Of a stretch of 64,000 bases of DNA, positions 1-64,000 are shown piece after piece. This DNA comes from Pseudomonadota bacterium (GTDB lineage: Bacteria > Pseudomonadota > Alphaproteobacteria > Sphingomonadales > Sphingomonadaceae): the NCBI GenBank assembly GCA_021847605.1, contig JAJZQN010000017.1:1-64000 (forward strand). Direction: 5' to 3'. The position numbers were made by a program, and so were the translations under genes. Within the stretch, counting starts at the first letter, position 1; each line of letters opens with the position of its first letter. The notes under the pieces were generated by a model. It was not told the origin of the DNA. It saw only the letters and a list, made by a program, of their open reading frames with translations, and ran no database searches.

Positions 1-134
1 GGTTCGCGGACCCCATCAGGGCCAGCAGTCCCTCCCGACTGCAACAGTAGGCCGGACAGACGACTGCAACCGACCGAACGTCAAAACATCAATTTGTACT
101 TGCAACGCGGGAGCCATCCACAGAGGAGAGGGGT

Positions 135-2314
135 ATGGCGACGCTGGTGCTGACGGCGGTGGGGACGGCGATCGGTGGGCCGATTGGCGGGGCCATCGGC
201 GGGCTGATCGGCAATATGGCCGACCATGCGATATTGTTCCGGCCCAAGGGGCGGCAGGGTGCGCGGCTGAACGAATTACAGGTGCAGACGTCGAGTTACG
301 GGACGCAGGTGCCGCGCCTGTTCGGGACGATGCGGGTGGCCGGCACGGTGATCTGGGCCAGTGACCTGAAAGAAAGCAGCAGCCGGAGCGGCGGGGGCAA
401 GGGACGGGCGAGCGTCACTAGCTATGCCTATTCAGCGAGTTTCGCGGTAGCGCTGTCGGCAAGGGGCGTGCGTGGGGTGAGGCGCATCTGGGCTGACGGC
501 AATCTGCTGCGCGGGGCGGCGGGGGATTTCAAGACCGAGGTCGGGCTTTCCGACTCTATGAAGGGGGCGAGGATCAGCCAGTCGATCCGCTGATCGCGGC
601 GGCGCAGGGGATTGGGGAGACGCCCGCGCATCGCGGCATCGCCTATGCGCTGTTCGAGGATCTGGCGCTGGCCGATTATGGCAATCGCATTCCGTCGCTG
701 ACGTTCGAGGTGGAGGCGGACGATGGCGCTGTGCGCGTCGGTGCGATTGTCGAAACGCTGGGCGAGGGGCGGCTGGCGGGAGAAGCCGACGCGATGCTGG
801 GCGGCTATGCGGCGGGTGGCGCGGATGTGGGGGAGGCGGTGGCGCCGCTGGTCGAGGCTTATGGGCTGGCGCTGATGCGCGGGGCGGAGGGGCTGAGGCT
901 GGGGGTGGCAGCGGATGAGGCGCAGGCGAAGATCGGGCGGGCCATGCTGGCGCGGCGGGTCAACGGGCGTGACGTTGTGGCGCAGGAGCGTTCGGGCGCG
1001 GCGGCGGATGCGGTGCCGGTGGCGCTTTCGGTGCGGCATCATGATGCGGCACGCGATTATCAGGCCGGGGTGCAGCGGGTGATGCGGCCGGGACCGGGGC
1101 GGGTGGAGAGCGGGATCGACCTGCCCGCCATGCTGGATGCGGACGGGGCGCGGGCGATGGCGGCCGAACGGATCGGCGCGGCCTGGACCGGGCGCGCGAC
1201 GATGACGCTGCGCTGTGGATGGGATGCGCTGACCATCGAGCCGGGCATGGTGGTGCGCGTCGAAGGCGCGTCCGGGCTGTGGCGGGTCGAGGAACGGGAA
1301 TGGGAGGCGATGGCGGTGCGGCTGGCGCTGCGGCGGGTGCCGGGCGTGGGCGGGGCGCTGCCTTCGGGCGCTTCGTCGGGCGCGATCGTGCGGCAGGTGG
1401 ATGCGCCGCATGGTGCGACGGCGCTGATGCTGGTGGAGGTGCCGGCGCTGGACGATGGGGCGGCGAGTGTGCCGGTCATTCTGGCGGCGGCGAGCGGTGG
1501 GGCTGGGTGGCGCAACGCGGCTTTGTTCCGGGTTGGCGATACGGGCGAGGCGACGCCGGTCGGGCGCAGCGCCGGGCGGGCGGCGATGGGGACGGTCGAG
1601 CAGGCGTTGCCGTCCGGTAGTATCATGGTGGTGGATGCAGTCCATGCGATTACCGTGACGATGCTGGCGCCGGACATGCTGTTGAGCAACGCGGACGAGG
1701 CGGGATTGGCGCAGGGGCGGAACCTGTGCCTGATCGGGCAGGAACTGATCCAGTTTGGCAGGGCGGAGCAGGTGGCGGTGGGCCGCTATCGGCTGACGGA
1801 CTTGCGCCGGGGGCTGCGCGGTACGGAATGGGCGATGGCGGGCCATGGTGCGGGTGAGCCGTTCCTGATGATCGAGGTGGATCGGGTAGTGGAGCCGGTC
1901 GCCGGGGGTGTGGAACCGGGCAGCCTGTTGCGGGTGCAGGCGCTGGGGCTGGGCGATGCCATGCCGGTCGAGGCGATGCTGACTGTGCGCGGCGAGGCGC
2001 TGATCCCGCCGGCGCCGGTGCATGTTCGGGCAGAGCCGGACGGAGCGGGCGGCTACGTCATCGGCTGGACGCGGCGCAGCCGGGCCGGGTGGCGATGGAC
2101 GAGCGGGAGCGACGTGCCAATCGCCGAGGAGCGGGAGCGCTACACGGTGTTGGTGGTGCGGGATGGCGTGACCGTGCGGCAGGCGGAGTCGGACGGCCCG
2201 ACATGGACCTATTCGGCGGCGATGATGGCGGCGGATGGAGAAGGTTCCCGCCGGATCGCAATTTCTCAGATCGGTGTCCATGCCGGCGGGCGTTCCGCCA
2301 CGCTGGACCTGTAA
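135..2314 (+). pseudogene. GTA/phage-type tail (baseplate hub, gp15-like) protein split by a frameshift at about 543-551
   Basis: ORF 135-593 (MATLVLTAVGTAIGGPIGG...) and ORF 710-2314 are two parts of one tail protein. The -1 frame reads ...FRLYEGGEDQPVDPLIAAAQGIGETPAHRGIAYALFEDLALADYGNRIPSLTFEVEADDG and joins directly onto the second ORF. Confidence 0.75.
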
Positions 2315-2331
2315 ATTCAATCTTGGGGAGA

Positions 2332-2835
2332 ATGAGGATGGAGGCGAGTCCACGCTGGGCGTTGCCGTTGCTGTTCGCGGGGCAGGCGCAGAAGGAGATT
2401 TTTCACAATGAGGCGCTGATCCTGATTGATGCAATGTTGCATGGGCGGGTGGAAAGCGCCGATATTGGGGAGGTTCCGGGCGATCCGGCGATCGGGCAAT
2501 GCTGGATCGTGGCCGAAGCGGCGGGCGGCACATGGACGGGGAAAGACGGGCATATCGCCTGCTGGAGCGAAGGGGGATGGCGTTTCATCGCTCCGCGAGA
2601 GGGCACGCGGATGCAGGTAAGCGACCGGAACCATGCGATGATCCATGACGGGAGCCAATGGCGCGATGAAGCGATGCGGCCCGACGGAGTGTATGTGGAA
2701 GGCCAGAAGGTCTTAGGTGTCCGTCAGCCGGCTATTTCGTCACCCGCTGGTGGAACGGTCATCGACGATGAAGCCAGAATGGCGGTGGCAGCGATTTTGA
2801 CGACGTTACGTCAGCACGGAATTATCGATATGTAA
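2332..2835 (+). CDS. DUF2793 domain-containing protein (sphingomonad GTA-cluster terminal gene)
   Basis: ORF from internal ATG: MRMEASPRWALPLLFAGQAQKEIFHNEALILIDAMLHGRV..., typical DUF2793 start; follows the tail protein. Confidence 0.8.
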   Translation: MRMEASPRWALPLLFAGQAQKEIFHNEALILIDAMLHGRVESADIGEVPGDPAIGQCWIVAEAAGGTWTGKDGHIACWSEGGWRFIAPREGTRMQVSDRNHAMIHDGSQWRDEAMRPDGVYVEGQKVLGVRQPAISSPAGGTVIDDEARMAVAAILTTLRQHGIIDM

Positions 2836-3036
2836 TTCACATGCGTGATGATTTTTTAATAAAAAATACATCAATTTCAACTTAGGCAGAGCTGCATTAA
2901 CTTTTCAGAGGCGGCCTCTGACAGGTTAGTGCGTTATTTTTGCAACGGTTTCACTATTTGTGGACTTGCCATGAAACCTTAGAGCCGATACAGGGTTTCA
3001 GCAGTCCTTCGTGACACTTTTGAAAGGGGAATTCAG

Positions 3037-4104
3037 ATGCGGAAGCTTGCCCTCGCGGCTGCTCTTGCGACAAGTGCCCTGGCTTCGCCGGCTTTGGCCC
3101 GTGATGACAGCTGGTATGTTGGCGTTGATGCCGGTGTGCTGCTGGTCGAAGACCAGAACATGACCTTCTCGCCCGCCACTGCGGCCGCCGTGCCTTCGGT
3201 GGATTACCACAAGGGTTATGATTTCGACGCCAACATCGGTTACGACTTCGGTGGCTTCCGCCTCGAAGCCGAAGCCGCTTACAAGCGTGCGAAGATCGAC
3301 CTCGACGAAACCGGCTTCGGCGGTGCTTCGTCGGCTCTCTCGTTCATGCTGAACGGCTTGCTGGACTTCGGTCCCGATGATGGCCTCCAGGGCTTCGTCG
3401 GCGGCGGTGTCGGCGTTTCGCGCGGCAAGGTTGCTTCGGACATCGTGAACGACAGCGACACCGGTTTCGCCTGGCAGGCGATCGCCGGCGTTCGTTACCC
3501 GGTCACCAACAATGTCGACGTTTCGTTGAAGTATCGCTTCTTCAACCAGGACGACATCGGTCTGATCCCGGCCTACGCCAGCGCCTATGGCCCGGCCGGT
3601 GCGGACGTCAGCACCAAGCTGCGTACGCACAGCCTGCTGCTCGGCCTGACCTACAACTTCGGCTCGGCTCCGGAAGCGGCTCCTCCGCCGCCCCCGCCGC
3701 CCCCGCCTCCGCCGCCCCCGCCGCCGCCCCCGCCGCCCCCGCCGGCGCCGGAATGCAGCCCCGGGCCGTACATTGTCTTCTTCGAATGGAACAAGTCGGA
3801 CATCACGCCTGATGCCGCCACCATTCTGGACAACGCGGTTTCGGCCTACAGCAACTGCGGCAGCGCCCAGGTTGTTCTGGCTGGCTATGCGGACCGTTCG
3901 GGTTCGGCCTCGTACAACGTTGGTCTGTCCCAGCGTCGCGCCGATGCCGTCAAGGCCTACATGGCTTCGAAGGGTATCGCTGATGGCGTGATGACGACCC
4001 AGGCGTTCGGTGAAGCGAACCCCCGCGTCGAAACCGCCGACGGTGTTCGCGAACTGCAGAACCGTCGCGTGGAAATCACCTACGGTCCGGGTTCGGGTCA
4101 GTAA
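3037..4104 (+). CDS. OmpA family outer membrane protein (beta-barrel, Pro-rich linker, OmpA C-terminal domain)
   Basis: Signal peptide, barrel repeats, poly-Pro linker, then FFEWNKSDITPDAATILDNAV...GYADRSGSASYNVGLSQRRADAVKAYM...NRRVEI. Confidence 0.92.
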   Translation: MRKLALAAALATSALASPALARDDSWYVGVDAGVLLVEDQNMTFSPATAAAVPSVDYHKGYDFDANIGYDFGGFRLEAEAAYKRAKIDLDETGFGGASSALSFMLNGLLDFGPDDGLQGFVGGGVGVSRGKVASDIVNDSDTGFAWQAIAGVRYPVTNNVDVSLKYRFFNQDDIGLIPAYASAYGPAGADVSTKLRTHSLLLGLTYNFGSAPEAAPPPPPPPPPPPPPPPPPPPPPAPECSPGPYIVFFEWNKSDITPDAATILDNAVSAYSNCGSAQVVLAGYADRSGSASYNVGLSQRRADAVKAYMASKGIADGVMTTQAFGEANPRVETADGVRELQNRRVEITYGPGSGQ

Positions 4105-4135
4105 GAGATTTCCGTCCGCAAGGATGGAAAATGAG

Positions 4136-4173
4136 AAGGGGCTGGTCCGGCAAGGACCGGCCCCTTTTTCTTT
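4136..4173 (+). terminator. Rho-independent terminator after ompA-like gene
   Basis: AAGGGGCTGGTCC-ggcaa-GGACCGGCCCCTTTTTC hairpin plus T tract. Confidence 0.85.
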
Positions 4174-4313
4174 GCGTGATGCGGATTGCGGATCGGCGCT
4201 ATTGCGCAGCGTCGCGACCGCGCGCTTATGCCGACAATGGTGACGAAGGCCGGATGGCTATGGCATGCTTCGTTCGAAGCAGGCGAGGCGCGCCGCAGGG
4301 GCGGATTGGGAGA

Positions 4314-4628
4314 ATGGCAATGGGCGGCGCATTCCTGCATGGCACGGTGCATGAGGCGGGCGCCGATCTTCAGGCGGCGGTGCGGGGCGATCCGGCGGTG
4401 CTGTTGCTATGGGAAAGCCTGACGCCGCTGGGCAGGAACGAATTCATCTGCTGGGTCGAGGATGCGAAACAGGCCGCAACCCGCGCACGGCGTATCGGCC
4501 GCACGCTGGACGAGTTGCGGGAGGGTAAACGGCGCCCCTGTTGCTGGGCAGGATGCATCCACCGCACCGACAAGGCGCCGGGCAAATGGCAACAGGCGGT
4601 GCTGATCGACGGAAAGGCGGGGAAGTAG
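4314..4628 (+). CDS. YdeI/OmpD-associated-like protein
   Basis: MAMGGAFLHGTVHEAG...LTPLGRNEFICWVEDAKQAATRARRIGRTLDELREGKRRPCCWAGC resembles the YdeI/OmpD-associated C-terminal motif. Confidence 0.6.
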   Translation: MAMGGAFLHGTVHEAGADLQAAVRGDPAVLLLWESLTPLGRNEFICWVEDAKQAATRARRIGRTLDELREGKRRPCCWAGCIHRTDKAPGKWQQAVLIDGKAGK

Positions 4629-4728
4629 CAGGTTTCTGAAATAGGTTGGTGGTAGGCTACGGCTTCGCGACGTTTGATTTCCTAAGTCCAGAATTTGGTA
4701 GCGATAATCGTCAGGGAGTTTCGGTAGA

Positions 4729-5565
4729 ATGCCAATCACTTTGCTATTTGCCGGTGCGGTTGCCGTCGAGGCGATATCATGCGGCCAGATACCGGGAGCG
4801 GATGCAATTTTGAATGACCGGGCGATCCGCTGGATTATTGTTGGAGAACGGCACGGTACGTCAGAAGCGCCTGAGATATTTGGGGATCTGGCATGTCTTG
4901 CCGCAATGCGCGGCAGGAAGCCGGTGGTAGCGGTTGAATTTCCCGTCGACGCTACCGATGCTATTCGCCAGTTCGTGACGTCGCCGGATGAAGTTGCTGC
5001 GAGGGATCAACTGCTTGCTCACCCATTCTGGCATGGACCGGTTCATGATGGACGGTCGAGCAGAGCCATGCTGACCCTGTTCGCAAGGTTGCGGCAATGG
5101 AAGCGATCCGACGTCATTGCAGATGTCGTAGCTTTCCAGCCAACGACGGCAGTGACCGGCGAGGCATATGAACAGGCCATGGCGTTCAATCTGGAGAGAA
5201 TGTCGGATGGTGAAAATCTGGTCGTAGCGCTGGTTGGCAATGTTCATGCGCAATTGAAGCGGCGGCAGTTTTCAGGTGGCTCATACTTGCCAATGGCAGG
5301 CTATCTTCCTCGCAGCCAGACGCTGTCTTACAACATTGGCGACAATGGCGGTGCGCAATGGGCCTGTTTTGCCGAGGCAACTGAAAAGAGCAGTATGCAA
5401 TGTGGATCGCGCGATACTGGTCCGGCAGCCCGCAAATATGAACGCGGCTTCGTGCATATCGGCGGTCAGGAAAGAGCCTATTCCGGCTATCTGAACCTTG
5501 GAACGGTGACTACGGCGTCAGAGCCGGCGTTGCCCGACCGCGATAATCATGAGCCGCGAAAATAG
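4729..5565 (+). CDS. ChaN/TraB/EreA-like superfamily protein of unknown function
   Basis: IIVGERHGTSEAPEIFGDL...PVVAVEFPVDATDAI...VALVGNVHAQLKRR: GExHG and GNxHA motifs. Confidence 0.45.
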   Translation: MPITLLFAGAVAVEAISCGQIPGADAILNDRAIRWIIVGERHGTSEAPEIFGDLACLAAMRGRKPVVAVEFPVDATDAIRQFVTSPDEVAARDQLLAHPFWHGPVHDGRSSRAMLTLFARLRQWKRSDVIADVVAFQPTTAVTGEAYEQAMAFNLERMSDGENLVVALVGNVHAQLKRRQFSGGSYLPMAGYLPRSQTLSYNIGDNGGAQWACFAEATEKSSMQCGSRDTGPAARKYERGFVHIGGQERAYSGYLNLGTVTTASEPALPDRDNHEPRK

Positions 5566-5782
5566 CACCAGCTTTGACCTTGGGTGAAGCGGTCATCGGT
5601 TCCAAAAGATTGGCAATTTCCTGCGCCATCCAGTCTACCCATGGCTGCTGGAGCTGCCCCCGAAACGCTTCTTTTCGATAATGCAACGCATTGCCGGGGT
5701 GACAAATCCTTGCGGATGGGCAACAAACGGGGCGCTTTCGCGTTAGCGATCTATCCCTTTGCCCGTCACCGGAGCTGTTCCC

Positions 5783-6319
5783 ATGAAGATCATCCCCCTG
5801 TTTTCTGCCCTGCCGATCGTTTTGGCGGCATCCGCCTGTGCGACGTCATCCGCTGCGCCGACGGCGGCACCCAGCGTTTCGGCCAAGCTGGCGGCAGGGG
5901 ACGGCAGCGCGCGGGGTACCGCCACCGTGACGGAGGCGGCCGATGGGCTGCATGTGCTGGTCAAGGGCGTAGGTCTGACGCCGGGCATGCATGGCGTCCA
6001 TATCCACACGATCGGCACCTGCACTGGCCCTGATTTCACCAGCGCGGGTGGCCACTGGAACCCGACCGGGCATCAGCATGGCAAGGATAATCCGGCCGGC
6101 ATGCATATGGGCGACATGCCCAATATGCAGGCGGGGTCGGACGGCACCGGCGAAATCGAATATGTGGTGAAGGGTGGCACGATCAGCGACGGCGCGAACC
6201 CGCTGCTCGACGCGGATGGCGCCGCCATCGTGATCCATGCGACGGCGGACGATTATAAGAGCGACCCGGCGGGTAATGCGGGCGGCCGCGTGGCGTGCGG
6301 TGTGTTGAGCAAGGGTTGA
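5783..6319 (+). CDS. sodC: superoxide dismutase family protein (Cu/Zn type), lipoprotein signal
   Basis: MKIIPLFSALPIVLAASAC lipobox; GMHGVHIHTIGTC...GGHWNPTGHQHG...DGAAIVIHATADDYKSDPAGNAGGRVACGV. Confidence 0.92.
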   Translation: MKIIPLFSALPIVLAASACATSSAAPTAAPSVSAKLAAGDGSARGTATVTEAADGLHVLVKGVGLTPGMHGVHIHTIGTCTGPDFTSAGGHWNPTGHQHGKDNPAGMHMGDMPNMQAGSDGTGEIEYVVKGGTISDGANPLLDADGAAIVIHATADDYKSDPAGNAGGRVACGVLSKG

Positions 6320-6372
6320 GCCGGGCCGGAGCCGGGGAGGGGATGCCCTTCCGGCTCTGTCATCTGATCCGC

Positions 6373-6409
6373 GAAAGGGCGTTGGCGCTTTGGGTGTCAG
6401 CGCCCTTTC
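6373..6409 (+). terminator. hairpin downstream of sodC-like gene
   Basis: GAAAGGGCG...CGCCCTTTC inverted repeat, weak T tract. Confidence 0.45.
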
Positions 6410-6576
6410 CCATGTTGGAGGAAGGGGGGATGTTCTACATGATTTCCGTCTTTCTCCCTTCATCCACGACTGATCGATGTCGTGAGTGTCATGAACAAAC
6501 TGGCGCAGATCATCTTATTCGCGACGTCATCATGGTGTATCAGTTGGTTATAGAGATCCGACGGTAGGAGATTGCT

Positions 6577-6987
6577 ATGCAGGGATGGAAGATCGGCGCG
6601 TTCATGCTGTGCTGTGGGGCGATGCCGGTCTGTGCGCAGGCGATGACCGTGTCGGATTGGGTGCAGCGGATGGAAGCGCTGAAGGCGCGGGGGAGTGCCG
6701 CCAAAGGCAGCCCGGAATTGATGGCGCTTCAGACTGAGGTGGCATCGGCAGCGGTTCGTTATCGAGCGCAGATCAAGGAAGCGAAAGAGAAAGCGCAGCG
6801 TCCGCGTGCCTGCCCACCCGTGCGGGTGTCGCTTAGCTCCGAAGATCTGATGCTGGAATTTCGGAGGCTGCCGCCCGCTTCCTATGCCGGAGAAGTGTCC
6901 ATCGCATTTGGCGAGGTCATGGATAAGCGTTATCCGTGTGGGGAAGGGCAGGAGATTACTCCGCCTCGAAAGGCTCCAACGATTTGA
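6577..6987 (+). CDS. hypothetical secreted protein
   Basis: RBS-like GTAGGAG upstream; signal peptide MQGWKIGAFMLCCGAMPVCAQA; no family recognised. Confidence 0.55.
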   Translation: MQGWKIGAFMLCCGAMPVCAQAMTVSDWVQRMEALKARGSAAKGSPELMALQTEVASAAVRYRAQIKEAKEKAQRPRACPPVRVSLSSEDLMLEFRRLPPASYAGEVSIAFGEVMDKRYPCGEGQEITPPRKAPTI

Positions 6988-7066
6988 GAATGTGAAATCC
7001 CGGCTGAGGGCCAGGATGACTTTAGCGCCGAGCATGTTCGCATCGTGCAGTTGGGGGCAGGCGACC

Positions 7067-7606
7067 TTATCCGCCCTGCGCCGGATAATCGGCGACGGGG
7101 GTGTAGCTGGCGCCGGAGGTGCCGAGGCGGCTTTCGAACAGGGAGAAACTGTCGACAGTGAAGCTGTCGCTGGCAAGGCCGGCATGGACGGCCAGGAAGC
7201 CATCAACGTCGCCTCCGTTGCGGCCGAAGCGGGCCATGGTGGCATGGGGCAGGTAAGCGCGCTCTTCGGGCGGCAGGCCAGTGGAGACGCACGCGCGGTC
7301 CACCTTGCGATGCAGGGCGGCGATGGGATCGCGCGGTTCCACCCCCGCCCAGAGTGCATCGACCACGCCCTTGCGATCGAACAGGCCGACGCCCGACAGG
7401 CGGATGTCGAAGGGGGGGAAGCGGATGGTGCCGAGCGCGTCGGCAATGTCATTGGCGCGGTGGCGATCCACTTCGCCGATGAAGCGCAGGGTGATGTGCA
7501 ACTGGGCGTCATCCTGCCAACGGGCGCCGATGACGCCCCCCATCCTGTCGATCAGAAACGTCCTGATGGGGGCAGGCGGGCGGATGGCGACGAACAGGCG
7601 AAACAT
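7067..7606 (-). CDS. thpR: RNA 2',3'-cyclic phosphodiesterase (ThpR/LigT family)
   Basis: MFRLFVAIRPPAPIRTFLIDRM...DDAQLHITLRFIGEVD...YLPHATMARFG: two HxT/S motifs. Confidence 0.88.
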   Translation of the reverse strand: MFRLFVAIRPPAPIRTFLIDRMGGVIGARWQDDAQLHITLRFIGEVDRHRANDIADALGTIRFPPFDIRLSGVGLFDRKGVVDALWAGVEPRDPIAALHRKVDRACVSTGLPPEERAYLPHATMARFGRNGGDVDGFLAVHAGLASDSFTVDSFSLFESRLGTSGASYTPVADYPAQGG

Positions 7607-7806
7607 GGTTTCATCATAGTCGATCATGTGACAAATGATGACAAGTCCTGTGACGATTTGAATATTATCCCGTCTTTCCATAAGATTGCAGGGCGAAATA
7701 GGGACAATCTGTCCACCGGGCGCCGATACGACAATGCTTGAAACCGGCATCGAAAATGCCGATAATGGAAGGGCGGCATGAACGCCGCCCCAAGGAGATG
7801 ATTTTC

Positions 7807-8553
7807 ATGGCCAACTGGTCCGATCCCCGTTCCGGCGTCCAGTCCGGTATTCCGGGCTTTGGCGGTCCCAGCGTCGCGCGCGGTGAGGCGTATGACGCCG
7901 GTCTGCGCCGCTATATGCTGTCGGTCTATAATTATATGGCGAGCGGCGTGCTGCTGACGGGTATCGTCGCGCTGCTGTTCGCGGCAAGCGGCATGGCCGC
8001 GCAGATATTCTATGGCCCCGGCATCCTTAAATATGCGGTGATCTTTGCCCCGCTGGTATTCGCCATGGTGATGAGCTTTGGCATTGCCCGCCTTTCGACG
8101 GCGGCGATGCAGGGGCTGTTCTGGGCCTATGCGGCGGTGATGGGCGTTTCGCTGTCCTACATCTTCCTCGCTTACACCGGCACGTCGATCGCGCAGACCT
8201 TCTTTGCGACGGCGGCGGCTTTCGCGGGCCTGAGCCTGTGGGGTTATACCACCAAGAAGGATCTGTCGGGCTTCGGCACGTTCCTGATCATGGGTGTGGT
8301 CGGCCTGCTGGTCGCGAGCCTCATCAACATCTTCATGAAGTCGAACGCGATGAGCCTGGTCATCAGCGGCGTCGGCGTACTGCTGTTCGCGGGTCTGACC
8401 GCTTATGACACGCAGAAGATCAAGAGCATCTATGCCCATGTCGCAGGCACGGACATGATGGGCAAGTCGGTGATCATGGGGGCGCTGAACCTCTATCTCG
8501 ACTTCATCAACATGTTCCTGTTCCTGCTGCGCCTGTTCGGCGATCGCCGCTGA
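7807..8553 (+). CDS. Bax inhibitor-1/YccA family integral membrane protein
   Basis: MANWSDPRSGVQSG...YDAGLRRYMLSVYNYMASGVLLTGIVALLF...GLTAYDTQKIKSIY...NLYLDFINMFLFLLRLFGDRR. Confidence 0.93.
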   Translation: MANWSDPRSGVQSGIPGFGGPSVARGEAYDAGLRRYMLSVYNYMASGVLLTGIVALLFAASGMAAQIFYGPGILKYAVIFAPLVFAMVMSFGIARLSTAAMQGLFWAYAAVMGVSLSYIFLAYTGTSIAQTFFATAAAFAGLSLWGYTTKKDLSGFGTFLIMGVVGLLVASLINIFMKSNAMSLVISGVGVLLFAGLTAYDTQKIKSIYAHVAGTDMMGKSVIMGALNLYLDFINMFLFLLRLFGDRR

Positions 8554-8576
8554 TAGCGGGCATCAGGCAGATATGT

Positions 8577-8613
8577 AAAAAGGCCCGGTGGAGCGATCCG
8601 CCGGGCCTTTTTC
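8577..8613 (+). terminator. Rho-independent terminator after BI-1 family gene
   Basis: AAAAAGGCCCGGTGGAgcgaTCCGCCGGGCCTTTTTC. Confidence 0.85.
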
Positions 8614-8665
8614 TTTATGTGCTTGGTCCGCCTGCATGGCGGTGGGGGAGGCTTTGGCTCTGCCT

Positions 8666-8695
8666 CGTTTCTCGACTGCGCTCGAAACGAACGGA
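8666..8695. repeat. dispersed palindromic (REP-like) repeat copy A
   Basis: CGTTTCTCGACTGCGCTCGAAACGAACGGA; recurs elsewhere in the window. Confidence 0.75.
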
Positions 8696-8792
8696 GGGTG
8701 TGCTGAATTAAATCAGACACAGATTGCGCGTTTCAAATTTTGCTGTCGCACCGCTTGATGGGGAAACCGATTCCCCCCTTTCGCGCGATGTT

Positions 8793-9419
8793 TCAGCCTT
8801 GCTGCTTTTGCATTTCGGCGATGAGGGTGCCGTCGATTTCCTTTTGGCGTTTATAGGCCGGGCGTTCGCGCAGGCGGGCGGCATAGGCCTCCAGCGTGGG
8901 GGTGGAGGGGATGGATTTGAACATCAGTCCCCAATCGACCTGCGCGCCGACATAGACATCGGCGGCGGTGAATTGATCGCCGCAAATCCATGCGTCACCC
9001 GACACGGCGCTTTCCAGCGTGGCGATGGCTTCGTCGAAGCTGCCATAGCCGGCCATGCGTTCGCGCCCTTCGGGGACGACGAAGCCGAGCGCGCGATTGG
9101 TGACGGCGGCCTCAACCGGGCCGGCGGCGAAGAAGAGCCAGCGATAATAGGCATGGCGATCGGCAGGCGCCGGGGCGAGGCCTGCGTCTGGGAAGGCATC
9201 GGCGAGATAGGCGCAGATGGCCGCGCATTCGGTGACGATGCGGTCGTCATGGACAATTGCGGGAACCTTACCCATCGGATTAATGGCGCGATAGTCGGCG
9301 GCCTTCATGCCGGTGCCATAGTCGAGCAGCACCGTTTCATAGGGGACGCCGACCTCCTCCAGCATCCATCGGGCGATCTGCCCCCGCGACATGGGGTTGG
9401 TGTAGAGGGTAAGGGACAT
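8793..9419 (-). CDS. glutathione S-transferase family protein
   Basis: MSLTLYTNPMSRGQIARWMLEEVGVPYETVLLDYG...INPMGKVPAIVHDDRIVTECAAICAYLAD: thioredoxin-fold GST N-domain and C-domain. Confidence 0.93.
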   Translation of the reverse strand: MSLTLYTNPMSRGQIARWMLEEVGVPYETVLLDYGTGMKAADYRAINPMGKVPAIVHDDRIVTECAAICAYLADAFPDAGLAPAPADRHAYYRWLFFAAGPVEAAVTNRALGFVVPEGRERMAGYGSFDEAIATLESAVSGDAWICGDQFTAADVYVGAQVDWGLMFKSIPSTPTLEAYAARLRERPAYKRQKEIDGTLIAEMQKQQG

Positions 9420-9480
9420 GGTGGTGGCTCTCCTGTGGGTCAGTGTTGGAACATATCAGGAACATTGGTGTCGCGCTATG

Positions 9481-9510
9481 GGCTTCTCGACTTCGCTCGA
9501 AGCGAACGGA
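9481..9510. repeat. dispersed palindromic (REP-like) repeat copy B
   Basis: GGCTTCTCGACTTCGCTCGAAGCGAACGGA. Confidence 0.7.
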
Positions 9511-9580
9511 GATGGGGGAGGCCAATTGTCGTGCAGTCCCTCGACGCGATCCTGTGGGGCGCGCGTCGAGGGGGTGGGCC

Positions 9581-11635
9581 TTACTGTGCCGCAGAAGCCG
9601 GTGCCGGTTTGCCGCGATAGCGGTCGAACCAGGCGATGATCGCGGCGGCCTTGGCTGCTGATTGCGAGGGACGGGCGGCGATGCCGCCATGGCTGGCGCC
9701 CGGCACCTTGACGAGGGCCGTGGGGACGCCGCGGATCTGAAGCGCGGCATAATATTGCTCGGACTCGCTGACGGGCGTGCGGTAATCCTCGCTGCCCACG
9801 ACGACCAGCGTCGGCGTCTTGACGTTACCGACGAGGCTGAGCGGTGAGCGGTTCCAATAGCCCATCGGGTCTTCCCACGGCTTGGCCGGGAACCAATAGC
9901 GTGACGTGAAGAGGGTGTTGTCCATGGTCAGCGCCTCGCTGATCCAGTTGATGACCGGCTTTTGCGTGGCGGCACCCTTGAACCGATCCGTCTTGCCCAC
10001 GATCCAGCTGGTCAGCACGCCGCCGCCAGAGCCGCCGGTGACGAAGAGATTGTCGGGATCGGCTACGCCCGATGCGATGGCCGCATCCACCGCCGCCATG
10101 AGATCCCCATAATCGTCGCCGGGATATTTATGGTGGATAAGCTGGGCAAATTCCTCCCCATAAGAGGTGGAGCCGCGCGGGTTGGTGTAGAGAACGGCAT
10201 AGCCCGATGCGGCATAAAGCTGATCATCGGTCGAGAAATGCGGGCCATAGGCGGTGTGCGGGCCGCCGTGGATTTCGAGGACGAGCGGGACTTTCGTGCC
10301 GGGCTGATAGCCCGGAGGGGTGACGAGCCATGCGGGGACGGTGCGGCCATCAGGCGCGGTGACGGCCAGTTCCTTTACCTGACCCAGCGCCTTGTGCGCG
10401 AACAGGTCTTCATTGAGGTGGGTGAGCTGGCGTGCCTTGCCGCCGCTGCTGATCGACAGATCGGCGGGGCGTTGGGCCGAGCCGCTGGTGAAGGCGAGGG
10501 TTCCACCCTTCGACACGGTGAAGTCGCCGCCGCTATAGGGGCGGTCAAAAGCGGTGCCGGTAAGGCCGCTTGCCAGTTCGGTGACGCGGCCGTCGAGCGT
10601 GATGCGGGCGAGGCGATTGACGCCGCGCTCATCATATTGGGCGTAGAGCGACTTGCCATCGGCGGCCCAGACTGCCTTGTCGATGCTGCGGTCGAAATTG
10701 GCGGTGACGGCGTGCGCGCCGCTGCCGTCGCGGTTCATGACGTAGAGATAGGTGTTCTGATAGGAGAGGCGCTTATCGTCGAAGCCGAGATAGGCGATCT
10801 TGCTGCCGTCGGGCGAGATGGCGGGCGCGACGTCGGGACCGTCGCGGCTGGTGAGCGGGGTGACGGCGCCCGAAGCGAGGTCGAGTGCGTAGATTTCGGG
10901 ATCAAAAACCTTCTGCTGCCAGTCTGGCTTGCGCACGGCGCTGAACAGGATGGCGCGGCCGTCCGGCGTGAAGCTCAGCGGGCCGCCATCCTGATAATCG
11001 CCGAAGCTGAGCTGACGCGGCGGGCCGCCCTCGGCCGAGACGAGGAAGATATGGTCATAGCCCGGCTGAACATAGCCGCCGCCGTCGGCGCGATAATCGA
11101 TGCGGTCGATGACTTCGAGGGGCTTCGCCCATTCGGCGCCCTCCGGCTTGTCGGGCGCCTTGCCCAATCTTGCCGGGTCAGCGGGGACGCGCATGACATA
11201 GGCGATGGAGGTGCCGTCGGGCGACCATGTGACCGATTGCGGACCATCGGGCAGGGTGGTGACGCGGATCGTCGTCCCCTGATCCAGCCAGCGCACGAAG
11301 AGTTGCGGTTTGCCATTGTCGCTGGCGATATAGGCGAGGCGCTTGCCATCGGGCGACCAGCGCGGCTGGCTGGCGTCGGAGACGAGGGGCTGCTGCACGC
11401 CGGTCGTGGTGTCGACCAGCCAGATGCCGCCCTTTTGCCGGTCGGTCATGATGTCGCCCTGGCGGCGGACATAGGCGACATGCTTGCCATCCGGGCTGAT
11501 CTGAGGATCGGTGGCGACCTGAAGCGCGAAAATGTCGCGCCCTTCGAACCAGGTGGTGGGCGCATTCTGGGCGGCGAGGGGGAAGGGCAGCAGGGCGGCG
11601 CCGAGAAGCAGCGCGGGCAGAGTTTTGTGCAGCAT
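9581..11635 (-). CDS. S9 family peptidase (dipeptidyl/acylaminoacyl peptidase)
   Basis: Signal peptide; WD40-like TolB repeats; catalytic VTGGSGGGVLTSWIVGKTDRFKGA and GASHGG. Confidence 0.93.
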   Translation of the reverse strand: MLHKTLPALLLGAALLPFPLAAQNAPTTWFEGRDIFALQVATDPQISPDGKHVAYVRRQGDIMTDRQKGGIWLVDTTTGVQQPLVSDASQPRWSPDGKRLAYIASDNGKPQLFVRWLDQGTTIRVTTLPDGPQSVTWSPDGTSIAYVMRVPADPARLGKAPDKPEGAEWAKPLEVIDRIDYRADGGGYVQPGYDHIFLVSAEGGPPRQLSFGDYQDGGPLSFTPDGRAILFSAVRKPDWQQKVFDPEIYALDLASGAVTPLTSRDGPDVAPAISPDGSKIAYLGFDDKRLSYQNTYLYVMNRDGSGAHAVTANFDRSIDKAVWAADGKSLYAQYDERGVNRLARITLDGRVTELASGLTGTAFDRPYSGGDFTVSKGGTLAFTSGSAQRPADLSISSGGKARQLTHLNEDLFAHKALGQVKELAVTAPDGRTVPAWLVTPPGYQPGTKVPLVLEIHGGPHTAYGPHFSTDDQLYAASGYAVLYTNPRGSTSYGEEFAQLIHHKYPGDDYGDLMAAVDAAIASGVADPDNLFVTGGSGGGVLTSWIVGKTDRFKGAATQKPVINWISEALTMDNTLFTSRYWFPAKPWEDPMGYWNRSPLSLVGNVKTPTLVVVGSEDYRTPVSESEQYYAALQIRGVPTALVKVPGASHGGIAARPSQSAAKAAAIIAWFDRYRGKPAPASAAQ

Positions 11636-11741
11636 GGAAACCTCTCGCAAAGGATGATGGCGCGCAGACTTGCCGCTTTCGCCTTTTGTTTCAAGGAAAA
11701 GGGCGAGGCGACCGTTGCGGATCGCCGCGCCCGTTCGAGGA

Positions 11742-12974
11742 TCAACAGCCCACGCCCATCGCGCTGCCGAGCATGCCGCCAAGGCCGCCGCCGCATTTCT
11801 TCTTCTTTTTCGGCTGGGCGGGTTCATCGCCGGTATCTTCTGTTCCGGCCTGTCCCATCATGCTGCCCATGTCCGGGCCGTTCAGCATCCACATCGTATG
11901 GGCGCGGAAGCGGACGCGCGTGATCCATTCGGGTTTCCAGGCGATTTTGGGATCGGCGGGGCGCGGCGGATAGGCGAAGTCGGCCTGCGGCCCATAGGCG
12001 TAGAGCGCGCCCATCAGCATGTCGCCAGCAGATTGCTGAACCTGAGCCGGGACGGTGCAACTGGTCTGGCTGGGCGGCATGACGATTTTCTTGCCGATCA
12101 GCGATTGGACTCCGGCCGGAGAAATCCAGTCCCAGACGGGGCCGCCAAAAGCCTGAGACGCGGAAGATGCCCACCAGACCATATCGCCATTCTCCTTCGC
12201 GCCAAAGGCCCAGGCATAATAGCCGGTGGCGGTCGGCAGCGCGTTCCAGCTAAGGTCCGTGGCGCCGCCGGGCAGCGATTTGGAGCGGCCGGTGATGGGC
12301 GGCATGAAATCCTGTTTCAGGGCGAATGTGATGTCCGGGCTATAGGTGCCGGCGATATGATGATCGCCGATGAGTGAGGCGTTGCCGGGGACCATCTTGC
12401 GCGTTTGCGGATTGGGCCAGTCGCCATAGGTGCGGCTGTTGGAAAAACGGACCTGCCAGTCATTGGGGAGGCCGGTGCCGGCCATGAACAGGCCGGGCGG
12501 GAATTGACCACGGGCGACCTTGGCGAAATCGATGATGACGGGTTGACCGGCAGGCGCGCTGGCGCCGCAGCCCCAGAAGATGAGCAGGCGTCCTTTGGGC
12601 CGTTCGCCGGGCATGGTTTCTTCCTCGCCCGGGGGCGCCTTTGGCGTGACGAGCGGGACGGAGGCGCCGAGGCCGGTGGCGGGCGGCAGGAAATGATCGG
12701 CCTTTGGCGCGCCGGTGGGCGCCTGTGTGGAGCCGAGGCGCAGGACCAGTTCATGGATCGGCTGGCTTTTGCCGCCGCCAAACATCGCCCCCATGGCGGC
12801 GCCCATGCCGCCACCGCCATTCCCTATGGCGGCCATGCCGGACATGGTGCCCGCATCCATCGTATATCGAGCGATGGGGGCGGAAGATTGCTGACTGGCG
12901 GAGGGTGCGGCGAGGAGGGTGAGCGTGCCGCCGAGCAGGGCAGCGCGGGTAAGGGCAGGTTTTTGCACGACATC
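11742..12974 (-). CDS. conserved hypothetical secreted protein with Lys-rich/Gly-rich Cys tail
   Basis: ORF to 13073; likely GTG start near 12974 (VQKPALTRAALLGGTLTLLAAPSASQQ signal peptide). C-terminus QPKKKKKCGGGLGGMLGSAMGVGC. Confidence 0.6.
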   Translation of the reverse strand, partial: DVVQKPALTRAALLGGTLTLLAAPSASQQSSAPIARYTMDAGTMSGMAAIGNGGGGMGAAMGAMFGGGKSQPIHELVLRLGSTQAPTGAPKADHFLPPATGLGASVPLVTPKAPPGEEETMPGERPKGRLLIFWGCGASAPAGQPVIIDFAKVARGQFPPGLFMAGTGLPNDWQVRFSNSRTYGDWPNPQTRKMVPGNASLIGDHHIAGTYSPDITFALKQDFMPPITGRSKSLPGGATDLSWNALPTATGYYAWAFGAKENGDMVWWASSASQAFGGPVWDWISPAGVQSLIGKKIVMPPSQTSCTVPAQVQQSAGDMLMGALYAYGPQADFAYPPRPADPKIAWKPEWITRVRFRAHTMWMLNGPDMGSMMGQAGTEDTGDEPAQPKKKKKCGGGLGGMLGSAMGVGC

Positions 12975-13056
12975 TGTTCCTTTTAAAAAACGGAAGAGAT
13001 GCGACCTTTTTTGTGTGTGGGCTGTGTAGCAGATTCCAGTGGGCTGGGGGAGTGGG

Positions 13057-13836
13057 TCAGTCAGTGGGGTCAAGTTGGTAAATATGGGTTATGGCAGCGA
13101 GTTCATCGGCCATGTCTCCGCGATAGGATGAAGGTCCACTCAGTTTGATCTGAGCCAGAGCGGTCTGGTATCGTGAGCGGATGATCGGATTTGCCCGCAG
13201 ATAGTCCGTCATCGCCTGCGCCGCAGCGTCCGGGCCAAGGGTAGCCAACGCATATTCGATCATGAACGGCTGCCATAATGCGGGGCGGTGCAGAAGTTCG
13301 CTGACGGCGATCTCGGATTGATCGAACAGAGCGAAAAAGGGCAGGGCGATCTTTCGGATGGTTGAGAGGGCGTGATCGATGACGGCTTGGCGCTGACGAT
13401 CATCCGCCAAGTCCCATTCCATCCAATCGGGGCGCGGCAAGAGATTCCCGATCTGACCGCCTATAACCCATGAAAGACCGGCTTTGTCCGTTCCGTGCCA
13501 AGGCATTGGGTTGTTACGGCGCCATGTGGCCATCTGACCCGAACTGATGGAGGCATGTATCCAGATCGCAGCCCGTTGCCCGGCTATGTTGTTGCGGTCG
13601 GACTGAATTTGTATTTCATGCGTGAAATTACCCAACCGACGCTTGAATGATGGTCCGCTTTTGAGAAATGCAAAGCCATCGCCAGCCAACTGATCGCCGA
13701 TGGCTGTGCAGGCTGCGAGAATGACGTCCCTGGGTTTTTCCGCGCCGGTGGACGGGTTGTTTCTGGCGCTTGCGGCCGTCAGCTCTTGTTGGGCGGTGCG
13801 GACGAGTTGCTCTGCAAAATTGAGCGGTTTGGCCAT
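13057..13836 (-). CDS. hypothetical protein, possibly DUF4304-like
   Basis: MAKPLNFAEQLVRTAQQ...GDGFAFLKSGPSFKRRLGNFTHEIQIQSDRNN...AAIWIHASISS resembles the DUF4304 N-terminal pattern (weak). Confidence 0.5.
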   Translation of the reverse strand: MAKPLNFAEQLVRTAQQELTAASARNNPSTGAEKPRDVILAACTAIGDQLAGDGFAFLKSGPSFKRRLGNFTHEIQIQSDRNNIAGQRAAIWIHASISSGQMATWRRNNPMPWHGTDKAGLSWVIGGQIGNLLPRPDWMEWDLADDRQRQAVIDHALSTIRKIALPFFALFDQSEIAVSELLHRPALWQPFMIEYALATLGPDAAAQAMTDYLRANPIIRSRYQTALAQIKLSGPSSYRGDMADELAAITHIYQLDPTD

Positions 13837-13920
13837 TTTATGCGGACACCATTGGGGCTGAATTTTCAGGTGATACTTCTTTGCCCGGAAGCTGTCGAAA
13901 GGCTGATTATATTGAGCGCA

Positions 13921-13947
13921 GGGCTTCGACAGGCTCAGTCCGAACGG
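13921..13947. repeat. second dispersed repeat type (GGGCTTCGACAGGCTCAGTCCGAACGG)
   Basis: Intergenic, ends in the same CGAACGG motif as the REP-like family. Confidence 0.45.
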
Positions 13948-14061
13948 CATGTGTAACGCTCTGATGGAGGACGGGTGCTTCCCCCCCTCTTCCAACTGCG
14001 CCTGATCGGCTTTGCCGATAAGGCTGCGTATCCTTCTCTCCCGAGGGGAGAAGGGATATGA

Positions 14062-14096
14062 AAAGGGCGGCCATTGGAGCCGCCCTTTCGTTTTTC
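14062..14096. terminator. bidirectional hairpin downstream of clpA
   Basis: AAAGGGCGGC-cattgga-GCCGCCCTTTcgttttt. Confidence 0.75.
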
Positions 14097-14112
14097 GCGT
14101 GGGTGAAGGCGC

Positions 14113-16437
14113 TTATTTGGTGCCTTCGGATGCCTTGGCTTTGCCACCCTTCTTGCCCTTTTTGGGGGCGGCGGGGGTGATTTCGAAGGCGAGGGCTTCA
14201 TCCTTCATGCGGACATGGACTTCGCCGCCATGGACCAGTTTACCGAAGAGAAGTTCCTCGGCCAGCGGCTGCTTGATCTTTTCCTGCATCAGGCGGCCCA
14301 TCGGGCGGGCGCCGTAGAGCTTGTCATAGCCCTTGGCGGTCAGCCATGCCTTGGCATCGTCGTCCAGCGTGATGTGGACGTCGCGGTCGGCCAGTTGCAG
14401 TTCGAGTTGCAGCACGAACTTGTCGATAACGCGGGCGACGATTTCCGGCGGCAGATAGCCGAAGGGGACGATCGCATCGAGGCGATTGCGGAATTCGGGG
14501 GTGAAGAGTTTCTTCACCGCGTCTTCCTGAACATCGTCGCGCGACAGGTCGCCGAAACCGATGCTTTCCTTCGCCATATCCGACGCACCGGCATTGGTGG
14601 TCATGATGAGGATGGTGTTGCGGAAATCGACGGTCTTGCCGTGATGGTCGGTCAGGCGGCCATTGTCCATCACCTGCAACAGGATGTTGAACAGGTCAGG
14701 GTGCGCCTTTTCGATTTCGTCGAGCAGCAGAACGCTGTGCGGATTCTGGTCCACCGCATCGGTCAGCAGGCCGCCCTGATCATAGCCGACATAGCCCGGA
14801 GGGGCGCCGATCAGGCGGCTGACCGAATGGCGTTCCATATATTCTGACATGTCGAACCGCTGGAGCGGGATGCCGAGCAGGGTTGCCAACTGACGCGCGA
14901 CCTCCGTCTTCCCGACGCCGGTCGGGCCGGAGAAGAGATAGTTGCCGATCGGCTTGTCGGGATCGCGCAGCCCCGCACGCGACAGCTTGATCGCGGAGGA
15001 CAGCACCTCGATCGCCTTGTCCTGACCGAAGACGACGCGCTTCAGGTCGGTGGTCAGCGATTCCAGCACGCTCTTGTCGTCGGACGACACGGTTTTCGGA
15101 GGGATGCGAGCCATGGTCGCGATGACCTGCTCAATCTCCTTGGGGGTGATCGTCTTCTTGCGCTTGGACGGCACCACCAGCATCTGCATCGCACCGACTT
15201 CGTCGATCACGTCGATCGCCTTGTCCGGCAGCTTGCGGTCGTTGATGTAGCGGGCGCTGAGTTCCACCGCCGCCTTGATCGCGTCAGGCGTATATTTGAC
15301 CGAATGATGTTCCTCGAACGCGCTGCGCAGGCCGGCGAGAATCTTGATCGTGTCCTCGATAGACGGTTCGTTGACGTCGATCTTCTGGAACCGGCGCAGC
15401 AGGGCACGGTCCTTTTCGAAATGGTTGCGAAACTCCTTGTAAGTGGTCGACCCGATGCACCGGATCGTGCCGCCCGACAGGGCCGGTTTCAGCAGGTTCG
15501 ACGCATCCATCGCCCCGCCGCTAGTAGCGCCGGCACCGATGACGGTGTGAATTTCGTCGATGAACAGAACCGCGTGCGGCATCTTTTCCAGTTCGGTGAC
15601 GACCGCCTTCAGACGCTCCTCGAAATCGCCGCGATAGCGGGTGCCGGCCAGCAGCGCGCCCATGTCGAGCGAATAGATAACGGCTTCTTTCAGGACGTCG
15701 GGCACTTCGCCTTCGATGATCTTGCGGGCCAAGCCTTCTGCAATGGCGGTCTTGCCCACGCCCGGATCGCCGACATAGAGCGGGTTGTTCTTCGACCGGC
15801 GGCAAAGAATCTGGATAGTGCGATCCACCTCGGCGCTGCGGCCGATCAGGGGATCGACCTTGCCGCGGCCAGCCTTTTCATTGAGGTTGACGGTGAACTG
15901 TTCGAGGGCGCTGTCCTTCTTGGCCTTACCGTCCTGCACCTTCTTTTCCTCCTCGGCGGCGCCCTTCGTCTCCTGACGCTCGGGCGCGGGCGCGGGCGTG
16001 CCCTTGCCGACGCCGTGGCTGATATAGCTGACGGCATCGAGACGACTCATATCCTGCTGTTGCAGGAAATAGACGGCATAGGATTCGCGTTCGGAGAAGA
16101 GCGCGACGAGGACGTTGGCCCCGGTCACTTCATCCTTGCCGGAGGATTGGACGTGGAGGATGGCGCGTTGCACGACGCGCTGAAAACCGCTGGTAGGCGA
16201 AGGGTCGCTGGCGCCTTCCACCTTCAGGCTGTCGAGTTCGGTGTCGAGATACTGGGTGACGGCATCGCCCAACTCGCCCAGTTCCACGCCGCAGGCCTGC
16301 ATCACCTTTGACGCATGTTCGTCATCAATCAGTGCCAGAAGCAGATGCTCCAGCGTGGCATATTCGTGCCGACGCTCCGATGCGTGCGTCAGCGCATTGT
16401 GCAAGGTGGTTTCAAGAGCGGGTGCGAACGAAGGCAT
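14113..16437 (-). CDS. clpA: ATP-dependent Clp protease ATP-binding subunit ClpA
   Basis: Clp_N repeats, two AAA modules (GDPGVGKTAIAEGLA; GPTGVGKTEVARQLA), RFDMSEYMERHSVSRLIGAPPGYVGYDQGG. Confidence 0.97.
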   Translation of the reverse strand: MPSFAPALETTLHNALTHASERRHEYATLEHLLLALIDDEHASKVMQACGVELGELGDAVTQYLDTELDSLKVEGASDPSPTSGFQRVVQRAILHVQSSGKDEVTGANVLVALFSERESYAVYFLQQQDMSRLDAVSYISHGVGKGTPAPAPERQETKGAAEEEKKVQDGKAKKDSALEQFTVNLNEKAGRGKVDPLIGRSAEVDRTIQILCRRSKNNPLYVGDPGVGKTAIAEGLARKIIEGEVPDVLKEAVIYSLDMGALLAGTRYRGDFEERLKAVVTELEKMPHAVLFIDEIHTVIGAGATSGGAMDASNLLKPALSGGTIRCIGSTTYKEFRNHFEKDRALLRRFQKIDVNEPSIEDTIKILAGLRSAFEEHHSVKYTPDAIKAAVELSARYINDRKLPDKAIDVIDEVGAMQMLVVPSKRKKTITPKEIEQVIATMARIPPKTVSSDDKSVLESLTTDLKRVVFGQDKAIEVLSSAIKLSRAGLRDPDKPIGNYLFSGPTGVGKTEVARQLATLLGIPLQRFDMSEYMERHSVSRLIGAPPGYVGYDQGGLLTDAVDQNPHSVLLLDEIEKAHPDLFNILLQVMDNGRLTDHHGKTVDFRNTILIMTTNAGASDMAKESIGFGDLSRDDVQEDAVKKLFTPEFRNRLDAIVPFGYLPPEIVARVIDKFVLQLELQLADRDVHITLDDDAKAWLTAKGYDKLYGARPMGRLMQEKIKQPLAEELLFGKLVHGGEVHVRMKDEALAFEITPAAPKKGKKGGKAKASEGTK

Positions 16438-16589
16438 ATATTTTTACTCCTGACCCCATGGAGGGGTGAACTTGAACCCTATGTCGGCATTGCTCGACGC
16501 CGGATCAAGGACCATGCCCCGACCAGCGGAATTGCCAGACTGCTCGCGCCCGTTTTTGCCCTGAAGGGGGATGGGAGCGGAGCCATGGT

Positions 16590-16787
16590 TCATCTTTTGA
16601 ATAGCGCCTCGGCGGTTGCCTTATGGTTAACGGCGTATTCCATCCTGGCTCGGGTGCGCGCGATCTTCGTTTCGAGGGCGGCGATGCGGGCTTCCAGGTC
16701 CGTCATGGACAATGGCCCCAAATCCTGCCGCAGCAGGCGGGCCAGCGGATCATCTCCCTTCTTCGGCAGATCGTCATCCAAGTCCAT
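16590..16787 (-). CDS. DUF1192 domain-containing small protein
   Basis: MDLDDDLPKKGDDPLARLLRQDLGPLSMTDLEARIAALETKIARTRARM, typical DUF1192. Confidence 0.85.
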   Translation of the reverse strand: MDLDDDLPKKGDDPLARLLRQDLGPLSMTDLEARIAALETKIARTRARMEYAVNHKATAEALFKR

Positions 16788-16914
16788 GAATCGTAATGTT
16801 GACCCTGTCGGCCACTCTGTCAATAAGGGCCGCGACGGCGCGGCGCAATTTTGACGCGGCGCAACAGCATCGGGGCACCGGAATATGGCGGACAGGGACG
16901 CATTGCCTGTGGAC

Positions 16915-17889
16915 ATGACGGCGATCGGCATAGCGGCGCCCGGCGGCCCCGAAGCGTTGGTTCCCGAGCAACGCCCCGTGCCGACGCCCGGTCCCGACGA
17001 AGTGCTGATCAAGGTGGCCGCCGCCGGGGTCAACCGGCCCGATGTGTTGCAGCGCATGGGGAAATATCCGCCGCCGCCCGGCGCATCGGACATTCCGGGG
17101 CTGGAGGTTGCGGGAACGATCGTGGCGGCCGGGCAGGGGGCCGACATGCTGGTCGGGCAAAAGGTCTGCGCGCTGCTGGCGGGCGGGGGCTATGCCGAAT
17201 ATGCGGTGGCGCCGGCAGGGCAATGCCTGCCGGTCCCCGATGGCTATGATCTGGCTGAAGCGGCGGCGTTGCCCGAGACATTGTTTACTGTGTGGACCAA
17301 CCTGTTCGAACGGGCCTATGTCGTGGCGGGCGACACGGTACTGGTCCATGGCGGCACCAGCGGCATCGGCACCATGGCGATCCGTCTGTGCAACCTGTTC
17401 GGCGTGACCATCATCGTTACCTGTGGTTCCGATGAAAAATGTGCGCAGGCCAAAAGCTGGGGCGCGGACCATGCGATCAATTACAAGACACAGGATTATG
17501 TCGAGGAAGTGAGCCGCATCACCGGCGGGCAGGGCGTGTCTGCGGTGCTGGACATGGTGGGCGGCGATTATCTGCCGCGTAACCTGAATTGCCTTTCGGA
17601 AGACGGGCGGCATGTGTCGATTGCGGTGCTGGGCGGGGCCAAGGCGAGCGTCTTCATTCCGGCGGTGATGAACAAGCGGCTGACGATCACCGGATCGACG
17701 CTGCGGGCGCGGTCGGTTGGGTTCAAGGGGCTGGTCGCGGATGAGATCATGCGCAACGTCTGGTCGTTTGTGGGCGAAGGCAAGCTGCGCCCGGCGATGG
17801 ACCAGAAATTCGCGCTGACGGATGCGGCCAAGGCACATGCGCGCATGGATGCGGGCGAGCATTTCGGGAAGATCGTGCTGGTGGTGTGA
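16915..17889 (+). CDS. NAD(P)H-quinone oxidoreductase (zinc-type MDR family, PIG3-like)
   Basis: MTAIGIAAPGGPEALVPEQRPVPTPGPDEVLIKVAAAGVNRPDVLQRMGKYPPPPGASDIPGLEVAGTIV...VHGGTSGIGTMAIRLC. Confidence 0.92.
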   Translation: MTAIGIAAPGGPEALVPEQRPVPTPGPDEVLIKVAAAGVNRPDVLQRMGKYPPPPGASDIPGLEVAGTIVAAGQGADMLVGQKVCALLAGGGYAEYAVAPAGQCLPVPDGYDLAEAAALPETLFTVWTNLFERAYVVAGDTVLVHGGTSGIGTMAIRLCNLFGVTIIVTCGSDEKCAQAKSWGADHAINYKTQDYVEEVSRITGGQGVSAVLDMVGGDYLPRNLNCLSEDGRHVSIAVLGGAKASVFIPAVMNKRLTITGSTLRARSVGFKGLVADEIMRNVWSFVGEGKLRPAMDQKFALTDAAKAHARMDAGEHFGKIVLVV

Positions 17890-18076
17890 GGGGGGCGGGA
17901 GACAGGTTCCCGCTTTCGCGGCAATGATGCCCTATATGATTTGGTGCGGCAATACAGCGCGTCAGGTCGTCGAAATCCCCGGAAAACGTAGCATTTCCGT
18001 CATATTCGCTGCGGAGTTGTAACATTGGGGCGCTAAAGATTCGCTCCCAAGGACACACGTCTTTGGGGATCGTATC

Positions 18077-18949
18077 ATGAACGCCATCACGCGCCTGCCC
18101 TTTCTGAGCGAACTGGAAGAGGGCGCCGACGACCGCTTTCACATCCCGGAAAGGGAAGGACAGCGCCGCCGTTATCGCACCATCTGGATTTCGGACATTC
18201 ACCTCGGCACGCGGGGATGCAACGCCGCCATGCTGATCGATTTCCTCGATAGCGTGGACAGCGACACCATCTATCTGGTGGGCGACATCATCGACGGCTG
18301 GCGGCTGAAGAAGCGGTTTTACTGGCCGGCCGCGCATAATGATGTGCTGTGGCGGATCATGAAACGGGCCAAGCGGGGCACACGGGTGGTCTACATCCCC
18401 GGCAATCATGACGAGATGTTCCGCCAGTTCACCGGCATGAATTTCGGCGGCGTCGAAATCCGGCGCAAGGCGATCCATGAAACCGCTGACGGGCGCAAGT
18501 TGCTGATCCTGCATGGCGACGAGTTCGACACGATCATGCTGGCGCATCGCTGGCTCGCCTTCGTGGGGGACGCGGCCTACACGACGTTGATGCGGCTGAA
18601 CGTCGTGGTGAATGCCGTCCGCCGACGCATGGGCCTGCCCTATTGGTCGCTCAGCAAGATGGCCAAGCACAAGGTCAAGAATGCCGTATCCTTCATCTGC
18701 CGCTTCGAGGAAGTGGTGGCGCATGAGGCCGGGACGCGGGGCGTCGATGGCGTGGTGTGCGGCCATATCCACAATGCCGAGATGCGCGAGATCGAGGGCA
18801 TCCAATATTATAATGACGGTGACTGGGTAGAAGGCTGCACCGCGCTGGTCGAACATGCCAGCGGCGAGATGGAAGTGCTGCATTGGGCCGACGAGATCGC
18901 CAAGCGCGAGCAGGCCGAACTGGAGAAGCAGGCGCGGATGGCGGCATAA
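18077..18949 (+). CDS. metallophosphoesterase, UDP-2,3-diacylglucosamine diphosphatase (LpxH)-like
   Basis: TIWISDIHLGTRGC...LVGDIIDGWRLKK...YIPGNHDEMFRQ...GVVCGHIHNAEM. Confidence 0.85.
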   Translation: MNAITRLPFLSELEEGADDRFHIPEREGQRRRYRTIWISDIHLGTRGCNAAMLIDFLDSVDSDTIYLVGDIIDGWRLKKRFYWPAAHNDVLWRIMKRAKRGTRVVYIPGNHDEMFRQFTGMNFGGVEIRRKAIHETADGRKLLILHGDEFDTIMLAHRWLAFVGDAAYTTLMRLNVVVNAVRRRMGLPYWSLSKMAKHKVKNAVSFICRFEEVVAHEAGTRGVDGVVCGHIHNAEMREIEGIQYYNDGDWVEGCTALVEHASGEMEVLHWADEIAKREQAELEKQARMAA

Positions 18950-19002
18950 AGCCAATCCTGTCCATTCATGGGCGTGGCCTGAGAATGGGCGGGGTGCATT
19001 AT

Positions 19003-19033
19003 CCGTTTCTCGACTTCGCTCGAAACGAACGGA
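19003..19033. repeat. dispersed palindromic (REP-like) repeat copy C
   Basis: CCGTTTCTCGACTTCGCTCGAAACGAACGGA. Confidence 0.75.
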
Positions 19034-19057
19034 TGTGGGTGAAGAAGGAATGAACCC

Positions 19058-20086
19058 ATGCGTATAGCGATCGTCACCGATGCCTGGACGCCGCAGGTCA
19101 ATGGCGTGGTTCGCACGCTTCAGACCATCCGTGGCGAACTGGAGCGGATGGGGCATGATGTCGAGGTGATCTCGCCCGACCTCTATGGCTCGATTCCCTG
19201 CCCAACCTATCCCGAGATTCGACTGGCGCTGGTGCGGGCGCGGGTGGTGGGGCAGGCGATCGCCGCTTTCCGCCCCGATGCCGTGCATCTGGCGACCGAA
19301 GGGACTCTGTGCCTGGCCGCGCGGCGATGGTGCCTGCGCAGCGGGGTGCCGTTCACGACGGCCTATCACACCCATTTCCCCGATTATGTGGCGCAGCGCA
19401 CAGGCCTGCCTGCCGCATGGTTCTGGCGCTATATTCGCTGGTTCCATGGCCCGGCGCAGGCGGTGCTGGTATCGACGCGATCGGTGCGTGACCAGTTGCG
19501 GGCGCATGGATTGCCACAGGTGCGGCCATGGGGACGGGGCGTGGACCTGACCGCTTTTTCCCCGGACGTGACCCCGCCTGACCAGTTCGCGGACCTGCCG
19601 GGGCCGATCATGCTCTATGTCGGGCGCGTGGCGGTCGAGAAGAATCTGGAAGCCTTTCTGGCTGCGGATCAACCCGGATCGAAAGTGGTGGTAGGCGACG
19701 GACCGGCGCGTACGGCGCTGGAGAAAGCCTATCCGCAGGCGCATTTCATGGGGCCGCTGTTCGGCGAAGCGCTGGCCGGCGCCTATGCGGGGGCCGATGT
19801 CTTCGTCTTTCCCAGCAAGACCGATACATTCGGGCTGGTGATGATCGAGGCACTAGCCTGCGGGACGCCAGTCGCCGCCTATCCGGTCACGGGACCGATC
19901 GATATTGTGACGCCGGACACCGGCGCTTTGTCCGACGATCTGGCGGACGCGATTGCACAAGCGCTGACGAAGGATCGGGCGGCCTGTGCCGCCTATGGCC
20001 AGCGCTTCACCTGGGACCGGAGCGCGCGCGAATTCCTGTCGGGCCTGCATCCCATTGACCCGGATTTGATGGACAGCGCGGCCTGA
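19058..20086 (+). CDS. glycosyltransferase family 4/1 (MgtA-like mannosyltransferase)
   Basis: MRIAIVTDAWTPQVNGVVRTLQTIRGELERMGHDVEVISPD...LYVGRVAVEKNLEAFL...VFPSKTDTFGLVMIEALACGTPVAAYPVTGP. Confidence 0.92.
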   Translation: MRIAIVTDAWTPQVNGVVRTLQTIRGELERMGHDVEVISPDLYGSIPCPTYPEIRLALVRARVVGQAIAAFRPDAVHLATEGTLCLAARRWCLRSGVPFTTAYHTHFPDYVAQRTGLPAAWFWRYIRWFHGPAQAVLVSTRSVRDQLRAHGLPQVRPWGRGVDLTAFSPDVTPPDQFADLPGPIMLYVGRVAVEKNLEAFLAADQPGSKVVVGDGPARTALEKAYPQAHFMGPLFGEALAGAYAGADVFVFPSKTDTFGLVMIEALACGTPVAAYPVTGPIDIVTPDTGALSDDLADAIAQALTKDRAACAAYGQRFTWDRSAREFLSGLHPIDPDLMDSAA

Positions 20087-20185
20087 CGCTTTTCCTTGCC
20101 CAAATGGGCGTGATGGACTATCTCTCCACGGTCACGGCCGCCCTGCTTGGGCGGCCCTTATCGTATCTAGTGCCGGAGAAACCCT

Positions 20186-20884
20186 GTGTCCCAGCCCCTC
20201 ATGCCCCATGCGACCGCCAGCTGGCTGGTCGACAACAGCGCTCTGAGCTTTGACCAGATCGCCGAGTTTTGCGGGCTTCATATCCTGGAAGTGCAGGCAA
20301 TCGCCGACGACACCGCCAGCATCAAGTACACCGGCCGCGACCCGGTGCGCGCCCATGAAATCACCATGGACGAAATCCACAAGGGTGAGTCCAATCCCGA
20401 CTATCGCCTGAAGATGCTGAAGGGACCGGAGCCGGTCCGCCGCACCAAGGGGCCGCGCTATACCCCGGTCAGCAAGCGTCAGGACAAGCCCGATGGCATC
20501 GCCTGGATCCTGCGCCACCACCCTGAAATTTCGGACGGCGCGATCGGCAAGCTGATCGGCACCACGCGCACGACCATTGCCGCGATCCGCGATCGTACGC
20601 ACTGGAACATCAGCAACATCGTGCCGAAAGACCCGGTAACGCTGGGCCTGTGTTCGCAGCGCGAGCTGGACGCACTGGTGACGAAGGCAGCGAAGAAGGC
20701 GGGCATCGAAGCCCCGACCGATTCGCGTCTGGACGGCGACCGTGAAGCGTTGATCAACGAACTGCGTCGCGAGCGTGAAGACGCCGTGCGTCGTGCTGAA
20801 GAGGCGCTGAAGAGCGAGGCGGAACTGATTTCCGGTGCTGCGACGATCCTTGATCCGTTCAGCAGCAACAAGGGCGAGGTATGA
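20186..20884 (+). CDS. trcR: DUF1013 family cell-cycle transcriptional regulator TrcR
   Basis: MSQPLMPHATASWLVDNSALSFDQIAEFCGLHILEVQAIADD...KPDGIAWILRHHPEISDGAIGKLIGTTRTTIAAIRDRTHWN. Confidence 0.88.
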   Translation: MSQPLMPHATASWLVDNSALSFDQIAEFCGLHILEVQAIADDTASIKYTGRDPVRAHEITMDEIHKGESNPDYRLKMLKGPEPVRRTKGPRYTPVSKRQDKPDGIAWILRHHPEISDGAIGKLIGTTRTTIAAIRDRTHWNISNIVPKDPVTLGLCSQRELDALVTKAAKKAGIEAPTDSRLDGDREALINELRREREDAVRRAEEALKSEAELISGAATILDPFSSNKGEV

Positions 20885-20937
20885 TGCCGTAACGTCATTG
20901 GGGCGGCCCTGTAAGCCGCTGCAATGCAGCATTTTTG

Positions 20938-20968
20938 AAGGCCGCGCCGGCATGTCGGCGCGGCCTTT
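20938..20968 (+). terminator. Rho-independent terminator after trcR
   Basis: AAGGCCGCGCCG-gcatgt-CGGCGCGGCCTTTTG. Confidence 0.75.
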
Positions 20969-21021
20969 TGCTTGCAGGTTGACGCTTGCGTAAAGCGCCC
21001 CTTCGCCATACATTCGAGGGC

Positions 21022-22740
21022 ATGGAGAGCGTAGAAAAGATCCTCACGGACGCATATCGTCATCCCACGCGCTGGGATCAGACATTCCCCCCATTGTCGA
21101 TGGGACAGATGGTGACGGACAGCGCCAAGGCGCATCCCGACGCCCATATGATCGACTTCATGGGACGCAAATATAGCTATGGCGAGATGTACGCCAAGAT
21201 CAGGCGGATCGCCTGCGGATTGCAGGCGATGGGCGTGCGAAAGGGCGACCGGGTCGGCCTGTACCTGCCCAACACCCCCCATTATGTCGCGGCTTATTAT
21301 GGCGCCCTGATGGCAGGCGCGATCGTCGTCAATTTCTCCCCCCTCTACACCGCCGCCGAACTGGAACATCAGGTCGAGGATAGCGGGACCAAGATACTCT
21401 TCACCTTGTCGGCCAAGGCGCTGTTGCCCACCGCGATCGAGGTGCTGGAACATAGCTCGCTGGAAAAGCTGGTCGTGGGATCGGTGGCGGAGGCGCTGTC
21501 GCCGGTGAAGTCGTTGCTGTTCCGCTGGTTCAAGGCAGCGGAGACGGCACATCTGCCCGATGACCCGCGCATCATCCGCTATGACCGGCTGATCGCCAAT
21601 GCCGGCGAATGTGCGGTGGCAGAGATCGATCCGGTCAACGACATAGCCCTGCTGCAATATACCGGCGGCACCACCGGCACGCCCAAGGGCGCGATGCTGA
21701 CCCACCAGAATCTGACCGCCAATGCGCGGCAGGCGCAGGCGATCGACCCGCATCCCAATGAAGAAGACCGCATCATCGCGGTGCTGCCCTTCTTCCATGT
21801 GTTCGCCAATACCTGCACGCTCAACCGGACGGTCGTGAATGGTGGCGAGATGGTCATGCTGCCCCGGTTTGACGCGGCACAGGTATTGGCGGCGGTGCAG
21901 CGCACCCGCGCCACGTCGCTGCCCGGCGTGCCGACCATGTATCAGGCGCTGCTCGACCATCCGGCGATCCGCAATGTCGATTTCTCGTCGCTGCGCGCCT
22001 GCATCTCGGGTGGGGCGCCGCTGCCGCTGGAGGTGAAGCAGAAATTCGAGGCTGCGACGGGCGCGCGGCTGATCGAGGGTTATGGCCTGACCGAGACGAG
22101 TCCGATCGTGTGTGCCAACCCCTATGAAGGGTTGAACAAGACCGGGACGGTGGGGCAGCCGGTGCCGGGGACGCATGTGAAGCTGGTCGACCGGGAAGAC
22201 CCGACGAAGCCGCCGCTGCAGGGTGAGCCGGGCGAATTGCTGTTCGCCGGGCCGCAGATCATGAAAGGCTATTGGAACCGGCCCGATGCTGATGCCGAAG
22301 TCTTTGTCGGCGAATATGTCCGTACGGGTGATGTCGGGATCATCGACGAAGATGGCTATGTGAAGATCGTCGACCGGCTGAAGGACATGATCGCCGTTGG
22401 CGGTTTCAAGGTGTTTCCGAGCCAGGTCGAGGCAATCCTCTATCATAACCCGGCGGTGAAGGAGGCATTGGTGATCGGCGTGCCGGACCGCTATCGCGGC
22501 GAACAGCCCAAGGCGTTCGTCACGCTGAACGAAGGCGCGGAAATCGATGGACCGGCCCTGAAAGAATGGCTGAACCCGCAACTGGGCAAGCATGAACGGG
22601 TGTGCGAGGTGGAGGTGCGCCTGAACCTGCCCAAGACGCTGGTCGGCAAGCTGTCGCGCAAGGAACTGGTGGCCGAAGAACGTGCCAAGGTGGAAGCCGC
22701 ACGCGAAGAGGCCAGTGTTGAGACTGGAACGGCGGCCTGA
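21022..22740 (+). CDS. long-chain-fatty-acid--CoA ligase (AMP-binding)
   Basis: MESVEKILTDAYRHPTRWDQTFPP...LLQYTGGTTGTPKGAMLTHQNL...EGYGLTETSPIV...YVRTGDVGIIDEDGYVKIVDRLKDMI. Confidence 0.95.
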   Translation: MESVEKILTDAYRHPTRWDQTFPPLSMGQMVTDSAKAHPDAHMIDFMGRKYSYGEMYAKIRRIACGLQAMGVRKGDRVGLYLPNTPHYVAAYYGALMAGAIVVNFSPLYTAAELEHQVEDSGTKILFTLSAKALLPTAIEVLEHSSLEKLVVGSVAEALSPVKSLLFRWFKAAETAHLPDDPRIIRYDRLIANAGECAVAEIDPVNDIALLQYTGGTTGTPKGAMLTHQNLTANARQAQAIDPHPNEEDRIIAVLPFFHVFANTCTLNRTVVNGGEMVMLPRFDAAQVLAAVQRTRATSLPGVPTMYQALLDHPAIRNVDFSSLRACISGGAPLPLEVKQKFEAATGARLIEGYGLTETSPIVCANPYEGLNKTGTVGQPVPGTHVKLVDREDPTKPPLQGEPGELLFAGPQIMKGYWNRPDADAEVFVGEYVRTGDVGIIDEDGYVKIVDRLKDMIAVGGFKVFPSQVEAILYHNPAVKEALVIGVPDRYRGEQPKAFVTLNEGAEIDGPALKEWLNPQLGKHERVCEVEVRLNLPKTLVGKLSRKELVAEERAKVEAAREEASVETGTAA

Positions 22741-22779
22741 TCATCCCTATCTGTGCGCCCTCACATGGATAGGAATGAT

Positions 22780-23316
22780 ATGATGGCCGACGAAGTCGCG
22801 ACGCTGGCGGGTGGATGTTTCTGGTGTACCGAGGCGGTGTATCAGGGGCTGAAAGGCGTGAAGGCCGTGGAAAGCGGCTATATCGGCGGGAAAGTGCCGA
22901 ACCCGACCTATGAACAGGTCTGTTCAGGGGCGACCGACCATGCCGAGGCCATTCGCATCAGCTATGACCCGGCGGTCATTTCCTATGCCGATCTGCTCGA
23001 CATCTTCTTTGCGACGCATAATCCCACGACGCTGAACCGTCAGGGCAATGACGTCGGCACGCAATATCGGTCGGCGATCTTCCCCCATTCGGCCGAGCAG
23101 GAAGCGCAGGCGCTGGCCGGAATCGAGCGGGCGCAGGTCGATCAGAGCGCGCCGATCGTCACCGCGATCGAACCCGATGCACCCTGGTATCCGGCGGAGG
23201 ATTATCACCAGAAATATTGGGACCGGGTGGGCGACCAGAATCCCTATTGCATGGCCGTGATCCCGCCCAAGCTGGCGAAGCTGCGCAAGGGGTTTGCCGA
23301 GCGCATAGAGGCCTAA
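22780..23316 (+). CDS. msrA: peptide-methionine (S)-S-oxide reductase MsrA
   Basis: [33 protein letters not shown]...[22 protein letters not shown]. Confidence 0.96.
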
Positions 23317-23416
23317 AAGTCCTGCAACGGCCTGTCGCTTTTTGCGGCGTCTTTAGTCAACGGTTCATATGAACCATGCTAAAGGCGTCGCTGAAGCCAA
23401 TGGTCGGGGGACCGAA

Positions 23417-23680
23417 ATGAAGAAATCTGTTTTGATTGCAGCACCGTTGATGATGCTGGCGTTGCCCGGGTGCGTCCGCACGGTGGCCAGCGTCGTGACG
23501 GCGCCGGTGCGTGCCGGGGCGCAGGTCGTCGACTGGTCCACGACGAGTCAGGAAGAAGCCGATCGCAATTACGGCCGCAAGATGCGCAAGCAGGAAGCTC
23601 GCGAGGGCAAGGAGCGCAAGAAGGCGGACAAAGAACGGCGCGAACAGTGCCGCCGGGCTGGTTACGACAATTGCGGTTAG
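23417..23680 (+). CDS. small hypothetical lipoprotein
   Basis: MKKSVLIAAPLMMLALPGC lipobox, charged C-terminus. Confidence 0.6.
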   Translation: MKKSVLIAAPLMMLALPGCVRTVASVVTAPVRAGAQVVDWSTTSQEEADRNYGRKMRKQEAREGKERKKADKERREQCRRAGYDNCG

Positions 23681-23746
23681 GGCGGATGCTATCCAGTTGA
23701 TCTGATATTTCGGTTCGCTTCTAGAGTTTGATGATTTTGCATTGAC

Positions 23747-23815
23747 CCGTTCGTTTCGAGCGCAGTCGAGAAACGGCGCGCTGATCGTTTCTCGACTGCG
23801 CTCGAAACGAACGGA
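23747..23815. repeat. inverted pair of REP-like repeats (copies D1/D2)
   Basis: CCGTTCGTTTCGAGCGCAGTCGAGAAACG (23747-23775) facing CGTTTCTCGACTGCGCTCGAAACGAACGGA (23786-23815). Confidence 0.8.
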
Positions 23816-23867
23816 GATTTGTGATTCAACCGGATTTCATCCTGCCCTAGGCTGGCGATGCGGATTG

Positions 23868-24824
23868 TCAGGCCGCCGCGCGTTTCAGTCGGTCGTTGAT
23901 GGCGACGCCGATGCCGTCCATCGGGATCGGTGCGACGGCGATCCGGTCCTGCGCGCTGGCGTCGGCGATATGCAGGGCCGCGAAGAGATTGGCCGCCGCT
24001 TCGCCAATATCCGCTTCCTGACTGAGATTGATGTGGCACGGCATCAGGCCGAAACCGATCAGATATTCGTCGCGTTCGGCGCGCAGCGCATTGAGGCGCA
24101 CTGGCTTTGACGGGGCATAATGGCTTTCGAGCTGGCCGGGCGCTTCGATCTTGGCGCCTTCCGTGCCGACAATGACCGGCAGGCCGGTCGATTCCGTCAG
24201 CATGTCCGCCGTGACCGATCCGGGGCGCAGCAGGCGAATATTATCCTCTTCCGGTGCGGCGATGGTCGATTCCACGCCTTCGCTGGTCGGCCCTTCGTCC
24301 AGGATCATGCGGATTTTGCCATTGAGGCTGGACAGGACATGTTCGGCGCGGGTCGGGCTGATCGCGCCGCTGCGATTGGCAGAGGGGGCGGCGAGTGGTC
24401 GGCCGCTTTCGCGGATCAGCGCGCGCATCGCAGGATGAGCGGGCAGGCGCAGCGCGACAGTCGGCAGGCCAGCCATGACGAGCGGCGACAGGCCGCTGTC
24501 GGCGCGCGCGGGCAGCACCAGCGTCAGCGGGCCGGGCCAGAAACGATCGGCCAGCAGGCTGGCGACAGGCGAAAATATGGCGAGGCGCTCGGCCATTTCG
24601 CGATCGGACACATGGACGATCAAAGGATTGAAACTGGGGCGCCCCTTTGCGCTGTATATAGCGGCCACGGCGTGGCTGTCCGTCGCGTCGGCAGCCAAGC
24701 CATAGACGGTTTCGGTGGGGACGGCGACTGGCTCGCCTGCCCGGATCAACAGGGCTGCCTCCCGAAGCGCTTCGGCGCTGTAACGGCAGGATCGGGTTTG
24801 GAAGGCTGGATTTGCGATAGTCAC
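23868..24824 (-). CDS. tsaC: L-threonylcarbamoyladenylate synthase (Sua5/YrdC/YciO)
   Basis: LIRAGEPVAVPTETVYGLAADATDSHAVAAIYSAKGRPSFNPLIVHV...APSANRSGAISPT; Sua5 C-terminal domain. Confidence 0.94.
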   Translation of the reverse strand: MTIANPAFQTRSCRYSAEALREAALLIRAGEPVAVPTETVYGLAADATDSHAVAAIYSAKGRPSFNPLIVHVSDREMAERLAIFSPVASLLADRFWPGPLTLVLPARADSGLSPLVMAGLPTVALRLPAHPAMRALIRESGRPLAAPSANRSGAISPTRAEHVLSSLNGKIRMILDEGPTSEGVESTIAAPEEDNIRLLRPGSVTADMLTESTGLPVIVGTEGAKIEAPGQLESHYAPSKPVRLNALRAERDEYLIGFGLMPCHINLSQEADIGEAAANLFAALHIADASAQDRIAVAPIPMDGIGVAINDRLKRAAA

Positions 24825-24934
24825 GGCCCCTGCGCTATAATCCCGTGCGCCGACGAGTAAAAGGCCATTACGACAGAGGTATGACAGGCTGGGCTGGCTT
24901 GCAGTCTGGTAGCGCGCCGATTAAGGCCCGCAGC

Positions 24935-25753
24935 ATGAACGACGCACTCCTGACCCGTATCGCTGAAGCGCTGGAGCGACTGGCTCCACCGCCTGCATCA
25001 TCCGCTGATCTGTCCGCGTCGCCCGCCTATATGTGGGATGGTCGAGCCATTCATGCGATAGAGGCGTTCGCGCCGGTGAACTATGATTTGCTGACCGGGA
25101 TCGATGCGCAAAAGGCTGCGCTGCTGGAAAATAGTCGACGCCATGGGGCGGGATATGCGGCGCATGACGTGCTGTTGTGGGGCGCGCGGGGAACTGGAAA
25201 GTCGGCAACGGTGGCATCGGTTGTCGGCAAGCTGCGGGATGAAGGGCAGGATATTGCCCTGTTGCAATGCGCGATCGACGAGTTGGCGAGTCTGCCGACA
25301 CTGTTTTCGCTGCTTCGCGGGACTCAGCGCCCCTTCATCCTGTTTCTCGACGACCTTGGCTTTGATGATAATGGGGTGGGCGATGCCCGGTCGCTGCGGT
25401 CGCTGCTTCAGGGCGGGACGGCGGCGCGGCCGGCCAATGTGCGCCTTTATGTGACATCCAATCGCCGCCATATTGTGCCGCGCCACCTGTCTGAGCAGGA
25501 CGATCCGGTCAATCCGCGCGACGTGATCGATGACAAGATGGCGCTGGCTGATCGTTTCGGGTTGAGCCTGGGTTTTCATGCGATCGATCAGGATGCCTAT
25601 GTCGCGATCGTCAGCGGTTATGCCGGGCAACTGGGCCTGACTTTCGATCCATTGGAGGCAATTCAGTGGGCGACCCAGCGGGGCAGCCGCTCGGGGCGTG
25701 TTGCCTGGCAATATGTGGCTGAACTGGCCGGACGGAACGGCGTTCGAATCTGA
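24935..25753 (+). CDS. DUF815 family AAA ATPase
   Basis: LTGIDAQKAALLENSRRHGAGYAAHDVLLWGARGTGKSATVASVVGKLRDEG...LFLDDLGFD...RRHIVPRHLSEQD. Confidence 0.88.
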   Translation: MNDALLTRIAEALERLAPPPASSADLSASPAYMWDGRAIHAIEAFAPVNYDLLTGIDAQKAALLENSRRHGAGYAAHDVLLWGARGTGKSATVASVVGKLRDEGQDIALLQCAIDELASLPTLFSLLRGTQRPFILFLDDLGFDDNGVGDARSLRSLLQGGTAARPANVRLYVTSNRRHIVPRHLSEQDDPVNPRDVIDDKMALADRFGLSLGFHAIDQDAYVAIVSGYAGQLGLTFDPLEAIQWATQRGSRSGRVAWQYVAELAGRNGVRI

Positions 25754-25765
25754 TTATCGCTTTCT

Positions 25766-25815
25766 TCGTTTCGAGCGTGTTGGAGCATGTTTCCAGACGC
25801 GCTCGAAACGAACGG
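25766..25815. repeat. REP-like repeat, diverged hairpin (copy E)
   Basis: TCGTTTCGAGCGtgtt...acgCGCTCGAAACGAACGGA. Confidence 0.65.
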
Positions 25816-25825
25816 ATCTTACCGC

Positions 25826-27160
25826 TTACTTCGCTTTCGTAACGCGCCACACGACGCCGCCGACATCGTCGGTGACGAGCAGGGCGCCCTTTGCATCTGC
25901 GGTCACATCCACCGGGCGGCCATGGGCAGCGCCATCCTTGTCGAGGAAGCCGGTGAGGACGTCGATCGGCTTTGCCTTGCCCGCTTCGCCATCGGCAAAG
26001 CCGACGAACACGACCTTGTAACCGGCGGCAGGCTTGCGATTCCAGCTGCCGTGCAAGCCGACGAAGGCGCCCTCGGTGTAAGGGGCGCCCAGTTGCACCT
26101 TGTCGGCAAAGGTCAGGCCGAGCGGTGCGACATGGTTGCCCAGCGCATAGTCGGGGCGCTTGGTATATTCACGGATTTCGGGGCGTTGCGGCTGGACCCG
26201 GCGATCTTCATAACCGCCCCAGTAATTCCATGGCCAGCCATAGAAGGCGCCAAATTCGACGCGGGTGAGATAGTCGGGGACGAGATCGCTGCCCGCCATG
26301 TCGCGTTCGTTGACGACGCCCCACAATTCGCCGCTTTTGGGTTCGAAGGCGAGGCCGACGGGGTTGCGCAGGCCGTTGGCGAATATGCGCTTATAGCCGG
26401 TCTTGGGATTGACCTCATAGACGGCGGCGCGCTTGGCTTCCGCTTCCAGGCCATTGTCTGCGATGTTGCTGTTGGACCCCACGCCGATGTACAGCAGGCC
26501 ATTGGGGCCGACCGTCAGGCTTTTCGTCCAATGCTGATTGGGCGACTGGGCCGGCAAGTCGATGATCTTCTTACCGGCGACCGTGATCTTTGTCTCACCC
26601 TCCTTATAAGGGAAGGCGATCAGCGCATCGGTGTTGGCGACATAGAGCGTGCCGTCGAGCAGGGCCATACCATAAGGCGAGTTGAGGCCGGTGAGGAACG
26701 CCGTCTTCGTTTCGGCGCGGCCATCGCCATCAGCGTCCCGCAGCAGCGTGATACGGTTGGCCGACGGGCTGCCGGCGCCCGCGCGGCTCATGAAATAATT
26801 GGTGATCCGCTGGACAAGGCTGTCCTTGGGGCGTGGCGGGCTGTTTGTCTCGGCGACCAATATGTCGCCATTGGGCAGGCGCAGCATCGATCGGGGGTGG
26901 GCGAGGCCATCGGCGAAGCGGGCAACCGCCAGCCCTTTCGCCGCGACAGGCTGCTGCCCGGCGGTCCATGGCTTTACATCTGCAATGTTGATCGTCGGGA
27001 ATGTCTCATTACGCGGTGTGGTGAAAACCGGTTCGCGCCCCTGATCCGCGCCGGGCGGCAATTCAGCCGTATCGCCGCGCGAGAGGTAGATATAGGTGCC
27101 GCCAGCGAGGACGATCACAAAAAGGGGGAGGGCGATCAGATGCTTGTTCATAGCCCACAT
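25826..27160 (-). CDS. PQQ-dependent sugar/sorbosone dehydrogenase family protein
   Basis: GLAHPRSMLRLPNGDILVAETNS...FGAFYGWPWNYWGGYEDRRV...GAFVGLHGSWNRKPAAGYKVVFV. Confidence 0.88.
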   Translation of the reverse strand: MWAMNKHLIALPLFVIVLAGGTYIYLSRGDTAELPPGADQGREPVFTTPRNETFPTINIADVKPWTAGQQPVAAKGLAVARFADGLAHPRSMLRLPNGDILVAETNSPPRPKDSLVQRITNYFMSRAGAGSPSANRITLLRDADGDGRAETKTAFLTGLNSPYGMALLDGTLYVANTDALIAFPYKEGETKITVAGKKIIDLPAQSPNQHWTKSLTVGPNGLLYIGVGSNSNIADNGLEAEAKRAAVYEVNPKTGYKRIFANGLRNPVGLAFEPKSGELWGVVNERDMAGSDLVPDYLTRVEFGAFYGWPWNYWGGYEDRRVQPQRPEIREYTKRPDYALGNHVAPLGLTFADKVQLGAPYTEGAFVGLHGSWNRKPAAGYKVVFVGFADGEAGKAKPIDVLTGFLDKDGAAHGRPVDVTADAKGALLVTDDVGGVVWRVTKAK

Positions 27161-27211
27161 CTATGTCGGTGATGCGTGTCGGGCAAGGCGTATGGCGAGG
27201 GTCGTCGGTCG

Positions 27212-27385
27212 TTAGCGATTGCGTTCCCGCAGCCAGATGACGAGCGCCAGAAGCACGCCGAGCGCAAGGCCCGCGAGAAGGCCGATGCTGGGCTGGCCAA
27301 GCAGCCCGCCGCCAATGGCGCCGGCCAGAATGAGGAGGGCGATGAAGGCTCCGGCGCCGGTGGGATTTTTTCTGCCTTGGCTCAT
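27212..27385 (-). CDS. small two-TM membrane protein
   Basis: MSQGRKNPTGAGAFIALLILAGAIGGGLLGQPSIGLLAGLALGVLLALVIWLRERNR. Confidence 0.6.
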   Translation of the reverse strand: MSQGRKNPTGAGAFIALLILAGAIGGGLLGQPSIGLLAGLALGVLLALVIWLRERNR

Positions 27386-27594
27386 AAGCAAGCCATTGCC
27401 ATGCGGCGACGGGCAATGCCAGTGCTTTGCCATGGAGAACGCGATCGCCCCGCAACGGGACCATATGTCCTGTATCGGGAAGGCTGTATCACGCTGGGAC
27501 TTGGCTAATGGCCTGTTCACTCTCGTATCCGGCCATGGGCGCTAAACCTCTGAAATGGCATGCCCCTTGAACCAATCGCGGCATAATAGTCGCT

Positions 27595-27822
27595 ATGACT
27601 GTCGGGGGTCGAATGCAGTTGCCATATCTTGCTGACCGTAAAAGCTATGATGATGCGGCAGAACTGATGAGCCTGTTCGGCGATGACGCCGGCTATGAGG
27701 CTGCGGCGCGTGCCGACCGCAGTCTGGATCAGGGCAATCATATTCATTTCTGCCACTGGCGCCAGATTGAGCGGCTGATTGTGTTGCTCGCTTATGAGCA
27801 GCCATTGGGCACCATCCACTGA
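27595..27822 (+). CDS. small protein of unknown function (DUF6961-like?)
   Basis: 75-aa ORF followed by a strong terminator; ...ADRSLDQGNHIHFCHWRQIERLIVLL. Confidence 0.5.
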   Translation: MTVGGRMQLPYLADRKSYDDAAELMSLFGDDAGYEAAARADRSLDQGNHIHFCHWRQIERLIVLLAYEQPLGTIH

Positions 27823-27823
27823 A

Positions 27824-27855
27824 AACGGCCCGCCGATGCGTGGCGGGCGTTTTTA
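27824..27855 (+). terminator. Rho-independent terminator
   Basis: GCCCGCC-gatgcgt-GGCGGGCgttttt. Confidence 0.75.
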
Positions 27856-27864
27856 GTGCTGGGA

Positions 27865-28809
27865 TCAGAGGCGGAGGCCTGCTGTTTCGGGCAGGCCGCT
27901 CAGGATGTTCAGATTCTGTACGGCTGCGCCGGCCGCACCCTTGCCCAGATTGTCCAGAGTGGCCACCAGTCGCGCCTGACCGCTGTCGGCATTACCGAAC
28001 ACGAACAGGGCAAGGCGATCGGTGGCGCCGACATGCTCCAGCGTGGCCTGACCCATGGCGGCGCTTTCCTCAAGCGAAGCAACGCTCACGATCGGCGACC
28101 CTGCATAGGCGGTGGCAAGGGTGGCATGTATATCGGCAAGCGCGGGCTTGCCCGGCATGGCGCGCAGTTGCAGCGGCACTTCCACCAGCATCCCGCGATA
28201 AGCCGCAGCAACGGCTGGCGCAAAAAGCGGCGGATGGGAAAGACCCGAATAGCGGGTCATTTCCGGCACATGCTTATGCCCAAGGCCAAGGCCATAGGCA
28301 CGAAACGCGGTGGGAACGCCATCCACGCCCTCATATTCGGCGATCATCGACTTGCCGCCGCCCGAATAGCCCGACGCGCCCGATACGGTCACGGGCCAGT
28401 CGGTCGGAAGAAGACCCGCCAATGTGAGCGGGCGGACCAGCGCGAGGAAGCCCGTTGGCCAGCAACCCGGATTGGCGACGAAGCGGCTGTTTGCGAGCCG
28501 ATCCCGATGGCCGGGTTCCAGTTCGGGGAAGCCATAGGTCCAGCCATCGGCCACGCGATGCGCGGTCGATGCGTCGATGACGCGGGTATGGTCATTGTCG
28601 ATCAGCGACACCGCTTCGCGCGCTGCATCATCGGGCAGACACAGGATGACGATGTCGGCGGCATTGAGCGCGTCGCGACGGGCGCCGGCATCCTTGCGCT
28701 TTGCATCATCGAGCGTGATGAGCGACAATTCAGGGCGACCAGCCAGCCGGTCGGCGATTTCGATGCCGGTGGTGCCATGACCGCCGTCGATGAAGATGCT
28801 GGTGGTCAT
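27865..28809 (-). CDS. argC: N-acetyl-gamma-glutamyl-phosphate reductase (type 2)
   Basis: MTTSIFIDGGHGTTGIEIADRL...VIDASTAHRVADGWTYGFPEL...VANPGCWPTGFLALVRPL...VSGASGYSGGGKSMI. Confidence 0.95.
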   Translation of the reverse strand: MTTSIFIDGGHGTTGIEIADRLAGRPELSLITLDDAKRKDAGARRDALNAADIVILCLPDDAAREAVSLIDNDHTRVIDASTAHRVADGWTYGFPELEPGHRDRLANSRFVANPGCWPTGFLALVRPLTLAGLLPTDWPVTVSGASGYSGGGKSMIAEYEGVDGVPTAFRAYGLGLGHKHVPEMTRYSGLSHPPLFAPAVAAAYRGMLVEVPLQLRAMPGKPALADIHATLATAYAGSPIVSVASLEESAAMGQATLEHVGATDRLALFVFGNADSGQARLVATLDNLGKGAAGAAVQNLNILSGLPETAGLRL

Positions 28810-29714
28810 GCGCCGATTCTCCGCCGGGCGATAATGGGTTGGGCGTGCGTGTCGGCAAGGCGCGCAACAACGTCGGCCAGAGGCTCAGCCACGACGGCCA
28901 TCCAATAGGCATTGGCGTGCAGCAGCGTCTTTGCGTCGCTCATGATGCCGACATGGCCGGGGAAGAAAACCAGATCGCCGCGACGCAGGGCTGTATCGCT
29001 GTCGATGGGCGATCCGATGCCTTCGCATTGCAGGTCAGTATCACGCGGCACGGCGATTCCGCACTGGCTGAGCGCGACCTGCACGAGGCCCGAACAGTCG
29101 ATGCCGCGATGGCCGCGCCCGCCCCAGATATAGGGCTGGCCCAGATAGCGTTCGGCCACCGTTACCCAGTCCGTGTCGACACTGTCGATCGGGGTGGCAT
29201 GACGGACATGGACGAAGCCGTCGGCACAGGCGATGAAATCGCCGTCGCGCTCACCTGCAAAAACGCTGCCGATCGGCCAGTGGTCGACGATGGGCGCCTT
29301 GATGCTGGGCGCGCTGAACAGAGGCGCAGTCGTCGCCACGATGCGGTGAGTGGGTGTCTCCAGCAGGTCCAGCGCATCCCGGCGCACATAGCCGACATAG
29401 CCGTCATGACCGCAAAAGCCCCATGCCCAATCCGTCGTCACATCCAGCGCGTAAAAGGTTTCGCCGCGCAGCAATTCGCTGACCGCTTCCGCATTGCCCG
29501 ACGTGTCATTGAGTAATGGCGCGCCCGAGGCGGCGCAGGTCAAAGGAACCGCACGGGCATAATGAGCCGAAAACAAGGTGCCGGCGAGTGCCAGATCGGC
29601 AAGGTCGCCGCGGGCAGCATGGATGCGCCGGTCGAGCGCAACCGACCGGCCGTTCAGGTGAAAGCGAACGCGCTCAGGCGCTGTGGTCCGCGCGGATGTG
29701 ATCTTGCCTTTCAT
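28806..29714 (-). CDS. NlpC/P60 (C40) peptidase with SH3-like N-terminal domain
   Basis: YLGQPYIWGGRGHRGIDCSGLVQVALSQCG...LRRGDLVFFPGHVGIMSDAKTLLHANA. Confidence 0.92.
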   Translation of the reverse strand: MKGKITSARTTAPERVRFHLNGRSVALDRRIHAARGDLADLALAGTLFSAHYARAVPLTCAASGAPLLNDTSGNAEAVSELLRGETFYALDVTTDWAWGFCGHDGYVGYVRRDALDLLETPTHRIVATTAPLFSAPSIKAPIVDHWPIGSVFAGERDGDFIACADGFVHVRHATPIDSVDTDWVTVAERYLGQPYIWGGRGHRGIDCSGLVQVALSQCGIAVPRDTDLQCEGIGSPIDSDTALRRGDLVFFPGHVGIMSDAKTLLHANAYWMAVVAEPLADVVARLADTHAQPIIARRRIGA

Positions 29715-30087
29715 TGCGCGCGGTTCCTGCGATGAAATGGTGAAAGGCGTCAAGAAATTCCGCCCCTTTTGGGGTCCGGGTGATGAAAATATTGCGACGA
29801 TCGGCCGCATCACGCTCTCGTCGGAGGTAGCCGAGCGCCGATAGCTTGTTCAGGGCGCGGGTGATGACCGGCTTCGAAACGTTCAGCGCCTCGGCCAAGC
29901 CGCGCACCGTATGAGGACCAGCGGCGATGTAGACCGTCATCATCAGGGCCATCTGGCGATTGGTCAGGTCCGGCTTGCCCGAGCGGACATAGTCGACCAG
30001 CGTACGCATCCACTGGCCAAGAGGTTGAAAGCCGGAGCGTTCAAAATCGGTTGTGGAGTTGGATAGCGATGTCGCGTTCATGGCCAC
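29674..30087 (-). CDS. MarR family transcriptional regulator
   Basis: TNRQMALMMTVYIAAGPHTVRGLAEALNVSKPVITRALNKLSALGYLRRERDAADRRNIFITRTPKG; overlaps the start of the NlpC gene. Confidence 0.88.
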   Translation of the reverse strand: MAMNATSLSNSTTDFERSGFQPLGQWMRTLVDYVRSGKPDLTNRQMALMMTVYIAAGPHTVRGLAEALNVSKPVITRALNKLSALGYLRRERDAADRRNIFITRTPKGAEFLDAFHHFIAGTARNERQDHIRADHSA

Positions 30088-30153
30088 CTAACGCATGATG
30101 GCCAATCCGGTTGCGTAACGGATGCCGGAATATGATGCGAAAGCCTCGCAATC

Positions 30154-31545
30154 CTACGTCACCGTGCCGTAGCGTCCCTGAAGCATGCGGAAAACCGCGC
30201 GCATTCCCAGCGCTTCGCCACCCTTGGGGCGGCCCGGTTTCGATGCCGGGCGCCAGGCGAATGTGTCGAGATGCAGCCAGGGGACGTCATCGGGCACGAA
30301 GCGTTTGAGGAACAAAGCGGCGGTGATGGCACCGGCGAAACCGCCTTCGCCCGCATTGCTGATGTCGGCCACATCCGACTTCAGCATGTCGGCATAGCCG
30401 TCCCACAGCGGAAGCCGCCATGTCGGATCGTCGGTTTCCGTTCCGGCGCGGGCCATGTCGGCCGCCAGATCATCGTCATTGGCGAACAGGGCGGGAAGGT
30501 CTGGCCCCACGGCGACGCGAGCCGCCCCGGTGAGGGTCGCGAAATCGATGACGAGTTCGGGCTTTTCCTCACCGGCGCGCGTGAGGGCGTCTCCCAGCAC
30601 CAGCCGTCCCTCCGCATCGGTATTGCCGATTTCGACACTCAATCCCTTGCGCGTGCGCAATATGTCGCCGGGACGGAAAGCATTGCCGCCAATCGCATTT
30701 TCGGCGGTCGGGATCAGCAGGTGCAGGCGCACGGGCAGCCGGGTCGCCATAATGAGTTGTGCCAGCGCCAGCGCATGAGCGGCTCCGCCCATATCCTTCT
30801 TCATCCAGCGCATGGCCGAGGATGGCTTGATGTCGAGGCCGCCGCTGTCGAAACAGATGCCCTTGCCGATGATGGCGATGCGCGGTGCTGCGGGATCGCC
30901 CCATGTCAGTTCGACAAGGCGCGGTGCAAAGCTGCGGTCCGCTGCCTTGCCGACGGCATGGATCATGGGATAGCCCTGTTCCAGCGCATCGCCCTTTGTC
31001 ACGCTGATGTCGGCATCGAATGTCGCGCCGACCTGGCGCACGGCGGCTTCCAGCTCGGCTGGACCAAGATCGGCGGCGGGCGTGTTCACCAGATCGCGGA
31101 CAAGCGCGACGGCACGGGCGAGATGCACCGTCTGGTCGATACGGGCGACGTCGCGGCTGAGCAGGATGCGGGGGCCGGTGGCATTGTCTTCCGCGCGATA
31201 GCGGTCGAACCGATATTGGGCGGTCAGCCATCCGAGCGCCGCCGGGCCGGGACCGCCCTCGCTCAAGCGATAGCTGCCCTCGGGCAGGGTTTCCGCTAGC
31301 TTCGCGAGGCACCATGAGCCGAGGGCTGCCCTGTCGGTGACGCAGGCGACGACCGACCAGTCCTGATCGCCCGGCATGATGGCATGTTCGCCCGCCTTGC
31401 CCCGGAATTTCTGTGCCGTCAGCATGGCGCGGACCGGAAGGGGCTGCTGCCCCAGCCAGCTTTCATACTCTGTCGGCTCGATCAGGTGGATCGAATGGGC
31501 AGGCTGGGCGTTGTCTGCTTTCAGCAGGTCGGACGGATCGATCAT
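30154..31545 (-). CDS. leucyl aminopeptidase family protein (M17)
   Basis: IGKGICFDSGGLDIKPSSAMRWMKKDMGGAAHALALA...NTDAEGRLVLGDAL. Confidence 0.95.
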   Translation of the reverse strand: MIDPSDLLKADNAQPAHSIHLIEPTEYESWLGQQPLPVRAMLTAQKFRGKAGEHAIMPGDQDWSVVACVTDRAALGSWCLAKLAETLPEGSYRLSEGGPGPAALGWLTAQYRFDRYRAEDNATGPRILLSRDVARIDQTVHLARAVALVRDLVNTPAADLGPAELEAAVRQVGATFDADISVTKGDALEQGYPMIHAVGKAADRSFAPRLVELTWGDPAAPRIAIIGKGICFDSGGLDIKPSSAMRWMKKDMGGAAHALALAQLIMATRLPVRLHLLIPTAENAIGGNAFRPGDILRTRKGLSVEIGNTDAEGRLVLGDALTRAGEEKPELVIDFATLTGAARVAVGPDLPALFANDDDLAADMARAGTETDDPTWRLPLWDGYADMLKSDVADISNAGEGGFAGAITAALFLKRFVPDDVPWLHLDTFAWRPASKPGRPKGGEALGMRAVFRMLQGRYGTVT

Positions 31546-31685
31546 GCTGTGGATGTAGGTGAAAGGAGCGGCCGATGAAAAGGCCCATTTTGGCGGAACC
31601 CTGGAAAGGCACCGCTTTCCCTTTGCGTCCATGGCCATCCCGGCCTAATCCTTCCCCATCAAAAGAAAATGCAGGAGATTAAAGG

Positions 31686-31886
31686 ATGACTGTTCAGGAC
31701 GATCGCGGCCTTCAGGCCGCGCGGGCGCGGGCCTATACGCTCGCTGAGACTGGAAAATTTCATACTATCAACGATGTGCAACAGGCGCTGATCGCCGAAG
31801 GCTGGCCTAATGCGGCCGAAGCCCTGTCAGGTGACTATGCCCGCGAAGCTGTGAGCGAACGTTGCCGCGTGGCGCAGGCCCACTGA
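31686..31886 (+). CDS. small hypothetical protein
   Basis: 66-aa ORF with RBS AGGAG; stop/start overlap (TGATG) with next gene. Confidence 0.55.
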   Translation: MTVQDDRGLQAARARAYTLAETGKFHTINDVQQALIAEGWPNAAEALSGDYAREAVSERCRVAQAH

Positions 31887-32719
31887 TGCGGAGCGGGGGG
31901 CGGGTCGCGCAGACCGGATTGTTGATTGTCGTTCTGGCACTGGGAGCCTGCAAACAGGCGCCAGCGCCGAATGAGGCTGACAAGGTGGATAATGCGGCAG
32001 CGGCGCGTTACGCCGACCGAATGTCCGGTACGCCAGCGCCGGTACCGGCGGCGAAACCATATAATGTCGCGGAAAAGAGCGACATGCTCGAATTTTCCTA
32101 TGCCTATCCGGCGCAGGCCGCCGCCATCCCGTTTCTGGTCGACAAATTCGGTAAGGAACTTGCGTCGTCAAAGACGGATGCACTGGGCATGGCCAAGGAC
32201 GACAAGGCAGCCGCTGCACAATCCGGCTTTCCTTTCCATGCCCATAGTCTGGAAACCAAGTGGACGGTCACTGGCGACACGCCCCGCTTTCTGGCCCTGC
32301 GCTCCGAAACCTATGTCTATACCGGGGGCGCGCACGGCATGACCGGCTATGACTCGCTGCTATGGGACAAGGCCCGCAAGCGTGAGACGAGCGTGAAGGC
32401 GGTGATGACATCGCCGGCGGCCTTTACCAAGGCCATTCACGATCGTTTCTGCAAGGAACTGGACCGGCAGCGAGCGGAAAAGCGCGGCGAGCCGGTGGTG
32501 CGGGGGGATGATGATTTCACCAAATGCATCGATCCGATGGATCAGGTGCTGACCTATACGTCGAAAGACGGCAGGCTCATCGATGGCGTCACCATCATCA
32601 TCGGTCCCTATAATGCCGGTCCCTATGCGGAGGGCAGTTACGACATTGCCCTGCCGGTCGATGCGGCGCTGCGCAAGGCGATCAAGACCGAATATCAGGA
32701 CGGGTTTGTGAAGCAGTAA
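31886..32719 (+). CDS. DUF3298/DUF4163-like lipoprotein
   Basis: Lipobox LALGACKQ; FLALRSETYVYTGGAHGMTGYDSLLWD...IIIGPYNAGPYAEGSYDIALP. Confidence 0.75.
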   Translation: MRSGGRVAQTGLLIVVLALGACKQAPAPNEADKVDNAAAARYADRMSGTPAPVPAAKPYNVAEKSDMLEFSYAYPAQAAAIPFLVDKFGKELASSKTDALGMAKDDKAAAAQSGFPFHAHSLETKWTVTGDTPRFLALRSETYVYTGGAHGMTGYDSLLWDKARKRETSVKAVMTSPAAFTKAIHDRFCKELDRQRAEKRGEPVVRGDDDFTKCIDPMDQVLTYTSKDGRLIDGVTIIIGPYNAGPYAEGSYDIALPVDAALRKAIKTEYQDGFVKQ

Positions 32720-32728
32720 ATACCCATC

Positions 32729-32803
32729 CCGTTCGCTTCGAGCGAAGTCGAGAAGCGGATGACGCGCCGCTTCTCGTTGCTCGACATGCTCGAAACGAAC
32801 GGA
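32729..32803. repeat. inverted pair of REP-like repeats (copies F1/F2)
   Basis: CCGTTCGCTTCGAGCGAAGTCGAGAAGCGG facing CCGCTTCTCGTTGCTCGACATGCTCGAAACGAACGGA. Confidence 0.75.
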
Positions 32804-32812
32804 GGTTCTGGC

Positions 32813-34186
32813 TCAGTTGTCGACCGGAACGCCATAAAGATCATGGTCGTCGGCATCCTCGATCAGGACGTCGAACATGTCACCAGCCTTTCGGCCTTCG
32901 TCCACGTCGCGCAGGAAGACGTTGCCGTCGATTTCCGGCGCATCGGCCTGAGAGCGGGCGGTGGCGCCGATGCTGCCATCTTCCTCGTCCGGTTCGCCGA
33001 CTTCATCGAGGATGACGGGGATCACGCGACCGACCTTGGCCTCCAGCTTGGCGGCGCTGATCGCAGCGGTCTTTTCCATGATCCGCTGATAGCGTTCCTC
33101 CTTGACCTCTTCCGGCACGGCGCCGGGCAGATCATTGGCGGCTGCGCCCTCTACGGGTTCGAAGCGGAAGGCGCCGACGCGATCAAGTTGCGCCTCTTCC
33201 AGCCAGTCGAGCAGATATTGGAAATCCGCTTCCGTCTCGCCGGGGAAGCCGACGACGAAGCTGGAACGGATCGCGATGTCAGGACAGATGTCGCGCCATT
33301 TGCGAATACGGTCCAGCACCTTGGCTTCGTTGGCTGGGCGCTTCATCGCTTTCAGCACGCTGGGCGCGGCATGCTGGAAAGGAATGTCGAGATAGGGCGT
33401 CAGCAGCCTCTCGGCCATGAGTGGAACGACATGATCGACATGGGGGTAGGGATAGACATAATGGAGGCGCACCCACGGCGCCTTGCCATCTGCGGTGCGC
33501 AGCTGGCCCAGCTCACGCGCCATGTCGGTCATGTGCGCGCGGACCTCGCGGCCCTTCCAGTTGCGCGGCTCGTGGCGCCTGTCGACGCCATAGGCGGACG
33601 TGTCCTGACTGATGACCAGCAGTTCCTTGGTACCGGCGGCGACCAGCTTCTCCGCTTCGCGCAGCACCGCGTCGATGCGGCGGCTGACCAGATCGCCCCG
33701 GATCGAGGGGATGATGCAGAAGGAGCAGCGATGGTTGCAGCCCTCTGAAATCTTCAGATAGCTGTAATGACGCGGCGTCAGCTTCAGGCCGCCTTCCGGC
33801 ACCAGATCGACGAAGGCGTTGGGGATGGGCGGCGATGCATCATGCACCGCATTGACCACCTGCTCATATTGATGCGCGCCGGTGACGGCCAGAACCTGAG
33901 GGAATTTGGCGCGGATCACGTCCGCCTCATCGCCCATGCAGCCGGTGACGATGACGCGGCCATTTTCGGCCATCGCCTCGCCGATCGCTTCGAGCGATTC
34001 TTCCTTGGCGGAATCGAGGAAGCCGCAGGTATTGACCAGCACGACGTCGGCGCCGGCATAGTCGGCGGACATCTGATAGCCGTCGGAGCGCAGCTTGGTC
34101 AGGATACGTTCGGAGTCCACCAGGTTTTTCGGACAGCCGAGCGAAACCATGCCGATCTTCGGCGCGTCTGGGATTTTGGTTGCCAT
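32813..34186 (-). CDS. rimO: 30S ribosomal protein S12 methylthiotransferase RimO
   Basis: [28 protein letters not shown]...[24 protein letters not shown]...[18 protein letters not shown] domain. Confidence 0.97.
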
Positions 34187-34236
34187 GATCGGCGCGCACA
34201 TAGGGATTTTTGCGCCAAATGTCACGGGGGGACGAT

Positions 34237-35295
34237 TTAGTCCTTTTCGAACAGCATTGCCGGTTTGTCCCCTTCGGCGATTTCGATGATCACATCGCCG
34301 GTCTGGAGCCGTGCGGCATCCGCTTCCCAAAAGCCGATGGGCCGGTCATTGCGATAAATGCGTACGCCAAGACCAGTCTTGATCGCCGACAATGGTCCAC
34401 CGATTTCGTCGGGCAGGACCATGCGTTCATTGAGCTTTACGCGCCCGCCCGATGCCGCAAGATCGGCCATGTAATCAGCAAGATGCTTGCCACTGGTGCT
34501 GCCCGCCAGCAGCAGCCCGGCAAAGCTGACCGGGTTGATGACGGTGGTGGCGCCCGCCTGCCGTGCAGGCAGTTCATTATCCTCGTTCCGCACGACGATG
34601 CTGATGGGCAGGCGCGGAGCAAGATGGCGCGCGGTGAGGGTGATAAGGATGGAGGTATCGTCCCGGCCAGCCGACACGATCATGCTGCGCGCGCGATGGA
34701 TGGCGACATCCTTCAGCGTCTTGTCCCGTGTCGAGTCGCCGCACAGGACGTTGCATCCCATCGTTTCAGCAAGGTCGAGCGCCTTTTCGCTGCCGTCGAT
34801 GACGACGATTTCACGGGGGTCCGTACCGCGTGCCAGCAGTTCATGCACCGCTTCCTGCCCGCTGGTGCCAAAGCCGGTGACGATGATGTGGTTATGCAGA
34901 TCGGCCTGAATACGTGCCATGCGCCACCTGTAGAGGATGTTGCGGAAAAAGAGATTATAGGCCGTTCCGAGGAAAATCAGCCAGACGAAGAGGCGGATAG
35001 GCGTCACGAAGATGGATTCGAACAGGCGCGCTTCGGGCGTGACCGGAACGATGTCGCCATATCCGACGGTCGTGACCGTCACGGTAGTAAAGTACAGAAC
35101 ATCGATGAAGCTGATGTGATTGTCGTAATTATCCTTCAGGCCATCGCGACCGACCCAGTGGAGCAGCAGCACGACGCCGATCAGGCCAAAGACCAGCGCC
35201 ACCCGCCAGCACAGATCCGCCCACATGGGCAAGGCGGACCGGCGGCGCAGAAATCCGGCGGTTCCCGATTTTGGCTGCGGCTCGTTGATCCTCAT
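34237..35295 (-). CDS. potassium channel family protein with RCK/TrkA-N domain
   Basis: [18 protein letters not shown] selectivity filter; [23 protein letters not shown]. Confidence 0.92.
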
Positions 35296-36338
35296 GCCGG
35301 CGGCAGTTTTTCCAGGGGATTGACGGGGGCACGGTCCTTGCGGATTTCGAAATGCAGCTTGGGCTGGCTGGCATAGCCGCTGTCGCCCGTAAGGCCGATG
35401 ATCTGGCCCTTCGTCACCTTTTGCCCGCGCACCACATCGACCCGGCTGGCATGGCCATAGGCGCTGACCCAGCCGCTGCCATGGTTGATGAGGACGAGGC
35501 CGCCGAATACGGCCACCTTGTCCCCGGCATAGGCGACGACGCCATCGGCCGATGCGCGGATCGGCGTGCCGGCCGGCACGCCGATGTCGATGCCGTTATT
35601 CTTCGCGCCGCTTTGTCCCGGACCGAAGCGCGAGACGATCTTGCCGGTGGCGGGCCAGACGAAGCTGCCGCTGAACGATCCGGGCTGGGCGGCAGGTACG
35701 TTGGAGGGCAGGGGGCGCGGCGCTGCGGTCGTTCGGGCGGCAGGCGCCTTGTCGCTGGTCGCGGGTTGACCGCCGGTCAGAACATCGTCGATGTCGATAT
35801 GGAAGGCGGCGGCGCGCTCCTCAATGCTGGCGGAGCGGGACTGGCTTTGTTCGGGCAGCAGCAGTCGTTGCCCCCGGCGCAGGACATAGGGTTCGGACAG
35901 GCCATTGACGTCCAATATGCGGCGCCATGCAATGCCATAAGCGGTGGCGATGCCGATGCCGGTTTCGCCCTCCGCCACCAGATGATAGCGGCCGCCGGGT
36001 ATCTGGAGCCGCTGACCCGCCTGAATCATATAGGGGGCATTAAGGTCATTGGCGCGGGCGATCGCTTCCGACCCGGCGCCGGTCCTATTGCCGACGCCGC
36101 GCAACGTGTCGCCCGGCTTTACGATATAGGTGGACGACGCGATTATCTGCGCGCGAGGCACGACCTGCTGCGCCGTCCAGACGGGTTCCTGCTCGACCAC
36201 CTTTACGGTTGATGCATCCGCATCCATGCGCGGCGGTGCGGTGGGCGCGACCGGGCGGTCCGGCTGGTTGGGAATGCAGGCGGTCAGCGCCAGCAGCGTG
36301 ATGGTGACAGGCAACATGGTGAACGAACGCTTCATCAT
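35292..36338 (-). CDS. LysM/M23 peptidase domain lipoprotein (NlpD-like)
   Basis: LALTACIPN lipobox; YIVKPGDTLRGVGNRTGAGSEAIARAN; NNGIDIGVPAGTPIRASADGVVAYAG...HFEIRKDRAPVNPL. Confidence 0.93.
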   Translation of the reverse strand: MMKRSFTMLPVTITLLALTACIPNQPDRPVAPTAPPRMDADASTVKVVEQEPVWTAQQVVPRAQIIASSTYIVKPGDTLRGVGNRTGAGSEAIARANDLNAPYMIQAGQRLQIPGGRYHLVAEGETGIGIATAYGIAWRRILDVNGLSEPYVLRRGQRLLLPEQSQSRSASIEERAAAFHIDIDDVLTGGQPATSDKAPAARTTAAPRPLPSNVPAAQPGSFSGSFVWPATGKIVSRFGPGQSGAKNNGIDIGVPAGTPIRASADGVVAYAGDKVAVFGGLVLINHGSGWVSAYGHASRVDVVRGQKVTKGQIIGLTGDSGYASQPKLHFEIRKDRAPVNPLEKLPPA

Positions 36339-36380
36339 GCTTTGTCTATCGCCTTGCCGCAGCGATGTCACACCCTGCGT

Positions 36381-37667
<1,287 letters not shown>

Positions 37668-37752
37668 CTATGCCGTTCTGCGACGAGCCGCGCAACCCTG
37701 CGCACCGCCATCCGTTGGTTGAGATAGCGCAAAATAATCAAAGGAGACTGCA

Positions 37753-38190
37753 ATGCAGATCGACCATGACGCAATGATTTTGGTGGCGGACGGCCGCAAG
37801 ATGCTCTTCTTCCGTAATAAGGGCGACGCCGCCTACCCCAATCTGGAAGCGGAGGAGGTCAGGCAGCAGGATAATCCCGCGCATCTGGATCAGGCTTCGG
37901 ACCGGGCCGGGCAGTCATCCTCGACCGGCACAGCGTCCGGCACGATGGGCGAGAATGATTTCCACGAACTGGAAGAGCAGCGTTTCGCCGCCAAGGCAGC
38001 CGACCTGCTGAAGCGTCGGGCTTTGACGCAGGATTATGAAAAGCTGATCGTGGTCGCGCCGCCCTCTGCGTTGGGCGAAATGCGCAAACATTATCACAAG
38101 GAAGTGCAGAGCCGGCTGGTCGGAGAGATTGCCAAGGATCTGGCCAACCATCCGGTTCCTGAAATCGAGCGGGTTATCGCCGCCAGCTGA
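37753..38190 (+). CDS. host attachment family protein (baeRF-like)
   Basis: DAMILVADGRKMLFFRNKGDAAYPNLEAEEVRQQDNPAHLDQASDRAG...LIVVAPPSALGEMRKHYHKEVQSRLVGEIAKDLANHPVPEIERVI. Confidence 0.88.
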   Translation: MQIDHDAMILVADGRKMLFFRNKGDAAYPNLEAEEVRQQDNPAHLDQASDRAGQSSSTGTASGTMGENDFHELEEQRFAAKAADLLKRRALTQDYEKLIVVAPPSALGEMRKHYHKEVQSRLVGEIAKDLANHPVPEIERVIAAS

Positions 38191-38207
38191 TCATTCGCTG
38201 AGCAAAA

Positions 38208-38243
38208 AAAAGGGGCGCTCCGTTCCAACGGAGCGCCCCTTTT
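38208..38243. terminator. bidirectional Rho-independent terminator
   Basis: AAAAGGGGCGCTCCGTT-cc-AACGGAGCGCCCCTTTT between convergent genes. Confidence 0.9.
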
Positions 38244-38263
38244 CATTATTTCTATTTCGCGTT

Positions 38264-39508
38264 TCAGGCCGCGTCCTGATCCTTGCGCTGAGCAAAGCGA
38301 CGACGGGCGACGAGAGCAACCGCAGCTGCGCCAAACAGCAGGACCATGGGCGGGGCAGGGACGTCCGTGCCACCCGTGCTGGTCGATCCGCCGCTGGAGC
38401 TGCTCGAAGACGAGCTGCTGCTCGACGACGAACTGCTGGAAGAGGAGGAGCCGCTGGACCCCGAGCTACCGCTGCTTCCGCTCGAACCCGAACTGCCGCT
38501 GGACCCGGTGCTGCCGAAGCTGGACGACCCGCCGGAAGAGGAGGAGCTTCCGCTCGACGAACTGGACGAAGAACTGCTGCTCGACCCGCTGCTGCCCGAG
38601 CTTCCGCTCGACCCCGAGCTGCCACTTGAGCCGCTGCTGCCCGAGCTTCCGCTCGAACCATTGCTGCCCCCGCTGGAGCCGGGATGCGGATGGCCCGGTT
38701 TCCCGCCGCTGGAACCGCCCGAAGAACTGGACGACGAAGAGGAAGATGATGACGAACTGGATGAACTCGACGAAGACGAGGAGCTGGAACTGCTGACACC
38801 CGACGACGTCGATACGTTGCCGCTGGAGGTGGAAACCCCGCTGGACGTAGACACATTACCACTGGATGTAGAGATGCCGCCCGTTGAAATGCCGCCGGTG
38901 GACACGCCGCCGGTCGAGGTCGATACGCCACCCGTCGACGTCGATATGCCGCCCGTTGAAATGCCGCCGGTGGATACACCGCCGGTCGATGTCGAGATAC
39001 CCCCGGTCGAAGTCGATACGCCGCCGGTCGAAGTCGATACGCCGCCCGTGGTCGAACTGGTTGAACTGCTGATGCCGCCGGTCGAACTGCTGGTCGAGGA
39101 AATGACGACGGAGCCGCCGCCGCTTCCACCGCCGCCGCCGCCGCCGAAGAAGCCGCCAAAGAAACCGCCACCGCCAAAGCCGCCGCCACCGCCCATGACG
39201 ACGGGTACGGCGCCACCGCCGCCGGACATGACAGGCATTTCAGCCATCGGGGCTGGCATGGGGAGCGGGATGGGAGCCGACTGAGTGGTGACAGTCACCG
39301 TCTGCGGTTTCGTAACCGTGACAGTCTTGACCACCTTACGCTTCACCGTGCGGACGGCGTAACGCTTCTTGGGCGCTGCCTTCACGCTCTTGTAGCTGTG
39401 AACCACCGCCGGCCGAGCATTTTCGGCCACATGCACAGCGCCGCCGCCAATGATGGCGCCGCCACATGTGCAGGCACATAATTTCGCCAACGCCATCCTT
39501 ACCGACAT
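38264..39508 (-). CDS. Ser/Gly/Thr low-complexity protein with PEP-CTERM-like C-terminus
   Basis: Repeats STSTGGVSTSTGGIS, poly-Ser, poly-SSG; C-terminus TDVPAPPMVLLFGAAAVALVARRRFAQRK (motif + TM + Arg cluster). Confidence 0.7.
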   Translation of the reverse strand: MSVRMALAKLCACTCGGAIIGGGAVHVAENARPAVVHSYKSVKAAPKKRYAVRTVKRKVVKTVTVTKPQTVTVTTQSAPIPLPMPAPMAEMPVMSGGGGAVPVVMGGGGGFGGGGFFGGFFGGGGGGGSGGGSVVISSTSSSTGGISSSTSSTTGGVSTSTGGVSTSTGGISTSTGGVSTGGISTGGISTSTGGVSTSTGGVSTGGISTGGISTSSGNVSTSSGVSTSSGNVSTSSGVSSSSSSSSSSSSSSSSSSSSSSSSSGGSSGGKPGHPHPGSSGGSNGSSGSSGSSGSSGSSGSSGSSGSSGSSSSSSSSSSSGSSSSSGGSSSFGSTGSSGSSGSSGSSGSSGSSGSSSSSSSSSSSSSSSSSSSGGSTSTGGTDVPAPPMVLLFGAAAVALVARRRFAQRKDQDAA

Positions 39509-39730
39509 AGGATCACTCTTATCTCTTTGCCCCAATCACCCGATGCTGGACGATCCAGGTCGGGCGGTGAGAAATTCCTGTACGTACCAACGCAAAATAA
39601 AGCGTTAACTGCAACGCCGTTAACCCTGATTGAGTGCTTCAAGTCGAGAGGAAATCAGAATTGCAGCCAATGAGAATGGTTAACGTCCCACATTGAAACG
39701 TCTGTTTATGCGACCGTAAAGAGGATTGCC

Positions 39731-39886
39731 ATGCAGATCACTCCTGGTCGCATGAAGTGGACTCGCCGAAATGGGCGACGATCGGTGCCGGAATACGATC
39801 TTTGTAATGATTGCGCGCTTGTGTCGCCCCGCACCCATGGCTATGAGGCGCGCTCAATGAAAAGTCATGGGCGCCCGGACCTTTAG
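39731..39886 (+). CDS. candidate 51-aa small protein
   Basis: RBS-like AGAGGA then ATG; MQITPGRMKWTRRNGRRSVPEYDLCNDCALVSPRTHGYEARSMKSHGRPDL*; below the size cutoff of the supplied ORF track. Confidence 0.3.
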   Translation: MQITPGRMKWTRRNGRRSVPEYDLCNDCALVSPRTHGYEARSMKSHGRPDL

Positions 39887-39915
39887 CGCCGGGGCCTCTC
39901 GAGTCGGAGAGCCAG

Positions 39916-40380
39916 ATGGCATCGGTGTTGAATTCCGATAAAGACGGCGACAAGCCGCCGAAATCGACTGTAGCGCTTCCTGCGGACTATCGGCCCTCGT
40001 CTGACGAGGAGTTCATGAACCCCCTTCAGTTGGAATATTTCCGGCAACGACTTTGGGACTGGAAGAAACAGATACTGGCCGAAGCGGAAGGGACGCTGGC
40101 GGTATTGCAGAAAGAACCTCTCCGCGAGCCGGATCTTAACGATCGTGCTTCCAGCGAAACCGACTGGTCGATCGAACTGCGGACCCGCGACCGCCAGCGC
40201 AAGCTGATTTCCAAGATCGATGCTGCCCTCCGCCGCATTGAAGACGGTGAATATGGTTATTGCGAAGTTACCGGTGAACCGATTTCGCTGGGTCGTCTGG
40301 AAGCTCGTCCGATCGCGACGATGACTGTCGAGGCTCAGGAGCGTCACGAGCGGCAGGAAAAAATCTCTCGCGACGATTAA
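39916..40380 (+). CDS. dksA: RNA polymerase-binding protein DksA
   Basis: PSSDEEFMNPLQLEYFRQRLWDWKKQILAEAEGTLAVLQKE...LISKIDAALRRIEDGEYGYCEVTGEPISLGRLEARPIATMTVEAQERHE. Confidence 0.95.
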   Translation: MASVLNSDKDGDKPPKSTVALPADYRPSSDEEFMNPLQLEYFRQRLWDWKKQILAEAEGTLAVLQKEPLREPDLNDRASSETDWSIELRTRDRQRKLISKIDAALRRIEDGEYGYCEVTGEPISLGRLEARPIATMTVEAQERHERQEKISRDD

Positions 40381-40439
40381 CCCTTTGTCCATCCGGTCCG
40401 CATAAGGTGCCGTTCATTCGGATTTATGCGGACAGGGCA

Positions 40440-40811
40440 ATGGGCGAACAACAGGGATTTTCGGATCGTGGACCGGCGCGCTCAGCGCCGCGCGACAGCC
40501 TGTTTCTACTGACCAATCTCATGACACCCGAAGGTGTTCCGCTTGGTAAGGCGCGCGTCCGAAACCTGTCGGCCACCGGCCTGATGGCAGATTGCGAGCG
40601 GGCGGTTCCCGCCGGCGCTCGGGTGGAATTCGAGTTGCGGGGCATTGGCAAGATCGCGGGATCGGTGGCCTGGTCCCGCGAAGATCGCATCGGCATCTCC
40701 TTTGAAGAGGCTATCGATCCACAACTGGCTCGCAAGCCTGTGGGCACGGGGCAGGGGCAGGCGGTACCCGACTATTTGCGCGCTTCCCGAACGACAACCC
40801 CTCGGCGCTGA
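40440..40811 (+). CDS. PilZ domain-containing protein
   Basis: RVRNLSATGLMADCERAVPAGARVEFELRGIGKIAGSVAWSREDRIGISFEEAID. Confidence 0.82.
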   Translation: MGEQQGFSDRGPARSAPRDSLFLLTNLMTPEGVPLGKARVRNLSATGLMADCERAVPAGARVEFELRGIGKIAGSVAWSREDRIGISFEEAIDPQLARKPVGTGQGQAVPDYLRASRTTTPRR

Positions 40812-41091
40812 TCTATTGCCTTTATTTGCGGCCCGACTGTTTCAGGCTGGCTGACGCCTATTCTCTTCGACGATTATCAAGTCGTGAAGGCGAAGTTGAT
40901 GGGCAATCATGCTTCTCCGCTGGAGCGGTGATGATCCAACGGCGTTGGATCGATCGTTGCAGGCTGCCGATTTCAGCCATGCTCCAAGCCGCCAGATCAT
41001 TCTATCTGGTTCGAAAGCGCTGAATATAGACGGCGGCCCGGCGGCTCGTCGCCGCCGGAACCCGATCTTCATTTTTCAGCGAAAATGACCG

Positions 41092-41250
41092 TCAATGTTG
41101 CGCGGCCATTTCCTCCTTCAGCCGTAATTTCTGCTTTTTGAGCGAGGCCACCAGGATTGCGTCGGGCATGGGCCGACTCGACTCTGCCTTGATTCGGGCT
41201 TCAAGGCCGGCATGCTTGGCTGAAAGAGCTGAAATATGGCTGTTTTCCAT
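41092..41250 (-). CDS. YdcH/DUF465 family protein
   Basis: MENSHISALSAKHAGLEARIKAESSRPMPDAILVASLKKQKLRLKEEMAAQH. Confidence 0.85.
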   Translation of the reverse strand: MENSHISALSAKHAGLEARIKAESSRPMPDAILVASLKKQKLRLKEEMAAQH

Positions 41251-41622
41251 GACATTCTCCTTACGAGGGCAATGGACGATCAAGTAGATCATGAAACAGT
41301 GAGTCTGTCGCTGCCAGATTCGGTCTTTGCGATGGGCCGCACTGAAATTTGCGATGGTCCGCGCCAGTCCATCGGGCTATCAGGCGCAATCGAACAGGCA
41401 GGGTATCGGAGGTCGCAAAGCGTCGTGAGCCGGGAAGACATCATGCGGCGGCTGGAACTGCTGCGGATCGAGCATCGCGATCTGGATGACGCCATCGCTG
41501 CACTGGTCGATGGGGGCGGTCGTGACCAGATGCAGATTGCACGGCTTAAGAAGCGCAAGTTGCGCCTGAGGGACGAGATCGCTCTGCTGGAGGATCAACT
41601 GGTCCCCGACATCATAGCCTGA
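41236..41622 (+). CDS. YdcH/DUF465 family protein (true start probably internal, about 41426-41443)
   Basis: MRRLELLRIEHRDLDDAIAALVDGGGRDQMQIARLKKRKLRLRDEIALLEDQLVPDIIA. Confidence 0.75.
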   Translation: MAVFHDILLTRAMDDQVDHETVSLSLPDSVFAMGRTEICDGPRQSIGLSGAIEQAGYRRSQSVVSREDIMRRLELLRIEHRDLDDAIAALVDGGGRDQMQIARLKKRKLRLRDEIALLEDQLVPDIIA

Positions 41623-41673
41623 ACGCGGCAGGGTTAAGATGCCCGAAACGCCCCTGAATGGGACAAGCTGAGT

Positions 41674-42207
41674 TTGGTGATGCATGATCCCGCTGACAAA
41701 TTTGCAATAATATGTCAGGCAGCATCTATGCAGCGCGCAGCTCATCTTAATCGCGGCCTTCACCGCCGGCTGGTCGACAGCCTCTACCTTGAGTCCATGG
41801 TCATGGCCGACGAGGCGCGATCCTATTTCGATGGTGCTTCCGCGGGTGAGGATGTCATGAGCAACCCGTTGCAACGGGTTGCTTTCGCGTGCGAATCGCT
41901 GAAGGTGACGACACGCCTGATGCATGTCATTGCCTGGTTGCTTAGCCAACGCGCCTGGCAGCGTGGTGAGATTGCCGATGTCGACCTGAGTGAGGAAAAA
42001 TATCGGCTCGGGCGGGCTACCGAAACCGATCCGGCGGTCAGCGAGGCTTTTCCTTTCGCCGCCCGGTCGCTGATCGAGGCCAGCCAGGAGCTTTACGGTC
42101 GCGTCGCCCGGCTTCAGGATCGTATGGATGCCATGCTCAGTACGACCGCTCAGCCAGACGCAAGTCCTGCGCGCGCCCTGATGGATCGTCTTTACGGCGC
42201 TTTCTGA
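41674..42207 (+). CDS. DUF1465 family protein
   Basis: LVDSLYLESMVMADEARSYFDGAS...VAFACESLKVTTRLMHVIAWLLSQRA. Confidence 0.85.
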   Translation: MVMHDPADKFAIICQAASMQRAAHLNRGLHRRLVDSLYLESMVMADEARSYFDGASAGEDVMSNPLQRVAFACESLKVTTRLMHVIAWLLSQRAWQRGEIADVDLSEEKYRLGRATETDPAVSEAFPFAARSLIEASQELYGRVARLQDRMDAMLSTTAQPDASPARALMDRLYGAF

Positions 42208-42275
42208 CGCTCCTGCGCGATGAAGCGCATTTTCTGCACTGGCGCAGGCGCGGTCATTTGGTCTAGACCCGTGGC

Positions 42276-44324
42276 ATGACCCAAGGTTTGCGGAACCGAC
42301 GCCGCGTTTCCGGCCGCCCGCATGCCGCCCGGCTCCTGATTGTGCCGCTGTTGCTGAGCCTGCCCTGCGTCGGCTGGGCGCAGGAGGTGCCGCCACCCGA
42401 TGTCGATGGGCCACTGGATGCCATGCCCGACATTGGCGTCGATTGGCCGGACATGCAGCAATCTGACGATGTAGAACCATTACCGTCCGATCCGGCCGAT
42501 GCTCAGGTTGATGCGGCACCGAATGCCGAACCGGTTCAGGTGGCTGAACCCGATGTCGATGCCACCGGCGTCGATGCCGACAGCTTCGCCGATACGGGGG
42601 AGGAACGGCGCTATATGGTGTCGCTCAATGGACTGGACGCCATTGCCGACCCGCAATTCACGCTGCGTTTCGACGAATTGTCGGTGCTGCGGCAGGGGCA
42701 GTCCAAGCCCGCGAATCTTGCCCAGATCAACCGCCGTATCAAGGAAGACAGCGAATTGCTGGACCGCCTGCTGCGGGCAAAGGGCTATTATGCGGCCCGC
42801 ATCCGGGGGGCGGTGTCCGCCCCTGCGGCAGGCAGCGACCGGCTTTCGGTTATTTTCAATATCGTTCCGGGCACCCAATATCTGCTGGAATCCGTCGATG
42901 TTGAAGGGCTGGCCGAGACGGGCGAGCGAGAGGCCAAGTTGCGGGAGGCATTCCCGCCCAAGGCGGGCGATCCCATCGACGCGGATCGCATATTGGCGGG
43001 GCGCGACGCCATGGCGACCGCGCTGTCCGAAAGCGGATTCCCCTTTGCCAAAGTGGACGAACCGGAAGTTCGTATTGATCATGAGGATCGCAAGGGCGAT
43101 CTGGACATGATCGTGACGCCCGGCGGCTATCGAACCTTCGGCGCAATCCGCATGAGTGACGAGCGATTGTTCGACGCGCATCATGTCCAGGAAATTGCCC
43201 GGTTCGATCCGGGCGATACCTATATGGCGTCGGATGTGGAGGATTTGCGGCGGGCCATCGTCGCGACCGGCCTCGTCTCGACGGTCAGTCTGAAGCCGGT
43301 CGATGCCGGGGATGGCGAGCATGTCGATCTGGCGGTCGATACCCGGCCGGCGCCGCTTCGCACGATTGCGGGCGAACTGGGCTATGGCACGGGTGAAGGT
43401 TATCGTGCGGAGGCGAGCTGGCAACATCGTAATTTCTTCCCGCCCGAAGGCGCGGTGACGCTGCGCGGCGTGATCGGTACGCAGGAACAGACGGCGTCCT
43501 TCACCTATCGGCGCAGCAATTTCAAACGTCGCGACAATGTGCTGACCGGCCTCTTGTCGATCAGCAATATCCGGCGTGATGCCTATGATGCGCGGACGAT
43601 AAACCTGTCGGGCGCGATCGAGCGGCAGACCAATATATTGTTCCAGAAAAACTGGGTCTGGCGCGTTGGCGCGGAACTGATTGCGTCGGATGAAGCGGAT
43701 GCCTTTTCGGGAGGGGCGCGACGCACCTTCCTGATCGCGGCGGTGCCACTCAGCCTGACCTATGATGGCAGCGACGATCTGCTCAATCCCACCAAGGGCT
43801 TCCGTCTGGGCGGGCGTGTCAGCCCTGAATTATCGTTCCAGAATACGACGTTCGGCTATGCCAAGGTGCAGGTCGATGGCAGCGTCTATCAGCCGATGAA
43901 CGACCGGGTGGTCGTGGCGGCGCGGGCGCGGTTTGGTACCATATTGGGATCGACCGTGGATCAGATCGCACCATCGCGGCGCTTCTATGCCGGTGGTGGC
44001 GCATCGGTGCGCGGCTATGGCTATCAGGCGATCGGGCCGCGCTATGGTGAGGACGACGATCCGGTGGGCGGCAAGAGCCTCGCCGAATTCTCGCTGGAGG
44101 CGCGGGTGCGCTTCGGCAATTTCGGCGTGGTGCCGTTTGTCGATGCCGGCAATATTTCCACCAGCTTCCTGCCGCGCTTTCGCGACCTTCGCATCGGTGC
44201 TGGCATGGGCGTGCGCTATTACAGCAATTTCGGGCCGATCCGCGTCGATGTGGGGACGCCCATCAACCCGCAGACGGGCGATCCGAAAATCGCGGTCTAT
44301 GTTTCTTTGGGGCAGGCCTTCTGA
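42276..44324 (+). CDS. tamA: autotransporter assembly factor TamA (BamA/Omp85 family)
   Basis: POTRA-like N-terminus and Omp85 barrel (RRFYAGGGASVRGYGYQAIGPR...GPIRVDVGTPIN); followed by tamB. Confidence 0.92.
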   Translation: MTQGLRNRRRVSGRPHAARLLIVPLLLSLPCVGWAQEVPPPDVDGPLDAMPDIGVDWPDMQQSDDVEPLPSDPADAQVDAAPNAEPVQVAEPDVDATGVDADSFADTGEERRYMVSLNGLDAIADPQFTLRFDELSVLRQGQSKPANLAQINRRIKEDSELLDRLLRAKGYYAARIRGAVSAPAAGSDRLSVIFNIVPGTQYLLESVDVEGLAETGEREAKLREAFPPKAGDPIDADRILAGRDAMATALSESGFPFAKVDEPEVRIDHEDRKGDLDMIVTPGGYRTFGAIRMSDERLFDAHHVQEIARFDPGDTYMASDVEDLRRAIVATGLVSTVSLKPVDAGDGEHVDLAVDTRPAPLRTIAGELGYGTGEGYRAEASWQHRNFFPPEGAVTLRGVIGTQEQTASFTYRRSNFKRRDNVLTGLLSISNIRRDAYDARTINLSGAIERQTNILFQKNWVWRVGAELIASDEADAFSGGARRTFLIAAVPLSLTYDGSDDLLNPTKGFRLGGRVSPELSFQNTTFGYAKVQVDGSVYQPMNDRVVVAARARFGTILGSTVDQIAPSRRFYAGGGASVRGYGYQAIGPRYGEDDDPVGGKSLAEFSLEARVRFGNFGVVPFVDAGNISTSFLPRFRDLRIGAGMGVRYYSNFGPIRVDVGTPINPQTGDPKIAVYVSLGQAF

Positions 44325-47300
44325 TGGCGGTCGAAGAAGAAGCAACCGTGATGCCGCCAGTGGAGCCGCGTCGCCGCATGTGGGACGGGCGCTGGCAGCG
44401 ATGGGTGCTGGCCATTCTGTCGGGTCTGTTGCTGATTATCGTGGGCGCGCTGGTCTGGCTGGATACGTCGCCGGGACATCGGTTTCTGGCGTCGCGTATC
44501 GCTGCGGTTCGCACATCGTCGGGCCTTCGCATCGCTGTCGGCCGGATCGATGGCAGCATTTATCGCCGGGCGATATTGCATGACATGCGACTGTCCGATC
44601 CCAAGGGCGTATTTCTGGACGCCCCGCGCATCGAACTGGACTGGTGGCCCTTTGCCTGGCTGTCCAACCGGCTGGACATTGACCGGCTGGCGATAGCGCA
44701 GGCGAATTTGCGTAAGCTGCCGAAACTCAATCCGACCCGCCGGGAAGGGCCGATCCTGCCCGGATTCGATATCCGATTGATGCAATTTTCAGTGGGGCGC
44801 CTGAACATCGCCCCCGCCGTTACCGGCAAGGCGCAGATGGCCATCATGTCGGGTGACGCGGATATTCGCGGCGGTAGGGCCATCATCGATCTGTCGGCCC
44901 GGACGATCGATGGGCGCGATGCCCTGAATATCGCGCTGGATAGCCGCCCGGACAATGATCGCTTTGCACTGGACGTCACGGTCAATGCGCCGAAAGGCGG
45001 CGTTCTGGCCACCATGGCGGGCCTGAAACAGGACGCCAATCTGCGCATCGGTGGCAAGGGAGGCTGGACCCGCTGGGACGGTCGGCTGTCCCTGACACTG
45101 GATGCGGCGCCAGCCGCCGACCTCATCCTGTCGGCACGCAGCGGGCAATATGCAGCGCGCGGCTCTGTGGAAGGCGCGGCCCTGGCCGAAGGCGGCCTAG
45201 CCCGCAAACTGGCCGATCCGCGTGTGACGCTTCAGGCGAACGGGTCGATGCAGGATCGTGTGATCGACGGGACATTGACGATCCGGTCGGCATCGGTCGA
45301 CATGATGGCCGACGGCGCCATCGACCTGCGCAACAATGCGCTCGACAATATGCGGATCGACCTGAAGCTGGCGCGCCCGCGCGGCCTGCTCAAGAATATG
45401 GATGGGCGTGATGTTACCGCAAGGATGCGGCTGGACGGTCCGTTCGATACGCTGGGTTACGAATATCTGGTGACGGCGCGTCAACTCTCGTTCGATCGCG
45501 CGGTGATCCACGACCTGCGAGCGGAAGGAAAAGGGCGGGCATCGCGCAGCGGTCCGGCGCTGATTCCGCTGCGCCTGCGTGCATCGCGGCTCGATGGGCA
45601 GGGGGAACTGGTCGACGAGATCGTGCGCAATTTCGCGCTGGATGGCGTGCTGCAACTGGACGGGCATCAGTTGCGCAGCAATCCGATGACGGTGCGGTCG
45701 AACAAGATCAACGGCAAACTGGTCGCGATCGCGGACCTGAAGACCGGCCGATATGATCTGGCGCTGGATGGGCGGATCAGCGCCTTGGCGATCCATGGCC
45801 TTGGCATCATCGATCTGACGTCGAAGCTGCGCGCGGTGCCGCGTACCGATGGCAGCTTTGGCCTGACCGGCAATGTGCTGGCGCAATTGCGGCGGCTCGA
45901 TAATGAATTTCTGCGGACGCTTGGCGGTGGCCTTCCGACTGTGCGGGGTGGCGTGGAGTTGTTGCGGGACGGCAATCTGACGCTGAGCAATTTGCGCCTT
46001 GAGTCGCCGTTGATGACGCTTGCCGGGCGGGGGTTGCGCTACACCAACGGCGACGTTCATCTGGAAGGCAATGGCCGGCATCAACGCTATGGTCCCGTCG
46101 CATTGAAGCTGGATGGTCGTATCGAGCGGCCCATCATCGACGTGACGTTGCAGCGCCCGATGGATGCGCTGGGCCTTCGAGACGTGCATGCGAAGCTGAA
46201 CCCCGATGCCAATGGGTATAGCTATACGGCTGAGGGTGGCTCGACGCTGGGTGCCTTTACCGGACGCGGCGTCATATTGCTGCCGCCCGGCGGGCAGGCA
46301 GTCATTCGTGTCGCCAATCTCGCGGTATCGGGCATTACCGCGAGTGGGGAAATCCGTCCGATCGGCGGCGGGCTGGACGGGCAACTGAGCGTTATCGGGC
46401 CGGTGACGGGCTATGTCGGTTTCAAACCGATCGACGGCAACCAGCAGGTTCAGTTGAAACTCAACGCCAATGATGCCGAATTTGAAGGGCCGACTGCCAT
46501 TGCCGTGCGGCGTGGGTCGATTGATGGCACCATCCTGCTCGATCCCACCGGGACGACCATTAACGCGACCGCGCAGGCGCGCGGATTGCGGGTCGGTGGC
46601 ATCCTGATCGGCCGTTTCGCTGCCAATGCCGATCTGGTCGATGGCAAGGGGCGGGTGCGTGGCAGCCTGTCCGGGCAGCGCGGCAGGCTTTTCGAATTGC
46701 AGGGAGAGGCTGATGTCGAACCCGGTCGCATCCGCCTGTCCGCCAACGGCACGATCGATAAACGCCCGATCCGGCTGACGAGATCGGCATTGCTGACGAA
46801 GACGGAAGACGGCTGGAAGCTGTCGCCGGTGACGGTCAGCTATGCCGGTGGATCGCTGCAACTGGCTGGCGATGTGGGAAGCGCATCCACCCATGTCGAA
46901 GCACGGATGGAGCGGCTGCCCTTGGCTCTGCTGGACATTGGTTATGACAATCTGGGGCTGGGCGGCACGGCCACCGGATCGCTCAGCTATGCCCAGCCAC
47001 GCGGGGGTTTGCCGAGTGGCAAGGCGGAATTGCGTATTCGTGGGCTGTCGCGGTCGGGCCTGTCGCTCAGTTCCCGGCCGGTGGACGTGGGCGTGAATGC
47101 GGTGCTGACACAGGATAGGCTGGCGACCCGCATGATGTTCGTGTCCGACGGCAAGACGATCGGTCGTGCGCAGGCGCTGCTCAATCCACTGGGCCATGAT
47201 GGCGGGCTGGTGCAGCGATTGAATGCCGCGCCGCTTATCGCCCAGCTTCGTTATAATGGTGCGGCCGATACGCTGTGGCGACTGACGGGTGTCGAGATCG

Positions 47301-48511
47301 TCGACATTGGCGGGCCGGTCGCCGTTTCCGCCGACATGCGCGGTACATTGGGCGATCCTGTCATCAGCGGTAGCCTGTCCACCGATAATGCGACGATCAA
47401 CAGTCCGGTGACGGGCATGCGGCTGCGCAGCGTGAAGGCGCGTGGGCGCTTTTCCGGCGCGCAACTGGTCATTTCCAGCTTCTCGGCGGCGGCCCAGAAT
47501 GGTGGATCGGTGAACGGCACCGGGCAATTCACCTTCAACGGCATTGCTGGCGTGGGCATGGACTTGTCGCTTCAGGCGGATAACGCCGCCCTTTTGGAAC
47601 GGGACGATATTGCCGCCACGGTGACGGGGCCGATTACACTCAAGTCCGATGGCGTGGGTGGCACGATCGGCGGCGATCTGGTGCTGAACAAGAGCCGCTT
47701 CACCATGGGGCGTGCGGCTGCTGTCGCGGAAATCCCCGAATTGCAGGTCATCGAAATCAAACGGCGCGGCGATGAGATTGAAAAGCCGCGAACCAATGTC
47801 CCATGGGCCATGGCGGTCAAGGCACGTGCGCGGAACCGGCTGACGGTGACGGGCTTGGGCCTCGACAGCGAATGGCGCGCGGCACTCGATATTGGTGGCA
47901 CCGTCACCAACCCGGCTATTGCGGGTCGGGCGGAGCTGGTCCGGGGCGGCTATGAATTTGCCGGGCGACGGTTCGAACTGCGCGAAGGGCATATCCAGTT
48001 TGATGGCCGGGTGCCGGTCAATCCGACGCTGGACATCAGTGCGGAGGCCGATGTCAGTAACCTGTCCGCCATCATCCATGTCGGCGGCACCGGTCTGAAA
48101 CCCGACATCACGTTCACCAGCACCCCGGCGCTGCCGCAGGACGAGCTATTGTCCCGCATTTTGTTCGGAACCTCGATCACCAATCTTTCCGCGCCCGAAG
48201 CGCTGCAACTCGCGTCGGCGGTCGGATCGCTACAGGGGAATGGCGGGCTAGACCCGATCAATGCGGTGCGAAAGGCGGCAGGCCTCGACCGGCTGCGCAT
48301 CATCGCTGCCGACCCGACGCAGGGACAGGGGACGTCGATTGCCGCGGGCAAATATCTGACGCGCAAGACCTATGTGGAACTGATCACCGATGGGCAGGGC
48401 TATTCCGCGACGCGCATGGAATATCAGGTGACGCGCTGGCTTTCATTGCTAGGGGCGATTTCCACGCTCGGCCGCGAAAGTGCGAACGTGCGCGTGTCGA
48501 AGGATTATTGA
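44324..48511 (+). CDS. tamB: translocation/assembly module protein TamB
   Basis: Very long AsmA-like beta-helical ORF; C-terminal DUF490 signature [38 protein letters not shown] overlaps tamA stop (ATGA-type). Confidence 0.95.
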
Positions 48512-48512
48512 C

Positions 48513-49907
48513 GTGACGAAGAGCCGGATCGACGCTGCCACCGCGATCAGCGTCATGGACCTGTTCACCATCGGCATCGGGCCGTCCAGCTCGCACACCG
48601 TCGGGCCGATGCGCGCCGCGCTGATGTTCATGGATACGTTGCCGGCCATTCCGGTCCGCGTGCGGTGCGAATTATTCGGATCGTTGGCGCTCACTGGCAA
48701 GGGGCATGCGACCGACAGCGCCATTCTGCTGGGCCTGTCCGGTTATCGCCCCGAGACGGTCGATCCCGATGCGATCCCCGATATATTGGCCGCCATCCGC
48801 AGCGACGGGCGCATCCGGGCTGGCAGCGCCCTTGGCCATTGGGTGGCGTTCGACGAAGAGCGTGACCTGCTGCTCCACATGGCCGAATTTCTGGAAGCGC
48901 ATAGCAACGGCATGCGTTTTACCGCCTGGATCGACGGGCGGGATGAGCCGCTGGTGCGGGACTATTATTCCATCGGCGGTGGTGCGGTGTTGCCCGGTTC
49001 GGTGCCCATCGGGGACGAAGCGCCGCTTGGCCATAATGTCGTTCAGCCCTTTCCCTTTTCTTCAGGGCAGGAAATGCTGGAGCAGGGGGAAAGGCACGGC
49101 TTGTCCATCGCCACTCTGGTCCTGCGCAATGAAGGCGCCTGGCGCGTGCAGGCAGAAACGGACGCCTTTCTCGACAGCGTGATCGACGCCATGTCTGCTT
49201 CTATTGATCGGGGATTGATGCAGGAGGGGCTGCTGCCAGGCGGATTGAAGGTCCGCCGTCGTGCCCGCGCCATCCATCAGCGATTGCGCCTGCAACAGGA
49301 TGCACTGGGGCCGGCGCAGATATTCGAGTGGGTCAGCCTGTTCGCTCTGGCGGTGAATGAGGAGAATGCGGCGGGCGGTCGCGTCGTCACCGCGCCGACC
49401 AATGGAGCGGCGGGGGTGATCCCGGCGGTGCTGCATTATTATCGTCGCTTCGTGCCGGGCGCGGACCGGGATGGAGAGCGCCGCTTTCTGCTGACGGCGG
49501 CGGCGATCGGTTTCCTCTACAAGAAACGCGCCTCCATTTCGGCCGCCGAAATGGGGTGTCAGGGCGAAGTCGGCGTCGCCTGTTCGATGGCGGCGGCGGG
49601 GCTGGCGGCGGTGCTGGGCGGCACCAACAGCCAGATCGAAAATGCCGCCGAAATCGGTATGGAACATAATCTGGGCCTGACCTGCGATCCGATCGGCGGG
49701 CTGGTTCAGATACCCTGTATCGAACGCAACACGATGGGCGCGGTCAAGGCGATCAATGCCGCCTATCTGGCGCTTCAGGGGGATGGCAGGCACATCGTCA
49801 GTCTGGATGCGGTCATCGAAACGATGCGACAGACGGGTGAGGATATGGCGAGCCGGTACAAGGAAACGTCGCTTGGCGGTCTGGCCGTCAATGTCGTGGA
49901 ATGCTGA
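48513..49907 (+). CDS. sdaA: L-serine ammonia-lyase
   Basis: GTG start just after tamB stop; [25 protein letters not shown]...[23 protein letters not shown]...[24 protein letters not shown]. Confidence 0.96.
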
Positions 49908-50088
49908 CCGGACCAATATCGGCTCATCGTCCAAACTGCACGGCGACGCGGTGGAATGAGCTGATTTCGTGCCATTAATGCCACATAATCAGCCGTTTAT
50001 CTTAGGTTCATGAAACCAGTCAGGGCGCTCCGGCTTGTGCGTCTCACCCCCTGAAAGAGGGGGAGAGAATGTCGAACGGAGAATTTCT

Positions 50089-50742
50089 ATGCGTAAGTTT
50101 GTGGTCGCAACCTTCCTGACCGGCGCGGCAGTCGCCAGCCCGGCTCTGGCGCAGGATGTCAGCCCGACCTTCACCGGCCCCCGCGTCGAGGCGATCCTAG
50201 GCTATGATCATGTCGGCGCGGGCAGCGATGTCGATAATGACAATGGCCGCGACGATGAATCGATTGATGGCCTGCTCTATGGTGTCGGTGCGGGATATGA
50301 CGTCAATCTGGGCAGCGCGGTCGTCGGCGTCGAGGGCGAATGGACAGACTCCACGGCCAAGAGCAATCGGAACGACTTTACCGGCCAGTTCGGCTTCGGC
50401 CGCGTGAAGCAGGGACGCGACCTGTATGTCGGCGCGCGTGCCGGCATTCTCGCCGATCCCGCAACGCTGGTCTATGTGAAGGGCGGTTATACCAACAGCA
50501 AATTGAACGTGCTGGCGGGCAACACCAACGAAGTCACTGATACGTCGTTCAAGCTGGACGGCTGGCGCGTGGGTGCCGGTGTGGAACGGGCGATCAACGC
50601 CAACACCTTCGCCAAGGTGGAATATCGCTATTCCAAATATAGCGATGCCCATATCGATTTCGCCAACGGTGCGACCAGCGACGAATTCGGCATCGATACC
50701 GACCGGCATCAGGTGGTGGCCAGCGTCGGCTGGCGCTTCTGA
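50089..50742 (+). CDS. outer membrane beta-barrel (Omp25/opacity-like) protein
   Basis: Signal peptide; GVEGEWTDSTAKSN...YVGARAGILADPATLVYVKGGYTNSKLN...VEYRYSKYSDA; C-terminal WRF. Confidence 0.92.
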   Translation: MRKFVVATFLTGAAVASPALAQDVSPTFTGPRVEAILGYDHVGAGSDVDNDNGRDDESIDGLLYGVGAGYDVNLGSAVVGVEGEWTDSTAKSNRNDFTGQFGFGRVKQGRDLYVGARAGILADPATLVYVKGGYTNSKLNVLAGNTNEVTDTSFKLDGWRVGAGVERAINANTFAKVEYRYSKYSDAHIDFANGATSDEFGIDTDRHQVVASVGWRF

Positions 50743-50754
50743 TCCTCTATGCGG

Positions 50755-50783
50755 AAAGGGCCGGTCATCCGGCCCTTTCTTTT
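50755..50783 (+). terminator. Rho-independent terminator
   Basis: AAAGGGCCGG-tcat-CCGGCCCTTTcttttt-like. Confidence 0.85.
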
Positions 50784-50829
50784 AACGGCCCCCTTTCGGG
50801 GGGCTTGCAGGGATGTTATTTACACTGGT

Positions 50830-51249
50830 GTGAGTAACGCGATTCCCCATCTCTATCCGGTCGGCATCGAACCGGACGACATCGACTTCATGGGTCATGT
50901 CAACAATGCCAGCTATCTGAAATGGGTGCAGGCGGCGGTGCTGGACCATTGGAATGCGCTGGCTCCGGCTGAGGCTGTGGCCGAACATCTCTGGGTCGCG
51001 CTGAAGCATGAGATCACCTATCGCAAGCCAACATTCCTCGACGATGACGTGATCGCGACCGTCCTGCTGGAAAAGGTGCAGGGCGCACGGGCTTTCTATG
51101 AAACCATCATCCGGCGCGGGGAAGAGGTATTGGCGGAGGTCCGGTCAAGCTGGTGCTGCCTTGACGCTTCGACTTTGCGTCCGGCCCGGCTGGCGCGTGA
51201 TGTGATCGCGCATTTCTTCGCCACCGACGAAGACACGAAGTCCGACTGA
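50830..51249 (+). CDS. acyl-CoA thioesterase (4-hydroxybenzoyl-CoA thioesterase fold)
   Basis: GTG start likely: VSNAIPHLYPVGIEPDDIDFMGHVNNASYLKWVQAAVLDHW...LKHEITYRKPTFLDDDV. Confidence 0.85.
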   Translation: MSNAIPHLYPVGIEPDDIDFMGHVNNASYLKWVQAAVLDHWNALAPAEAVAEHLWVALKHEITYRKPTFLDDDVIATVLLEKVQGARAFYETIIRRGEEVLAEVRSSWCCLDASTLRPARLARDVIAHFFATDEDTKSD

Positions 51250-51364
51250 TATTTGTAAAGAGAGCCGGCACATAGTCCCGATGTGCCGGCTCCCGCTACA
51301 TACCCTGCCTTCGTGCGACCCGAAGGCAGGGTGGGTTGCATGGTCTTGACGACGCGACCGTCGA

Positions 51365-51964
51365 TTAACCGTGCAGCTTGATCGCGGTTTCCGCGATACG
51401 CTTGCCCTGATAGCGGGCGCCGTCCAGTTCTTCTTCGCTCGGCTGACGGCTGCCATCGCCATCGGCTAGCGTCGTCGCGCCATAGGGCGAACCGCCGCGC
51501 ACCTTGTCCACGCCCATCTGCCCGGCAAAGCCATAGTCGAGGCCAACGATGGTCATGCCGAAATGCAGCAGGTTGGTGATGATGGAAAAGAGGGTGACTT
51601 CCTGACCGCCATGCTGCGAAGCGGTGGAGGTGAAGGCGCCGCCGACCTTGCCGTTCAGCGCGCCGCGCGCCCACAGGCCGCCGGCCTGATCGAGGAAGGA
51701 GGCGAGTTGGCTCGACATGCGGCCAAAGCGCGTGCCGGTGCCGACGATGATCGCGTCATAATCCGCCAGTTCGGCGACGGTCGCGATCGGGGCTTCCTGA
51801 TCCAGCTTGAAATGCGCGTTCTTGGCAACTTCCAGCGGCGCGGTTTCCGGCACGCGCTTGATGTCGACCTGCGCACCGGCGGACGCGGCGCCTTCGGCCA
51901 CGGCCTTGGCCATCGTCTCGATATGACCGTAAGAGGAATAATAGAGAACCAGAACCTTGGCCAT
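51365..51964 (-). CDS. wrbA: NAD(P)H:quinone oxidoreductase WrbA
   Basis: [26 protein letters not shown]...[48 protein letters not shown]. Confidence 0.96.
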
Positions 51965-52061
51965 GATGTGTCTCCTTCTGTTGGATGAATGAAAAAATGT
52001 GGCCGCCCGCACGAGGGAGGGGATGGTGCGGGCGGCCGGTCGGCCCGTCGGGAGAACGGGC

Positions 52062-52787
52062 CTATTCGCTGTCGACGAGGATGATTTCGCTATCCTCGAT
52101 CGCGGTGATGGTGATGGGCTGGCCGCCGATAATGGCTGCGCCGTCCCGTGCGGAAAAGACTTCGCCATCTATCTCGATCTGGCCGGTGGCCGGTACGAGA
52201 TAGAGGTGGCGTCCATCGCCGCTGTCATAAGTCATGCTGTCGCCCGCCTTTATGGTGCCGCCGAGCAGGCGGGCATCGGTACGGATACGCAGCGCGTCAC
52301 GATCTTCGTCATAGCCACTGGCCAGAATGGCCAGTTTGCCCGAGCGTTCCCCACGGGGAAACGGCTTTGTGCCCCAACTCGGTTGACCGCCCCGCGCACG
52401 CGGCATGATCCATATCTGGAAGAGGGTGGTGGTTTCCTCCTCCAGATTATATTCGGCATGGCGGATGCCTGTCCCGGCCGACATGACCTGAACATCGCCA
52501 GCTTCCGTACGCCCCCGGTTGCCCAGACTGTCCTGATGCGTGATCGCGCCGGACCGGACATAGGTGATGATTTCCATGTCGCTATGCGGATGCGGCGGAA
52601 AACCCGATCGTGGCCCGATTTCGTCATCGTTCCATACCCGGATCGCGCCCCAGTTCATGCGGTTGGGGTCATAATAATCGGCGAACGAGAAATGGTGGCG
52701 CGCGTTGAGCCAGCCATGGTCGGCATGGCCCAGCGACGCGAAGGGGCGGCGTTCGATGCGGCCCTTTGTCGTCGTGGTCATAGGCAT
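52062..52787 (-). CDS. pirin family protein
   Basis: [78 protein letters not shown]. Confidence 0.95.
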
Positions 52788-52889
52788 TGCCTTTCGGTTC
52801 GTCAGGCCGGTGCTTCCGGCTTGCTTTCCGTCAATCTAGCAATCAGGATCGTTTCTTGAATAAGCAGCATTGAAACGGATTGTTTCCTC

Positions 52890-53783
52890 ATGCGACTACC
52901 CGATTTTGAAGCCTGGGCGATGTTTGCGGCGGTTGTCGAACATCGCAGTTTTACCGATGCGGCTAAAGCGCTCAGCGTATCGAAGGCGACCGTTTCAAAG
53001 GCCGTGACCCGGCTGGAGGAGCATCTGGACACCAGCCTCTTCAACCGGACGAGCCGCCGTCTGGCTCTGACCGAAAGCGGGAAAAGACTGGCCGATCATG
53101 CGCAACGCATATTGGCGGAAGGACAGGCCGCCGAAGAAGCGGCACGGGATGAAACGGCAGAATTGTCGGGGGTGGTCCGTCTGGGTGCGCCAATGACCTT
53201 TGGATTGCTGCGTATCGCGCCGCTAATCGCGCAATTTACCAAGGAAAATCCCTCGGTGGACGTCGACCTCCATCTGTCCGACGCGCAGATCGACATTGTC
53301 GAGATGGGGCTGGATGCGACAATCCGCATTGCCGACATGCCGGACAGTTCGCTGCGTGCGCGGCGTCTGGCCGATGTGACGCTTTATACCATCGCTTCGC
53401 CGGCCTATCTGGATGCACGGGGGAGGCCGCTGCATCCCTCCGACCTCGGCACGCATGATTGCCTATGCTATTCCAACACGACCACGCCGGACGTGTGGCG
53501 TTTCGCCGGACCCGGGCAACAGCAGGTCGTGGTGCAGGTCCGATCCCGCATTATCGTTAACAGCGGAGAGGCGATGCTGCCTGCGCTCAGGGCAGGAGTG
53601 GGCATCGCCCGTTTACCCGATTTCATCATCGGTGACGCCCTGGCCAGCGGTGAAGTCGAGGAAATATTGGTAGATTGGCGTCCGCCACCCTTTGGATTGC
53701 ATCTGGTGACACCGCCGTCGCGTTTACGGCCTGCCCGCGTTGATGCTTTGTTGGATTTCCTGACGAAACATCATGGTTGCTGA
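52890..53783 (+). CDS. LysR family transcriptional regulator
   Basis: MRLPDFEAWAMFAAVVEHRSFTDAAKALSVSKATVSKAVTRLEEHLDTSLFNRTSRRLALTESGKR. Confidence 0.95.
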   Translation: MRLPDFEAWAMFAAVVEHRSFTDAAKALSVSKATVSKAVTRLEEHLDTSLFNRTSRRLALTESGKRLADHAQRILAEGQAAEEAARDETAELSGVVRLGAPMTFGLLRIAPLIAQFTKENPSVDVDLHLSDAQIDIVEMGLDATIRIADMPDSSLRARRLADVTLYTIASPAYLDARGRPLHPSDLGTHDCLCYSNTTTPDVWRFAGPGQQQVVVQVRSRIIVNSGEAMLPALRAGVGIARLPDFIIGDALASGEVEEILVDWRPPPFGLHLVTPPSRLRPARVDALLDFLTKHHGC

Positions 53784-53809
53784 TCGGCTGCGCGTCTCGT
53801 TTCGCAGGT

Positions 53810-53912
53810 GAATCTTCATTGACTCTGCCTCAATCGTTTCGGCTTCAACTCTTTGTAAACAGATTCATTTTCACTCGACTCGTGGAATCCTGCGGGTTAG
53901 CGAAAAATTAAC
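53810..53912 (+). promoter_or_regulatory. ctrA upstream region: GANTC cluster and CtrA-type box TTAG-N7-TTAACC
   Basis: GANTC at 53810, 53821, 53862, 53877 and 53885; TTAGcgaaaaaTTAACC at 53897-53913. Confidence 0.6.
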
Positions 53913-54001
53913 CTTTGTCCTTCAGAAGTTTTTTGGTTAATAAATTTCTGCAGAAGCCGTTCTGGTGGGGTGAACGGACCTGCGACGCAAAGGGGCTTCA
54001 C

Positions 54002-54709
54002 ATGCGCGTGCTGCTGATTGAGGACGAACCGACAACCGCCAAGGCGATTGAGCTTATGCTCACGACCGAGGGGTTCAATGTCTATACGACGGACCTGGGT
54101 GAGGAAGGCCTCGATCTGGGCAAGCTGTATGATTATGACATCATCTGCCTGGACCTGAACCTGCCGGACATGCACGGCTATGACGTGCTGAAGAAGCTGC
54201 GCGCCGCCCGCGTGCAGACGCCGGTTCTGATCCTGTCGGGCATTTCGGAGATGGACAGCAAGGTCCGTTCCTTCGGATTTGGCGCCGACGATTATGTGAC
54301 GAAGCCCTTCCATCGCGAAGAACTCATCGCCCGCATCCATGCCGTGGTGCGCCGGTCGAAGGGGCATTCGCAATCGGTCATCCGCACCGGCAAGCTGTCC
54401 GTCAATCTGGATGCCAAGACGGTCGAAGTGGACGGCAACCGCGTCCACCTGACCGGCAAGGAATATGCGATGCTGGAACTGCTGTCGTTGCGTAAGGGCA
54501 CGACGCTGACCAAGGAAATGTTCCTGAACCATCTTTACGGCGGGATGGACGAGCCGGAACTCAAGATCATTGACGTCTTCATCTGCAAGCTGCGCAAGAA
54601 ACTGGCGCTGGCCTGCGGTGGCGACAATTATATCGAAACCGTCTGGGGCCGCGGCTATGTGCTGCGCGACCCGGAAGAAGCGCTGGAGACGCAGGCGAAG
54701 GTCGCCTGA
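54002..54709 (+). CDS. ctrA: cell-cycle response regulator CtrA
   Basis: [67 protein letters not shown]...[52 protein letters not shown]. Confidence 0.98.
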
Positions 54710-54736
54710 TCGAAATTCCCTGTCGCGGGGTGCGAA

Positions 54737-54775
54737 GGGGCCGGTGATCCAGATGGATTACCGGCCCTTTGCGTT
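54737..54775 (+). terminator. terminator hairpin after ctrA
   Basis: AGGGGCCGGTgATCC-agat-GGATtACCGGCCCttt. Confidence 0.7.
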
Positions 54776-54796
54776 TTGCGTAATTTACATACCGGG

Positions 54797-54813
54797 TTAA
54801 TCGCTTCTTTACC
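54797..54813 (+). promoter_or_regulatory. CtrA-like box TTAA-N7-TTTACC
   Basis: TTAAtcgcttcTTTACC 40 bp before the PAS-MCP gene. Confidence 0.4.
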
Positions 54814-54852
54814 AAATGGCCTCTAACTGGAGGCTTGAAGGAGACTTATTTG

Positions 54853-55461
54853 ATGGGCCATGCCCTTTCTCACAGTCATGATACGGCATGGGATGCCATT
54901 TGCCGCTCTCAGGCTGTGATCGAATTCACTCCTGACGGGACGATCGTGTGGGCCAATGACCTCTTTCTGCGTACCATGGGTTATGAACTGGAAGAGGTGA
55001 GGGGGCGGCATCATCGTCTTTTCTGCGAAGCGGCTTACGCTCAGTCTGCGCCCTATGCCAATTTCTGGGCAAAGCTGGCTCAGGGCCAATATGATGCCGG
55101 GGAATATTGTCGCCTGATGAAAACGGGCGGCCGTGTGTGGCTACAGGCTACGTACAATCCGGTTCTGGATGCTGACGGCCGCGTGTCCCGCATCCTGAAG
55201 ATCGCGGCGGACATCAGCCTGTCCTATCGTCTGAAAGACGAGTTGAAGGACAAGGTCGACGGCCTCATCGATATCGTCGATTCCATCGGCCTGATCGCAC
55301 GACAGACCAATTTGCTGGCACTCAACGCCTCCATTGAAGCGGCGCGGGCCGGGGATGCCGGGCGCGGCTTTGCCGTGGTAGCGGCCGAGGTCAAGAAGCT
55401 GGCCGACGATACCCGCAGCGCCACCGAACGCGCACGCGCCATGGTGATCAACGAGCTATGA
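54853..55461 (+). CDS. PAS domain plus short MCP signalling domain, soluble chemoreceptor
   Basis: [38 protein letters not shown]... then [50 protein letters not shown]. Confidence 0.88.
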
Positions 55462-55465
55462 ATGG

Positions 55466-55502
55466 AAAGGCCGGCGATCCGATCAGGGATCGCCGGCCGG
55501 CC
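55466..55502 (+). terminator. hairpin after PAS-MCP gene
   Basis: GGCCGGCGATCC-gatca-GGGATCGCCGGCC. Confidence 0.55.
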
Positions 55503-55555
55503 CAGACGGTAAGATCATGTTCAGGCCTCAAAGGCCTTTCCATGCGCTTGCGGGG

Positions 55556-56296
55556 TCAATTCTCCGTCTGGGTACGGGGAGCGGGGTCGGCTTCCGCCGT
55601 CGGAGCTTCATTCCTGCTGGCCTGACCCGAGGCTTCGCCCGAAATCTGACCGCTGGCATCGACCGACGCGATACCGTTCAGCGCGCCGGCGCCATTGCCC
55701 GCTGCGGTCCCGGCCGTACCAGCCGCATTGCCAGCAGCAGAGCGGGCCTGACCCACAGCATTGGCGGCCCGATCCCGTGTATTGCCCGCCGCCATGGTGG
55801 CGCGGTCACGGGCTGCGCCAGCCGCATTTTCGGCACGATCCCGGGTGGAGGCGACGGCATTGCCGGCCCGGTCACTGGTTGCGGCGACCGTGCTGCCGGC
55901 CCGGTCACGGGCAGCGCCAGCGGCGGTTCCGGCGCGGTCGCGGACATCACCGACAGCGTTGCGTGCATCATTGGTGCCCAGCGTGTCGACGGCTAGGTTG
56001 CCGCTGGCTGATCCGGATGCGTTCCCGCTGGCCTTGCGTTCAGCGCGGCTGGCGCGGCCAGAAGCGCGGCCATGGCCCGAACCGCCGGCACCGACCTGTC
56101 CATTTTCAAGGTCCATGCTGCGGCTGAGCGAACCGGCGCCACCCAGTGAACCGCCGATCGAACCGCCAAGGCCACCGAGCGAACCACCCAGAGCGCCGCC
56201 GCCAAGGCCGCCGCCACCGCCCAGCAACTGGGCCGAAGCAGGCGCAGCGCTCAGCGCGGTGAGGCAGGCTGCAGCGAGGATGATTTTGGCTTTCAT
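55556..56296 (-). CDS. secreted LEA-like 11-mer repeat protein with Gly-rich N-terminus
   Basis: Signal peptide ...SAAPASAQ; tandem DRAGTAAGAAR DRAGSTVAATS DRAGNAVASTR DRAENAAGAAR DRATMAAGNTR DRAANAVGQAR. Confidence 0.75.
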   Translation of the reverse strand: MKAKIILAAACLTALSAAPASAQLLGGGGGLGGGALGGSLGGLGGSIGGSLGGAGSLSRSMDLENGQVGAGGSGHGRASGRASRAERKASGNASGSASGNLAVDTLGTNDARNAVGDVRDRAGTAAGAARDRAGSTVAATSDRAGNAVASTRDRAENAAGAARDRATMAAGNTRDRAANAVGQARSAAGNAAGTAGTAAGNGAGALNGIASVDASGQISGEASGQASRNEAPTAEADPAPRTQTEN

Positions 56297-56335
56297 GGAT
56301 TGTCTCCTTAGTCCTGTTCAATCTGATGCAAGGAC

Positions 56336-56361
56336 AACGGGAGGCGGGTGCAGTTTCATCC
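56336..56361 (-). promoter_or_regulatory. putative ECF promoter of repeat-protein gene
   Basis: Minus strand GGATGAAAC-N13-CGTT, about 40 nt before the ATG. Confidence 0.55.
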
Positions 56362-56396
56362 CGAACCCATGAAAAATTCATACAATATACTGAAAT

Positions 56397-57650
56397 TCAA
56401 TCTATATTTCTGCAATTGTCGCAGATGATGCCGGCGCCGTAGCCGCGTTTGCCGCCCTTCGGCTCAGCGGCCTCGCTCTTGAGGGCGTCGATCGAACCAC
56501 GGGTGAACAGCCGCCCGGCGACCAGCGGAGTGGCAAAGCTGGTGCCACGCACCGATGCCTTGCCGCCGTCCGCCGAGGCGGCCTTCATATCGGCGCCCGG
56601 CGCGGCGAAATCGACATGCAGCGCCCGTCCGGCTTCTGGCAGCAATCGGTCCCGGCCATCGACACCCGTCACCGCGATGACGCCGGGATAGGAGGCGGGG
56701 TAGGCGGGCGGCGCGGCCGGGCCATCATTGCCGACCGCCGCGACCAGCATCACGCCCCGTTCCCGCGCCAGCCGGATTGCACCGTCCAGCAGGGGATTGG
56801 CCGGTCCCACCAGACTGACGGTCACGACGCGCGCGCCGCGCCCGACCAGCCAGCCCAATGCTCGCGCAATGGCAAAGGCGCCACCGCCCGCCGGATCGTC
56901 GCCATAAACGTCGGCGGCCAGCAACGGCGCGCCGGGCGCGGCGCCGCGCACCATGCCGTTGCCGCTCAACAGAGAAGCAACCGCCGTGCCATGGCTGCTG
57001 GCGCGCGGTGCGCCGCTCGCAAAGCCGCGCTGCTCGATCGGGCCGGTGAGGGCAGGGTGCCGCGCTACGCCTCCGTCGATCAGGCCGATGGCTCGTCCGC
57101 TGACGGGTGCCCCAGTCGCCAGAGCTTCAGCGGAGAGAGCCATGGCGGAGCCGCTGGGAAAATAGAGATTGTCGGCGCTGACCTGTGCATCCGGCGCCAT
57201 CTTGCGTACCTCCCGCATCGCGCGGGCAAGGTTGCGGCCCCTGGGTATGGTCAGCCTGGCGACGCTGAGGTCGATACCCTCCACTTGCTCGCTCTCAACA
57301 CCGTAGCCTGCCTTGCGCAGCGTATCGAGAGCGGTGTCATCCGCCCCGCTCAACAGGATGACGCCCCGTCGGGCTGGCTGTCGCTGATCGTCCAGTTCGA
57401 TCCGGTCGCCATGTCGCCGCAGAAGTTCATCGATGCGCGCCGCGCGTGCGGCCGCCAGCCGACTGCCGAGGCGAGTGGGCGATAGCTGGTCCAGACCCGT
57501 CTGATCCACCACCCCGCCAACCCGGTTCAGGACATCGGGCACCACCTGCCCCAATGCACCCGGCGCTGGCAGCAACTGGGCCTGCGCGCCGGGAATGCCG
57601 CCGGCCATCAGGGCGATGCCGGCAAGGATATAGGCGCGGGTCAGCGGCAT
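56397..57650 (-). CDS. S8 family serine peptidase (secreted)
   Basis: Signal peptide; GLIDGGVARHPAL (Asp), SSHGTAVASLLSGNG (His), VRGTSFATPLVAGRL (Ser). Confidence 0.92.
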   Translation of the reverse strand: MPLTRAYILAGIALMAGGIPGAQAQLLPAPGALGQVVPDVLNRVGGVVDQTGLDQLSPTRLGSRLAAARAARIDELLRRHGDRIELDDQRQPARRGVILLSGADDTALDTLRKAGYGVESEQVEGIDLSVARLTIPRGRNLARAMREVRKMAPDAQVSADNLYFPSGSAMALSAEALATGAPVSGRAIGLIDGGVARHPALTGPIEQRGFASGAPRASSHGTAVASLLSGNGMVRGAAPGAPLLAADVYGDDPAGGGAFAIARALGWLVGRGARVVTVSLVGPANPLLDGAIRLARERGVMLVAAVGNDGPAAPPAYPASYPGVIAVTGVDGRDRLLPEAGRALHVDFAAPGADMKAASADGGKASVRGTSFATPLVAGRLFTRGSIDALKSEAAEPKGGKRGYGAGIICDNCRNID

Positions 57651-57722
57651 GATGGTCGGTTCGGTCCTTTCGGTTGCAAAATCATCCATGGCAGATTTAT
57701 TTCCGATGCTGTCCATTTTTCA

Positions 57723-57754
57723 GGATGAAACGGCTGCGACTGCACGTTTCATCC
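57723..57754. promoter_or_regulatory. interleaved divergent ECF promoters for sigma gene (+) and S8 peptidase (-)
   Basis: GGATGAAAC ggctgcgactgcac GTTTCATCC; GGATGAAAC-N13-CGTT reads on both strands. Confidence 0.55.
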
Positions 57755-57778
57755 CCGAACGGTGGAAATGGAGGCCCG

Positions 57779-58267
57779 ATGTCGTTCGAGCGTGATCTGC
57801 TTGCCCTGCTGCCAAGGTTGCGGCGTTTTGCCGCCAGCCTGTCGCGGGACCGCGCCGATGGCGACGATCTGTGCCAGGCGGCACTGGAGCGCGGCCTCAA
57901 GTCGCGGGACCAGTGGCAGCCGGGTACCCGCCTCGACAGCTGGATGTATCGGATCATGCGCAACCTGTGGATAGATGAGGCCCGCGCCCGGCAAAGGGCA
58001 GCCAGAACCTTCGCTCCCGAAGAGGCCGGGGAAGGCGTTGGCTATGCCGGGGATCGGGATGTGGAGGCGCATATGATGCTGTCCGACGTGGACCGGGCGA
58101 TGCAGGCGTTGCCCGATGAGCAGCGGGAGGCGATCGCCCTCGTGCTGGTGGAGGGGCTTTCGTACAAGGAAGCGGCCGCTGTGCTGGACATACCGATGGG
58201 CACGCTGACCTCGCGGCTTGTGCGGGGACGCGGTGCATTGATCGAACTGATGGGAGAGGCGGCATGA
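57779..58267 (+). CDS. ECF-type RNA polymerase sigma factor
   Basis: RBS GGAGG; LLPRLRRFAASLSRDRADGDDLCQAALERGL...DSWMYRIMRNLWIDEARARQRA...LPDEQREAIALVLVEGLSYKEAAAVLDIPMGTLTSRLVRGRGAL. Confidence 0.95.
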   Translation: MSFERDLLALLPRLRRFAASLSRDRADGDDLCQAALERGLKSRDQWQPGTRLDSWMYRIMRNLWIDEARARQRAARTFAPEEAGEGVGYAGDRDVEAHMMLSDVDRAMQALPDEQREAIALVLVEGLSYKEAAAVLDIPMGTLTSRLVRGRGALIELMGEAA

Positions 58268-58953
58268 ACCAGATTGATGAAGCCATGCTGATCGCGCTGG
58301 TCGATGGCGAACTGGATGAGGTGAACAGGCGCCGGGTGGAACGCGCCGTGGCGGATGACCCTGCGCTGGCGCAACGACTGGCGCAGCATCGGGCGATACG
58401 GGAAAGCCTGTCGGGCCATTATGCCCCGGTCGCCGAAGAGCCGGTACCCGATCGGTTCCGTGTGCTGCTGACGGAAAGCGAAGCCGTGGTGTCGGTGACG
58501 CGGCCGGTCCGCCGCTGGGGCGGTTGGGCAGTGGGCGGCGCCATCGCGGCCAGTCTGGTGCTGGGCCTGGCTGTGGGGCGCTTCTCAGGCGGCGAAGCCG
58601 GGCCGATCGGCATGCAGGGCGGAACGCTGGTGGCGCAGGGCGAACTGGCACGGGCGCTCGATGGGCAACTGGCCTCGGCTCAGGATGGCGCGACGGTCCG
58701 CATGGAATTGAGCTTTCGGCGTAAGGGCGGTGGCTGGTGCCGCAGCTTTGATGGTGCCGTTGCCGGTGTGGCCTGCCGGCAGGATGATGGCTGGCAGGTG
58801 CAACAGATACTCCCCGGCATGACGCAGGGCAGCGACTATCGGCAGGCCTCCTCTGCCGACGCTCGTCTGATGGCGACGGTCGATGCGCTGATCGATGGTG
58901 CGCCAGTCGATGCTGCTGCGGAGAGGGCGGCTCAGGCCAAAGGATGGCGCTGA
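58264..58953 (+). CDS. membrane anti-sigma factor
   Basis: ATGA overlap with the sigma gene; MNQIDEAMLIALVDGELDEVNRRRVERAVADDPALAQRLAQHRAIRESL; single TM WAVGGAIAASLVLGLAVG. Confidence 0.88.
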   Translation: MNQIDEAMLIALVDGELDEVNRRRVERAVADDPALAQRLAQHRAIRESLSGHYAPVAEEPVPDRFRVLLTESEAVVSVTRPVRRWGGWAVGGAIAASLVLGLAVGRFSGGEAGPIGMQGGTLVAQGELARALDGQLASAQDGATVRMELSFRRKGGGWCRSFDGAVAGVACRQDDGWQVQQILPGMTQGSDYRQASSADARLMATVDALIDGAPVDAAAERAAQAKGWR

Positions 58954-58965
58954 CCAGCGGAAGTC

Positions 58966-59001
58966 GTCACCCCTCGCAATCCTGTTGCAAGGGGTGACGC
59001 T
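58966..59001. terminator. hairpin between anti-sigma gene and TonB receptor gene
   Basis: CGTCACCCCTcGCAA-tcctg-TTGCaAGGGGTGACG. Confidence 0.55.
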
Positions 59002-59015
59002 CGTTTCTCAACCCA

Positions 59016-61853
59016 TCAGAACTCCAGATTGAAACGGCCATAATAGAAGCCGCCGCTGATGCCATAGGGGGCATAGGCGTTGTACAGGCTGCCCGCCGTA
59101 CGGTTCACCGGCTTCAGTTTGTTGGGATAGGTGTTGAGCAGATTGTTCGCACCCAGCGATAGTTTCACGCCCTTTGCCAGCTTATAGCCGACCTCCAGGT
59201 CGAGAATGGTCTTGGGATCGAGCTTTTCGTCGACATAATCATATAGGCATCCGGCGCTATTGGCTGTGCAGGATACGAAGTCGCTGGTGTGATAGACGCG
59301 CGCGCTGGCCCGCTGTGTGATCTTGCCATAGCGGGTGGCGCGCAGGTTCAGGTTGAAATCATCCTTTTCCCACAGGATGTTGGCGATGAACTTGTTGCGG
59401 GGGGTACCTTCCGACAAATCGCCGATCTTCGCGCGGCCGATCAATGGCAGGCCCGACGCTGCAATCGGGGCTGGCACCGGATCGATATGGGTAAAGATCG
59501 TCTTGTTGAAATTGGCCGACAGGCTGAACGTCGCAGTCCCCATATTGCCAAGCCCGGCGCGATAGGTGCTGACGATGTCGAGGCCGCGTGTCCGGGTGTC
59601 TGCGGCGTTGGAGAAGAGCAGGCCGCCGGCGATGCCCTGAATACCGGCCGCCTGTAGAGCCGCGATGACCGTGGGACCGCTGAGTGTTTCGCTGAGCAGG
59701 ATGCGGTCGCGTATCTTGATCTGATAGGCGTCGACCGTGACGTTGAAATTGGGCGCAGGGGTCAGCACCACGCCCGCCGAGAAGTTGGTCGATTTTTCCG
59801 GCTTGAGCGGTACCGCGCCCAGAGCCCGCGCCGCTGCGCCATCCACCGGCAAAGCCTGCACCGGCAACAACTGGTTCACGCCGTTAATGTTGACGTTGAT
59901 GGTCGAGGATGACGCATAATGTTGCTGTTGCAGGGTCGGCGCGCGGAACCCCGTGCTGGCTGTGCCGCGAATGGCGAAGCCGCGTGTCGGTTCGATGCGC
60001 AGCGAAGCTTTGCCGGTGTCGGTGGTGCCGAAATCGGAATAATCCTCGTGCCGGCCGGCCAGGCCGAATTCGATGCCGTCGATCAGCTCGCCCTCGACAC
60101 TGGCATAGGCGCTCCAATTGTCGCGGCTCCAGCTTCCCGCGCCTTCGGGGACGAAGCCGGTGACGCCCTGTGATCCGACGCCTGTGCGGACCTGCCCCGC
60201 CAGCCATGTGCCGGGGGGCGAACGATAGCCGCCATCGATATAGGAAACCGGATCGCCTTGCCCGATCAGGAACTTGTTTTTCTTATACTCGGCGCCCACC
60301 GCAACGGCGATCGGCCCGGCCAGCCCCAGATCGAATTCCTTGCTGAGGTCCAGATTGCTGGTCCATTCGTCGAAGCGGATTTTGCCCAGATAGAAATGGG
60401 TCGGGCTGGCGGTGCCGAGCGAGGGGTTGAGCGAAGTCGTCTGCGAATATTTGACCTCATCCTGTGCATAACTTGTGGATAAGTCGAAATGCACGCCGCC
60501 GCCCAGCTCGCCGCGCAGGCCCGCAGCCGTCTGAAAATCCTCGTCATAAACATGGATGCGGGGGATATAGCCTTCGGGATAGATTTCGATGATGTTGTTG
60601 AGCGCCGCTGGCGTGCGATAGGTCAGCCATCCGGCGGCATGGCGTTTCGAATAGGTGCCGAAACTATAGAGTTCCAGCGCTTCGCCCACCGGCAGCATCG
60701 CGTCATAGCTTGCATTGCCGCCGATGACCTGAGGCTGGCCATATTTGGCGCGGATGCGCTGTGGATTGGCATTGCGCGGATCGCCGGTGGGGTAGAATGT
60801 CCCGGCGATCGGGCTGCTGGGCGTCACGGTGTTGTCCTGCAACACGCCATCGCCGGAGAAATGGATATAGCCCCCGTCCTGACCGAGCGAGAAACCTTTG
60901 TCGATCTGCCACCGGCCCTGCCAGCCGCCATTGTCGGCGGTCGCGCCCATGGTCAGTGCGGCGCCGCCCGATGTGTCGTTTTTCAGGATGATGTTGACGA
61001 CACCTGCGATCGCGTCGGAACCATATTGGGCCGATGCGCCGTCGCGCAGAACCTCGATCCGCTGGATCGAATTGCCGGGAATAAGGTCCAGATCGGGCGG
61101 TGACTGGCCGTTCTGCACCGAACCGTTGATGAAGAGCGTGGCAGTATTATGCCGCCGCTTGCCGTTCACCAGCACCAGCAACTGGTCGCCGCCAAGGCCG
61201 CGCAGCGACAGGGTTCGCACGGCCCAACTGGCGCCCGCGCCGTTGTTGGACACGTTGATCGACGGGACGAGCGTACCAAGCAGATCGCGAACCGATTGCT
61301 TGCCGCTATTTTCCAGATCCTTGGCACCCAGAACGTCGATCGGTGCCAAGCTTTCGGCAACGGTGCGGGTCGTCTGGCGCGTGCCGGTCACGATGATCGG
61401 AGTGGCATCTTCGACAGGTTCCGGCGCGGGCGCCATGGCGGTCGCGCTGATCGGGCTGCCGGGCAGGGTGGCCTGTGCGAACTGAAAGGATAAGGGGCTG
61501 CGTCGCGCCGCGCTGCTGCGCGATGCCGGTACGGCCAGAGCGATCACCCCGCTGCCGGCTTCCGACATTTTGAGGTCGGTCCCGGCCAGCAGGCGGCGCA
61601 GGGCGTCTTCTGTCGAAAGCCATCCCTGAATACGGCGACTGCGGATCGCAGCGACTTCGTCATAGGGGAAAAGGATGCGGACCCCGGACTGGCTCGACAA
61701 TTGACGCAGCGCACCGCTGAGCGGCTGAACATGAATATCGAATTTATGACGTTGGCTAAGTCCCGCGTCCGCTTTTGCGGCAGCGAAAGAGTAAGTAGGC
61801 GAAACAAGGCATGTGGCAAGGGTTAACCCTGCCAGGGCATGGCGCATCTGCAT
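59016..61853 (-). CDS. TonB-dependent receptor with N-terminal STN domain
   Basis: STN: FDIHVQPLSGALRQLSSQSGVRILFPYDEVAAIRSRRIQGWLSTEDALRRLLAGTDL; plug and barrel; C-terminal YYGRFNLEF. Confidence 0.94.
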   Translation of the reverse strand: MQMRHALAGLTLATCLVSPTYSFAAAKADAGLSQRHKFDIHVQPLSGALRQLSSQSGVRILFPYDEVAAIRSRRIQGWLSTEDALRRLLAGTDLKMSEAGSGVIALAVPASRSSAARRSPLSFQFAQATLPGSPISATAMAPAPEPVEDATPIIVTGTRQTTRTVAESLAPIDVLGAKDLENSGKQSVRDLLGTLVPSINVSNNGAGASWAVRTLSLRGLGGDQLLVLVNGKRRHNTATLFINGSVQNGQSPPDLDLIPGNSIQRIEVLRDGASAQYGSDAIAGVVNIILKNDTSGGAALTMGATADNGGWQGRWQIDKGFSLGQDGGYIHFSGDGVLQDNTVTPSSPIAGTFYPTGDPRNANPQRIRAKYGQPQVIGGNASYDAMLPVGEALELYSFGTYSKRHAAGWLTYRTPAALNNIIEIYPEGYIPRIHVYDEDFQTAAGLRGELGGGVHFDLSTSYAQDEVKYSQTTSLNPSLGTASPTHFYLGKIRFDEWTSNLDLSKEFDLGLAGPIAVAVGAEYKKNKFLIGQGDPVSYIDGGYRSPPGTWLAGQVRTGVGSQGVTGFVPEGAGSWSRDNWSAYASVEGELIDGIEFGLAGRHEDYSDFGTTDTGKASLRIEPTRGFAIRGTASTGFRAPTLQQQHYASSSTINVNINGVNQLLPVQALPVDGAAARALGAVPLKPEKSTNFSAGVVLTPAPNFNVTVDAYQIKIRDRILLSETLSGPTVIAALQAAGIQGIAGGLLFSNAADTRTRGLDIVSTYRAGLGNMGTATFSLSANFNKTIFTHIDPVPAPIAASGLPLIGRAKIGDLSEGTPRNKFIANILWEKDDFNLNLRATRYGKITQRASARVYHTSDFVSCTANSAGCLYDYVDEKLDPKTILDLEVGYKLAKGVKLSLGANNLLNTYPNKLKPVNRTAGSLYNAYAPYGISGGFYYGRFNLEF

Positions 61854-62036
61854 TGTCTGTTCCCCTGTATCGGCGGCGCTCCAGGCCGCTCTGATCCCAC
61901 CTAACGAAGGAGATTCTATATTCCGCTATTGTGTATTCACCTGCGGCGACAGACGGAATTGCTTATGCGTTGATGAGAATTACAGACGATCAAGTAGCCG
62001 CTCAATATAATGAGCATTCCTGTCGCGATACAGCGA

Positions 62037-62804
62037 TCAGGATGTTTGCAAAAACCACCGGCGCGATGCTTCCAGTCCAATCGCGGTCAATCGGCCGGAA
62101 TGATAGGCGCCGGTGTCGATGCCGATGCGATTGGGCTGTTCGTCCACATCTTCGCTGATCGTGTGGCCGTGGACGACCATCCACGGATGTGCGCCCCGAT
62201 GCGCCAGAAATTCCTGCCTGATCCAGCGGAGGTCTGCGCCGTCCTGCTCCTCGATCGGCTTGCGCGGACGGATGCCGGCATGGACGAACAGATAATCGCC
62301 GATGATGGTGAAATCGCCCATGCCATCGATGAAGTCGACATGAGCGCGCGGAATGCTCGTCAGCATCCATGATGCAATATCGTCATCGTCCATGCGCCGA
62401 TAATCGGCTTCGTCCAGCCCATAGCTGATCAGCGTCGCCGCCCCTTCCATACGGCGGAAAATGGGTATGGCGCGCACATCGCCCCGCGCCGCCAGCACGA
62501 ACACCTCTTCATGATTGCCCTTGAGGCACCGTATGTCGCCGCCTGTAGCGATCAGCGCCATGGCGCGTTCGATCACCTGTCGCGAGGAAGGACCACGATT
62601 GATGAAATCGCCCAGAAAGACGATGTGCGGGGCAAGGGGCTGCCTGACCGCATCATCCTGACCCACCATGTCGAGCAATATGTCGAGCAGGTCGGCGCGC
62701 CCATGAATGTCGCCAATGGCATAGACGCGCGTGTCTTCGCCGACGCTGGGTGCGGGCCTGTCGGAAGGGGCGCGGGGTCGCAGCCATGTGCGCCACCGGG
62801 TCAT
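62037..62804 (-). CDS. metallophosphoesterase (bacterial Ser/Thr phosphatase/ApaH-like)
   Basis: VYAIGDIHGRADLLDILLDMV...IVFLGDFINRGPSSRQVIE...CLKGNHEEVF...WMVVHGHT. Confidence 0.93.
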   Translation of the reverse strand: MTRWRTWLRPRAPSDRPAPSVGEDTRVYAIGDIHGRADLLDILLDMVGQDDAVRQPLAPHIVFLGDFINRGPSSRQVIERAMALIATGGDIRCLKGNHEEVFVLAARGDVRAIPIFRRMEGAATLISYGLDEADYRRMDDDDIASWMLTSIPRAHVDFIDGMGDFTIIGDYLFVHAGIRPRKPIEEQDGADLRWIRQEFLAHRGAHPWMVVHGHTISEDVDEQPNRIGIDTGAYHSGRLTAIGLEASRRWFLQTS

Positions 62805-62820
62805 GGACAGGCCCGTCGCA

Positions 62821-63375
62821 TCACAGGCGCGGCAGCGTTACGCCCCGTTGCCCCATATATTTGCCGGCGCGGTCGGCATAGCTGACCTCGCATGGTTCAT
62901 TCCCCTGAAGGAACAGGAATTGGCATGCGCCTTCATTGGCATAGATTTTTGCGGGCAGCGGCGTGGTGTTGGAAAATTCCAGCGTCACATGACCTTCCCA
63001 GCCCGGCTCCAGCGGCGTCACATTCACGATGATGCCGCAGCGCGCATAGGTGGATTTGCCGAGGCAGATGACCAGCACATCGCGCGGCACCCGGAAATAT
63101 TCGACGGTGCGGGCGAGGGCAAAGCTGTTGGGCGGGATGATGCAGCAGTCGGTCTTGCGATCGACCAGGCTTTTGCCGTCGAAATTCTTGGGATCGACGA
63201 CCGCGCTGTCGACATTGGTGAAAATCTTGAACTCGTCGGCGACGCGCGCGTCATAGCCATAGGATGACAGGCCGTAGCTGATGCAGCCGTCGCGCTTCTG
63301 ATTTTCCACGAACGGCTCGATCATGCCGTTCGTCATCGCCTGTTCGCGAATCCATTTGTCGGAAAGAATGGCCAT
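62821..63375 (-). CDS. dcd: dCTP deaminase
   Basis: [26 protein letters not shown]...[34 protein letters not shown]...[46 protein letters not shown]. Confidence 0.97.
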
Positions 63376-63384
63376 GGGCGTGTG

Positions 63385-63846
63385 TCAGCTCTTCCTGATG
63401 GGGGTTATGCCCAGATCGGCGGGGCCGAATGCGTCGGGCAAAAGGTCGGTGATACGATAATGGGCGATGCGGTCGCCCGATGGCGTCGCGCAATGGATGG
63501 CGATTTCGCGTCCCGCCATCTGTTCCGCCTCGTTGATGATCTGGCGGCATCGGCCGCATGGGGTGACGAGTGCTTCTCCGCTGCCGTCCATTGCGCCCCC
63601 GACGACGGCGATTTCCTCGACATCGGCAAAGCGGCCCTGCGCGTTGACGCAGGCCAGCGCGACGGTTTCGGCACACAGGGACAGGCCATAGCTGGCATTT
63701 TCGAAATTGCAGCCGACCACGACGCTGCCATCGGTCAGGCGGACGGCGGCGCCGACGGCGAAGCGGCTATAGGGCGCATGGGCATGCTCCATGGCCGACC
63801 GGGCGGCGGCCACCAGTTCCGTCAATTTCCTGTCATGCTCCGTCAC
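63385..63846 (-). CDS. cdd: cytidine deaminase
   Basis: HAPYSRFAVGAAVRLTDGSVVVGCNFENASYGLSLCAETVALA...SGEALVTPCGRCRQIINE; likely GTG start overlapping the upstream stop. Confidence 0.95.
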   Translation of the reverse strand: MTEHDRKLTELVAAARSAMEHAHAPYSRFAVGAAVRLTDGSVVVGCNFENASYGLSLCAETVALACVNAQGRFADVEEIAVVGGAMDGSGEALVTPCGRCRQIINEAEQMAGREIAIHCATPSGDRIAHYRITDLLPDAFGPADLGITPIRKS

Positions 63847-64000
63847 GGCGCCACTACATCCCATCTAACCGGTCCATCGACCCCGTCGATATGCCGCATA
63901 TCCGTCGCTGTCCACATCACCCATGGGCGGCTGGCATAGTCGGGCGGAAAGAAGTTGCCGTCCAGCCACAGGGTACGGTTGATACCGCCGCCGATGTCGT
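63843..64000 (-). CDS. partial CDS, C-terminal 51 codons of an unidentified protein (runs off the window)
   Basis: Minus frame DIGGGINRTLWLDGNFFPPDYASRPWVMWTATDMRHIDGVDGPVRWDVVAP*; GTGA overlap with cdd. Confidence 0.6.
   Translation of the reverse strand, partial: DIGGGINRTLWLDGNFFPPDYASRPWVMWTATDMRHIDGVDGPVRWDVVAP

Follow-up and report, generated by a model that had tools for sequence, protein, structure and literature searches.

We describe here a compact locus in a 64,000-nucleotide stretch of sphingomonad DNA (the window) that most likely, with a probability that we put at about 0.88, encodes an RpoE6-like ECF sigma/anti-sigma switch that controls its own expression and has a regulon confined to this locus and comprising three promoters. 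Comparison of orthologous loci indicates that conservation across sphingomonads extends to the complete unit and to its DNA switch; the unit is a variant of the rhizobial sigma/protease arrangement that is already known. A literature search that reached mostly papers available without subscription brought up no study of this sigma in sphingomonads.

Gene content and conservation of the locus

The ECF sigma factor gene (57779..58267, + strand; 162 aa) encodes regions 2 and 4 (Pfam Sigma70_r2 and Sigma70_r4_2) and overlaps by ATGA the gene for a single-TM anti-sigma (58264..58953, + strand; 229 aa). This overlap, as well as the starts of the sigma gene (ATG 57779), the S8 protease gene (ATG 57650) and the repeat-protein gene (ATG 56296), had been proposed in a sequence-only reading of the window and proved correct. 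We found 80 orthologues of the sigma; in all 80 loci the anti-sigma gene is present and an S8 gene adjoins the sigma pair divergently, with the secreted-protein gene downstream of the S8 gene where the available sequence suffices, so that the synteny check suggested by the earlier reading came out in its favor. The sigma clusters with Sinorhizobium meliloti RpoE6, apart from the two EcfG-like sigmas of its own genome, with moderate support (92/82).

The anti-sigma contains one hydrophobic stretch (residues 86-104; predicted helix 91-108), in agreement with the single TM segment assigned previously, and its AF2 model (pLDDT 84) comprises a four-helix N-terminal part, the TM helix and a periplasmic beta domain. 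Two cysteines of the predicted periplasmic part, C159 and C171, are conserved in 80 of 81 sequences, E220 and W228 in all 81, and the cysteine pair is common to the 14 modules examined (14/14). Fold searches returned only weak matches to class-I anti-sigmas (RslA, ChrR, RskA) and none for the periplasmic domain, and the Pfam search gave a weak NepR-like match; searches of solved structures with the anti-sigma and third-protein profiles yielded nothing solid, namely a weak NepR match and low-complexity nanobody artefacts.

The divergent gene (56397..57650, − strand; 417 aa) encodes a secreted protease assigned to the subtilisin-type S8 family by its subtilase domain (Pfam Peptidase_S8, E 9.5e-23) and its D/H/S triad, D192/H220/S371. 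The triad is retained in 79/79 sequences, as is a C-terminal CxxC (C410, C413). The conserved cysteines of the anti-sigma and the protease offer the best lead to the sensed signal and to the role of the output.

The third product (55556..56296, − strand; 246 aa) is a secreted Gly/Ala/Ser-rich protein with a central 11-residue repeat, as judged from the autocorrelation, which peaks at lags 11 and 22; its N-terminus resembles a signal peptide and ends in ASAQLL. In its AF2 model, confidence is limited to a C-terminal barrel and some of the middle strands.

Fused promoters and the core motif

The sequence-only reading had noted three occurrences of GGATGAAAC-N13-CGTT upstream of the sigma (+ strand, 57723-57748), S8 (− strand, 57754-57729) and repeat-protein (− strand, 56361-56336) genes. 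All three are exact matches at these positions, and the proposed genome-wide scan identified them as the sole exact matches in the 4.26-Mb genome; with the spacer relaxed to N12..14, the scan still recovered only the three locus sites, against none for the reversed pattern and about 0.06 expected by base composition. The coordinates thus stand, but the independence of the occurrences does not: the sigma-facing and S8-facing sites are two faces of a single inverted repeat (57723-57754), to which one single site is added.

This palindrome, GGATGAAACG-N12-CGTTTCATCC, fuses two divergent promoters. The sigma promoter (+ strand) has its −35 at 57723-57730 and its −10 CGTT at 57745-57748; the S8 promoter (− strand) has its −35 at 57754-57747 and its −10 CGTT at 57732-57729. 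Each arm of the palindrome supplies one promoter with its −35 and, when read in reverse, the other promoter with its −10, the AACG doubling as the CGTT of the opposite promoter. Not all of the AAAC belongs to the −35, and its C is unconserved in the unidirectional site. The palindrome is present in 81/81 loci with an invariant 12-nt spacer and unconserved flanks, and it was found in 77 of 401 genomes of the order, all from one family, the reversed control giving no match.

The true core, GGATKAAR-N14-CGTT (equivalently GGATK-N17-CGTT), is shown by the unidirectional promoter in front of the secreted-protein gene (GGATGAAA-N14-CGTT; 56336..56361, − strand), which is conserved in orthologous loci. 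Counting variants, this site lies upstream of the gene in each of the 79 loci that could be assessed (67 exact, 7 with one mismatch, 3 with two, and 2 with a spacer shorter by 1 nt), whereas shuffled segments produced 0 full matches in 15,800. Conservation upstream of orthologues, a check that had been set beforehand, is accordingly seen for both the palindrome and the third-gene site; these loci are relatives, however, and their conserved columns are not independent observations.

Relaxed to this core, the motif has one extra match in the same genome (C58:13503), near a cobO-like gene, which is probably a chance occurrence because it is oriented towards the 3' end of that gene; in general, a genome usually contains the three locus sites and about one stray match. 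An orphan site in another genome adjoins a transposase-like reading frame.

Borrowing the CGTT-to-start spacing from the mapped start of SMa0142 (PMC6180224), we predict transcription starts 9 nt past CGTT, at 57757 (+) for sigma, with a 5'UTR of ~22 nt and a GGAGG ribosome-binding site, at 57720 (−) for S8 (5'UTR ~70 nt) and at 56327 (−) for the secreted protein (5'UTR ~31 nt).

Among 61 genomes of the genus, the sites occur in 45/45 that carry the sigma orthologue and in 0/16 that lack it (Fisher 5e-15, with the kinship of the genomes ignored). The S8 gene is absent from 15 of these 16, and the sixteenth has only a contig-end fragment. Conservation and co-occurrence strongly support the earlier proposal that the ECF sigma, paired with its anti-sigma, autoregulates and drives the S8 and repeat-protein genes, a claim that we make at the level of comparative sequence analysis.

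Regulatory model and alternative readings

Under the proposed mechanism, the membrane anti-sigma would retain the sigma as long as no envelope signal arrives at the periplasmic domain. Freed sigma would then recognise GGATKAAR-N14-CGTT at three promoters, a step strongly supported by the comparison of loci: those of its own operon, of the divergent S8 protease and of the secreted low-complexity protein. The geometry of the fused promoters suggests that RNA polymerase could occupy them in only one orientation at a time, which would lock together the anti-sigma supply, provided by the sigma operon, and the protease output. The secreted protease and the secreted, largely disordered envelope protein may act together in remodelling or protecting the envelope. 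Consistent with this model, the S. meliloti module, a homologue, has targets that were shown by experiment to be induced by RpoE6 and whose GGAATA-N15-CGTT promoters have mapped starts (PMC6180224).

The alternative that survives best, which we nevertheless consider unlikely, is that the S8 protease is not an output alone but part of the signalling chain, cutting the anti-sigma as a site-1 protease or in feedback. Subtilisin-type proteases act as general cutters wherever protein is exposed, the S8 gene stays beside the sigma pair in each of the 80 loci and has a promoter element in common with it, and anti-sigma and S8 each have one invariant Cys pair; yet the S. meliloti protease ranks with the other strong RpoE6 targets, and the C-terminal CxxC is without counterpart in the rhizobial, Paracoccus and paralogous modules. 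A more elaborate and still more doubtful possibility is a closed, thiol-linked protease circuit, in which the anti-sigma cysteines would form a disulfide switch, S8, with its invariant C-terminal CxxC tail, would act back on the anti-sigma, an envelope redox insult would set sigma release, the one-direction-at-a-time palindrome would fix the inhibitor:protease ratio, and the secreted low-complexity protein would be a partner or substrate of the protease.

The view that the third protein is a LEA-type desiccation shield, which builds on the LEA-like shield of the sequence-only reading, fared poorly, and we regard it as rather improbable. The 11-residue period with its A/R/D pattern and the low-complexity composition speak for it, but only Sphingobium-type members have the 11-mer; in orthologues elsewhere, the protein mostly terminates in a PRC-barrel-like domain, or in an OmpA domain. 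No Pfam family scored above the cut-off and no LEA domain was found, so assignment to LEA_4 (group 3 LEA) fails; the only matches are weak ones to apolipoprotein or DUF883. Furthermore, classical LEA proteins are intracellular, whereas this protein bears a signal peptide.

It is very improbable that the sites are EcfG promoters and the locus part of the general stress response. EcfG promoters (GGAAC-N16/17-CGTT; GGAAC-N17-20-GTT in S. melonis Fr1) have the same spacing and −10, and in S. meliloti the RpoE6 regulon overlaps with that of RpoE2, but nearly every arm in the 81 palindromes has TK instead of AC at positions 4-5. Strict sites are missing from the 16 genus genomes that lack this sigma, each of which nevertheless encodes other ECFs (E ~1e-23 to 1e-26), presumably with EcfG-like sigmas among them. 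The two EcfG-like sigmas of the genome itself branch elsewhere, and one of them adjoins a PhyR-like gene, on a different contig (C78). Finally, the perfect inverted repeat with its invariant spacer could hardly be the 32-bp operator of a dimeric repressor or activator instead of a promoter pair, given that the non-palindromic third site keeps GGATKAAR and CGTT at promoter spacing and that the corresponding sites at the homologous S. meliloti genes are mapped promoters.

The preferred reading, a self-regulating sigma with three promoters, describes a sphingomonad circuit small enough to be tested as a whole, with one sigma, one inhibitor, three promoters in 1.4 kb and two secreted outputs. The −35/−10 elements common to both strands offer a clean natural test of divergent promoter competition.

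Relation to known systems

The closest described relative is the S. meliloti ECF26 module RpoE6/EcfR6 with SMa0142, in which RpoE6 overexpression induces the divergent serine protease; such a protease beside an ECF26 sigma/anti-sigma pair is reported to be widely conserved (PMC6180224). The suggestion that the gene set is not a described system is therefore only half right, as it holds for the promoter, distinct from though close to that of ECF26, but not for the protease arrangement. The two modules share homologous sigma (50% identity), anti-sigma (29%) and S8 (37%) in the same divergent order, a small autoregulated cluster, the −10 CGTT and 15 nt from the −35 block to the −10, and we relocated GGAATA-N15-CGTT at the corresponding genes on pSymA. 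S. meliloti also encodes a secreted (SSSN)n protein of low complexity, which its position identifies as SMa0146, with its own GGAATA-N15-CGTT. This protein is, however, unrelated in sequence and encoded beside the anti-sigma gene instead of behind S8; the S. meliloti −35 is GGAATA, one base shorter than GGATKAA, there is no fused palindrome, the rpoE6 promoter does not match, and SMa0142 has no C-terminal CxxC. The downstream single-TM anti-sigma, with an N-terminal anti-sigma and a C-terminal predicted periplasmic domain, and the divergent serine protease are ECF26 features; of the ECF26 promoter (−35 GGAATA, −10 GT), the −10 agrees but the −35 of the sigma and S8 promoters does not, and we therefore classify the sigma as an ECF26-like relative rather than a member.

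S. meliloti RpoE1/RpoE4, from the same ECF group as RpoE6, likewise have a small autoregulated regulon and a COG5662-type anti-sigma, and the first gene of the rpoE1 operon encodes a secreted protein in which a lipoprotein-15 motif is repeated; they differ in that no S8 protease is reported and the signal is sulfite, which was reported not to induce rpoE6 (PMC3511301). The EcfG/NepR/PhyR general stress response resembles the locus in its GGA...N16-17-CGTT architecture and in the weak NepR-like match of the anti-sigma, but its GGAAC −35, PhyR partner switch and large regulon are absent here.

Two paralogous modules in the Sphingobium genome G030 also combine sigma (45-49% identity), anti-sigma and divergent S8 with small secreted RGADD-repeat proteins, each preceded by GGAATA-N15-CGTT; they differ in the GGAATA −35 and in promoters that lie back-to-back ~50-60 bp apart without overlap. 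Differing secreted low-complexity proteins recur beside ECF26-type sigma/S8 modules (Sphingobium, Sinorhizobium and the paralogous modules), suggesting a common, so far unstudied output for this group, the RpoE6 branch of which has no known function. A rule that every such module has a secreted repeat protein with its own promoter does not hold, as Aminobacter, Shinella and Paracoccus yielded no such gene; for three Microvirga S8 loci, the search recovered no sigma homologue and no site. Both GGATKAA and GGAATA modules occur in Sphingobium genomes, G030 among them, and given this difference in the −35, the two kinds can be expected to work as orthogonal parts in synthetic switches.

Promoter elements of the module and their conservation

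The sequence-only reading had placed three exact GGATGAAAC-N13-CGTT sites in front of the sigma, S8 protease and third genes. Their positions proved correct, as did the predicted gene starts, the ATGA overlap of the sigma (57779..58267) and anti-sigma (58264..58953) genes and, by sequence and structure model, the single transmembrane helix of the anti-sigma factor. In the 4.26-Mb assembly, the proposed genome-wide scan recovered these three sites only, against approximately 0.06 exact matches expected per assembly from base composition; the reversed pattern gave 0 matches. The count of three has to be qualified because the sigma and S8 sites form a single palindrome, GGATGAAACG-N12-CGTTTCATCC (57723-57754, between the two genes), which by itself is one event. 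The non-palindromic third site (56361-56336, minus strand) is more telling.

A single search with the 162-aa sigma against a species-level collection of genomes yielded 80 orthologous loci from Sphingobium, Sphingomonas, Novosphingobium, Stakelama, Hephaestia, Rhizorhapis, Erythrobacter, Qipengyuania, Croceicoccus and other genera, and all 80 retain the anti-sigma gene after the sigma gene and the divergent S8 gene. With the window included, the palindrome is present in 81 of 81 intergenic regions (related loci, not independent trials), typically as GGAT[G/T]AAACG-N12-CGTTT[C/A]ATCC and always with a spacer of 12; little or no variation is seen at 18 of the 20 arm positions, the G/T positions are the other 2, and the flanking sequence is approximately random. 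Wherever the locus sequence is long enough, a gene for a signal-peptide-bearing Gly/Ala/Ser-rich protein lies downstream of S8. It is preceded by an exact GGATKAAR-N14-CGTT site in 67 of 79 cases (again related loci rather than independent trials); another 10 sites have one or two mismatches, in 2 the spacer is 1 nt shorter, and shuffled segments gave 0 full matches in 15,800. Among 401 genomes sampled across the order, the exact palindrome was found in 77, all from the window's family, and in none from the other seven families sampled.

A handful of genomes have two palindromes, G227 and G285 among them. G227 also has an additional GGATTAAA-N14-CGTT (L160:5568, minus strand) upstream of a gene for a 114-aa secreted-looking protein. 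In G455, an identical palindrome sequence occurs on four short contigs (C1, C2, C9 and C10), possibly through assembly duplication or a multicopy segment.

Linkage of the sigma factor to its candidate sites

We examined 61 genus genomes for the sigma orthologue and for strict sites: the sites are present in 45 of 45 genomes with the sigma and in 0 of 16 without it (Fisher 5e-15, kinship among genomes ignored). S8 is likewise absent from 15 of the 16 sigma-less genomes; in the sixteenth, G055, it persists only as a contig-end fragment. Sigma, sites and S8 are absent together, and the module has therefore been acquired and lost as a single unit. With the relaxed motif, a genome usually gives the three sites of the locus and about one stray match, and several of the strays are one recurring sequence; a wider regulon is therefore not visible.

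In the unidirectional site, GGATKAAR (positions 1-8) and CGTT are fixed and position 9 is free to vary. In the palindrome, AACG (positions 7-10 of each arm) is fixed because on the other strand it is the CGTT of the opposite promoter, so that each arm combines the -35 element of one promoter with the -10 of the other. Taken as GGATK-N17-CGTT, the spacing is that of ECF promoters. From geometry alone, divergent initiation complexes on the shared arms should therefore be mutually exclusive.

The module is real, strongly conserved and well delimited, and at the level of sequence comparison its gene set, promoter elements and inheritance as a unit are demonstrated. The circuit that we propose is likely (probability of about 0.9): the sigma would be kept under anti-sigma control and would directly recognise all three sites. 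Transcription in one direction from the fused promoters would exclude the other, the Cys-pair domain of the anti-sigma may sense redox or a ligand, and the outputs may protect or remodel the envelope.

Proteins of the module

The S8 protease (56397..57650, minus strand) has an intact D192/H220/S371 triad and a C-terminal CxxC (C410, C413), both in 79 of 79 sequences; the CxxC is clade-specific, being found in none of the related modules checked outside the window's clade. The anti-sigma has two periplasmic cysteines in 80 of 81 loci, and the pair is common to all 14 related modules checked, rhizobial ones included. Its structure model is of good quality (pLDDT 84) and comprises a helical N-terminal part, a transmembrane helix and a periplasmic beta domain in which the cysteines are placed; resemblance to solved anti-sigmas is weak and limited to the N-terminal part.

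The third protein (gene 55556..56296, minus strand) had been described as LEA-like, and its 11-residue period does hold in the window. Most orthologues outside Sphingobium-type members, however, end in a PRC-barrel-like domain: the matches of L085 (E 1e-14) and L105 (7e-6) pass the Pfam cut-off, and the modelled L069 protein matches PRC-barrel structures (barrel pLDDT >90). One orthologue (L079:2661-3599) has a C-terminal OmpA domain (E 2.5e-21), suggestive of a place in the envelope. 'LEA-like shield' thus describes a derived appearance in a single branch and does not define the family. At L079, OmpA replaces the PRC-barrel-like domain, a domain swap behind a promoter of the same kind. At 54835-55461 of the window, the translation reads as a PAS-type sensor followed by a short signalling stretch of the chemotaxis-receptor kind, and it stops soon afterwards; the product resembles a receptor that is minimal or truncated.

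Comparison with RpoE6-type modules

The sequence-only reading did not recognise the four-gene set as a described system. In Sinorhizobium meliloti, however, the ECF26 sigma RpoE6 and its anti-sigma EcfR6 lie divergent from the serine protease gene SMa0142, an arrangement widely conserved among ECF26 (PMC6180224), and the window module is a variant of that kind. SMa0142, SMa0146 and SMa0148 are induced on RpoE6 overexpression, transcription of the protease gene and of a gene nearby has been shown to depend on the sigma, and GGAATA/GT is the promoter given for the group (PMC6180224). The pSymA homologues share 50% (sigma), 29% (anti-sigma) and 37% (S8) identity with the window proteins. On pSymA we recovered the published SMa0142, ecfR6 and SMa0148 promoters as GGAATA-N15-CGTT, together with an additional such site upstream of the gene for a secreted protein of 128 aa with (SSSN)n repeats, directly behind ecfR6 (site and gene at L149:6252-6711). 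By position this protein is SMa0146, which is reported to be RpoE6-induced, while the additional site is missing from the published promoter table (PMC6180224). S. fredii (L151) and S. medicae (L165) have the same site and repeat-protein layout. Sphingobium G030 carries two more ECF/S8 modules (L156, L157) besides a window-type module. These two have promoters of the GGAATA-N15-CGTT type, accompanied by small secreted proteins with RGADD repeats, so both promoter types occur in one genome. Predicted secreted low-complexity proteins, unrelated in sequence, thus recur beside RpoE6-like sigma/S8 pairs; none was found beside those of Aminobacter, Shinella and Paracoccus.

A distant sigma paralogue on a long branch (L152 in G058, contig C5; 47-49% identity) also has a GGATKAAACG palindrome and a divergent S8, the latter with neither the C-terminal CxxC nor any other cysteine.

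In the sigma tree, the window protein falls within its own clade (100/97) and groups with RpoE6-type proteins (92/82), apart from the two EcfG-like sigmas of the same genome; a PhyR-like gene adjoins one of these two. The likeness to the RpoE6 module lies in the homologous sigma, anti-sigma and divergent S8, but the -35 element is GGATKAA rather than the GGAATA of ECF26, and we therefore file the sigma as an ECF26-like relative and not as an ECF26 member. By analogy, the window module would work like the RpoE6 module.
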